From Candidatus Zixiibacteriota bacterium (GTDB lineage: Bacteria; Zixibacteria; MSB-5A5; WJJR01), in contig JBFMGX010000026.1 of assembly GCA_040752595.1 (NCBI GenBank), positions 1-37,800 of the forward strand: DNA of 37,800 nt, written 5' to 3'. The notes beneath the pieces were generated by a model. The model worked only from the letters and a program-made list of their open reading frames with translations, did no database searches and was not told the origin of the DNA. The first letter of the stretch is position 1, and every line of letters starts with the position of its first letter. Shown one piece after another: positions 1 through 37,800 of this stretch. A program made the translations under genes and the position numbers.

Positions 1-736
1 GGGCGCACTGATAGAAACGATCATCGAAGTCGCGCGGCAGAAGCGGCAGACGCTCCTTCTCCCATGTCTCATCGTATGTCCCGGCCCAATCGACGCGCGG
101 GACCCAGTGTCGGCCGATGGGGCCGAAGCCGATGGGATGGGTCTTGATCCTCACGGCGGAGATCGGTTGTTGCGGGTCTTCGATATTCGGCGCCGGTTGG
201 CCGATCAGGGCATCGGAGTTGGCGGCGTAGCCGACACCCACGGGATTGCGTCTGTCCCAACGGGGGTTCTTGACGTCGGGCGTGGGTTTGTCGCCGCCGC
301 CGAAGGCGCGTTCATAGGTGATCGGCATCTTGAGGAACGGCTGCGGATCGGTGAGTCGCAGACCGGCCACGGCGCGTTCCCAGGTGCGGTCACCGGTGGC
401 GCGCACAGTCTTGGTGATCCCGGCCACTTGCATGGTGGCGTCGAGGGCGAACGCGGGTTGACCCTTGGGGGCATAGGCATGCCCGTGGAGCAGGATGTCC
501 GTGGTGGGCTTGGTCTGCACGACGTCGATGTCGTAGAGCAGACTCGAGGTGTCCGGCTCACCGCGGTAGACCGGCTCAATGCAAACCGGCACCTGTTCAT
601 CGGCGACGACCGTGGAACCGTCGGGGTGTATCAGGAAAGTCCCCTTGACGACGACCACCCAGTTCATGGCCCCGTCGCGGTCGCACACGAGTGTGCGATC
701 GGCGGCGAACGGGGTCTTGTTGGTGACGGTCCACAT
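1..736 (-). CDS. DUF2169 family T6SS accessory protein, C-terminus cut by window edge
   Basis: An open frame runs from an ATG at 736 off the left edge without a stop, giving 245 residues. It begins MWTVTNKTPFAADRTLVCDR and continues with WVVVVKGTF, GEPDTSSLLYDID and MPITYERAFGGGDKP, the hallmark motifs of DUF2169. Members of this family sit beside vgrG, PAAR and effector genes; one lies in an Agrobacterium DNase-effector operon and is thought to act as an adaptor that loads cargo on the spike. Here it is the last visible gene of the vgrG module, 260 bases after the DUF6484 gene, with a palindromic repeat between. The role in effector loading is inferred from family and position. The missing C-terminus and any PAAR or effector gene lie outside the window. 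Confidence 0.85.
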   Translation of the reverse strand, partial: MWTVTNKTPFAADRTLVCDRDGAMNWVVVVKGTFLIHPDGSTVVADEQVPVCIEPVYRGEPDTSSLLYDIDVVQTKPTTDILLHGHAYAPKGQPAFALDATMQVAGITKTVRATGDRTWERAVAGLRLTDPQPFLKMPITYERAFGGGDKPTPDVKNPRWDRRNPVGVGYAANSDALIGQPAPNIEDPQQPISAVRIKTHPIGFGPIGRHWVPRVDWAGTYDETWEKERLPLLPRDFDDRFYQCA

Positions 737-803
737 GCCGGGATCACTCCCTTGACAGTTCACCTGTCGATAGGAACTCGAACAGATGGGACCGAAGCAA
801 GAG

Positions 804-920
804 CCCCTCACCCGATCCGCCTGCGGCGGATCGACCTCTCCCCCTCGACGCTGCTCGGCGCAAGCCGGAGGGAGAGGTTATCATTCCCCCTCTCCCTCCG
901 GGAGAGGGCTGGGGTGAGGG
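804..920. repeat. Composite palindromic intergenic repeat (three hairpins)
   Basis: Outer arms CCCTCACCC (805-813) and GGGTGAGGG (912-920) enclose two further hairpins. One is GATCCGCC-TGC-GGCGGATC (814-832), the other CCCTCTCCC-TCC-GGGAGAGGG (888-908). A further CCTCTCCC/GGGAGAGG pairing links 835-843 with about 869-877. This type of CCCTC-rich palindrome is dispersed in many GC-rich genomes. It fills most of the 260-base gap between the DUF6484 and DUF2169 genes. No U-run follows, so it is not a classical terminator, but it could fold in the mRNA. Confidence 0.8.
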
Positions 921-996
921 ATTCATCCACGCGAAGACCCGCATTGTCATCCCCAACGTCAACGGTGCGTGGCAGTCGCCTGCCCGTTGCACTTCC

Positions 997-1443
997 TTAG
1001 TTGATCCGTACGGAGGCACCCTTGATCGCATTGACCCCCGAGGAGCGCGATGAGACATAGGCGCCGCGCAGAATGATCTTGCCCGCCTTGGTCAGCGTGA
1101 TCGACGCTTCGCCGCAGCGCAAGGTCACTTCTTCCTCTCCCGTGAGGACAACCCGGCGCCCATCGACGCAGGCTTCGACGGCTGATTCCCCGGTCTGTAG
1201 GATGCCGAGAATGATCGGTCGTCGATCGTCATCTCCCTCGAACGCTACCACCACCGGCGCGCCGTTTTCTGCCGCTTCCCGCAATCCGACCGTTGTGACC
1301 GCGGTCGTGATCCGGGCCGCGGCCGGCGGCTGATCGGGCCGATGGACCCATGCCACTCCGCCCGAGTCGACACGTTGGATCGTTGTGACCACAACCCCGT
1401 GACCGGCCCGGATCGATTGTTCCCAAGTGGTCGTCGGCGTCAT
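997..1443 (-). CDS. DUF6484 family T6SS-associated protein
   Basis: 148 residues. The start is the ATG at 1443 (MTPTTTWEQ), preceded by GGGAGGA at a good distance; an in-frame TTG at 1464 overlaps the vgrG stop and is less likely. The middle reads PVVVAFEGDDDRRPIILGIL, like the gp5/OB-type domain of VgrG-associated proteins. The C-terminus (EEVTLRCGEASITLTKAGKI followed by SRSSGVNAIKGASVRIN) is the typical DUF6484 ending and resembles a short beta-helix needle. The family is found next to vgrG and DUF2169 genes and is presumed to help assemble or tip the spike. It lies 17 bases after vgrG, so co-translation is likely. The biochemical role is unknown. Confidence 0.85.
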   Translation of the reverse strand: MTPTTTWEQSIRAGHGVVVTTIQRVDSGGVAWVHRPDQPPAAARITTAVTTVGLREAAENGAPVVVAFEGDDDRRPIILGILQTGESAVEACVDGRRVVLTGEEEVTLRCGEASITLTKAGKIILRGAYVSSRSSGVNAIKGASVRIN

Positions 1444-1460
1444 TGTTCCTCCCGCGATCT

Positions 1461-3629
1461 TCAATTCTCGAGGATCTTCTGGCCCTTCAAGGTCATGTTC
1501 CCGGATGCCTTGGCGGTGATCTTTCCCGATCCCTTGATGGTGATGTCCTTGCCGTTGATGTTGATGGTACCGTCCGGCTTGAGCATGATCTTGGCTCCGC
1601 CTGATTGCAGCGTGATTGGCCCGTCCGCCGTGATCTTCACCTTGCCGCCGACTTTCTCGACCATACTCCCGCCGATGGTGATCTTCTCATTGCCGCCGAC
1701 AAGAACTACGTGGTTTGCGCCGATCTGAATCTTATCGCTGGCGCCAATCTGAGTCTTGCGGGATGCGCCGACCGTGATCTTCTCGGCGCCCCCGACCTGC
1801 TCGCTGCGGCTGCCGCCGATCTGGATGCTCTCATTGCCGCCGACCTTTTCGCCGCGGCTGCCGCCGATCGTGATACTCTCATTGCCGGTCACGTTCTCGG
1901 TCCTGTTGCCGCTGATTGTAATGTTCTCATTGCCGCCGACGTTTTCCGTCCGGTTGGCGCCAATCGTGATGCTCTCGTTGCTGCCCACGGTCTCAGTGCG
2001 GTCGACGCCGATCTTGGTCTTCTCGTTGTTGCCGACTTCCTTGCTACGGTCATGACCGATCTTCAGCGTTTCGTCGTGGCCGGTGCTTTGGTTCTTGTCG
2101 TTCTCGGTGACGATGGTCAGGTCCTTCTGGCCGTGCTGGTAGATTTCCTCAGAACCCTTCTTGTCCTCGAAGCGGTACTCGTTGAAACCGCCGCCCCCCT
2201 TCGAGCTGTTGGACTTGATCGTGCTCTTGGTCTTCTCCGCGTCGAGTCCATACGGCGGCATGTTGTCGCCGTTGTAGACGCGGCCGGTGATGATGGGGCG
2301 GTCGGGATCGCCCTCGAGGAAATCGACGATGACCTCGTGGCCGATGCGGGGGATGAACATCGCGCCCCAGCTTGATCCCGCCCACAATTGTGCGACGCGG
2401 ATCCAGCAGGACGCGGTGTCGTCGGATTTGCCCTCGCGGTCCCAGAAGAAGTGCACTTTGACGCGGCCGTACTTGTCGGTGTAGATTTCTTCGCCGGCGG
2501 GGCCGGTGACAACTGCGGTCTGCGAGCCCTCCACGACCGGCTTCGGCGTCTTGCGCAGGGGACGGAATGGCGTCCCCGACGGAATGCAGCGGAAGCGGTT
2601 GTCATAGGCGAATCGCCCGGCCGCCTCGTCCTGTCCGAGCGGCTGCGAGCCCTCGTGCTGAACCCAGATCAGGAGATACTCCTGGTTGAGCACACCCCGG
2701 GGGCACTCGGACATCGTAAACAAGCACCCCGGAATCAGGCGGCGACAGATGCTCTGCCCCACGCCCATCAAACGGCGTGTCTGCGTCGCTTCCTTGCGGA
2801 CGCGGGCCAGTTGTCCTCCCGGCCCCCGCTCCTGGTACAGGCCGGGGTAGTCGTAGATTTCCAGCTCCGGATTCCGCGCGGCGGACTCATCGCGCATCAG
2901 ATCGAGCGTCGGGCGCTCGAAGTTGAAATCACGCAGCGTGACCTTTCCCGGACGGAGATGTTGGGAATAGCGGAAGTCGTGGATAAACTCCTCGGCCTCG
3001 ACCAGACCGGTGGGGTCACGAAACACCACCGTCTTGTTGCCGGCTATCGGCACATGCACCTGGCTCGAATCGGCCATCACCAGCACGTCCTTGCCGTCCT
3101 TGTGTTCAAAGAAGTAAAAAATCCCCTCCTCCTCCAGGAGGCGCGCGATGAAATTCCAGTCGGTCTCCCGATACTGGACACAGTAGTCGCGCTTGACATA
3201 GTCGGAGCGCTGCAGGGCGAAGCGAAAATGGTCGCTTTTGACTTTGGCGTCGGTGAGGACCTTGCGGACAATGTCCTGCACGTTGAGGTGCTGAAAGATC
3301 CGGCTTTGGGCCCGTTGCGTGAGTGTCCAGACCGTGGGCACCAGCTCGGCGAAGTAGGGCGTGAAGATCCCGCTGGCCGCCCCCTGCTCGAACCGGTTGA
3401 CGATGCCATAGATCGAACGGGTCTCGTCGCCGTGGTGGATGTCCAGTTGCGCGGGGAGACCGACGATCGCATCCAGGTCAACGTCGGGATCGCGGGCCGC
3501 CAGTTGGATGCCGAAGTGGAACAGCTCACTGATCCCCTCGCTGCCGTTGAAGCGCACGACGCGCAATTCGTCACTGTATCCTTGCGATTGGAAGGTGAAG
3601 ATCGCCAAATCGGCCTGTGTCGGTGTCAT
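1461..3629 (-). CDS. vgrG: VgrG spike protein (TssI)
   Basis: 722 residues, normal length for VgrG with a DUF2345-like tail. The N-terminal gp27-like part begins at about residue 10 (FTFQSQGYSDELRVVRFNG) and contains YCVQYRETDWNFIARLLEEE. The gp5-like OB domain follows, with TDKYGRVKVHFFWDREG, WIRVAQLWAG and PRIGHEVIVDFLEGDPDRP. Residues about 530-660 form 16-residue beta-helix repeats (SITIGANRTENVGGNE type), followed by a needle tail rich in ITIKGSG and KITAK. VgrG trimers form the puncturing tip on the Hcp tube and carry effectors. The gene starts 11 bases after the Cys/His protein gene, with GAGG upstream of the ATG. There is no extra C-terminal enzyme domain, so cargo is probably carried separately. 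Confidence 0.97.
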   Translation of the reverse strand: MTPTQADLAIFTFQSQGYSDELRVVRFNGSEGISELFHFGIQLAARDPDVDLDAIVGLPAQLDIHHGDETRSIYGIVNRFEQGAASGIFTPYFAELVPTVWTLTQRAQSRIFQHLNVQDIVRKVLTDAKVKSDHFRFALQRSDYVKRDYCVQYRETDWNFIARLLEEEGIFYFFEHKDGKDVLVMADSSQVHVPIAGNKTVVFRDPTGLVEAEEFIHDFRYSQHLRPGKVTLRDFNFERPTLDLMRDESAARNPELEIYDYPGLYQERGPGGQLARVRKEATQTRRLMGVGQSICRRLIPGCLFTMSECPRGVLNQEYLLIWVQHEGSQPLGQDEAAGRFAYDNRFRCIPSGTPFRPLRKTPKPVVEGSQTAVVTGPAGEEIYTDKYGRVKVHFFWDREGKSDDTASCWIRVAQLWAGSSWGAMFIPRIGHEVIVDFLEGDPDRPIITGRVYNGDNMPPYGLDAEKTKSTIKSNSSKGGGGFNEYRFEDKKGSEEIYQHGQKDLTIVTENDKNQSTGHDETLKIGHDRSKEVGNNEKTKIGVDRTETVGSNESITIGANRTENVGGNENITISGNRTENVTGNESITIGGSRGEKVGGNESIQIGGSRSEQVGGAEKITVGASRKTQIGASDKIQIGANHVVLVGGNEKITIGGSMVEKVGGKVKITADGPITLQSGGAKIMLKPDGTININGKDITIKGSGKITAKASGNMTLKGQKILEN
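1650..2045 (-). repeat. In-frame coding repeat of VgrG beta-helix (about eight 48-base units)
   Basis: On the plus strand the words CTCATTGCCGCCGAC and close variants recur every 48 bases or so. They encode roughly eight 16-residue units with the pattern xIxIGxxRxExVGGNE. Units nearest the tail (KTQIGASDKIQIGANH) are the most diverged. This is protein-level repetition of the needle, not a CRISPR array. Confidence 0.8.
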
Positions 3630-3640
3630 CGGTGGCCTCG

Positions 3641-4297
3641 CTATTCCCCGCGCAATTCCGGTACATGGGAGCGGCGCTCGGTCAATGGCGCCACCTCAAT
3701 GGCCGCGCCGGATTCGATCTCTTCCTGCATCTCTTCGATGGCGTCCTGCGGCTCGTCATGAACACCGGTGCTGCGCGCATTCACTGATCCCTGCGGGAAG
3801 ACGGCATTGGCTTCGGATAACCAACTGGTGCTGGTGCGTTCACTGCCGATGTACACGCGACGCGGCGTCGCTCCCGGATACTCGAGGACCGCCACCATAT
3901 GGAAATCCTCCGGGTCGGTCGTCGTCGCCAGATAGATCACGGCATACCCGAGCAGCGTCCACCCGGCGGACGGGAGGAGCTCGGCGGCGATGTAGGCGAA
4001 TCCCTCGCAGTCGATGATGCGCCGGTGTTGATGGCTCGGCCGGGCGACCAGCTCGCTCCACCGGTCACAGGCGCCTCCGGGCCAGGAGACATCGGCACCC
4101 GCTCCGGCGGAGGTGTGCGCGATGTGCACATAGAACGACGCCGCGTACTCACGGTATGCGGCCAGCGCTGCGTCGGGATCGCCACGCAGTGTGGCGAAGT
4201 ATGCCTGCAAGTCATCCTCTCCCGGTTGACCCCGGCGGAGTGCCGGACTGCGTGCGAGCGCCGTTTGCATGTCGCTAATGAACGATTCGCGGCTCAT
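3641..4297 (-). CDS. Unrecognised protein in vgrG module, possible papain/transglutaminase-fold effector
   Basis: 218 residues from the ATG at 4297 (MSRESFISDM), which overlaps the upstream stop as ATGA, so translation is coupled to the M15 gene. I do not recognise the family. No signal peptide or membrane segment is seen. Residues 95-113 read IDCEGFAYIAAELLPSAGW, and residues 131-139 DFHMVAVLE. A Cys at the start of a helix followed by a His on a strand is the arrangement of transglutaminase-like and NlpC/papain-like cysteine enzymes; the pair would be C97 and H133. A third catalytic residue is not obvious. The C-terminal 40 residues are acidic and look disordered (EEMQEEIESG). Placement between a predicted wall peptidase and vgrG suggests an effector or an effector partner. 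The gene is convincing; the function is a guess. Confidence 0.6.
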   Translation of the reverse strand: MSRESFISDMQTALARSPALRRGQPGEDDLQAYFATLRGDPDAALAAYREYAASFYVHIAHTSAGAGADVSWPGGACDRWSELVARPSHQHRRIIDCEGFAYIAAELLPSAGWTLLGYAVIYLATTTDPEDFHMVAVLEYPGATPRRVYIGSERTSTSWLSEANAVFPQGSVNARSTGVHDEPQDAIEEMQEEIESGAAIEVAPLTERRSHVPELRGE

Positions 4298-4836
4298 GAC
4301 ACGACTCCCGTGGACCCCGATCCCGCCGGCTGAACATACCACGGGCAACCGGAGATCGACGCCCGATCTCCCTCGGAGAGGTGGATATGGTCGAGGTGGT
4401 CTTTCACCCCCGGCCAGGGGCGCCCCAGCTTGAGTTTGATTCCGCGTGTGTCCGGCCCGGGGCCGAAGATCTCGCGCGCGACGAATGTCGGTCCGCAGAT
4501 CTGGAAGGCGGCGATCAGAGCATCGACGATCCCCCGCACCTCGCCGTCGCCCGGATAGAAGAGGGCCAGACGCTTGTGATTGACACGTGAGATGTCGACC
4601 GCATGTCCGGAGACATGTCGGCTGGGCGGCACATGATGATCAGCAGCAGAGCTGATGAAGACCGCGTCCAGCGCAAACGGCAACGCCACCCCCGGATGAA
4701 TCGCGGCCATCAGGAGATCCACCAGTGCGGGCTGCACCTGCCGGTTGACCCCCGGTGCGAACTCAACGGCAACGTCGTTGATGTGATCAGGGATTGCCAT
4801 TGCCTTCCCAGTGCCGTCGGAGCTGTCCGCGGTCAT
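4294..4836 (-). CDS. Predicted M15-type zinc peptidase, candidate T6SS cell-wall effector
   Basis: 180 residues from the ATG at 4836; a second ATG at 4800 (MAIPDHINDV) would give 168. Residues 72-82 are SRHVSGHAVDI, matching the SxHxxGxAxD zinc-site motif of M15 (D-Ala-D-Ala carboxypeptidase/endopeptidase) enzymes. Residues 147-153 are HLDHIHL, the second metal motif. H74, D81 and H152 would bind zinc, with D149 or H150 nearby. There is no signal peptide, although the substrate would be periplasmic peptidoglycan, as expected for a protein delivered by a T6SS. It lies between clpV and vgrG and overlaps the next gene by four bases. It could instead be a housekeeping enzyme that opens the wall for the apparatus, but such enzymes normally carry an export signal. 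No obvious immunity protein is seen beside it. Confidence 0.75.
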   Translation of the reverse strand: MTADSSDGTGKAMAIPDHINDVAVEFAPGVNRQVQPALVDLLMAAIHPGVALPFALDAVFISSAADHHVPPSRHVSGHAVDISRVNHKRLALFYPGDGEVRGIVDALIAAFQICGPTFVAREIFGPGPDTRGIKLKLGRPWPGVKDHLDHIHLSEGDRASISGCPWYVQPAGSGSTGVVS

Positions 4837-4848
4837 CTCTCGTGTTTA

Positions 4849-4876
4849 GTAGGGGCGTATTGCCATACGCCCCTAC
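4849..4876. repeat. Dispersed palindrome GTAGGGGCGTAT/ATACGCCCCTAC
   Basis: Perfect 12-base arms with a four-base TGCC loop. This sequence type is scattered between genes in many unrelated bacterial genomes. It occupies the 46-base gap between clpV and the M15 gene. The hairpin is strong but has no adjacent T-run. Confidence 0.85.
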
Positions 4877-4882
4877 GGGGGT

Positions 4883-7522
4883 TCAAGAACCATTGCCAAA
4901 CGTCAGCGTGAAATCACCGCCGTCGCCGATCCCGATCTGCAGGCGTTCCGGGAGCGGTCCGGCGGTCATTCGCTGGAGAATCTCGGTGGAAATGCGCGGC
5001 AGCAGCGTCCCCTGGATGATGTGGTCGATATTGCGCGCGCCGGTCTCCACCTCGGTGCAGCGGGCCGTGATCGTGTCGATGACCGCATCATCATAGGCCA
5101 AGGTCATCTTGTGGCTTTCGCGCATGCGATCAACGAGTCGTCCCAGCTTGAGCACGGCGATCCGCTTGATGGCCTCCGGCTTGAGCGGGAAGAAAGGAAC
5201 GATGGTCATGCGTCCGACCAGCGCCGGTTTGAAATGCCGGTTGAGCACCGGGCGGATCGCCGTCGTTACTTCATCGTGCGACGGCGGCGGCTCGCGAAAA
5301 CCCATCTCGGTGATCAGGTCGGTCGCCAGATTGGACGTCAGGAAGACGACCGTATTCTTGAAATCGATCACCCGTCCCTCGCCGTCGGCGAGCATCCCCT
5401 TGTCGAAGACCTGATAGAAGAGATTCATCACCTCGGGGTCGGCCTTTTCGACCTCGTCGAGCAGGACGACGGAGTAGGGGCGCTGCCGCACCGCTTCGGT
5501 CAGAACGCCGCCTTCGCCGAAGCCGACATATCCAGGCGGCGAGCCAATGAGGCGCGAGACCGTGTGCTTCTCCTGAAACTCCGACATGTTGATGGTCGTC
5601 ATGAAGCGCTCGCCGCCGAACAGCAAGTCGGCGACGCCGAGCGCCGTCTCGGTCTTGCCAACCCCGGAGGGGCCGACAAAGAGGAAGACGCCGATCGGCT
5701 TGCTGGGGTCCTGCAACCCCGCCTTGGCGGCACGGATCCCGGTGGCGACCGCCTGCACCGCGAAATCCTGTCCCTTGATCCGCTCTTTCAAGCGTTCATC
5801 GAAGGTGAGAATCGTCTGGGCTTCATCCTTGACCATCTTGCCGACCGGAATGCCGGTCCAGTCGGCGACGACTTTGCCGACCACGTCTGCCGTGACTTCC
5901 AACGGGATCATCGGCGAGGCGCCCTGGACTTTCTCCAGCTCCGCCATCGCCTTCTGGAGTTCATCGCCGGCCGGTGCCTTGGTCGCTTTCCCCTCCCCGT
6001 CGTTCCCGAGGGCGCGGTTGCGGAATTCGAGGTAGCGGTCGACCGCTTCTTTTTCAGTCAGCCAGCGATCGGTCAACTGCTTGAGCTCGCCCTGCAGCGC
6101 CTCGATCCTGCCATTCAGATCGGCGATGCGATCGTCATCGGGGAGACCGCGGGTGGACAGGTCGCGGCGGTGGGCGTCGCGTTCGCGCGTCAAGGTCTGA
6201 ATCTGGCGGTCGGTGTCCTCCAGTGTGTCCGGGCGGGCCGTCAGGCCGATTTTGACGCGCGCGGCGGCGGTGTCGATGAGATCGACCGCCTTGCGCGGGA
6301 GCAAACGTCCGGAGATGTAGCGACCGGACAACTCGGCACCGGCCACCAGGGCGCTGTCAGGGATATGGACATTGTGCGCCGCTTCGTACTTCTCGCGCAG
6401 GCCCCGGAGCATGACAATGGTCTCGGTGACTGACGGTTCATCGAGCTTCACCAACTGGAAACGGCTGGCCAGCGCCGGGTCTTTTTCGAAGTACTTCTTG
6501 TATTCCGACCAAGTGGTGGCGGCAATGGTCCGCAATTCTCCGCGCGCCAGCGCCGGTTTGAGAAGATTGGCGGCATCCGAGCCACCCGCCTGTCCGCCGG
6601 CGCCGATCAGTGTATGGGCTTCATCGATGAAGAGGATGACCGGCTTGGGTGACGCCTTCACTTCGGTGATTACCTGTTTTAGCCGATTCTCAAATTCCCC
6701 TTTGACCCCGGCGCCTGCCTGCAACAGGCCCAGGTCGAGCACCAAGAGTGAGACTTCGGCCAAGAACGAGGGGACGCCGCCTTCGACGATGCGCAACGCC
6801 AGCCCCTCGACAACCGCGGTCTTGCCGACCCCCGATTCGCCGACGACGATTGGGTTGTTGCGGCGGCGCGCGGCAAGGATGTCGACCATCTGGCGGATTT
6901 CGCGGTCGCGCCCGAAGACCGGATCGATCTCTCCGGCTTTTGCCCTGGCCGTGAAGTCGATGCAGAATCGTCCCAACGCCCCTTCACCAGTGGGCGCTGC
7001 TCCCTCGCCGGCGGCGACGCCCGGGGCCGCGCCCCGCGCCCGCGTGGCCTCCGCGGAGGCCGCGACGATGTCGGCGAACTCCTTCCGCAGCACGGCCGTG
7101 TCGATCGGCGCCAGTTCCAGTATGTCGCCGCCCTGGAGGTAGCGCGAAGCATTCTCGATCAATGACAGCAGGAGCGTCCCGGAGCGGAGCGCCGGCTCAT
7201 TTAGGGCCAGCGAGCCGACGGTCCATGCCTCCTGCATCCATTCGAACAGCCGGGGGGAGAAGACCGGCTTGCCGGTGTTTCCCGCGCGCAGGCCTTCGAC
7301 ATTGTGCTGCAGGGCCCCGATGACCCGGGCCGGCTCGATTTCAAAATGGCGGAGGATATTCTGGACATCGGCCTGTGGGTTGTCGACCAGTTTCAACAGG
7401 ACGTGATCCGCGGTGACTTCATAGTGTGAACGGGCGACGCAGAGGCCGGTCGCATTCTCCATGGCCTCGCGGCAGTACGGGTTCAGGCGGTCGATGAGCG
7501 ATTTTGGTTCGATCTTGGCCAT
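4883..7522 (-). CDS. clpV: ClpV sheath-recycling AAA+ ATPase (TssH)
   Basis: 879 residues, usual length for ClpV. The N-terminal double-Clp repeat domain includes YCREAMENATGLCVARSHYEVT, where TssC peptides dock in characterised ClpV. The first AAA+ module has Walker A GESGVGKT and Walker B LFIDEAHTLIGAGG. The middle coiled-coil has ERDAHRRDLSTRGLPDDDRI and WTGIPVGKM. The second module has Walker A GPSGVGKTE and Walker B VVLLDEVEKADPEV. ClpV disassembles contracted TssB/TssC sheaths in the cytoplasm. AAGGA precedes the ATG. It follows tssG by 57 bases and closes the structural part of the operon. Confidence 0.97.
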   Translation of the reverse strand: MAKIEPKSLIDRLNPYCREAMENATGLCVARSHYEVTADHVLLKLVDNPQADVQNILRHFEIEPARVIGALQHNVEGLRAGNTGKPVFSPRLFEWMQEAWTVGSLALNEPALRSGTLLLSLIENASRYLQGGDILELAPIDTAVLRKEFADIVAASAEATRARGAAPGVAAGEGAAPTGEGALGRFCIDFTARAKAGEIDPVFGRDREIRQMVDILAARRRNNPIVVGESGVGKTAVVEGLALRIVEGGVPSFLAEVSLLVLDLGLLQAGAGVKGEFENRLKQVITEVKASPKPVILFIDEAHTLIGAGGQAGGSDAANLLKPALARGELRTIAATTWSEYKKYFEKDPALASRFQLVKLDEPSVTETIVMLRGLREKYEAAHNVHIPDSALVAGAELSGRYISGRLLPRKAVDLIDTAAARVKIGLTARPDTLEDTDRQIQTLTRERDAHRRDLSTRGLPDDDRIADLNGRIEALQGELKQLTDRWLTEKEAVDRYLEFRNRALGNDGEGKATKAPAGDELQKAMAELEKVQGASPMIPLEVTADVVGKVVADWTGIPVGKMVKDEAQTILTFDERLKERIKGQDFAVQAVATGIRAAKAGLQDPSKPIGVFLFVGPSGVGKTETALGVADLLFGGERFMTTINMSEFQEKHTVSRLIGSPPGYVGFGEGGVLTEAVRQRPYSVVLLDEVEKADPEVMNLFYQVFDKGMLADGEGRVIDFKNTVVFLTSNLATDLITEMGFREPPPSHDEVTTAIRPVLNRHFKPALVGRMTIVPFFPLKPEAIKRIAVLKLGRLVDRMRESHKMTLAYDDAVIDTITARCTEVETGARNIDHIIQGTLLPRISTEILQRMTAGPLPERLQIGIGDGGDFTLTFGNGS

Positions 7523-7579
7523 GCTTTGTCCTTTCGGTGTACTCAGCAGATGCGGCGGCGGGCTCTATTCACGGACATC

Positions 7580-8587
7580 TCAGGCAAAGACAACGGACAG
7601 GTCCGTACCCGGCCGGGAGAACAACCCGGTCGTCCAACCCAGATGCGACGACACCGACAACGTCAGTCCCAACCGTGAGGTATCCTCGCCGCGTAGGACG
7701 ACCTCGGTATCGGAATCGAGCCAATCTCCACTCGCCAGGCGCGTCAGTTTGCGGGCCACATCGAGATTCTCCCCGCCGGGAAGGAAGGTACGATACGTGT
7801 CGAAATCGACCGGCCCGATCGTCACGCGGAACTTGCCGGCATGGTCGGCCACTCGCAATCCAATGACGGCATCGTTGCTTAAGCGGCATCCCCGACGGCC
7901 CAATTGCGATAGCTGATCATCCCGAAGGTAGACCCACCGCGATACACATTCGCGCGCACGGACGGGAAGGCCGCCGAACCAGACGGACAGGACGGTCGCC
8001 AACGCCCTGGCGGTGCGGCGCATCCGACACCAGAGTCCGGCGAAACGCAACAGACGGGGCGCCGGGAGCTCCGTGGATTCCAGCACTCCCTCCGGGGTCA
8101 GGCCCGATAGGGCAAAGAGGCGCCAAGAATATTCATCATTGCCGTTGAGGGTGAAGAGTAAATGCCCCCGATACTTGAGAATGCCACGGTATAACAGCGA
8201 CAGTAGCCGGTGATTGAAGATGTCGAGAAAGGCCCGGGTGGTGTGGTCTTCCTCATCGCCGGTGCGCCGGAGAATCTCCTCGGAATAGTAGCTGGGGAGG
8301 GGTGAATGTGCCCCATAGAGTCCCATGAAGGTCGTGTGGAGACGGCACGGCGGCGACGAGTCGGGACGCACTTCCAGAGACTCAATGTCGCCGGGGGGAA
8401 AGGCAAGCGAGGCGCTGGGGCGCAGACGGACCGGCTCGCGATCCGGCGGCCCCTGATGGCCCAGGGGTGCCGCGTCGGGATGCGTACGGTGCAGCAACCA
8501 CACCGCCTGCAAGAAGGCGAAATGGGGGGCGCGCGCGGCGATCGCCGCGGTCACACCAACGGGGCCTGTCCCAGAGTCGGCGGCCAT
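7580..8587 (-). CDS. tssG: T6SS baseplate protein TssG
   Basis: 335 residues from the ATG at 8587. An alternative GTG at 8554 would overlap the tssF stop as GTGA and remove 11 residues. Family motifs include FAFLQAVWLLHRTHPDAAP, RLRPSASLAFPPGDIESLE and a Phe/Gly-rich middle (MGLYGAHSPLPSYYSEEILR). TssG forms the TssF2-TssG baseplate wedge with TssE and TssK. It overlaps tssF, so the two subunits are likely translated together. Confidence 0.93.
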   Translation of the reverse strand: MAADSGTGPVGVTAAIAARAPHFAFLQAVWLLHRTHPDAAPLGHQGPPDREPVRLRPSASLAFPPGDIESLEVRPDSSPPCRLHTTFMGLYGAHSPLPSYYSEEILRRTGDEEDHTTRAFLDIFNHRLLSLLYRGILKYRGHLLFTLNGNDEYSWRLFALSGLTPEGVLESTELPAPRLLRFAGLWCRMRRTARALATVLSVWFGGLPVRARECVSRWVYLRDDQLSQLGRRGCRLSNDAVIGLRVADHAGKFRVTIGPVDFDTYRTFLPGGENLDVARKLTRLASGDWLDSDTEVVLRGEDTSRLGLTLSVSSHLGWTTGLFSRPGTDLSVVFA

Positions 8588-10287
8588 GAATACACTGTGC
8601 CCTTCTGCATCCCGCGTACCGAGAGGCGCGTGAAGGCATTCAACGTGGCGAACAGGTTGAGAAAACGGTCGAGCACGGAGGCAAAGAGAAACATCTCGCC
8701 TTCCCCGGCGAAGTGGTCTTCGAGCATGTCCAATTCGATGGCCACGCCCCGGTAGGTGGCGCCGTGACGGAGCAGATCGTCGGGCCGGGCGCGCACGGCG
8801 CTGATGCCGGACAGACGCAGTTCATTGGTGCGGGCCGCCTGCCGGTCGACGAGAGCCGGGAAATTGTACATCGTCAAGAGAGAGCGCAGCGACTCGACCT
8901 TCGCCAGCGAGAGGTAGTTCAGCGACATGTGCGAGATCAGATGCCAGAGCAACCGATCCTCCAGCGGCGGGGCGACCAGCGGGGTCACGCGCGCGATGTT
9001 CTGGAAGGCCGCGAACCCGGGCGACTCGGAGGTGGGGACACGGATGTCCCCCGGACGCAGCTTCTCCGGCAGATTGCGGTTGGTGCAGGTCAGATCAGCG
9101 GTGAGCGTCTCCGTGCCCGGCATCAACCCGGACGGTGTATCGACGGAGAACGTCAGATATGTATCGGTGCCGGCGCCGACCGTGGCCGGACGCAGCCGGA
9201 CGTGGTAGTAATCCCCACCGTTGCCGCGCGTATGATCATAGGAGAAGAACGGACGGTATTCATGCTCCACAACCGTCCCCTTCTCCCAACCGACGACGCG
9301 ATCGACCGAGAATATCTCGTAGTGCGGCGGATTGGGGAGATCGGGACGCAGCCGGTACTCGGTCTTCTCATGATCGACGCGGATCGGTGCCGACTTGGCA
9401 CTCAGCAGATTGACCACAGGGGTACAACCGAGGCGCAGCATCCCCGGCTTGACCCTCAACTCGTCCGGCGGCTTGTTCGCGAACTCGACGATGATCTCGA
9501 ACCGTCCGGCGACGTCGAGCCCGGCCAGCGGTGCCAGATCGGCGATCTCAACACAGTGGAATCGCTCCGCGAGCGCGAAGTACTCCTGCAGCAGGCGATA
9601 CCCGGAGAACGCCTCGGCGGGATAGGGCCAGAGCGTCTCATCGTCGGCGAATCCGGCCGGCGACAATGAGTCGCCCGGCAGGGTCACTTGCCTGTCCCCG
9701 GCACGCAGAATGATCCGGCGCACATGCCGCACCAGCCAGAGATACAGGAGGGTGACAACCGGTGCCTCGCCGTGGAGTTGGAGTCGCAACGGTCCCAAAC
9801 CGGCCTTGGCGAGGTTGACCTGTGGCCCGAGAGTGAAGCCGAGACGCAGTACCGCCGGCTGCGCCAGAGGAACTTCCAAGGTGGTTGAGTCGAGCGTGAA
9901 TGGGTATAGGTGAACATCGGCGGTCGTGCGAAACCGACACCGTGTCCCCTCGACCGGGTCCGACTCGAGGGGCGTCCCGCGCGGGATGACCTGCACATCC
10001 TGCAGGGCCGCCCGCGGCTCGAACTGTACGATCGACAGTGACGGAATCGGGCGCAGGTAGTGCGGCCACAACAGACTGACCAGCGCGTGCGTCAACTCCG
10101 GCAGTTCGGAATCGAGACGCTGCCGGATGCGGCCGGTCAGGAACGCAAAACCCTCCAGCAACCGCTCCACGTCCGGGTCCGTTCCGGTCTCGGCCAGCAT
10201 GTGGGCCACCTGCGGGTGGGCGCGGGCGAATTCCTGCCCCATCTCGCGCAGGTAGGTCAGCTCATCCTGGTAGTACTTATTGAACAT
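8551..10287 (-). CDS. tssF: T6SS baseplate protein TssF
   Basis: 578 residues, normal for TssF (VasA/ImpG). It starts MFNKYYQDELTYLREMGQEF with AHPQVAHMLAETGTDPDVER, the conserved N-terminal signature. Later motifs include YLRPIPSLSIVQFEP and RLLWHLISHMSLNYLSL. TssF is the core of the baseplate wedge on which the sheath polymerises. It lies 21 bases after tssE and overlaps tssG by 37 bases. The Shine-Dalgarno sequence is weak, consistent with coupling to tssE. Confidence 0.95.
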   Translation of the reverse strand: MFNKYYQDELTYLREMGQEFARAHPQVAHMLAETGTDPDVERLLEGFAFLTGRIRQRLDSELPELTHALVSLLWPHYLRPIPSLSIVQFEPRAALQDVQVIPRGTPLESDPVEGTRCRFRTTADVHLYPFTLDSTTLEVPLAQPAVLRLGFTLGPQVNLAKAGLGPLRLQLHGEAPVVTLLYLWLVRHVRRIILRAGDRQVTLPGDSLSPAGFADDETLWPYPAEAFSGYRLLQEYFALAERFHCVEIADLAPLAGLDVAGRFEIIVEFANKPPDELRVKPGMLRLGCTPVVNLLSAKSAPIRVDHEKTEYRLRPDLPNPPHYEIFSVDRVVGWEKGTVVEHEYRPFFSYDHTRGNGGDYYHVRLRPATVGAGTDTYLTFSVDTPSGLMPGTETLTADLTCTNRNLPEKLRPGDIRVPTSESPGFAAFQNIARVTPLVAPPLEDRLLWHLISHMSLNYLSLAKVESLRSLLTMYNFPALVDRQAARTNELRLSGISAVRARPDDLLRHGATYRGVAIELDMLEDHFAGEGEMFLFASVLDRFLNLFATLNAFTRLSVRGMQKGTVYSWPPTLGQAPLV

Positions 10288-10308
10288 GGTGGCACCCAGC
10301 GCCGGCGG

Positions 10309-10728
10309 TTATGATTCCTCGATATCGAGACTGGATGCGGTCCCAACACTCGTGGAGAAGGCGACCGGGATGTTCTCGTCCTCGGTGATCAGTCGGGCCG
10401 CGATCTCAAAGCGGATGTTCAAGGGATTGTCGGGATCGGCCACCCAGGCCGCCTTGGCGTTGCGCAGTCGCGGCTCGTACTTCTCGATGGAACGTTCAAT
10501 CGCCAGACGCATCGGCCCGATCGAGTCGGGATACGCGAACATGAACTCGTTCAGGTCGGGGATGCCGTAGTCCGGTTGCGCCGGGGCGTGACCGTGACGG
10601 CTGTTGAGCATCTTGCGCAGATGCGAGAGCACGGAGCGCTTCAACCGGCCCGGGTCAATCCCCAGTCGTCGACCTCCCGGGGGATCGGGATCGGCGAGAC
10701 GCTCAAACAGGGTGCGTTCACTGATCAT
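10309..10728 (-). CDS. tssE: T6SS baseplate gp25-like protein TssE
   Basis: 139 residues from the ATG at 10728 (MISERTLFERLADPD). The frame stays open 123 bases further upstream, but that part is the translation of a palindromic repeat, so the family start is preferred. Motifs are the gp25-type DYGIPDLNEF and the C-terminal region with RLITEDENIPVAFSTSV. TssE connects the baseplate wedges to the sheath. It follows hcp by 220 bases, the gap holding the repeat, and precedes tssF by 21 bases. Confidence 0.93.
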   Translation of the reverse strand: MISERTLFERLADPDPPGGRRLGIDPGRLKRSVLSHLRKMLNSRHGHAPAQPDYGIPDLNEFMFAYPDSIGPMRLAIERSIEKYEPRLRNAKAAWVADPDNPLNIRFEIAARLITEDENIPVAFSTSVGTASSLDIEES

Positions 10729-10753
10729 GTACCAACTCACGTCCCCGGTCCAG

Positions 10754-10830
10754 CGGGAGGGCGAAGCTCCTGCTGAGCCGGGATCTGTTCGCACAAGAAA
10801 GAGCGGCTCGGCGGGAGCCTCGCCCTCCCG
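10754..10830. repeat. Long inverted repeat that translates to REGEAPAEP / GSAGASPSR
   Basis: Arms CGGGAGGGCGAAGCTCCTGC (continuing to 10780) and 10804-10830 are 27 bases each and nearly complementary, with a 23-base loop. Read on the minus strand it encodes REGEAPAEP and GSAGASPSR, peptide words common in genomes rich in this repeat. It lies between hcp and tssE. A stable mRNA hairpin here could lower tssE output relative to the abundant hcp message; that effect is inferred. Confidence 0.85.
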
Positions 10831-10948
10831 AATACGACCGTTTGTGCTCAACTGCCGCAGCGCGTTTCTTCAACCAACACGTCTGCGGCAGTCCTCCGCC
10901 CCGTGGTCCTGCACGACGGCCGCAATCAGTTGCGACGCCCGCGGTCGA

Positions 10949-11437
10949 TCAGGTCTTGCGGACCTTCCAGTCATCCTCCGACTCGATCCCGTCCGGCTCC
11001 CACGTCCAGATGATCTTGCGGTACGTGAAGCTGACATCCTCCATGTGGCCATAACTGGCGTAATGAGGATCGAGACAGTTCGGGACCGAGGGTTTCATGG
11101 ATACGACGATGCCGTCCTCGAGCTTGATCGTGAAGTAGTGCTGCTCGGTGCCGGTGACGTCGATGCGGTACCACTTCATGGTGACGTTCTTCATCCGTTC
11201 ACCACGGGTCAGCGCTTGATAGAGCTTGGGCGAGGCCTTGTCGAAGTACTTGGTCAAGGTCAGCGCATTGTGCACGCGCTGCCCCGAGGGCTGTCCCGAC
11301 TGCGGGTCGCGGGGGATGGAGACTTCGTGGGTCAGCGCCTGACAGAGGATCGTCCCCTCGCGTCCGGCCTGGTCACACGACCCTTCGATCGCTCCCTGGT
11401 CGTACCCTTCCAGCGTCATGTAGAATGGCATCGGCAT
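10949..11437 (-). CDS. hcp: Hcp tube protein, copy 1 (TssD)
   Basis: 162 residues. It starts MPMPFYMTLEGYDQGAIEGS and has the Hcp pattern HEVSIPRDPQSGQPSGQRVH, LTLTKYFDKASPKLYQAL and MEDVSFTYRKIIWTWE. Hcp hexamers stack into the tube that is fired through the sheath and can chaperone small effectors. GGAGGG precedes the ATG. It lies 155 bases after a second, clearly different hcp gene. The C-terminus is short, with no fused toxin domain. Confidence 0.95.
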   Translation of the reverse strand: MPMPFYMTLEGYDQGAIEGSCDQAGREGTILCQALTHEVSIPRDPQSGQPSGQRVHNALTLTKYFDKASPKLYQALTRGERMKNVTMKWYRIDVTGTEQHYFTIKLEDGIVVSMKPSVPNCLDPHYASYGHMEDVSFTYRKIIWTWEPDGIESEDDWKVRKT

Positions 11438-11592
11438 GGTGGTTCCCTCCTACGGGTGGTTGTTGGTTGTTGGCATGGGCGAACGTCCGTCGCGGTTGCC
11501 GTTTGAGATTCTACACCCCCGCGACGGTCGAAAACAGTGAATTCTTGTCTGCATTTCGCATGTCCATCGCGGCGCGTCGGCCGTGGAGATGG

Positions 11593-12066
11593 TCAATCCC
11601 CCTGGACATACCATTCATCCATCTCCACCACGCTGTCGATCAGGTGCTCCCAGGTGATCGTGCGGTAGGTGAAGGCCACATGTTCCATGTGCGGGAGGGC
11701 GTCGTTGGCCGGCACGGCGCAATTGGGCACCTCCAGGACGACGTCGACGACGTGGACATCCCCCAGCGTGATGCGATAGTAGTTCTCCTCCACGCCGGTG
11801 TTGTCGATCCGGTAGAAGTCGAGCGTGATCTTCTCCAGCGTCTGGCCGGTCGTCATCGCCTTGAACAGGCCGGGCGACGATTTGTCGATCGCCTTGGTGA
11901 TGCGCAGCGGCCGGTGCATGCGGTGGCCGATCTTCGATCCGGAGTGGGGGTCGACCGGGACGGAGACATTGTGCTGCACCGCCTCCACGAAGATGCAATC
12001 TTCATGGCCTTCCTGGACGCACGAGCCCGGGTACTCGGGGATCGTCAAATAGCAGGGCATCGGCAT
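11593..12066 (-). CDS. hcp: Hcp tube protein, copy 2 (TssD)
   Basis: 157 residues, starting MPMPCYLTIPEYPGSCVQEG. It shares the Hcp layout with its neighbour (HNVSVPVDPHSGSKIGHRMH, LRITKAIDKSSPGLFKAM, MEHVAFTYRTITWEH) but differs at many positions, so this is an old duplication or separate acquisition rather than a recent copy. GGAGGA lies eight bases before the ATG. It follows tssC by 96 bases. Two paralogues could form mixed or alternative tubes; which is used cannot be read from sequence. Confidence 0.95.
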   Translation of the reverse strand: MPMPCYLTIPEYPGSCVQEGHEDCIFVEAVQHNVSVPVDPHSGSKIGHRMHRPLRITKAIDKSSPGLFKAMTTGQTLEKITLDFYRIDNTGVEENYYRITLGDVHVVDVVLEVPNCAVPANDALPHMEHVAFTYRTITWEHLIDSVVEMDEWYVQGD

Positions 12067-12162
12067 GCCGGGTTCCTCCGATGAACGGCCGCCGTATACA
12101 CGCCGCGTCCCGGTGGGATGCGGCGCGATCCGGTGTCAGCACCCGGCGCGGGGCGTCCGCGC

Positions 12163-13644
12163 CTATTTCTGGTCGAGCTTGCCGACCAGGGACAGCGTGA
12201 TGTCCGATCCCATGTATTTGAAATGGGGCCGGACCTTCAGATCGACTTTGTACCAGCCGGGATTCCCCTCGACGTCCTCGACGGTGACTTGGGCTTTGCG
12301 CAACGGCTTGCGGCTGCGCACTCCCGGCTTGGGATTGTCCATGTCCACCACGTACTGGCGAATCCAATCATTGAGCTCGCGCTCCAGATCGGTGCGCTCC
12401 TTCCAGGAGCCGATGTTCTCGCGCTGGATGACCTTGAGATAGTGCGCCAGGCGCGAGATGATGAACATGTAGGGAAGCTGGGTGCCGAGCTTGTAATTGA
12501 GCTCGGCCTCCCGTCCCTCGGCCGAGGTGCCGAAGTACTTGGCTTTCTGGCAGGAATTGGCCGAGAAGAAACAGGCGTTGTCGGAATCCTTGCGCATCGT
12601 CAGGCCGATGAATCCCTCCTCGGCCAGCTCGAACTCACGACGCTCCGTGATCAGGATTTCGGTGGGGATTTTGGCCTGCACTTCACCCATCGCCTCGAAG
12701 GTGTGGATCGGCAGGTTCTCGACCGCGCCTCCGCCCTTGGGGCCAATGATGTTCGGGCACCACCGCCACTTGGCAAACGAGTCGGTCAGCCGCGTGGCGA
12801 ACGTGAAGGCGGTGTTTCCCCAGAGATAGTTCTCGTGGTTGTCGGTGACGGTCTCGTTGTAGTCGAATGTCTTGACCGGGTTGTCGGCCTTGCTGTACGG
12901 CAGGCGCAGCAGGAAACGCGGGACGGTCAGGCCGACATAGCGTGAGTCCTCCGATTCCCGGAAGCCGCGCCATTTGGTGTACAGCGGACTCTCCATGATC
13001 GCTTTGAGGTCCTTGAGGTTCGGGAACTTGAGCCAGGAATCCTCGCCAAAGAACTGCGGTCCGGCGGCGGCGATGAACGGCGAATGTGACATCGCGCCGA
13101 CCGAGGCGCAGTACTGCAACAGCGCCACATCCTGCGATCCCGGTCCGAACTCGTAGTTGGCGATCAGCGCTCCCACCGGCGAGCCGCCGAATTGCCCGTA
13201 TTCCCGTGAGTAGACCAACTTGTACAGCCCCGACTTGGGCACTTCGGGAGAATCCTCGAAATCGTGCAGCAGGTCTTCCTTGGAGACGTTGAGCAGCTCA
13301 ATCTTGATGTTCTCGCGGAAGTCGGTGCGGTCGACCACGAGCTTCAGCCCCCGCCACGCCGATTCCAGACTCTGGAAGCTCGGGTGGTGGAGGATTTGGT
13401 CGAGTTGCAGGCTCATCTTGTGATCGATCTCCGAGATCATCTCATCGACGATCTTCTGCTGGACGCGTTCCCCCTTCTTCTCCGGGGTCGCCAGCAGGGC
13501 GATCAGTTCGCGCATCCCCTCCCGGGCCACCGCGAACCCTTCGTCGGCGGGGCGCAGCTTGGTCTCCAAGAGGATTTCCTCGACCAGCGAACCGCCGGCG
13601 GCCTCCGCCGCACCCGCCGCTTTCTTTTCCTGTCCTTCAGCCAT
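12163..13644 (-). CDS. tssC: T6SS sheath large subunit TssC
   Basis: 493 residues, typical of TssC (VipB/EvpB). Conserved stretches include FQSLESAWRGLKLVVDRTDF, NIKIELLNVSKEDLLHDFED, FGGSPVGALIANYEFGPGSQ and SRLAHYLKVIQRENIGSWKE. The Ala-rich N-terminus (EKKAAGAAEAAGG) is variable in the family. TssC pairs with TssB to build the contractile cytoplasmic sheath. It starts 38 bases after tssB, the usual tssBC order. Confidence 0.97.
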   Translation of the reverse strand: MAEGQEKKAAGAAEAAGGSLVEEILLETKLRPADEGFAVAREGMRELIALLATPEKKGERVQQKIVDEMISEIDHKMSLQLDQILHHPSFQSLESAWRGLKLVVDRTDFRENIKIELLNVSKEDLLHDFEDSPEVPKSGLYKLVYSREYGQFGGSPVGALIANYEFGPGSQDVALLQYCASVGAMSHSPFIAAAGPQFFGEDSWLKFPNLKDLKAIMESPLYTKWRGFRESEDSRYVGLTVPRFLLRLPYSKADNPVKTFDYNETVTDNHENYLWGNTAFTFATRLTDSFAKWRWCPNIIGPKGGGAVENLPIHTFEAMGEVQAKIPTEILITERREFELAEEGFIGLTMRKDSDNACFFSANSCQKAKYFGTSAEGREAELNYKLGTQLPYMFIISRLAHYLKVIQRENIGSWKERTDLERELNDWIRQYVVDMDNPKPGVRSRKPLRKAQVTVEDVEGNPGWYKVDLKVRPHFKYMGSDITLSLVGKLDQK

Positions 13645-13682
13645 CGGTCTTTCTCCTTCGCATCGCGGTCAGTACGGCTTCG

Positions 13683-14165
13683 TTATGCTCCGACTCCCAG
13701 TTCCTTGAGCAGCCGCTCGCGGGCGGCGTCATCGGACATGATGTCCATGATCTTCTTGCGGAAGCCGGGGACGTTTCCCAGGGGCCCCTTCAGCGCCAAC
13801 AAAGCACTGCGCAGTTGCAGCAGTTTGTTGAGCTCCGGCACCTGCGCCGCCACGGCCTCGGGGCCGAAGTCGCTGATCTTGTCGATCTTCAAATCCACCG
13901 GCAGCTCGGCTCCCTCCTCGACGGAGAGCGCGTTTTTCACGTTCATCCGGACGCCGAGCTTCATCCCCTTCATGACGTCATTGAAGTTGTCCTTGTCGAC
14001 GTTGATCGGCTTGCGCTCCTCCAGCGGTGTGTCATCCGGCCGCTGCGAGTAGTCGCCCAGCATCACCATCTTCAGTGGGAGCTCCTTCTCTTCGTCCACG
14101 CCGGTGGCGGGTTTGTAGACGATGTTGACGCGTTCGCGGGGAGCAACGGATCCTTCCTGTGCCAT
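13683..14165 (-). CDS. tssB: T6SS sheath small subunit TssB
   Basis: 160 residues from the ATG at 14165 (MAQEGSVAPRERVNIVYKPA), with AAGG and GGAGG upstream; an in-frame GTG at 14174 lies within that ribosome-binding region. Family motifs are ELPLKMVMLGDYSQRPDDTP, LEERKPINVDKDNFNDVMKG and a C-terminal PGFRKKIMDI. TssB and TssC handshake to form the sheath. An AT-rich TGTATATTAG stretch near 14215-14224 in the gap above it might be a weak internal -10 element, without a convincing -35. Confidence 0.96.
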   Translation of the reverse strand: MAQEGSVAPRERVNIVYKPATGVDEEKELPLKMVMLGDYSQRPDDTPLEERKPINVDKDNFNDVMKGMKLGVRMNVKNALSVEEGAELPVDLKIDKISDFGPEAVAAQVPELNKLLQLRSALLALKGPLGNVPGFRKKIMDIMSDDAARERLLKELGVGA

Positions 14166-14247
14166 GGCCTCCACCTTTCTTGAATCTGATGTTCATCTTC
14201 TCCTGGATAGTTCTAATATACACGCCGGGGGGGCCGCGCGCACCCGT

Positions 14248-15807
14248 TCATTTTGCTTCCAGCGACAGGGCGGCCGCCGGATCGAGCCGGCAGAGACGAT
14301 CGTGCAACTGGTTGGTCTTCTGCACCAATTCCGGCGTGGTGCGACGCGCGTCCTTCAGAAGTGTCCGACGTGCCGTCAAAAGGGGGCCATAGACCGCCAG
14401 GCAAAGAGCCGGCTCCCATGCCTCAAGACTATGGCGTTCAATGAGGTTCTCCAACTCCTCCAAAAGCGGCACGGCCAACACCGGCTGACCGATATCCAAG
14501 CAGAGGCGTGCCAATTCCAGACGCCACAGAAACTGGGCCCGTTGTGGCCCGGCGGCGGCGATCCCACCCTGCATCAAACGGACCGCCTCCGGCAATTGCC
14601 CCCGGTTGGCCAGCTTGCGGGCATCGCGGGCTGTCTCGGCCAATCTCTCGGGGAGCCCATCGGTAATCGCTGATGTTCCGGCTCCGGATGTCGGGGCCGA
14701 ATGGACACGAACATCGCTCTCAATCCACTTGCACGTTTCCGTCGCCGCCAAAGGCGTCCCGTTGGCGAACGTCAACTCGGTGAGGTCGGGAAGCCGGGTG
14801 AGTAGCATGGCCAACTCCCCGGTGACCGCATTCCTGGCCGGATCATAGGCGCTCCCCAAGCCACCCAGTGACTGCGCCACCCAGCGCTGCAGATCCAACC
14901 AGATGGGGTTATTGGCGAAGGCCGTCTCGGCGGTGTCGAGCAAGGCTCCCCAGTCGCCTTTGCTGTGCAGATCGCCGAGACGGGCTACGACGTCCGCGGG
15001 GGGAGCCGGAATCTGAGTCGTTCCTTTCGTATTCGGAGGTAAGTCTTTCACTTGCGACCAGGTGATCGCCCGCGCCAGACGGTACGGCAACGGGTCGGTG
15101 GGTGCGGCCTTGCGCAGAATCTCGCAGGCCTGTCGGACGCTGCCGCTGACTTTGATCAGTATGCGACGGGCATCGTCCGGGGTTGTCTGGGCGTCGATTT
15201 CCCCGGCGGCGATCTTGGCCGCTTGGGCGCGCTTGGCTTCGGCGCCCTTGGCTGCCGCAACCGCCTCGGCAATGTGCTGCTTGATGACCCGTTCCAGTTC
15301 CCCCAAGCCCGGAGCATCGTTGCCAAGCCGCTCATTCAGCGCCTGCTGGATCTCGGAAAGAAGTGCGGCACAGCGATCGAGTGGTTCTTTCTCATCGCCG
15401 CGTGGCTTGCGGGCCTCGGCGGCCTTGCCGCCCCGCTCGCCGAGCCAGACGATCGCCTCAATCCGGCCCCGCTTACGCGCCAAGGGCGGTTCCATCGACT
15501 CCCAGAACTTGGTGAGCAGATCGCGGCAAATCTCCAGACCGACCGCCAATCCGGCGTAGTCGTGCTTCTCCAAAAGCCCCAAGGCGAGGTAGGCGGCGAC
15601 GAGCAGGTGTTTCGAGCGGTTCTTGAGAATCTCAGTGCTGGTGTCGACGACCTGGCTCCAGTTCACCTTCTCCTGCGTGACGGAATCGAGCTTCTGCAGT
15701 TCGGTTCGCAGCGCCTCATAGCCGGGGTCGTACTGGACCGGTCCGGCGCTCTCACCGGGAGGGATGGGGACCTGCCCCAACGTGATCAGTTCGTTCAACT
15801 CGGACAA
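14248..15807 (-). CDS. tssA: T6SS cap/assembly protein TssA (ImpA family)
   Basis: 519 residues. The N-terminal ImpA_N domain is clear: LGQVPIPPGESAGPVQYDPG, YEALRTELQKLDS, NWSQVVDTSTEILKNRSKHL and LAVGLEICRDLLTKFWESM. A Lys/Ala-rich linker (AAAKGAEAKRAQAAKIAAGE, about 190-210) leads to a helical C-terminal half with RLELARLCLDIGQPVLAVPL. TssA primes baseplate assembly and sits at the distal end of the growing sheath. It is 10 bases downstream of tagF. Confidence 0.92.
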   Translation of the reverse strand: MSELNELITLGQVPIPPGESAGPVQYDPGYEALRTELQKLDSVTQEKVNWSQVVDTSTEILKNRSKHLLVAAYLALGLLEKHDYAGLAVGLEICRDLLTKFWESMEPPLARKRGRIEAIVWLGERGGKAAEARKPRGDEKEPLDRCAALLSEIQQALNERLGNDAPGLGELERVIKQHIAEAVAAAKGAEAKRAQAAKIAAGEIDAQTTPDDARRILIKVSGSVRQACEILRKAAPTDPLPYRLARAITWSQVKDLPPNTKGTTQIPAPPADVVARLGDLHSKGDWGALLDTAETAFANNPIWLDLQRWVAQSLGGLGSAYDPARNAVTGELAMLLTRLPDLTELTFANGTPLAATETCKWIESDVRVHSAPTSGAGTSAITDGLPERLAETARDARKLANRGQLPEAVRLMQGGIAAAGPQRAQFLWRLELARLCLDIGQPVLAVPLLEELENLIERHSLEAWEPALCLAVYGPLLTARRTLLKDARRTTPELVQKTNQLHDRLCRLDPAAALSLEAK

Positions 15808-15817
15808 GGTTCGATCC

Positions 15818-16792
15818 TCAGATGCGCTCGATGAACTCCTGGATCGGGTACGACGGTGAATCCAGTGCGACGAGGAGGTCGCCGCTCAATGCCGTTCTGG
15901 CTGCCATGGGGTCGCTTCCGCCGATCTGTGCCAAGTCCCACAGATTATCGTTGCGGCCCGACGGCACGAACACCATCGGGAACACCGAGGACGCCGGCGG
16001 ATGGAGCAGAAGATAGCATCCCATTCTCTCGGCACCGACCGCGTCGTGCCAGAACACGACCGCTTGTGAGAGCGTCTCTTCACCCACGATGGCCCGCACA
16101 AGCAAAAGCCAGATGGCGGTCTGGAGAAAGGACCCGGTGGCAGCCGGTGAGAGGGGAAACTTGATGATCATGTTCATCCGTGCCGGGTCAGCGCCGCGCC
16201 AAGGCCCGAGGGCGGCAAACAGGTTCTTGATAATCAGGTACTTGCGCGGGTCCTCAGTATCGCCGAAGACATCCCGCCAGAAAGACCCCATCGTCACACT
16301 ACGAAGATGATCGGTGAATCGACGGCCCACTTCAACCGGATTCTGAGGCAAAGCGGTCGTTAAAGCGAGGATTCGTCCCGCCCGTTGGTCGTCGATGCCA
16401 TCGGCGCACTCGCCGGTGGCCAAACGGCTGGCGGCCAAGAGAAAGGGGGTATGGCCGACCGGAATCAGGTGGAGGCCACGTCCGCCACGCTCCAACGTCT
16501 CTTGGGCAAAGATGGCGAACGGGTAGCGCCGACCACTCCGGTCGCGCCCCGGTCGGCAGACGCCGACCAGGACATCGGTGCCGGGACCGCCGCGAAAGAT
16601 AAAGAAGATCGGCGGGGACACGTCAAACCGTACTTCCCATGCGGCCCCGGTACGGCGCATTTCCAGAAGGCCCTCGGCAAACCAGGTGTCGAGCGCCCGC
16701 GGCAGTGCCCCGCCCGCGTTTAAGCGGACAAAATCAGGATGGGATGGCAGCTTGCCAAACAACCCGACCGGGGCAACCGGTTTCCCCCACAT
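15818..16792 (-). CDS. tagF: TagF post-translational T6SS regulator
   Basis: 324 residues from the ATG at 16792 (MWGKPVAPVGLFGKLPSHPD). Upstream in-frame codons overlap tssM and do not look like TagF. The signature GLFGKLPSHPDFVRLNAGG is diagnostic; WLLLVRAIVGEETLSQAVVF follows near the middle. TagF represses T6SS firing in Pseudomonas and Agrobacterium, acting with the PpkA-PppA-Fha phosphorylation pathway or by binding Fha. Here no kinase or phosphatase gene is in the window, and the Fha/TagH-like protein lacks its FHA domain. It starts 22 bases after tssM. Confidence 0.93.
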   Translation of the reverse strand: MWGKPVAPVGLFGKLPSHPDFVRLNAGGALPRALDTWFAEGLLEMRRTGAAWEVRFDVSPPIFFIFRGGPGTDVLVGVCRPGRDRSGRRYPFAIFAQETLERGGRGLHLIPVGHTPFLLAASRLATGECADGIDDQRAGRILALTTALPQNPVEVGRRFTDHLRSVTMGSFWRDVFGDTEDPRKYLIIKNLFAALGPWRGADPARMNMIIKFPLSPAATGSFLQTAIWLLLVRAIVGEETLSQAVVFWHDAVGAERMGCYLLLHPPASSVFPMVFVPSGRNDNLWDLAQIGGSDPMAARTALSGDLLVALDSPSYPIQEFIERI

Positions 16793-16814
16793 AGACTCAG
16801 TCCCAATGTCCGCC

Positions 16815-19800
16815 CTATGGACAGACGCGTGTCGGGCACCGGAAACGCGAGAAGTGCCCGTCGGAGATGAAACCGGCATCGGACCCAGAGAACCCGAGTT
16901 TCATCTGCAATCGTTCTCCGGTATTCGTTGGGAAATCCCAAAGCAGGAGTCCGCCGGACTGCGTGGCCTGATCCAAGAGACGCAGCAGTCCCCAGTCGCC
17001 ACTGAAGTTGAGCGGGGGAACATAGGCACCGCTCACGGGGTCGATCTTGAATGAGACGTCACCGCCCCCCGGTTTGGGCCAGCGATAGTCATGGGGCTTG
17101 TCCGGACCCGGGACCCAATCAAACACGTCGCTTCCGTAAGTCAGTTGACAACTGCGCAGTTGCCATCCCAGGCGATAGCTGCTGCTGGCGGTGAGGCGGA
17201 AGCGAATCTCGATGTTCTGGCCCGGCATGACATTCTGGATCGCTGTCGCGGCTTGTAAGGCCGACGAGTATTCACCGGAGAGGGGAATGCCCTCGCCGAT
17301 CGCCGGATCGGCCTCGCTCTGTTTGAAGGCGAAGAATGGGCCGCTGGGGCTGAAGAATGAGACGACCGACGCTTGGGAGACTTCGCGTTCGCTGGCGCGG
17401 TTGAAGGGGTAGGCCTCGGCGAGTTGGGCGAAGTTGGCGCGCACGTTGTTTTCCCACTGCTGGTTGATGCAATTGCAAACCTCGCCCACGGCGGCGCGCT
17501 GCGCCACATCCAACGGGCGACGCAGGAAAGCGGCCGCCGACTGTGCCAGCGCCGAGCCCTGGACGAGGCGCTTGACGTTGTCTTGGCGTTTCTCAAATTC
17601 CAGTTTCAGATTCCGATACTGACCGGCGCACTTGGCCTGTTGCGTGAGTCCGTCGCGGGCGGCCTTGATCTTGTCGGGCATGTCCTTCATCAGTTCCAAA
17701 TAGGCTTGGGCGCCGCTCTTGTCCCCCTTCTGCAGGTCGACTTCGCCGAGGAAGCGACCGAGTGGGCGAAAGGCCTCGTCGATCCGGCGATCAAAGGGAT
17801 CGCCGAGACCACGCAGGTGCGTTTGGGCGTATATCTTGCGCACTACGCCGATCATCGGCGTCCCTTCCTGCGACAATTCGGCCAGCGCGTCACCAGCGGC
17901 GGTCAGGTCGTTCATGGGGAGGACGAGCGCGGCGTCCAGGAACGTACGCCATGTGGAGCGGAACTCGTCGACGTAGCGCTCCGTGAGTTGCTCTTTGAGC
18001 TTGTCGATTGGCGTGGAGGCAAAGGCGCTCTTGAGCGCCGGGTTGGCGGCGATTTCCGCTTCGATCGTGTCGATGCGCGGCTGCACCTGCGTCTTCCACC
18101 CCTCGGCGGTGAACGCCAGGCCGACCCGGCCGCCCGACAGCCGTGTTGAACCGGGAGCGGCCTCGGTGATCGTGTAGTCTGGCCCCAGCGCGTCATTGGA
18201 CCCCGTGATTATCTTGCGATAGAGCGTGGCCACCGTCCAGTAACGGGCGGTCATTCTCTGGATATCCGCCAGCAAGGCCGGATCGGCAGCGGCACGCATC
18301 GGCAGAGATTCGTCGCGCCGGTGCTTCCAGTAGTAACGTACCTGCGACTGCAGCAACTGGTCGAGATGGGGCCGCTCGCCTTCGGGAATCGTCGGACTCC
18401 AGACGGAATCGGTCTCCTCGATCAGGGCCGCGATGTCGGCCGACACCGAATCGTGCGGCAGCGTCAACATCGTGTACGCCGTCGCCGTCAGGAAATACCG
18501 GCTCATCTCATCGTCGGTGACCGGCGCCGCGGTGCCGCGTAACTCGGTTTCGAGTTTCTGCGCGGACGGGGCCACGAACAGCCGAAGGTACCGTTTGAAA
18601 TAGACCTGGCGCGCCGCCTCGATCACCGGCTCGCCGGAGTAGAGCCCCCACCGGCGCCAGAGGCCGGGGCCGCGTTCGGCCCGTTCCAGCGCCGCGCGCA
18701 GATTCTCCAGGGAGTCGAGCGCGTCGAGCGAGAACGATGGGTACACGCCGGTGGCAATCGCCGTCTCGGACGTCAGGGAACGCAACCGGGCATTGGCGCT
18801 CCGATTTCCCATATGGGAGGTCAATAACGCGAGTCCGAGGAGCCCTGTCGCCGCGGTCATGGCGACGACCGCCAGGAATCGTGCCGTGCGTCGGCGTCGC
18901 CCGGCAGCCGTCGTCGTCAGCACGTTCAATTCGTCGGGCAGGATGATCTCACCGAAGAGGTCGCGGATGAAGTATGCCTTGGTCTCGGGAACCGGCTCGC
19001 TGTATTCGCGTCCCGAAGTCGGCAGCCCGAAGTCGCGGCGCATGGCGGCCATCACCTGGGCGACCGGCGCCCCCTCCTGTGTACCGGAGGTGAAGTAGAA
19101 CCCGCGGATCAGGGGATTCTGCTGGTAGGGATTGGGGGCAAACAGTGTCTCGACGAAGGCGGTCAGCGGCTTGAGCGCGGCGGCGAATTCGAGCGGGAAC
19201 AGATAGGTGCCGCGTCGCTGCGCCGGCCGGATCTCGGTGGCCAGTTGCCGCAGACGGCGCCGCTCCAGTTCCGCCAACAGAGCATGGGTCTCGCGGGCGA
19301 ACTCCTCATGCACCGGTTTGCTTGTCGGTTCGTACTTGCCCGTGTATCCCCAGACCTGCTCGCGGTCGACACGGCTCAGGCCGCCGAAGAACTCGACGAA
19401 TCCCGCGATCAGGTCGCATTTTGTGAAGACGACGTAGACAGGGAAGAGGATTTCCAATTTCAGAATCAACTCATCGATGCGGCGACGCAGGTTCTTCGCC
19501 AGTTCCTCCCGACCGTCATCGCTCTCTTTCAGGATCTCATCGACGGCGACGGCGAGGATCAGTCCGTTGATCGGGGCGCGGGGTCGTGCCTTGGCCAGCA
19601 TGGTCAGGAAGCTGGACCATTCCTCGCGGTCGTCGGCGCCGCCTGAGGAGATGGTGTACCGCCCGGCGGTGTCGAGGATGATTCCCTCATTGGAGAACCA
19701 CCAGTCGCAGTTGCGTGTCCCCCCCAGTCCCCGGACCTTGTTTCCTTCTCCCGCTTCGGGATCGACCGGCGGGAAGTGCAGACCGGAATTGCGCAACGCC

Positions 19801-20219
19801 GTCGATTTCCCGGCCGCGGAGGGGCCGATGATCATGTACCACGGGAGCACATAGAGCGCCTGGGCGCCGCCTCGCCCGCGACCGAGCTTCGAGCGTTTGA
19901 GCATGGTCAGGGCGCGTTCGAGCTTCTCCCGGATGGCCGCCAATTCGTCTTTCACATCCGGGCGGGCGGCCAGCAGTTGGTCGTCGGCCTGCTTCTTGAG
20001 GAAGCCCTCCAACAGGCGCGCTTTTCGTCGCGCCTGAATCGCCTTGACGAGCAGGTACAGCAGGAAGATGATCAGAATGGCCAGCGCCGCGAGGTAGAAC
20101 CACAGGCTCCAGCGGGGAAACAGCCGTGGGCCGCCGATGGCGATCACCAGCACGATGACGACGACGGCGCCGAGGGCGGCCAGTTTGGATTTCAGGAAGG
20201 GGAGGATGGCACTGAACAC
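16815..20219 (-). CDS. tssM: T6SS membrane complex protein TssM (IcmF)
   Basis: 1134 residues, normal for TssM. Two membrane segments lie at about 13-30 and 38-60 and a third near 455-475, placing an NTPase domain in the cytoplasm and the large C-terminus in the periplasm. Residues 132-140 are GPSAAGKST, an intact Walker A, followed by IILDTAGRYTI. The C-terminal part contains the usual VVSFFSPSGPFFAFKQS region and a beta-domain ending (MKLGFSGSDAGFISDGHFSR). With TssL and TssJ it forms the envelope-spanning channel. tssL ends 27 bases upstream. Confidence 0.96.
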   Translation of the reverse strand: MFSAILPFLKSKLAALGAVVVIVLVIAIGGPRLFPRWSLWFYLAALAILIIFLLYLLVKAIQARRKARLLEGFLKKQADDQLLAARPDVKDELAAIREKLERALTMLKRSKLGRGRGGAQALYVLPWYMIIGPSAAGKSTALRNSGLHFPPVDPEAGEGNKVRGLGGTRNCDWWFSNEGIILDTAGRYTISSGGADDREEWSSFLTMLAKARPRAPINGLILAVAVDEILKESDDGREELAKNLRRRIDELILKLEILFPVYVVFTKCDLIAGFVEFFGGLSRVDREQVWGYTGKYEPTSKPVHEEFARETHALLAELERRRLRQLATEIRPAQRRGTYLFPLEFAAALKPLTAFVETLFAPNPYQQNPLIRGFYFTSGTQEGAPVAQVMAAMRRDFGLPTSGREYSEPVPETKAYFIRDLFGEIILPDELNVLTTTAAGRRRRTARFLAVVAMTAATGLLGLALLTSHMGNRSANARLRSLTSETAIATGVYPSFSLDALDSLENLRAALERAERGPGLWRRWGLYSGEPVIEAARQVYFKRYLRLFVAPSAQKLETELRGTAAPVTDDEMSRYFLTATAYTMLTLPHDSVSADIAALIEETDSVWSPTIPEGERPHLDQLLQSQVRYYWKHRRDESLPMRAAADPALLADIQRMTARYWTVATLYRKIITGSNDALGPDYTITEAAPGSTRLSGGRVGLAFTAEGWKTQVQPRIDTIEAEIAANPALKSAFASTPIDKLKEQLTERYVDEFRSTWRTFLDAALVLPMNDLTAAGDALAELSQEGTPMIGVVRKIYAQTHLRGLGDPFDRRIDEAFRPLGRFLGEVDLQKGDKSGAQAYLELMKDMPDKIKAARDGLTQQAKCAGQYRNLKLEFEKRQDNVKRLVQGSALAQSAAAFLRRPLDVAQRAAVGEVCNCINQQWENNVRANFAQLAEAYPFNRASEREVSQASVVSFFSPSGPFFAFKQSEADPAIGEGIPLSGEYSSALQAATAIQNVMPGQNIEIRFRLTASSSYRLGWQLRSCQLTYGSDVFDWVPGPDKPHDYRWPKPGGGDVSFKIDPVSGAYVPPLNFSGDWGLLRLLDQATQSGGLLLWDFPTNTGERLQMKLGFSGSDAGFISDGHFSRFRCPTRVCP

Positions 20220-20246
20220 GGCATTCTGTCCTTGCTCGGTGAACGG

Positions 20247-20945
20247 CTACATGAGCGCGCGCAACTGCGCGGCAATGCTGGTGGCTTGACCGCTGCCCAG
20301 AAAACGAAGAACCAGAAAGAACACAAACACGATGCCGACGAGACCCGCGGCGATCACGCTCAGCGGGAGCGACTCCCGGACTTGTTTGAAGACCTGTTCG
20401 GGCGGTTCCCAGTGCGGCGACAGATCGGCGCTGACCGAATGAATGCGGGCCAACTCGCGTCCGCTCGTCTCCGTCAACGCCTGCAGTTGCCGTGGGTCGG
20501 CCAGCGCGAATTTCCCCTCAAAGCCGAGCGCCAGACAGGTATGATAGATCTCCAAGAGGTCGGCGGTGGCATCGGGACGAAGGCGCAGCGCCTCAAGCTT
20601 GTCGAAGAACTCCGTCCCGGCCCTGTTGGTGCTGAAGTACTCCAACGACAGGGGATTCTGCGCCCAGATGCCCCGGCCGCTCCAATCGGAACGGGCGATC
20701 GCTTCATCGATGAAGGCGGTGAGGGCGAACCGGGCCGTGAGAATGTCCTCCGCGGCGATTCCGGTCTCGCGGGCTCGACGCTCCATACCGGCAAAGACAT
20801 TGCCGATGTTGGCCCGCAACTGTCCCGGATCGCCGAGGTCCGCCCCGGAGAGGATGTTCAGAATGAACGAGAAGGCCGGCTGCGCCAGGTGCGACAGCGG
20901 GCTGGATGTCTTTGGTGTCGGGTTGGTCGCCTTTTGTGCGCTCAT
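20247..20945 (-). CDS. tssL: T6SS membrane complex protein TssL (DotU/IcmH)
   Basis: 232 residues, starting MSAQKATNPTPKTSSPLSHL. The cytoplasmic DotU domain includes RFALTAFIDEAIARSDWSG, NPLSLEYFSTNRAGTEFFDK and EIYHTCLALGFEGKFALADP. A single C-terminal membrane segment lies at about 198-220 (VIAAGLVGIVFVFFLVLRFL). It is the short form with no OmpA-like peptidoglycan-binding extension, so wall anchoring must come from another protein. It starts 125 bases after tssK; that gap holds a palindromic repeat. Confidence 0.96.
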   Translation of the reverse strand: MSAQKATNPTPKTSSPLSHLAQPAFSFILNILSGADLGDPGQLRANIGNVFAGMERRARETGIAAEDILTARFALTAFIDEAIARSDWSGRGIWAQNPLSLEYFSTNRAGTEFFDKLEALRLRPDATADLLEIYHTCLALGFEGKFALADPRQLQALTETSGRELARIHSVSADLSPHWEPPEQVFKQVRESLPLSVIAAGLVGIVFVFFLVLRFLGSGQATSIAAQLRALM

Positions 20946-20972
20946 AGGGATTGTCCACGCTATGCAATCGTC

Positions 20973-20997
20973 GGTCAGGAGCGCAGGGCTCCTGACC
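20973..20997. repeat. Dispersed palindrome GGTCAGGAGC/GCTCCTGACC
   Basis: Perfect 10-base arms separated by GCAGG. Similar TCAGGAGC...GCTCCTGA palindromes are widely scattered in intergenic DNA of many bacteria. It sits in the 125-base tssK-tssL gap. There is no T-run after it, so readthrough is expected. Confidence 0.85.
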
Positions 20998-21070
20998 TAC
21001 GCGCCGTCAGGGGATGGCGCAAATAGGATACGAATGATCTTCATTGCAAGCCATCCCCATTAACATCCGT

Positions 21071-22426
21071 TCACTTCTCCACCGCCAGACACTCGACCTC
21101 CCAGCCGGGGAATTCCGCCGGGGGGGCATAGATGGCAATCTGTCCCGCCTTCTTGATGAACTCCCAACGATCGCCACGGGGATCGAGGCGGAAATACACA
21201 ACACCAGCGCGCCGGGGAATGGCGGCCGGTGGTAGTTGCATGAAGATGAGATTCACACCAGGTAGGTTCTTGCCGATGAGCGTGGCGATTTTGTCCGGCG
21301 ACACGATCTTCGCATGCTTGGGGAACTCACCGGCCAGACGGCTCTCCGAGACATCGCCCGAGACACCGATGTAGAAATCGCTGGTGGTAAAGAGCGCCGG
21401 ATCGGGGATCGTGCCCTCCAGCCGGGAGACATCGACACGGGTCAGTGGAATGCGGACGAATCGCGCCTCCACGACTGCTTCGAGGAGCTCGCGCAGGCGA
21501 CCGATCAAGGGCCGGAACGTCCCCTCCAGATCATCGTGGCGGTAGCCGGGGAGATCGCGGGGATGCGCCCCGACCTGGAAAGTGCACAGATGCCCGGCAC
21601 ACTGGGCCAGCAGTTGATACAACGCCGAAGGATGAAGACGCGGGTACTGATGCGCATGCGCCAACAGGGGGATATAGGCATTGATGGTGTGCAACTTGAG
21701 AAAATTCGGCATGTCGGTGGTGGAGAACTCGGTCAGGGTCGGCGTGCGCTGCCGCACCTGATCGGCCAGCGACTGCGACTTGGCGGAGGCGGTTTCCACC
21801 ACGCCGCGCAGTTGCGCGCTCAGCCACGGTGAAGCGCTCACTGCCAGCGCGGGCGGGACATACGATGGCCGCAGTTGGGGGACGCCCTCGGGGTTGCGTT
21901 CCACCTCGGCAATCTTGATCAGATCGAATCCCTCGTGGTCCTCCCCCGAGAACAAGACGACGATCCGCTTCTTGGCGTAGGCGATCTCACGCTCGTTCTC
22001 GCCGGTGACTTCATCGGCGACGGTGCTGAAGGCGCGCTGGTAGCGCGCCGGCGTGTGCGTCTCTTCGGAACCCATGCGGACTCCGGGCGCTCCGGGGCGC
22101 AGGCGCGGCAGGCCGAGATAGACCGAGAGCACGCGCTCGGTCGGGGCGAAGTGGGCCTCGAATGAACGCGATGGTGGTGGGTCGTCCACTGCGGGGGCGC
22201 GTACCGTGGTGCCGTCGGGCATGATCCCTTCGAACTCGGTGATCGTGAACAACCGGTTGGCGATCGCCTCGGCATCCACGACCATGTGCGCGGTCCCCCA
22301 GCCGAAGCCGGACAACGCCCGCAGTTGAAACGCGCGGTCCCCCGTCAGGTAGGCGTCGAACTGCTGAAAGTGATGCTGGGTCAGGAATAGACCCTCGCTC
22401 CATAGGATCTTGTGGTATTGCGGCAT
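21071..22426 (-). CDS. tssK: T6SS baseplate-membrane adaptor TssK
   Basis: 451 residues from the ATG at 22426 (MPQYHKILWSEGLFLTQHHF). Sixty-three further in-frame codons upstream are Arg/Pro-rich, run into tssJ and are not family-like. The N-terminal signature WSEGLFLTQHHFQQFD and the middle LHTINAYIPLLAHAHQYPRLHPSALYQLL segment are characteristic. TssK trimers join the baseplate to TssL/TssM. It starts 73 bases after tssJ. Confidence 0.96.
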   Translation of the reverse strand: MPQYHKILWSEGLFLTQHHFQQFDAYLTGDRAFQLRALSGFGWGTAHMVVDAEAIANRLFTITEFEGIMPDGTTVRAPAVDDPPPSRSFEAHFAPTERVLSVYLGLPRLRPGAPGVRMGSEETHTPARYQRAFSTVADEVTGENEREIAYAKKRIVVLFSGEDHEGFDLIKIAEVERNPEGVPQLRPSYVPPALAVSASPWLSAQLRGVVETASAKSQSLADQVRQRTPTLTEFSTTDMPNFLKLHTINAYIPLLAHAHQYPRLHPSALYQLLAQCAGHLCTFQVGAHPRDLPGYRHDDLEGTFRPLIGRLRELLEAVVEARFVRIPLTRVDVSRLEGTIPDPALFTTSDFYIGVSGDVSESRLAGEFPKHAKIVSPDKIATLIGKNLPGVNLIFMQLPPAAIPRRAGVVYFRLDPRGDRWEFIKKAGQIAIYAPPAEFPGWEVECLAVEK

Positions 22427-22499
22427 CGCGGTCAGGTCCCTTTGTCCCGTTCGGTGAAGTACGCTCCGCGGCCCGGTCGGGTCAAGCGGCGCCCGGTCA

Positions 22500-23006
22500 T
22501 CACTTCCCGCGTTCCACCCAATTCGAACCGAGTTGGATGGCCACGGTCTGTTGTGTCTTCTTGGGTATCTTGAACACGATCCGTTCGCGGCCGCGCACGG
22601 TCGCGGGCTGCGCAAAGTTGGCGATGGCGCCGAAGTGCGGCGAAACGTTGCGGGCGCGGCTGAAGGGAATCTCGATCGTGGAGCGGCGCGTCTCCCGCGG
22701 TGCGATGATCAGTGTGACCGAGTCGATGATGTCCTTGGCGAACTCGGCGGTGAAGCTGACGTCGAAGGTGCTGCTGAAGAAGGCCTGAACATTGGTGGCG
22801 GAGAATCGCTCGGTGTTGTTTAGAATGAAGGCCTTCACCTGCACCGCTTGTGCCGTCTGGCCATCGAAGTTCAGCGAATCGGTGCCCGTGAAGGCGACTT
22901 CGACGCGCATCGGTTTTTCCTGTTTTGAGAACAGAATCCCACAACCGGCGAGTCCTTCCACGACGATGACCAGTGCGGCCATCCGATAGGCCGTGCTCCT
23001 ACTCAT
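22500..23006 (-). CDS. tssJ: T6SS outer-membrane lipoprotein TssJ
   Basis: 168 residues from the ATG at 23006, with GGGGGA just upstream. The N-terminus is a lipoprotein signal (MSRSTAYRMAALVIVVEGLA then GC), giving lipobox LAGC with the acylated Cys at residue 22. The mature part is a beta-sandwich-like domain with VQVKAFILNNTERF. TssJ anchors TssM to the outer membrane. Its start overlaps the end of the tagH-like gene by eight bases, so the two are translationally coupled. Overall divergence from proteobacterial TssJ is high; lipobox and position support the call. Confidence 0.85.
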   Translation of the reverse strand: MSRSTAYRMAALVIVVEGLAGCGILFSKQEKPMRVEVAFTGTDSLNFDGQTAQAVQVKAFILNNTERFSATNVQAFFSSTFDVSFTAEFAKDIIDSVTLIIAPRETRRSTIEIPFSRARNVSPHFGAIANFAQPATVRGRERIVFKIPKKTQQTVAIQLGSNWVERGK

Positions 23007-23937
23007 TTGTTCCCCCTTGCTTCTTGGGGCGTTCCAATGTCCCGCTTCCCTGGGTCTTCGCCCACATATAGTCTCTGTATCCTTCCCGAAAGGCGGGGAG
23101 GAAACGTGCCTGGTACCAGCGATCATCCTCGGCCGCCAACTCTCCATACCGCTTCTTGTAGCGGCGCCAGAGGCGAAAACTATGACCGGGGAGCCATCGC
23201 CGCCAGCGGATGCCGCCGCTTGCCCGATCGCCCGATTCGCCGGCGAAGATCTCCTGCTCCAAGGTCGCCGGCGCGAGCATTTCCAGGATTTCCCGCGTCC
23301 CTTCGCGCACGCACCGCTCGTATCCGGCCATGATGGCCAGTTGATGGTGCTTCAGCTCGTCGATGGCCAACTTGAGACCGGCGGTCGATTCCTCGTCGAT
23401 CGTTGCGGCGCGCCAATCAAACAGGAGCTTCCCCAGATCGCCATGCATGTCCCCCAAACGGATCTGACGCGTCATCTCGCCTACCGGGCCTGCTGTCGCC
23501 GAAGAATACAAGGACCATGTTGTCTGGACCTTCTTGCGCCCCGACAAGAGCTCTTGGAATTCCTGCACCAGCATCCCCGCGGAGCGTTTGATCCGTTCGC
23601 AGAAGGCCCGAATCTGCTCCGGAGAATCGAAGGAGGTTTCCTCACCGGAGAAATGGTGTGCCAGGCGCACCAAGTAGTCGTAGGCGGTGCGATTCAACTC
23701 CAGTTGGGCGCGGAGGCGGGCATTCTCGGAGCGCAGGGCCTTGATGTCGCTCGATTCGCCGGTGACGGCGCTCTGTCCCGACCGCTCGGATTCCTCCAGC
23801 GACTGTCGGAGAGTGGCCAGTATCTCCTTACGGAGTTCAGGATCGGCCGGGGTGTCGCCGGACTCGGCCTCAAGCCATTGACCTTCAAGGCGTTGCAGCC
23901 ACCGACGCGTCTCCGCGCGGATCAAATCGACATCCAT
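22999..23937 (-). CDS. TagH-like T6SS protein lacking an FHA domain
   Basis: 312 residues from the ATG at 23937 (MDVDLIRAETRRWLQRLEGQ). The C-terminal two thirds match the TagH/Fha C-terminal domain: residues around 190-235 (LKLAIDELKHHQLAIMAGYE, EMLAPATLEQEI) and the ending LWRRYKKRYGELAAEDDRWY with FLPAFREGYRDYM. The N-terminal 100 residues are charged and helical (SSDIKALRSENARLRAQLEL looks coiled-coil) instead of the phosphothreonine-binding FHA domain. It is the first gene of the cluster, next to tssJ and tssK. In other systems Fha scaffolds assembly after phosphorylation; here that input is probably lost or supplied by another protein. The homology call rests on remembered motifs. Confidence 0.75.
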   Translation of the reverse strand: MDVDLIRAETRRWLQRLEGQWLEAESGDTPADPELRKEILATLRQSLEESERSGQSAVTGESSDIKALRSENARLRAQLELNRTAYDYLVRLAHHFSGEETSFDSPEQIRAFCERIKRSAGMLVQEFQELLSGRKKVQTTWSLYSSATAGPVGEMTRQIRLGDMHGDLGKLLFDWRAATIDEESTAGLKLAIDELKHHQLAIMAGYERCVREGTREILEMLAPATLEQEIFAGESGDRASGGIRWRRWLPGHSFRLWRRYKKRYGELAAEDDRWYQARFLPAFREGYRDYMWAKTQGSGTLERPKKQGGTNE

Positions 23938-23990
23938 GGTCAGAATCACCCGCCCCGTTCCGTACGGGCAACAGGATCGCCTCGGATGCG

Positions 23991-24019
23991 ATACTACGGA
24001 ACGCACGGGGTTTAGACAA
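23991..24019 (-). promoter_or_regulatory. Candidate sigma70-type promoter of the T6SS operon
   Basis: On the minus strand TTGTCT (24014-24019) and TAGTAT (23991-23996) are 17 bases apart, each matching four of six consensus bases. They lie 54 bases or more upstream of the first T6SS gene. No sigma54-type TGGC-N9-TGC site was found here. Transcription could also read in from the permease gene upstream. Confidence 0.35.
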
Positions 24020-24120
24020 GTGCGTTTCGCATGCTGGCCATCGAGGCAGTGCGCCGGAATCCCGCAAGAGGATGGTTCCGGGGATGGTGCCGCTTCATCG
24101 TCCGCACTCTTATGTGCCGT

Positions 24121-26223
24121 TCATGGCCTGACCCGCACCGGGAGGATCATCGCATAGAGACCGGCGGACTGGAGCCGCCGCTGCAGTTGGCGCGCCGTCT
24201 CGTTATGCAATAGTCGCTGGTACCAACGCTCTTCGGCAAAGACGAGCTTGCCGGCGAAGAACACCGATTTTGGGTACTCCTTGGCGATCGTGAGGCACGC
24301 CTCCTCGGCGGCGGCAACCGCCTCGGTGCCGACGGCGACCCGATAGTCTGCGGCCAGACCGAAACCGCGGGCCAGCGCCACGTACTGCCGCAGGGTGCTC
24401 TCGGTATGAGTCTGAACCTGCTCCACGGCGTCAGCGCCCTTGAAACTGGCTGAGTCAATGACGCCCACTGAGATGAATATGAGATTGTGGAAGTGGTCGC
24501 CGAACTGGTGCCGGATCGACAGAAGCGAATGAACCCCCAATCCGGCATACGAGCCCACCAGCAGGACGGCCGTGGGGGCGGTTGGATCCAGCGCCGGGAT
24601 TGGCCGGTCTGAGGCCGTGGGAACATCCTGCAGGACGTCGTCTAAGACCTTCAACTGCCGTCCCACCTTCGCATAGTGCCGACGCACCAGCGCACACACG
24701 CCGATCAGCGCGATCGTCAGGACCAGTGTGACCCAACCCCCTTCACCGAACTTCTCATAGATCGTGATGCTGAGAATCGACACGCACAGAATCAGGCCGA
24801 TCACGTGGATGCTGATGTGCTTCTTCCAGCGGGCATGACGGGCCCGGTCACGTATCCAGAACCGGCACATCGACAGTTCGGTCAGCGAGAAGGTCAGAAA
24901 GACATTGATGGAATACATGACGACCAGATGCGTGACGCTGCCGCCGGTGTAGAGGAGCGTCAACGCCGAGGTGATGCCCATCAGCAGGATGCCGTTCTGC
25001 ATCGTCAGACGGTCGGACAACTGCGAGAAGCGGTGCGGGAGCCAGGAGTCATGCGCCATGTTGGCCATGACCCGGGGGCCGTCGATCACTCCCGCTTGGG
25101 CGGCGACGAACAACAGCATCGCTTCGGAGAATAAGGTGATCGTCACAAACGCGGTGGCCGCCCAAGGGCCGAGCCACCCCAGTGACTCCACAAACCGGCC
25201 GGCCAGCACGGCGTTCATCGTCTTCCCGGCGGCGGGCACGGCACCGGCCAGGAGGTAGGCGACGATCAAGCCGCTGGCCGTCGCCGCCAGCGACGCGGCC
25301 ATCAGGACCATCGTGCGCTTGCCGGTCTCGACCCGCGGCTCGCGCATGATCATGAGACCGTTGGACACTGCCTCAATGCCGGTGTAGGTTCCTCCCCCCA
25401 TCGAGTAGGCGCGGAGAAACAGGGCGATCATACCGGCCAGCCCCAGTCCCACCGGCGGGGCTTGCAGTCCCTGTGTGAAACCGTGATGGATCTCGGTGAC
25501 GACAGCGGGAATTTCGTGCGCGCGGCTGACAATGACGCCCAGGATCAAGATCGCATGGGTGACGAGAAAGGTGATGAAGATCGGCGCCAGAATGGTCACC
25601 GACTCCCGGACCCCGCGCAGGTTGAGCGTCACGAGAACGGCAATGCCGGCGAATTCCACCAACAGCTTCGCCGGGATCAGTCCGAATATGAGCAGACTCT
25701 GCCAGTGGAGCGGCAGGAAGCTGAAGACGGCGTCGGCTCCGGCCGCGATGGAAATCGATATCGTTAGAACATAGTCAACCAGCAGCGCGGCCCCGGAGAC
25801 GACTCCAGCCTTCGGCCCGAGGACGCTGGTGGAGACAACGTACCCGCCGCCACCGAACGGAAAGTGCTCGATGATCCGGCTGTAGGCGTAGGCGATGACG
25901 CTGACGGTGAATGCTGTGGCCACAGCCAGGAGAATGGCCAGATAGGTGTGGGATCCCAGCGCCTTGAACGCCTCCTCGGGACCGTAGGCCGAAGAGGACA
26001 GGCCGTCCGCGCCCAGGCCCACCCACGCCAAGAGGGCGACCAGTGAGACCTTATGGAAGACACCCGGCTCGCTCAGCTTGCGCTTGCCGCCGATCAGGAC
26101 ACGTCGGAGAAACGCACCAACGTGCCATGTGCGTTGTGGCGATCCAGGTGGAACGTTGCTGTTGCTGTCCGGCGAACCACCAGATGAGCCGGCATGCTCG
26201 TCGAGCCGTCGAGGCCCGGACAT
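24121..26223 (-). CDS. APC-superfamily permease with soluble C-terminal domain, possibly KimA-like
   Basis: 700 residues from the ATG at 26223, which has GGAGAGGAG upstream; 40 earlier in-frame codons are Arg-rich and unlikely. About twelve membrane segments run from residue 60 to 520. The first carries GLGADGLSSSAYGPEEAF, close to the signature of KimA/YdaO-type potassium-proton symporters of the APC superfamily; FPFGGGGYVVST and SMGGGTYTGIEAVSNG are further substrate-site motifs. The last 160 residues form a cytoplasmic alpha/beta domain (TAVLLVGSYAGLGVHSLLSI) resembling universal-stress-type folds. Potassium is a plausible substrate; amino-acid transport cannot be excluded. It is codirectional with the T6SS but has no evident functional link. 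Confidence 0.85.
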   Translation of the reverse strand: MSGPRRLDEHAGSSGGSPDSNSNVPPGSPQRTWHVGAFLRRVLIGGKRKLSEPGVFHKVSLVALLAWVGLGADGLSSSAYGPEEAFKALGSHTYLAILLAVATAFTVSVIAYAYSRIIEHFPFGGGGYVVSTSVLGPKAGVVSGAALLVDYVLTISISIAAGADAVFSFLPLHWQSLLIFGLIPAKLLVEFAGIAVLVTLNLRGVRESVTILAPIFITFLVTHAILILGVIVSRAHEIPAVVTEIHHGFTQGLQAPPVGLGLAGMIALFLRAYSMGGGTYTGIEAVSNGLMIMREPRVETGKRTMVLMAASLAATASGLIVAYLLAGAVPAAGKTMNAVLAGRFVESLGWLGPWAATAFVTITLFSEAMLLFVAAQAGVIDGPRVMANMAHDSWLPHRFSQLSDRLTMQNGILLMGITSALTLLYTGGSVTHLVVMYSINVFLTFSLTELSMCRFWIRDRARHARWKKHISIHVIGLILCVSILSITIYEKFGEGGWVTLVLTIALIGVCALVRRHYAKVGRQLKVLDDVLQDVPTASDRPIPALDPTAPTAVLLVGSYAGLGVHSLLSIRHQFGDHFHNLIFISVGVIDSASFKGADAVEQVQTHTESTLRQYVALARGFGLAADYRVAVGTEAVAAAEEACLTIAKEYPKSVFFAGKLVFAEERWYQRLLHNETARQLQRRLQSAGLYAMILPVRVRP

Positions 26224-26330
26224 CGCTGTCTCCTCTCCGGCCTGCGAGGTTAGCTGACGGGCTGGGATGGAAGAGACGTGCTCACCCCGCGCGAGATCGC
26301 GCTTCGCCCCGGAATCTCGGGTCCCCCGCT

Positions 26331-26348
26331 CCCACATGGGCATGTGGG
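26331..26348. promoter_or_regulatory. Perfect palindrome CCCACATG-GG-CATGTGGG, possible operator
   Basis: Eight-base arms with two central bases, about 110 bases upstream of the permease start in a gap with no gene. Size and symmetry suit a dimeric repressor site. It could also be chance or an RNA hairpin. No regulator gene adjoins it. Confidence 0.3.
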
Positions 26349-26550
26349 ATTCGGCCGCATGTAACTACGCGCCCTGAGAGCCAACTGCAAGCGCGAATTG
26401 GCCCGGTCACGCCACCGGTGGGTGCCGGAGGACGATCCGATACGCGGTAGTTCGTTGCCGGATAATGGATTGCGTCTTCAGAGACGCGGCGACCAAGTGG
26501 ATTCTGGGCCGCGGTCAGAGGGGAAGAAAACGGCACCGACTGGTGGCAAG

Positions 26551-26597
26551 TACGCCCATGAGGAGTTGAACCCCCAACCTTCTGATCCGTAGTTTGA
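26551..26597 (-). pseudogene. 3' half of a tRNA-Arg(ACG) gene, probable attachment-site remnant
   Basis: Read on the minus strand, CTACGGA (26586-26592) is the anticodon loop with ACG. It is followed by TCAGAAGG, a T-arm GGGGG-TTCAACT-CCTCA and an acceptor-like TGGGCGTA. The T-arm has one mismatch and one G-T pair. The 5' anticodon stem is decayed (TCAAA against TCAGA), and no D-arm or matching 5' acceptor strand is present upstream, so it cannot be a working tRNA. Retention of only the part from the anticodon loop to the 3' end is the classic trace of tyrosine-integrase insertion. A 13-base palindrome ATTGTGCCACAAT lies at 26608-26620. The rest of the 26224-26702 gap shows only a small hairpin at 26472-26487. 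Confidence 0.65.
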
Positions 26598-26702
26598 CGA
26601 TCTGCTTATTGTGCCACAATGAGTTACAAGAGTGGATTCTCGATGTTTTTTTCAAATCAGAAGGTCTTTACCTCGCAAGAAAGAGATAAGTCTCGAGCTT
26701 TT

Positions 26703-28940
26703 TCACTGGTCACCGAGAGCTTTGTCCAGTGCTGCCGGTTCTGTGAGCGGCTGCTGACATGCGAAATCTCTGCAAACATACACAGTCGCCTTACCCGAAA
26801 TACTCACGAGTGGCCTAGTATACTCAGCGAGCTCTGGGAGGACGGACCCCGGTTCCGAATCCGGTTTTAACAACAGAACTTCTCTTGGTCGGAATTTACT
26901 CCGGACGGTCCAGAGCATTCGTTTGGTGTCGGCTGCATCCGGATCTCCACACACCACGATTTCAGCTGACGGCCCGTGAACAAAGTCGACAGCTTGCATC
27001 ATCTGGCAGTGTGATGCAGGATGACTCCAGATTTCTGCGGAAAACGCGCGTCCGATGCGGACGGCCAAGTCTTCGAACTCTGTCTTGCCGGTCGCTCTGG
27101 CTATTCGCACAAGGTTCAGCATCGCCACGGAGTTGCCCGACGGCAGCGCGCCATCATACGACTCTTTTACACGTGTAAGCAGTTTCTCGCTTGAGTGGGA
27201 GGTGAAATAAAAGCCTCCACCTTTGTCATCCCAGAAGTCTCTGAACATTTGCCCGGTGAGCTCGACAGCAGCCTTCAGAAAACGGACATCGAATCCTGCT
27301 TCGTACAGTTCCAAGAGTCCCCAGATTAGGAAGGCATAATCGTCGAGATTCGCATCAATCGACGCCTCACCGGACCGGTATCGATGGACAAGTCGACCGT
27401 CACGAGTCCTCAGGGAGTCCAAGATGAAGGAAGCGGCAGTTGATGCTGCTTTCACGTACGATGAATCGTCCAATACCTGGGCCGCCTTCGAGTAGGCGGC
27501 GATCATCAGCCCGTTCCAGTCTGTCAGAACCTTGTCGTCCTTGTGTGGATGAATCCGCTTATCACGCGCCGCAAACAATCGCTCGCGGATTGACTCCAGC
27601 TGCTCGCGGACATCCCGCGCGCTGATATTCAAGTCGGCTGCAAGCTCGGATATAGATTCTTTCAGATGGGGAATGTTCGCGCCCGTTGACCGCCGCGTAC
27701 CGGGCTCAGAGAAGTTTCCGTTAGCGGTCAGGTTGTAAGCCCGAATAAACAAATCGGCGTCGGCGGAATCCAGAATCGACCGGACCTCGGAAATGGTCCA
27801 GAGATAGAATTTCCCCTCTTCGCCTTCGCTGTCGGCGTCCTCAGCGGACCAATAGGCCCCTTGGGGAGAGGTCATGTCTCTCGATACGTAGCCCAAGATT
27901 TCACGGACAGTCTGCGCATATTCGTCCTTTCTGGTCGCCTGATAGGCTTCGGCATAAGCGATTGCCAGGAGGGCCTGGTCATAGAGCATCTTTTCAAAAT
28001 GCGGGACCAGCCAGTTGGCGTCCGTCGAGTACCTATGAAAGCCGAAACCGATGTGATCGTAAATGCCGCCTTCACGCATGGCGGCGAGCGTCTTCTCGAC
28101 CATCATCAACGACGAGGAGTCATTCGTTCGGTTCCAATGCCGCAAGAGCAGAGTGAGATTGTGAGGAATCGGAAACTTCGGAGCGCTCCCGAATCCGCCA
28201 TGATCGGAGTCGAATCGAGCTGACAACTGGTACTTTGCAGAATGAATGGTTGTAAGGTCGGGGTCATTGCCGGATTCCGTGGACACGTCCCGGCTCAGCG
28301 CCTGAGCGACACGTTCCGCCGACTGCAGTGCCTCCGTGCGTCTGTTTCTCCATAAATCGGTGACCTTCGGGATCAATTCCAGCATGCCCGTTCTCCCATA
28401 TCGATTGTCCTTGGGGATGTATGTCGCGGCGAAGAAGGGCTTCTTGTCAGGTGTCATGATGATTGTAAGCGGCCACCCACCACTGCCAGTCATCATCTGG
28501 CAGGCGGCCATATACACATTGTCGATGTCGGGGCGCTCCTCGCGGTCAACTTTGATAGACACAAACGCCTCGTTCATCAGACGGGCGACCAGTGTGTCTT
28601 CAAATGACTCCTCTTCCATCACGTGACACCAGTGGCAGGTCGAGTATCCGATTGAGAGCAAGACCGGCTTGCCCTCGCGTCGGGCTCGTTCAAATGCTTC
28701 CTCTCCCCACGGATACCAATCCACCGGATTGTTCGCGTGCTGCAACAAGTAGGGACTCTGCTCCTTACTCAAACGGTTTCCCTGGCCAGAAGAGGCCGAA
28801 AGGAGGGGGCAGAAGGAGTGACCGGAATCATCAAGGTCGCACATGTTGACTCGCATCAAGAATGCGTCTCCCCAAAACACAAACGCTGCGAGGACGACTG
28901 CGACAGTTCCCAGGATTGCACTTTTCAACAGCGTTGACAT
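26703..28940 (-). CDS. DUF255 (YyaL/SSP411-type) thioredoxin-fold protein with N-terminal anchor
   Basis: 745 residues. Residues about 8-26 form a membrane segment or uncleaved signal. The DUF255 domain follows with [29 protein letters not shown] and the active-site-like CHWC at 102-105 ([18 protein letters not shown]), then VKVDREE-like [12 protein letters not shown] and [19 protein letters not shown]. The rest is an alpha/alpha-barrel with [20 protein letters not shown] and [15 protein letters not shown]. The family is widespread but its reaction is unsettled; thiol-redox and sugar-epimerase-like roles have been proposed. It is 40 bases downstream of the TolC-like gene, the last gene of the efflux operon. 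A membrane anchor, with extra cysteines C34 and C44, hints at a periplasmic location, unlike most cytoplasmic members. Confidence 0.93.
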
Positions 28941-28980
28941 TAGAGCGATGTGGCCATTCTAAAATTGGGAGTTGGCTTCT

Positions 28981-30330
28981 CTATCTCGAGGTGGTTGCCG
29001 ATCCAATATCACCCAGAAGAGCAAGGACTTCCATCTGAGCGAGATTGTAACTTACTACGGCCTGTGCGTGTTCCCGCTCTGCGCGCGCGAGCGCCTCGGC
29101 TGCGTCGATGACTTCGAGTGCCATGCCGACGCCGGTCGTTCGCCGCGTGATCGCCACTTCAAGTGCCTTCCGGGCATCATCGAGGCCGCCTGCGGCCGTG
29201 GAGACCGAGCGCCCTCGGACGCTGATCGCCTCGTGCCACATCGTGGCCTTACTCATAATATCCGCACGAACTCCCTCAAGCCGAGTGTTGGCGAAATCGG
29301 CGCGAGCGGACAGTGAACGAATCCTGCCCAGATCGAAGAGACCACCGGGTCCAATTGTCCAGCGGACCGCTACTGAATAATCCCGCGACCGGCGCAAATC
29401 ATTTAGGTCCGGCCCGAAACCTGTGACCAACGCTCCGGCCTCAAAATCGGGGAGCAACGGACCCCAGATGGCTCGTCGCGCTTCCCATCGAGAAGCAGCC
29501 AACTCAGCGATCTGCATCGCAATACCCGGGTGGCTTTGGTCTGCACGGTCCAGCCACGACTGCAGCGACTCTGTGCTATCGACAGTTTCAATGACGAGAA
29601 GTACCGTATCAATCGGTGTCAGTCGAATTGGCTGATCCATGTTCAAAAGAGAAGCCAGTCGTGCCGATGCGGCTGCCTCCCGCTCGACCGCTTGATCAAG
29701 AAGGAGAAGATCGTGCCGCAATTGAGTGCGATCGCGCAACAAGTCAAGCTCGGCGGCAATTCCTTGCTCAACGCTTCGTCGGGATTGCTCGACGAGATCC
29801 TCAGATACCTTGGCGGCGCGACCCGCGATGCGATGGTACTCAGATGACTGCACCAGGTCCCAGTAGGCCCGGGCAACATCAAGCATGGTGGAAAGCGACT
29901 TGTCCTTAAGGTCAGACTCCGCCGCGTTTCGCCTTTGGTGAGCCGAGAGCGTCGAGAACAGGGCGCTGCTGAAGTCCCATCTAGCTGCTATAAGGCCGCC
30001 CACGCGCTGAGATTGCTTATCAACATCGAGAAACTCACCCTGAGTTGCCTGAGTCCGACCTTCGTGGCGTTGTAATTGCCACCCGGCTGAAACAGACGGC
30101 AGGAATCGCTCATAGGTCGAAAGGAGTTCTCCCGACGCTGCCCGAGCGGTTGCCTCTGCCGCTGCTACCCGTGGGCTTTGCTCTCCGGCGAGTCGGAGCG
30201 CCGTGGTCAAATCTATGGGTAGTACAGGAAGTCCAACCTCGGTCTGCGCATGTGCAGAAAGCGCGGCGAACGCGACGAACATCACTGCAACCACCAAACG
30301 GGCCGGTCGCCATGAAGTCGGCATCTGCAC
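28981..30330 (-). CDS. TolC-family outer-membrane efflux channel
   Basis: 449 residues. A signal peptide ends near residue 29 (VVAVMFVAFAALSAHAQ). Two OEP repeats of long helices are visible, with LTTALRLAGEQSPRVAAAEA near the start, ARAYWDLVQSSEYHRIAGRA in the first half, and RALAKARAD-like SLSARADFANTRLEGVRADI and VVSYNLAQMEVLALLG in the second. TolC trimers form the outer-membrane duct of tripartite pumps. The gene begins 20 bases after the adaptor gene, so the three pump parts are made together. Confidence 0.9.
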   Translation of the reverse strand: MQMPTSWRPARLVVAVMFVAFAALSAHAQTEVGLPVLPIDLTTALRLAGEQSPRVAAAEATARAASGELLSTYERFLPSVSAGWQLQRHEGRTQATQGEFLDVDKQSQRVGGLIAARWDFSSALFSTLSAHQRRNAAESDLKDKSLSTMLDVARAYWDLVQSSEYHRIAGRAAKVSEDLVEQSRRSVEQGIAAELDLLRDRTQLRHDLLLLDQAVEREAAASARLASLLNMDQPIRLTPIDTVLLVIETVDSTESLQSWLDRADQSHPGIAMQIAELAASRWEARRAIWGPLLPDFEAGALVTGFGPDLNDLRRSRDYSVAVRWTIGPGGLFDLGRIRSLSARADFANTRLEGVRADIMSKATMWHEAISVRGRSVSTAAGGLDDARKALEVAITRRTTGVGMALEVIDAAEALARAEREHAQAVVSYNLAQMEVLALLGDIGSATTSR

Positions 30331-30350
30331 TCTTGTTCCCGGTCGGATGC

Positions 30351-31430
30351 TCAGTTCGCGGCTCCTGTGTTCTCCACAATGGAAACGGCGATCCCCTCCC
30401 GAAGCCGGTCGCGCCCTTGGGTGACAACTAATTCATTCCCCGCCAAACCCCCGGTGATTTCCGAGTTTATCCCGTCGTCGTTGCCGACCACCACGGGCAC
30501 GCGAGCTGCCCTTCCATCAGTCACAATCCAGACATAGGATTGCTCTTTGGTGACTTCAATGGCGCTGCTCGGCACGAGCAAAGCGTCAGGGCGTTCCTCG
30601 AGGGTTATTTCGACGCTAGCATACATGCCCGCGAGCAGCCGTCGGTCGGAATTCCCCAAATCGATCTCCGCCGTCATCGTCCGTGTCATCGGATCGATCG
30701 CCCATGAGTACCTTGCCACACGCCCTTCGATTGACTCATCTGAGAAATCGGGCACGCGGACTGATGCCGTCTGTCCCTGCCGGACATAGTGAGCGTCACG
30801 CTCTGGTACTTCCACAACGACTCGCAGACTGTCAATACGCATCATCCGTACAATTCTCGCCGTCGGGGCTTGCGATGACGTGGCGATTTGGATGAGCGCT
30901 CCCGGATCGACCCAGCGCTGCGTGACGACTCCCGCGAAAGGGGCACGGATTTCAGAGTACGAGCACAGTTGCTCCAATCGTCCTTGCGCAGCGACGGCGG
31001 CCTCGTGTTCGCCCTTAGCTCGATCAAGGTCCAACTGCCTCACCATGTCGGGGTTCTGTTCGCGTGTCGCCTCCAAGCGATCGTAAACGAGTTTCTTGGC
31101 CCGTGATTCTGCGGTCACGCGTTCGAGTTCACGCTCGGTCTCCGGGTCACTCACCCGGGCCAGAAGTTCTCCGGGCTTGACCCAACTCCCGCGATCGACC
31201 CCGATCCAATCCAGATAACCGCCAACCTTGGAGTAGACGATGACATCTTCCCAGGGCTCGATGTGCCCGACGATCTTGGTGGACTGACGGATGTTCTCAC
31301 GATTCGGAGCAGAAGTGGCTACCGTGACGACATTCTCCTTGGCCACATCCCCCGTAGCGCGGCCGCATCCGTGGCTCGTGACAGAGAGCGCGGCGATCAG
31401 AATCGCGAGTATTTTCGGCGGGGCTTTCAT
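30351..31430 (-). CDS. RND efflux periplasmic adaptor (membrane fusion protein)
   Basis: 359 residues from the ATG at 31430 (MKAPPKILAILIAALSVTSH), which has GGAGGAAG upstream; 26 earlier in-frame codons overlap the pump gene and are rejected. The signal ends TSHGC, a weak lipobox, so it may be a lipoprotein. Domains in order are a first lipoyl half (GYLDWIGVDRGSWVKPGELL), an alpha-hairpin (about 95-140), a second lipoyl half (IRAPFAGVVTQRWVDPGALI), then beta-barrel and membrane-proximal domains (SSAIEVTKEQSYVWIV). It bridges the RND pump and the TolC-like channel. It starts 17 bases after the pump stop. Confidence 0.93.
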   Translation of the reverse strand: MKAPPKILAILIAALSVTSHGCGRATGDVAKENVVTVATSAPNRENIRQSTKIVGHIEPWEDVIVYSKVGGYLDWIGVDRGSWVKPGELLARVSDPETERELERVTAESRAKKLVYDRLEATREQNPDMVRQLDLDRAKGEHEAAVAAQGRLEQLCSYSEIRAPFAGVVTQRWVDPGALIQIATSSQAPTARIVRMMRIDSLRVVVEVPERDAHYVRQGQTASVRVPDFSDESIEGRVARYSWAIDPMTRTMTAEIDLGNSDRRLLAGMYASVEITLEERPDALLVPSSAIEVTKEQSYVWIVTDGRAARVPVVVGNDDGINSEITGGLAGNELVVTQGRDRLREGIAVSIVENTGAAN

Positions 31431-31447
31431 AGTCGAACTTCCTCCAT

Positions 31448-34400
31448 TCAATCTTGCTGGGCCGACTGAGCGATTGCCGGTTGTCGCTTGAGAGTCACAT
31501 AGAGACAAGGGAGCACCAGGAGAATCAGCGCCGCTCCCACAACACCCCCGACAATCGCGCGTGCCAGCGGCATGTTCACCTCTCCTCCCTCTAAACCGAG
31601 AGCCATCGGCAGCAGGGCGAGAAGTGCCGCCGATGAAGTCATGAGAATGGGACGGAGGCGGTCACGCGCGGATTGAATGATCGCCTCCCTGACCATGAGT
31701 CCCTGGCTGACGTGGTGATTGGCGAAATCTACCATGATGATGCTGTACTGGACAACGATCCCCACCATCATGATGATCCCCATGAGCGACTGGATGCTCA
31801 GCGCTGTGCCGGTCACGCCCAGGATCGCTGCGACGCCGATGAATCCGAGTGGAACCGCCAGCATGACGATTAGAGGATCAATGAACGAGCGGAGTTGCGC
31901 CACCATGACCAGATAAACGAGCACAGTGGCGATGAACAAACCAAACCCAAACTGGCGGAAGGCGCTGCGCATGATGTTTGCCTCGCCGCTGGCCGTGAGT
32001 GTATAGCCCTTGCCGGCAAATTCCTTCCCGCCAACTTCCCAATAGTCGCCGCGGTCGGATGTGCGGGCCACCAACCTCAGATCGCTGTTCTTATGCAAGG
32101 CGTCCTCGATCTCCTCGACCAACGATCCCACGGGATATCCCGCTTCTGCAGCGGCGTAGATATCAATCACGCGCGTGATGTTCTGGTGATTGACCTGCGA
32201 AGGGCCGATGCTGCGGTGGAAATCAGCGACATTGCGAAGCAGGACTGGATCCCGGGTTCCGGCACTCGTGAGCGGAATGTCCCTGATGGTCTCAAACGAG
32301 ACCATGTCGCTTTCCTCATACTGAGCGCCCATGAAATAGTGATTGCCGTTGCGCTCATCGATCCAGAACGCGGGTCGAAATCCGACGCTCGAGTTCGTGG
32401 CCGTCACCAGGTTCGTGACGATGCGTTCCACGTCTAGACCTACGAATGCGGCCTTGGTGCGGTCGATCTCGACTTCGAGCGTGGGGTAATCCAGCTTTTG
32501 GGCGATGCGGGCATCGGCCACCCCGGGGATCAGTCGCATCTGGTCGGTGACGATATTGGCGATCCGTGAGGTCGTCTGCAGGTCGCTCCCGGCAACCTGG
32601 AAATGCACTGGGGCGGGTTCACCGAAGTTCAGCGCCGAGGAGACCATGCCCCCCGCATCGAATGCGAATTCGACTCCAGGGTACTTCTTATTCAGGGATT
32701 CTCGCAATTCGGCGATCAACTCGAACGTCGGTCTGTGGCCGCTCTTGCCCTTCAATTGCACAAGGACGAAGGCATCCATCGGGCCGCTGTTCGGCGTGTA
32801 GGCCGCCGGCCAATCCATAAGCACGCCAATGTTCGTGATGAGCATGCGCAAATCGGATTCTGGATGATTCTCGATCTTGGGGTATTCCGGATCGGCTTCG
32901 CCAGTCATGGCGATGATGTCGCCCTCGATCCGGTGCATGACCGACTCAGTCTGCTCGATGCGTGTCCCTGCCGGAAGACGGGCTGTGATCTGAAACTGCT
33001 TAGCATCCACTGGCGGGAAGAGCTCGCGTCCCAGATTGATCAAGACGAAAAGCGCGAGGACAAACGCCAGTGCGGCCCCGGCCAGGATCGCCCAACGCCG
33101 ACGGAGCATCTTGCCGACGAACTGCGCATACCGCTCGGCAAGACGCTGAGTCCAGTCCGAATGTTCGTCTGTTCTGGCGCTTTTTCCACGGGAACCAAGA
33201 AACCTCCAGCAATAGGCCGGAACTGCCACCAAGGCGAAGAAGTAGGAGACGATCACAGCCAGTGTTGCGGCGATTGCCAACGGAGTAAAGAGGAACTTCG
33301 CCACGCCGGTCAGGAACACAATCGGGTAGAAGACCACTACGAACGTGATCGTCGAAACAAGAATCGGCAACCCCACTTCCTTTGCGCCATCGACGGCGGC
33401 CTGGCGCGAAGTTTTGCCCATGCGCAGATGTCGCACGACGTTTTCGAGGATGACAATCGACTGGTCAATAATGATCCCAATCGCCAGTGCCATCCCGCCC
33501 AGCGTCATGGCATTGATCGTCCCTCCGGAGTAGTACAGGCCGATGACGGCCCCGAACACGGCGGTGGGAACGGCCAATCCGACCGCGAGCGCCGAGCGGG
33601 CGCTCCGCAAGAACGCCACAACCACAAGCGCGGCAAGCAGAGCCCCAAGAACTCCGGCCATAACGAGACCTTTGATCGAACTCCGCACATATACTGACTG
33701 ATCGAGAACGACCTCCAGACTGAGATCCTTCGCCTTTGGATTCATTTCCCGGAGTCGTTCGAGAATCTGGCCGGTGTTGCGCTTGATGTCGTCGACGATG
33801 GCAAGGGTGTTCGCTCCCGGCTGGCGGTACACCGGGATATAAACCTGGCGACGGCCATTGACACGGACGATGTTCGTTTGGATCTGATGACTGTCTTTGG
33901 CCTTGGCCACATCACGAAGAAAGACGGGCCTTCCGTCGACGACCTTGATGGGAATGTCGTTCAGATCCTCGACGTGCTCGGGCATCGAATTAGCAAAGAT
34001 CTGATAGTCAATCTCCCCCGCCTTCATATTGCCGGCGGGGATGAGGACATTCTGCCTGCGGAGCGCATCGACAACGTCCATGGGAGAGAGTCCACGCGCC
34101 TCCAGTTTCTCGGGATCGACATATGCAAGGATCCGGCGAAGCACGCCGCCATACACGGCCGGCGCGATCACCCCCCGCACCGACTGTAGACGATTTCTCA
34201 ATTCAAAGTAGGCGATGTCGTAGATTTCCTTCTCCGTCATCGTCGGACTCGACACACTGACCAAACACAGCGGCATCGAGGCGGTCGGATCAAACGGCAT
34301 GACCATCGGCGGAACGGTTCCCGGAGGCAGGTAGTACAAATCAGACATCGCATAAGAGCTCACCTGACTGATTGCTGTCTCAAGCGAGACGTCCTCGTGG

Positions 34401-34684
34401 AAGAAATCCTTGACCACGCAGACGCCGAGCATTGACTTGCCTTCTTGGTGCTCGATCCCGACCGACTGCCCCGTCCAACGCTCCAACCGGCTCATGATGT
34501 CGCGTTCCATGACCTCCGGCGGCATGCCCGGATAGAACGTCAGGATTTGGACCGCTGGGGTCTTGAACTGAGGCAGAAGGTCAATGGGGATACGTCCGAG
34601 CGAAGCCACGCCGATCACGAAGATGGCGAGAACGAGAACAATGAGGAGAAATGGGTTCTCAAGCCCGATTTCGGAGAGTTTCAT
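31448..34684 (-). CDS. RND-family efflux pump permease
   Basis: 1078 residues, first gene of the efflux operon. It begins MKLSEIGLENPFLLIVLVLA with the first membrane segment and has the duplicated RND layout: six segments per half and two large periplasmic loops. FYPGMPPEVMERDI is the usual porter-domain start. Segment 4 reads AIGIIIDQSIVILENVVRHL; AcrB has two aspartates there (D407, D408) for proton relay, whereas here the second is Gln, closer to CusA-type metal pumps that keep only one Asp. This and the sigma/anti-sigma neighbours lean toward metal export, but drug export remains possible. The upstream 265-base gap is shared with the divergent sigma-factor gene. Confidence 0.95.
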   Translation of the reverse strand: MKLSEIGLENPFLLIVLVLAIFVIGVASLGRIPIDLLPQFKTPAVQILTFYPGMPPEVMERDIMSRLERWTGQSVGIEHQEGKSMLGVCVVKDFFHEDVSLETAISQVSSYAMSDLYYLPPGTVPPMVMPFDPTASMPLCLVSVSSPTMTEKEIYDIAYFELRNRLQSVRGVIAPAVYGGVLRRILAYVDPEKLEARGLSPMDVVDALRRQNVLIPAGNMKAGEIDYQIFANSMPEHVEDLNDIPIKVVDGRPVFLRDVAKAKDSHQIQTNIVRVNGRRQVYIPVYRQPGANTLAIVDDIKRNTGQILERLREMNPKAKDLSLEVVLDQSVYVRSSIKGLVMAGVLGALLAALVVVAFLRSARSALAVGLAVPTAVFGAVIGLYYSGGTINAMTLGGMALAIGIIIDQSIVILENVVRHLRMGKTSRQAAVDGAKEVGLPILVSTITFVVVFYPIVFLTGVAKFLFTPLAIAATLAVIVSYFFALVAVPAYCWRFLGSRGKSARTDEHSDWTQRLAERYAQFVGKMLRRRWAILAGAALAFVLALFVLINLGRELFPPVDAKQFQITARLPAGTRIEQTESVMHRIEGDIIAMTGEADPEYPKIENHPESDLRMLITNIGVLMDWPAAYTPNSGPMDAFVLVQLKGKSGHRPTFELIAELRESLNKKYPGVEFAFDAGGMVSSALNFGEPAPVHFQVAGSDLQTTSRIANIVTDQMRLIPGVADARIAQKLDYPTLEVEIDRTKAAFVGLDVERIVTNLVTATNSSVGFRPAFWIDERNGNHYFMGAQYEESDMVSFETIRDIPLTSAGTRDPVLLRNVADFHRSIGPSQVNHQNITRVIDIYAAAEAGYPVGSLVEEIEDALHKNSDLRLVARTSDRGDYWEVGGKEFAGKGYTLTASGEANIMRSAFRQFGFGLFIATVLVYLVMVAQLRSFIDPLIVMLAVPLGFIGVAAILGVTGTALSIQSLMGIIMMVGIVVQYSIIMVDFANHHVSQGLMVREAIIQSARDRLRPILMTSSAALLALLPMALGLEGGEVNMPLARAIVGGVVGAALILLVLPCLYVTLKRQPAIAQSAQQD

Positions 34685-34754
34685 CGTGGAGATTCCATAT
34701 CAATTACTTCAATGCAGTGCACGACCGGATTGCAACAAACGGGTCGATCCCTCG

Positions 34755-34795
34755 TCTATACCCGACTCACGGGCCGTGGGTCAGGATTCAGACCC
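34755..34795 (-). promoter_or_regulatory. Candidate promoter and operator upstream of the RND operon
   Basis: On the minus strand CTGACC (34779-34784) and TATAGA (34755-34760) are 18 bases apart, each matching four of six sigma70 consensus bases. The -35-like box lies within an 18-base imperfect palindrome GGGTC...GACCC (34778-34795). The site is about 70 bases upstream of the pump start. If the divergent ECF sigma drives this operon, the true promoter may look different; no certain ECF-type site was identified in the 34685-34949 gap. Confidence 0.25.
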
Positions 34796-34949
34796 GATAA
34801 TGTCTAAATGTCCTGAGTGCGCCGAAATCATACACCCGGGCCTCGGTAATCTTCGATCGGGGCAATTTTCGCCTTCCTTGTTGTATGAATTCGCAGGCAT
34901 GAGAACATATAGATAGGTGAAGGGGTTCACGAACCAGGACCCATAGGTT

Positions 34950-35564
34950 ATGTGGCCACAGAGGAATGACAGACAGAAGCGATTCATGGCCCAGCTTGAG
35001 GAAGTCCGGCCACAATTGGTGCCGTTTTGCCGGCATTCCCTATACGATCGTGGCAGTCTCGAAGATGTGTTGCAGACAGTCGTGCTTATGGCCTACGAAC
35101 GATTCGATGACTTCCGTCACGGGACGAGCTTTCACGCATGGATATTCCGGATCGCGGCCAATGTGGTGCTCAACACAAATCGCCGCCACAGGCGGGAGTC
35201 GGAGCGGATGGCCGATTTGGACGTGGAAGAACTTGACTTGGTTGCCGAACTGCAACGGGAGTACGCCTACGATGAACTTCTACGCGACCCCGGTCGGGTA
35301 CTCGATCACGTTGGCGACGAGCTTTTGGTTGCGATTGGTGAATTGTCTGAACGCGAGCGTAATGTGTTTCTATTGAAATCGATCTGTGAGCTGCCATGCC
35401 GTGAGATAGCCGATCTGCTTCAGATGCCCGTCGGAAGCGTGATGGGGTACCTGGCACGTGCCAGGGGCAAACTCCGATCGGGACTGGCGGAGTACGCAAA
35501 GCACCGCGGCTTTATCAGCGGCGTGATCAGAGAAGAGTCATCCAATGGACTGCCGAACGGTTAG
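34950..35564 (+). CDS. ECF-type sigma-70 family RNA polymerase sigma factor
   Basis: 204 residues from the ATG at 34950; the ATG at 34986 (MAQLEEVRPQ) is an alternative. Region 2 (about 15-80) has DVLQTVVLMAYERFDDFRHG and FHAWIFRIAANVVLNTNRRH. Region 4 (about 125-185) has LSERERNVFLLKSICELPCR, EIADLLQMPVGSVMGYLARA and RGKLR. There is no region 3. It directs RNA polymerase to stress-type promoters. It overlaps the anti-sigma gene by 20 bases and is divergent from the RND operon, so control of that operon and of itself is a natural inference. Confidence 0.93.
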   Translation: MWPQRNDRQKRFMAQLEEVRPQLVPFCRHSLYDRGSLEDVLQTVVLMAYERFDDFRHGTSFHAWIFRIAANVVLNTNRRHRRESERMADLDVEELDLVAELQREYAYDELLRDPGRVLDHVGDELLVAIGELSERERNVFLLKSICELPCREIADLLQMPVGSVMGYLARARGKLRSGLAEYAKHRGFISGVIREESSNGLPNG

Positions 35565-36339
35565 ACGATATCTCGCGATGTATCTCGACTCGGAACTCGG
35601 GCCGGAGACGACCTTTGAGATTTCGAGCCATCTGCAGGAGTGTTCGAATTGCAGACGCGTGGCCGAGCAGGAAGCGCGTCTCGAGAACCGCCTCAGAACT
35701 GCGCTGCGTAAGCCGCGCCCGGAAGACGATGCGATCTGGGAACGATCCATGGCGCGAATCGGCAAGTCGCGCTCGGGGCGCCGAACGCCCATCGTCGGCA
35801 TCGGCGTCACTGCTTTGGCGCTGGCTGCGACAATCGCGCTGCATTTCCTGATCGGGGCACCCTGGTTTCATGACGAACTGGACTTGGCTGAGGTGACTGC
35901 CGCAGAGCACTCGCTCACTCTCAGCTCAGAAGGGGCAGGGTCAGGCGAGGGCCTTGAAGCAGATGAACTCAACGCGTTCTTTCGGCGGGAATTGTCGCCA
36001 GCGTATTGCCTCGAAGTCGACACCGCGATAGGGACGAGGCTGATCGAGGCCGGAATCTGCGAACTGGCGAATGTTCGCACAGCCCATGTTGTTTGCGCTG
36101 ACTCCCAGACCGTTCTTTCATTGTTCTGGCTGCCATCAGAAGCAATTACGGAGTTTCCGGAAACGGCTGAACGGTTCCAGAAGTACGGTTCTTCGTTCCA
36201 TTGCCATGTCGAACCATACGAGTTTTTTGCAAACAAATCGGGCACGGGGATCATTGTTGGAATCGCCAAAACTACGCCGGCCATGCTGGAAAAATTCGTC
36301 CAACGGGCTGCCATGGGAGCCTGTCAGGGCGGGGCATAG
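35545..36339 (+). CDS. Membrane anti-sigma factor with ZAS zinc finger
   Basis: 264 residues. The N-terminus carries the ZAS motif H29-x3-C33-x2-C36 (SSHLQECSNCRRVAE) with C3 as possible fourth ligand; this helix bundle holds the sigma factor in the cytoplasm. One membrane segment lies at about 83-104. The periplasmic part has cysteines at 155, 172, 184, 220 and 260 and a C-terminal stretch FFANKSGTGIIVGIAKTTPA. Start and sigma-gene stop overlap, giving coupled synthesis. Periplasmic cysteines beside an efflux operon suggest metal or redox sensing; that is inference. The gap after it (36340-36519) shows no gene. Confidence 0.88.
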   Translation: MDCRTVRRYLAMYLDSELGPETTFEISSHLQECSNCRRVAEQEARLENRLRTALRKPRPEDDAIWERSMARIGKSRSGRRTPIVGIGVTALALAATIALHFLIGAPWFHDELDLAEVTAAEHSLTLSSEGAGSGEGLEADELNAFFRRELSPAYCLEVDTAIGTRLIEAGICELANVRTAHVVCADSQTVLSLFWLPSEAITEFPETAERFQKYGSSFHCHVEPYEFFANKSGTGIIVGIAKTTPAMLEKFVQRAAMGACQGGA

Positions 36340-36519
36340 ACGATTCGCATAATGCGAAGGAACATCCATCGCTGCCAGCGTGTTGCATCATCAAGCCGAG
36401 AATAGACTGCGACTGGCATGACCCTGACGTCTCGCGCGAATCATCTGTCTCGAACCCCACTGGTAAAGAATGAATTCCCAACCATCTGACCAATTATCAC
36501 GAAATAAGGAGGACTCATT

Positions 36520-36966
36520 ATGAAGACATTTCGCCCGATCATGCCGTCGCTCCTTGCCTTGGCATTACTCGCCGTATCGACGTCGGCCCAGGAGCATCCG
36601 GAGCATCCAAAGAAGCAGACCGCTTCCGCAGCAGTGAGTGAAGCAACTGTCGCGGGCCAAAACGTCTGTCTCGGTTGCTCCCTCAAGAAGGAAAAGGGGG
36701 CCGCCGCGCAATGCAGCAAGTATGGACACCGGCATGTGCTCAAAGTGACCAAGGCCACGATCGATGGAAAGGACCATCCCGAGATGAACGGGTGGGTGTT
36801 ACACTACCTCGACACTGACAGCTCGCAGTCCGTAATCGGAGGACATCACGAGGAAACAGTCACAATGACGGGGAAAATCTATGCCGACGAGCGTGTACTT
36901 GAGGTGACCAAACTGGAGAGCTCCGAAGCGGCCAAGAAACCCGAGCACCCTGAGCACCCGAAATGA
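36520..36966 (+). CDS. Small secreted Cys/His protein, possibly metal-binding
   Basis: 148 residues, with a perfect AAGGAGG (36506-36512) seven bases before the ATG, the strongest ribosome site in the region. The signal peptide is residues 1-24 (LLALALLAVSTSAQ). The mature protein has C50-x2-C53 and C65 followed by KYGHRHVL, then a beta-rich part with HYLDTD and GGHHEETVTMTGKIYAD. The words EHPEHPK occur both right after the signal (25-31) and at the very end (142-148). Similar CLGC...AQCSxYGHxH proteins occur in other bacteria without assigned function. Cys and His content and the efflux context suggest metal binding in the periplasm. Not experimentally known to me. Confidence 0.8.
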   Translation: MKTFRPIMPSLLALALLAVSTSAQEHPEHPKKQTASAAVSEATVAGQNVCLGCSLKKEKGAAAQCSKYGHRHVLKVTKATIDGKDHPEMNGWVLHYLDTDSSQSVIGGHHEETVTMTGKIYADERVLEVTKLESSEAAKKPEHPEHPK

Positions 36967-37027
36967 ACCGGGCAGGTCCTCCCCCCGGCAAATGGATCAA
37001 ATCGACCCGCCCAGAAGAGGGTATTGA

Positions 37028-37684
37028 GTGGTGAAATCAGTCGTACTTGTGGTCCTCCTTTTGGTGACTGCTGCTGGTTATGCGCCTGCGCAGGAACAGA
37101 GTGTGAGCATCCAGCAGATTGCCGCCGCGATCGAGGAGTACATCATCAATAAGTCCGAAGCCGACGGCGGGTATTTCCGGCTCCAACACAATGGAGTGCA
37201 ACTCAAACTCGAGCTGGTGAGAATCCACATGGAGTATCTCGCCGACCTCGGGTGCGGGACACAGTTCGCATGCGTGGATTTGGTGGGCACGGACGGTCCC
37301 GTTTACGATATCGATTTCTTTCTTAAAGGTGGACCAGACGGCATGGCCGTGACGGAAACCACCGTTCACAAAGTCAACGGCCAACCGCTTTACGCGTGGG
37401 AGCAACAGGACGACGGAACATGGGTACGCGTCGCCGTGGCCGACGCATCACCCCGATTGCTCGGAGTGATTCAAGGCGAGGACACATTCGAGTTCATCTA
37501 CCGCGTTCGACTTCCAGACATCACCGGACCTGCAAAACTCTGGTTGCCGCTGGCTCAGACGGACGACCACCAGGCAATTGAAGTCAAGAAGGTCTCTGCT
37601 CCGTCGCAATGGCGTGAACTTAGAGACAGCGGTAACGGAAACACGGTTCTGTTCATGACGGGGCGCAATCCCAAAGTTAGTTGA
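37028..37684 (+). CDS. Secreted protein, apparently truncated before a transglutaminase-type domain
   Basis: 218 residues from the GTG at 37028, with GAGGG upstream and an in-frame stop just before it. The signal peptide is about residues 1-22 (VVLVVLLLVTAAGYAPAQ). Residues 25-130 form a domain (YFRLQHNGVQLKLELVRIHM, GTQFACVDLVGTDGPVYDID, VTETTVHKVNGQPLYAWEQQ) known to me from small exported proteins of unknown role. From about residue 150 (FIYRVRLPDITGPAKLWLPL) it resembles the segment that precedes transglutaminase-like catalytic cores, but the frame stops after TGRNPKVS, before any Cys-His-Asp core. The next 22 bases lead into a minus-strand gene end. It may be a complete short protein, but interruption by an insertion is likely. 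Confidence 0.6.
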   Translation: MVKSVVLVVLLLVTAAGYAPAQEQSVSIQQIAAAIEEYIINKSEADGGYFRLQHNGVQLKLELVRIHMEYLADLGCGTQFACVDLVGTDGPVYDIDFFLKGGPDGMAVTETTVHKVNGQPLYAWEQQDDGTWVRVAVADASPRLLGVIQGEDTFEFIYRVRLPDITGPAKLWLPLAQTDDHQAIEVKKVSAPSQWRELRDSGNGNTVLFMTGRNPKVS

Positions 37685-37706
37685 AGTTTGAACGGCTCAT
37701 TGTTGT

Positions 37707-37800
37707 TTACGCCGCCTTCGACAGGGCGGCACCCTCCAGTTTCAGTTCTCGTTGCAAGGCGTCCCGCAGTGTTCTGAGATGCCGGTATCCGCGCACGGTG
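37707..37800 (-). CDS. 3' end of a gene entering from the right edge, possibly a transposase
   Basis: The minus-strand frame from the edge to a TAA at 37707 encodes 30 residues: TVRGYRHLRTLRDALQRELK and a short Ala-rich end. No stop interrupts it. A basic helical end of this kind is seen in several transposase families, and its position right behind a truncated gene fits an insertion element, but I cannot assign a family from 30 residues. No terminal inverted repeat was identified in 37660-37706. Confidence 0.4.
   Translation of the reverse strand, partial: TVRGYRHLRTLRDALQRELKLEGAALSKAA

Follow-up and report, generated by a model that had tools for sequence, protein, structure and literature searches.

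The window analysed here, 37,800 bases that form the entire contig G000:C26 of a Zixibacteria metagenome assembly, carries at 26548-26666 what is very probably (at a probability of about 0.9) an attR, or distal end, of a small integrative element inserted in a tRNA-Arg(ACG) gene, with the DNA of the element, cargo included, extending to the right. The arrangement is of a known type, the anticodon-loop tRNA island with its classic mechanism, and the element family appears to be undescribed. Crossover in the anticodon loop corresponds to sublocation A of the tRNA islands in the Islander database (PMC4383910); an overlap of 7 bp in this loop is discussed in PMC8371274. No report of such islands in this phylum was found in a brief literature search.

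The displaced tRNA half and the adjoining element end

The site is composed of the following features, all on the minus strand.
26548-26598, minus: tRNA-Arg(ACG) 3' half, comprising the attR core and the 3' part of the tRNA; matches the intact tRNA of genome G002, with exact counterparts at the attR of G001, G002 and G003
26586-26592, minus: CTACGGA, the 7-base anticodon loop and putative crossover (overlap) region; flanked by perfect 10-bp inverted arms in the G001 attR
26593-26597, minus: decayed left core arm TCAAA (TCTGA in the relatives), from the mismatch map and alignment
26608-26620, minus: palindrome ATTGTGGCACAAT, 13 bases, at the element end; conserved in G001, G002 and G003
26651-26666, minus: half-site-like block GACCTTCTGATTTGAA at the element end, at a fixed 58-bp spacing to the palindrome end

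Read from 26598 to 26548, the minus strand gives GTCAAACTACGGATCAGAAGGTTGGGGGTTCAACTCCTCATGGGCGTACTT, which begins at the anticodon stem of tRNA-Arg(ACG) and reaches its acceptor end. The similarity had been noticed in a reading from sequence only, and it holds: 43 of the 46 bases at 26598-26553 are identical to the intact tRNA-Arg(ACG) of G002, the repeat extends to 26548, and BLAST comparisons with the intact tRNAs of relatives gave E-values of 1e-14 to 1e-17. Chance similarity is a negligible explanation, as no point in its support was found and the best other positions in the window match this 3' half at only 25-26 of 46 bases. The same reading stated that the 5' half is missing, and indeed only 9 of the 26 bases in its position match the tRNA, a conserved element end standing there instead; ARAGORN found no tRNA in the whole window, and Rfam returned no tRNA match at the site at E<=1. 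Folded as RNA, the remnant was no more stable than shuffled sequences.

The element end consists of the block GACCTTCTGAYTTGAA followed by the palindrome TTGTG[G/T]CACAA at a constant distance, 58 bases in all, in the window and in G001, G002 and G003. A search of 132 genomes of the class recovered this pattern in four, at one site each and always at an attR, with none in the other 128, and reversed-pattern controls gave no matches in the class genomes. The bases that take the place of the tRNA 5' half are mutually related in the four genomes and unlike tRNA. The outer pair of the palindrome differs between members on both sides at once, from A-T to G-C (CATTGTGGCACAATG in G002, CGTTGTGTCACAACG in G001), as expected of a symmetric binding site. 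The 13-base palindrome that the sequence-only reading placed beside the site is thus real and kept in three relatives (minus strand 26620-26608), with the refinement that it is part of the element end. Of the limits proposed there, 26551-26620, the first falls inside the repeat and the second coincides with the palindrome end, but the full conserved site is wider, at 26548-26666.

In the G001 attR, CTACGGA lies between perfect 10-base arms, AACCTTCTGA and TCAGAAGGTT, and the block GACCTTCTGA repeats the 10-base core arm seen there; the identity between tRNA and attR begins at the anticodon stem in all relatives. The window copy has changed from TCTGA to TCAAA in the left core arm, has lost the outer pair of the palindrome and differs at one T-stem base. 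Because core arm, palindrome and T-stem are mutated, the window site is probably an old copy that is inactive and immobile. Its element end is nonetheless unbroken up to 26670, ~33 bases from the stop codon of the neighbouring DUF255 gene, and inspection by eye for a promoter revealed no convincing hexamers.

Complete elements in related genomes

The site was searched in 58 genomes, and two places on one contig were found in three members of the family: G001, G002 (the same genus as the window genome) and G003 (the same family). In each, 45-46 bases of the 3' half of an intact tRNA-Arg(ACG) are repeated exactly on the same strand, 3107 bp downstream in G003, 4739 bp in G002 and 5209 bp in G001. 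Order and strand at the three loci (L048, L049 and L050) agree with the window, the inserted DNA lying between the tRNA and the 3' fragment. In G002 and G003 a gene for a 308-aa tyrosine integrase (Pfam PF00589) starts 95-96 bp after the tRNA, the two proteins being 78% identical; in G001 this gene is cut by an IS, which leaves the N-terminal 49 aa with an IS transposase adjacent. The proposal that the site marks the boundary of a tyrosine-integrase island with the inserted DNA to its right is therefore supported, as these genomes show the same order and orientation, and G002 shows the integrase together with the same chromosomal flank.

That flank, on the left of the scar, is as follows.
1461-24120, minus: type VI secretion (T6SS) cluster, chromosomal flank, from Pfam matches and collinearity with contig C134 of G002

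Pfam identified VipA, VipB, Hcp, TssF, IcmF, DotU, VasE, VasJ/ImpA, ClpV-like and VgrG-like genes, and the flank is collinear with G002 up to the scar of G002 itself. The exception is an amino-acid-permease-type transporter gene with its riboswitch (24121-26366), which lies between the scar and the T6SS genes in the window and is absent from that place in G002. As separate observations, the type VI secretion cluster of this member of the Zixibacteria looks near-complete, and the riboswitch is a c-di-AMP riboswitch (Rfam RF00379, 78.8 bits) at 26228-26366 on the minus strand, which precedes the transporter gene (24121-26343, minus strand).

The complete elements also bear on whether the scar could be a degenerate whole tRNA pseudogene, left by tandem tRNA gene duplication with no integrase involved. 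Such pseudogenes exist, and half of a tRNA is covered here, but similarity in the 5' half is no better than chance, four genomes have one and the same non-tRNA element end in its stead, and the repeats in the relatives bracket integrase-bearing DNA, so that this origin is very improbable. For the reading as an attR, a mechanism may be proposed in which the 308-aa tyrosine integrase would join the attP of the circular element to the tRNA gene by recombination in the anticodon loop, strand exchange presumably falling in the 7-base overlap CTACGGA between the inverted anticodon-stem arms. With a 3' half supplied by the element itself, the tRNA would be restored upstream, which on the minus strand means to the right, and the original 3' half would end up at 26548-26598, next to the T6SS cluster. 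The element's arm of the site would then be formed by the block and palindrome (26608-26666), where the integrase and an excision or host factor may bind.

The larger ORFs of the G002 element encode the integrase, a MazE-like antitoxin, a ParE-like toxin that scores just under the curated cut-off, and an 861-aa TOTE-type primase-helicase; the G003 element carries the integrase, the same toxin-antitoxin pair and a different 371-aa gene. No relaxase or conjugation genes were seen among the larger ORFs of the G002 element or in the window cargo up to the contig end, and none of the tested element ORFs was a phage gene. Judged by the genes of the G002 element and the visible window cargo, the element would be neither conjugative nor a prophage. 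In G003, past the attR (L050:900-1573), the beginning of the element is repeated together with a second toxin-antitoxin copy, suggesting a second element in tandem whose integrase has been lost (tandem accretion).

The elements resemble the sublocation A islands of Islander (PMC4383910) in the rebuilt tRNA at one end, the displaced 3' fragment at the other, the tyrosine integrase by the tRNA and the orientation rules. They differ in their host, here Zixibacteria, in the size of the complete relatives, only 3-5 kb, and in that the window copy is incomplete and decayed. With ICEKp1 and ICEclc (PMC13023037) they share a tRNA followed by int on one strand with a leader between (~95 bp here), but the elements of G002 and G003, 3-5 kb long, showed no conjugation genes.

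Putative cargo, composition and the missing right end

To the right of the scar, the following features were assigned.
26703-28940, minus: thioredoxin-like DUF255 protein, 745 aa, putative cargo (Pfam PF03190)
28981-34684, minus: RND efflux operon of outer-membrane factor, adaptor and AcrB-type pump, putative cargo, from domain matches; a 70% pump relative lies elsewhere in G002
34950-36339, plus: ECF sigma factor and zinc-finger anti-sigma protein, putative cargo, from domain matches; the same pair adjoins the pump in G002
37660-37800, minus: end of an insertion sequence (IS), 99% match to C34:69-189, with divergence directly after 37660

The change in composition to the right of the site, suggested earlier from short hand-counted stretches, was confirmed over the whole window: GC falls from 63.0% in 1-26500 to 57.1% in 26700-37800, below the 61.2-63.3% of 39 equal-size (11 kb) windows from six other loci of the genome. 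The cargo right of the scar differs completely from that of G002, as the DUF255, efflux and sigma/anti-sigma genes of the window are absent from the G002 element. For the DUF255 protein, same-genus genomes hold only 35-36% paralogues, while relatives of up to 52-59% occur in other genera and families. The DUF255 protein, the efflux operon and the sigma/anti-sigma pair may be regarded as candidate cargo, which would form one unit up to the right end. G002 does not have the efflux operon at the same place without the junction: its related operon, with a 70% identical pump, sits at another locus beside lipid A (lpxC-type) genes. In the window genome the orthologues of these lipid A genes are on G000:C11, where the pump is absent.

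In the assembled DNA the island's right end is not seen, because the contig breaks within an IS and neither an intact tRNA-Arg(ACG) nor an integrase of this family was found elsewhere in the assembly. The IS at 37660-37800 interrupts the ORF at 37028-37684, and the last 53 residues at this end have no Pfam match; its second copy on G000:C34 accounts for the contig break at 37800. A genome-wide scan found 45 tRNAs above the family cut-off in the window's assembly; Arg tRNAs with TCT, CCG and CCT anticodons are among them, whereas an intact tRNA-Arg(ACG) is not. Nor was an integrase of the G002 type found there, the best match (30%) probably being the cell's own Xer enzymes.

Two contigs were considered as the home of the intact tRNA-Arg(ACG) and rejected. 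The genes upstream of the tRNA in G001 map to G000:C28, in which the tRNA scan finds none. A PP2C gene precedes tRNA-Arg in G003, G005 and G006, and G000:C20 carries a PP2C gene 524 bp from the contig end, with no tRNA in those bases; the PP2C clue is only suggestive, as the PP2C contig of G001 differs from its tRNA-Arg contig. In G005 and G006 the contig with tRNA-Arg(ACG) shows no further copy of the 3' half, and something other than the T6SS cluster lies downstream. The nominally complete relative G004 has no match to the tRNA-Arg(ACG) 3' half; there, as in the window genome, the ACG tRNA may be prone to assembly gaps, or diverged.

Three points count against an attR with cargo: the absence of tRNA and integrase from the assembly, the ordinary chromosomal context of the G002 efflux operon, and the permease gene, which G002 lacks at that place. 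Since the operon of G002 sits in ordinary chromosome, that of the window may stem from a later rearrangement onto the element end. More broadly, the site might be a true attR whose first element, integrase and rebuilt tRNA included, underwent a later deletion or rearrangement, the DUF255 and efflux genes having joined secondarily. The lack of both genes in the assembly, the related efflux genes elsewhere in G002, the decayed core arm and the rearrangement potential of the IS at the contig end all fit this account. It is nevertheless rather unlikely, because the unbroken element end reaches almost to the DUF255 stop codon and low GC begins there, and because outright loss of the ACG tRNA would be costly, which makes an assembly gap the more likely reason for its absence. 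An attR with its cargo remains the preferred reading.

An integrase clade with several tRNA targets

The G002 integrase resembles XerC/XerD-like recombinases (Pfam PF00589 and PF02899) in domain layout and length, but it scores 191 and 184 bits, far under the equivalog cut-offs of 335 and 330, and is tRNA-adjacent. Across the class, the genes for its relatives follow a tRNA gene immediately and on the same strand, the tRNAs being Arg(ACG), Thr(CGT), His(GTG), Lys(CTT), Arg(TCT) and Met(CAT). The clade has at least six tRNA targets, which appear to track the branches of the integrase protein tree (18 sequences). No close relatives were found among phages, plasmids and viral contigs, the best phage matches being ~31%. 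In most members 91-99 bases separate the end of the tRNA from the integrase start; the larger values (Lys members and one Met member) were measured to the start of a partial alignment.

Just before the integrase start codon, most members of three branches carry the motif AARRGCNTCTGAY; examples are found at L049:383-478, L050:4514-4607, L048:13990-14084, L127:9205-9297 and L128:8975-9064. In the Arg(ACG) branch the motif equals the D-stem/anticodon-stem stretch AGAGCGTCTGAY of the tRNA. It is identical in Thr and His members despite their different tRNAs, and is thus independent of the target; it might, at a guess, act in self-regulation or as an arm site. Both this motif and the block at the element end look like the half-site of the tRNA core, so that the integrase may use a single binding specificity at the core, at the arms and in repressing itself. 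It is tentatively suggested that a class-wide clade of small Zixibacteria elements with a shared leader layout moves among at least six tRNA targets, possibly by means of such a single specificity. As a further observation, contig ends often fall inside the tRNA or no more than ~1.5 kb from the integrase (G027:C9, G098:C93, G099:C27 and G044:C29), as might be seen if the sampled populations contained both integrated and excised forms.

The finding means that classic tRNA-anchored islands occur in Zixibacteria, a group known chiefly through metagenomes, and exact attL and attR sequences are now given for a compact integrase family. An efflux operon and the primase-helicase of a proposed conflict system are placed among the variable genes at one tRNA site. 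As the leader is constant while the tRNA targets change, target switching of integrases becomes testable in one clade.
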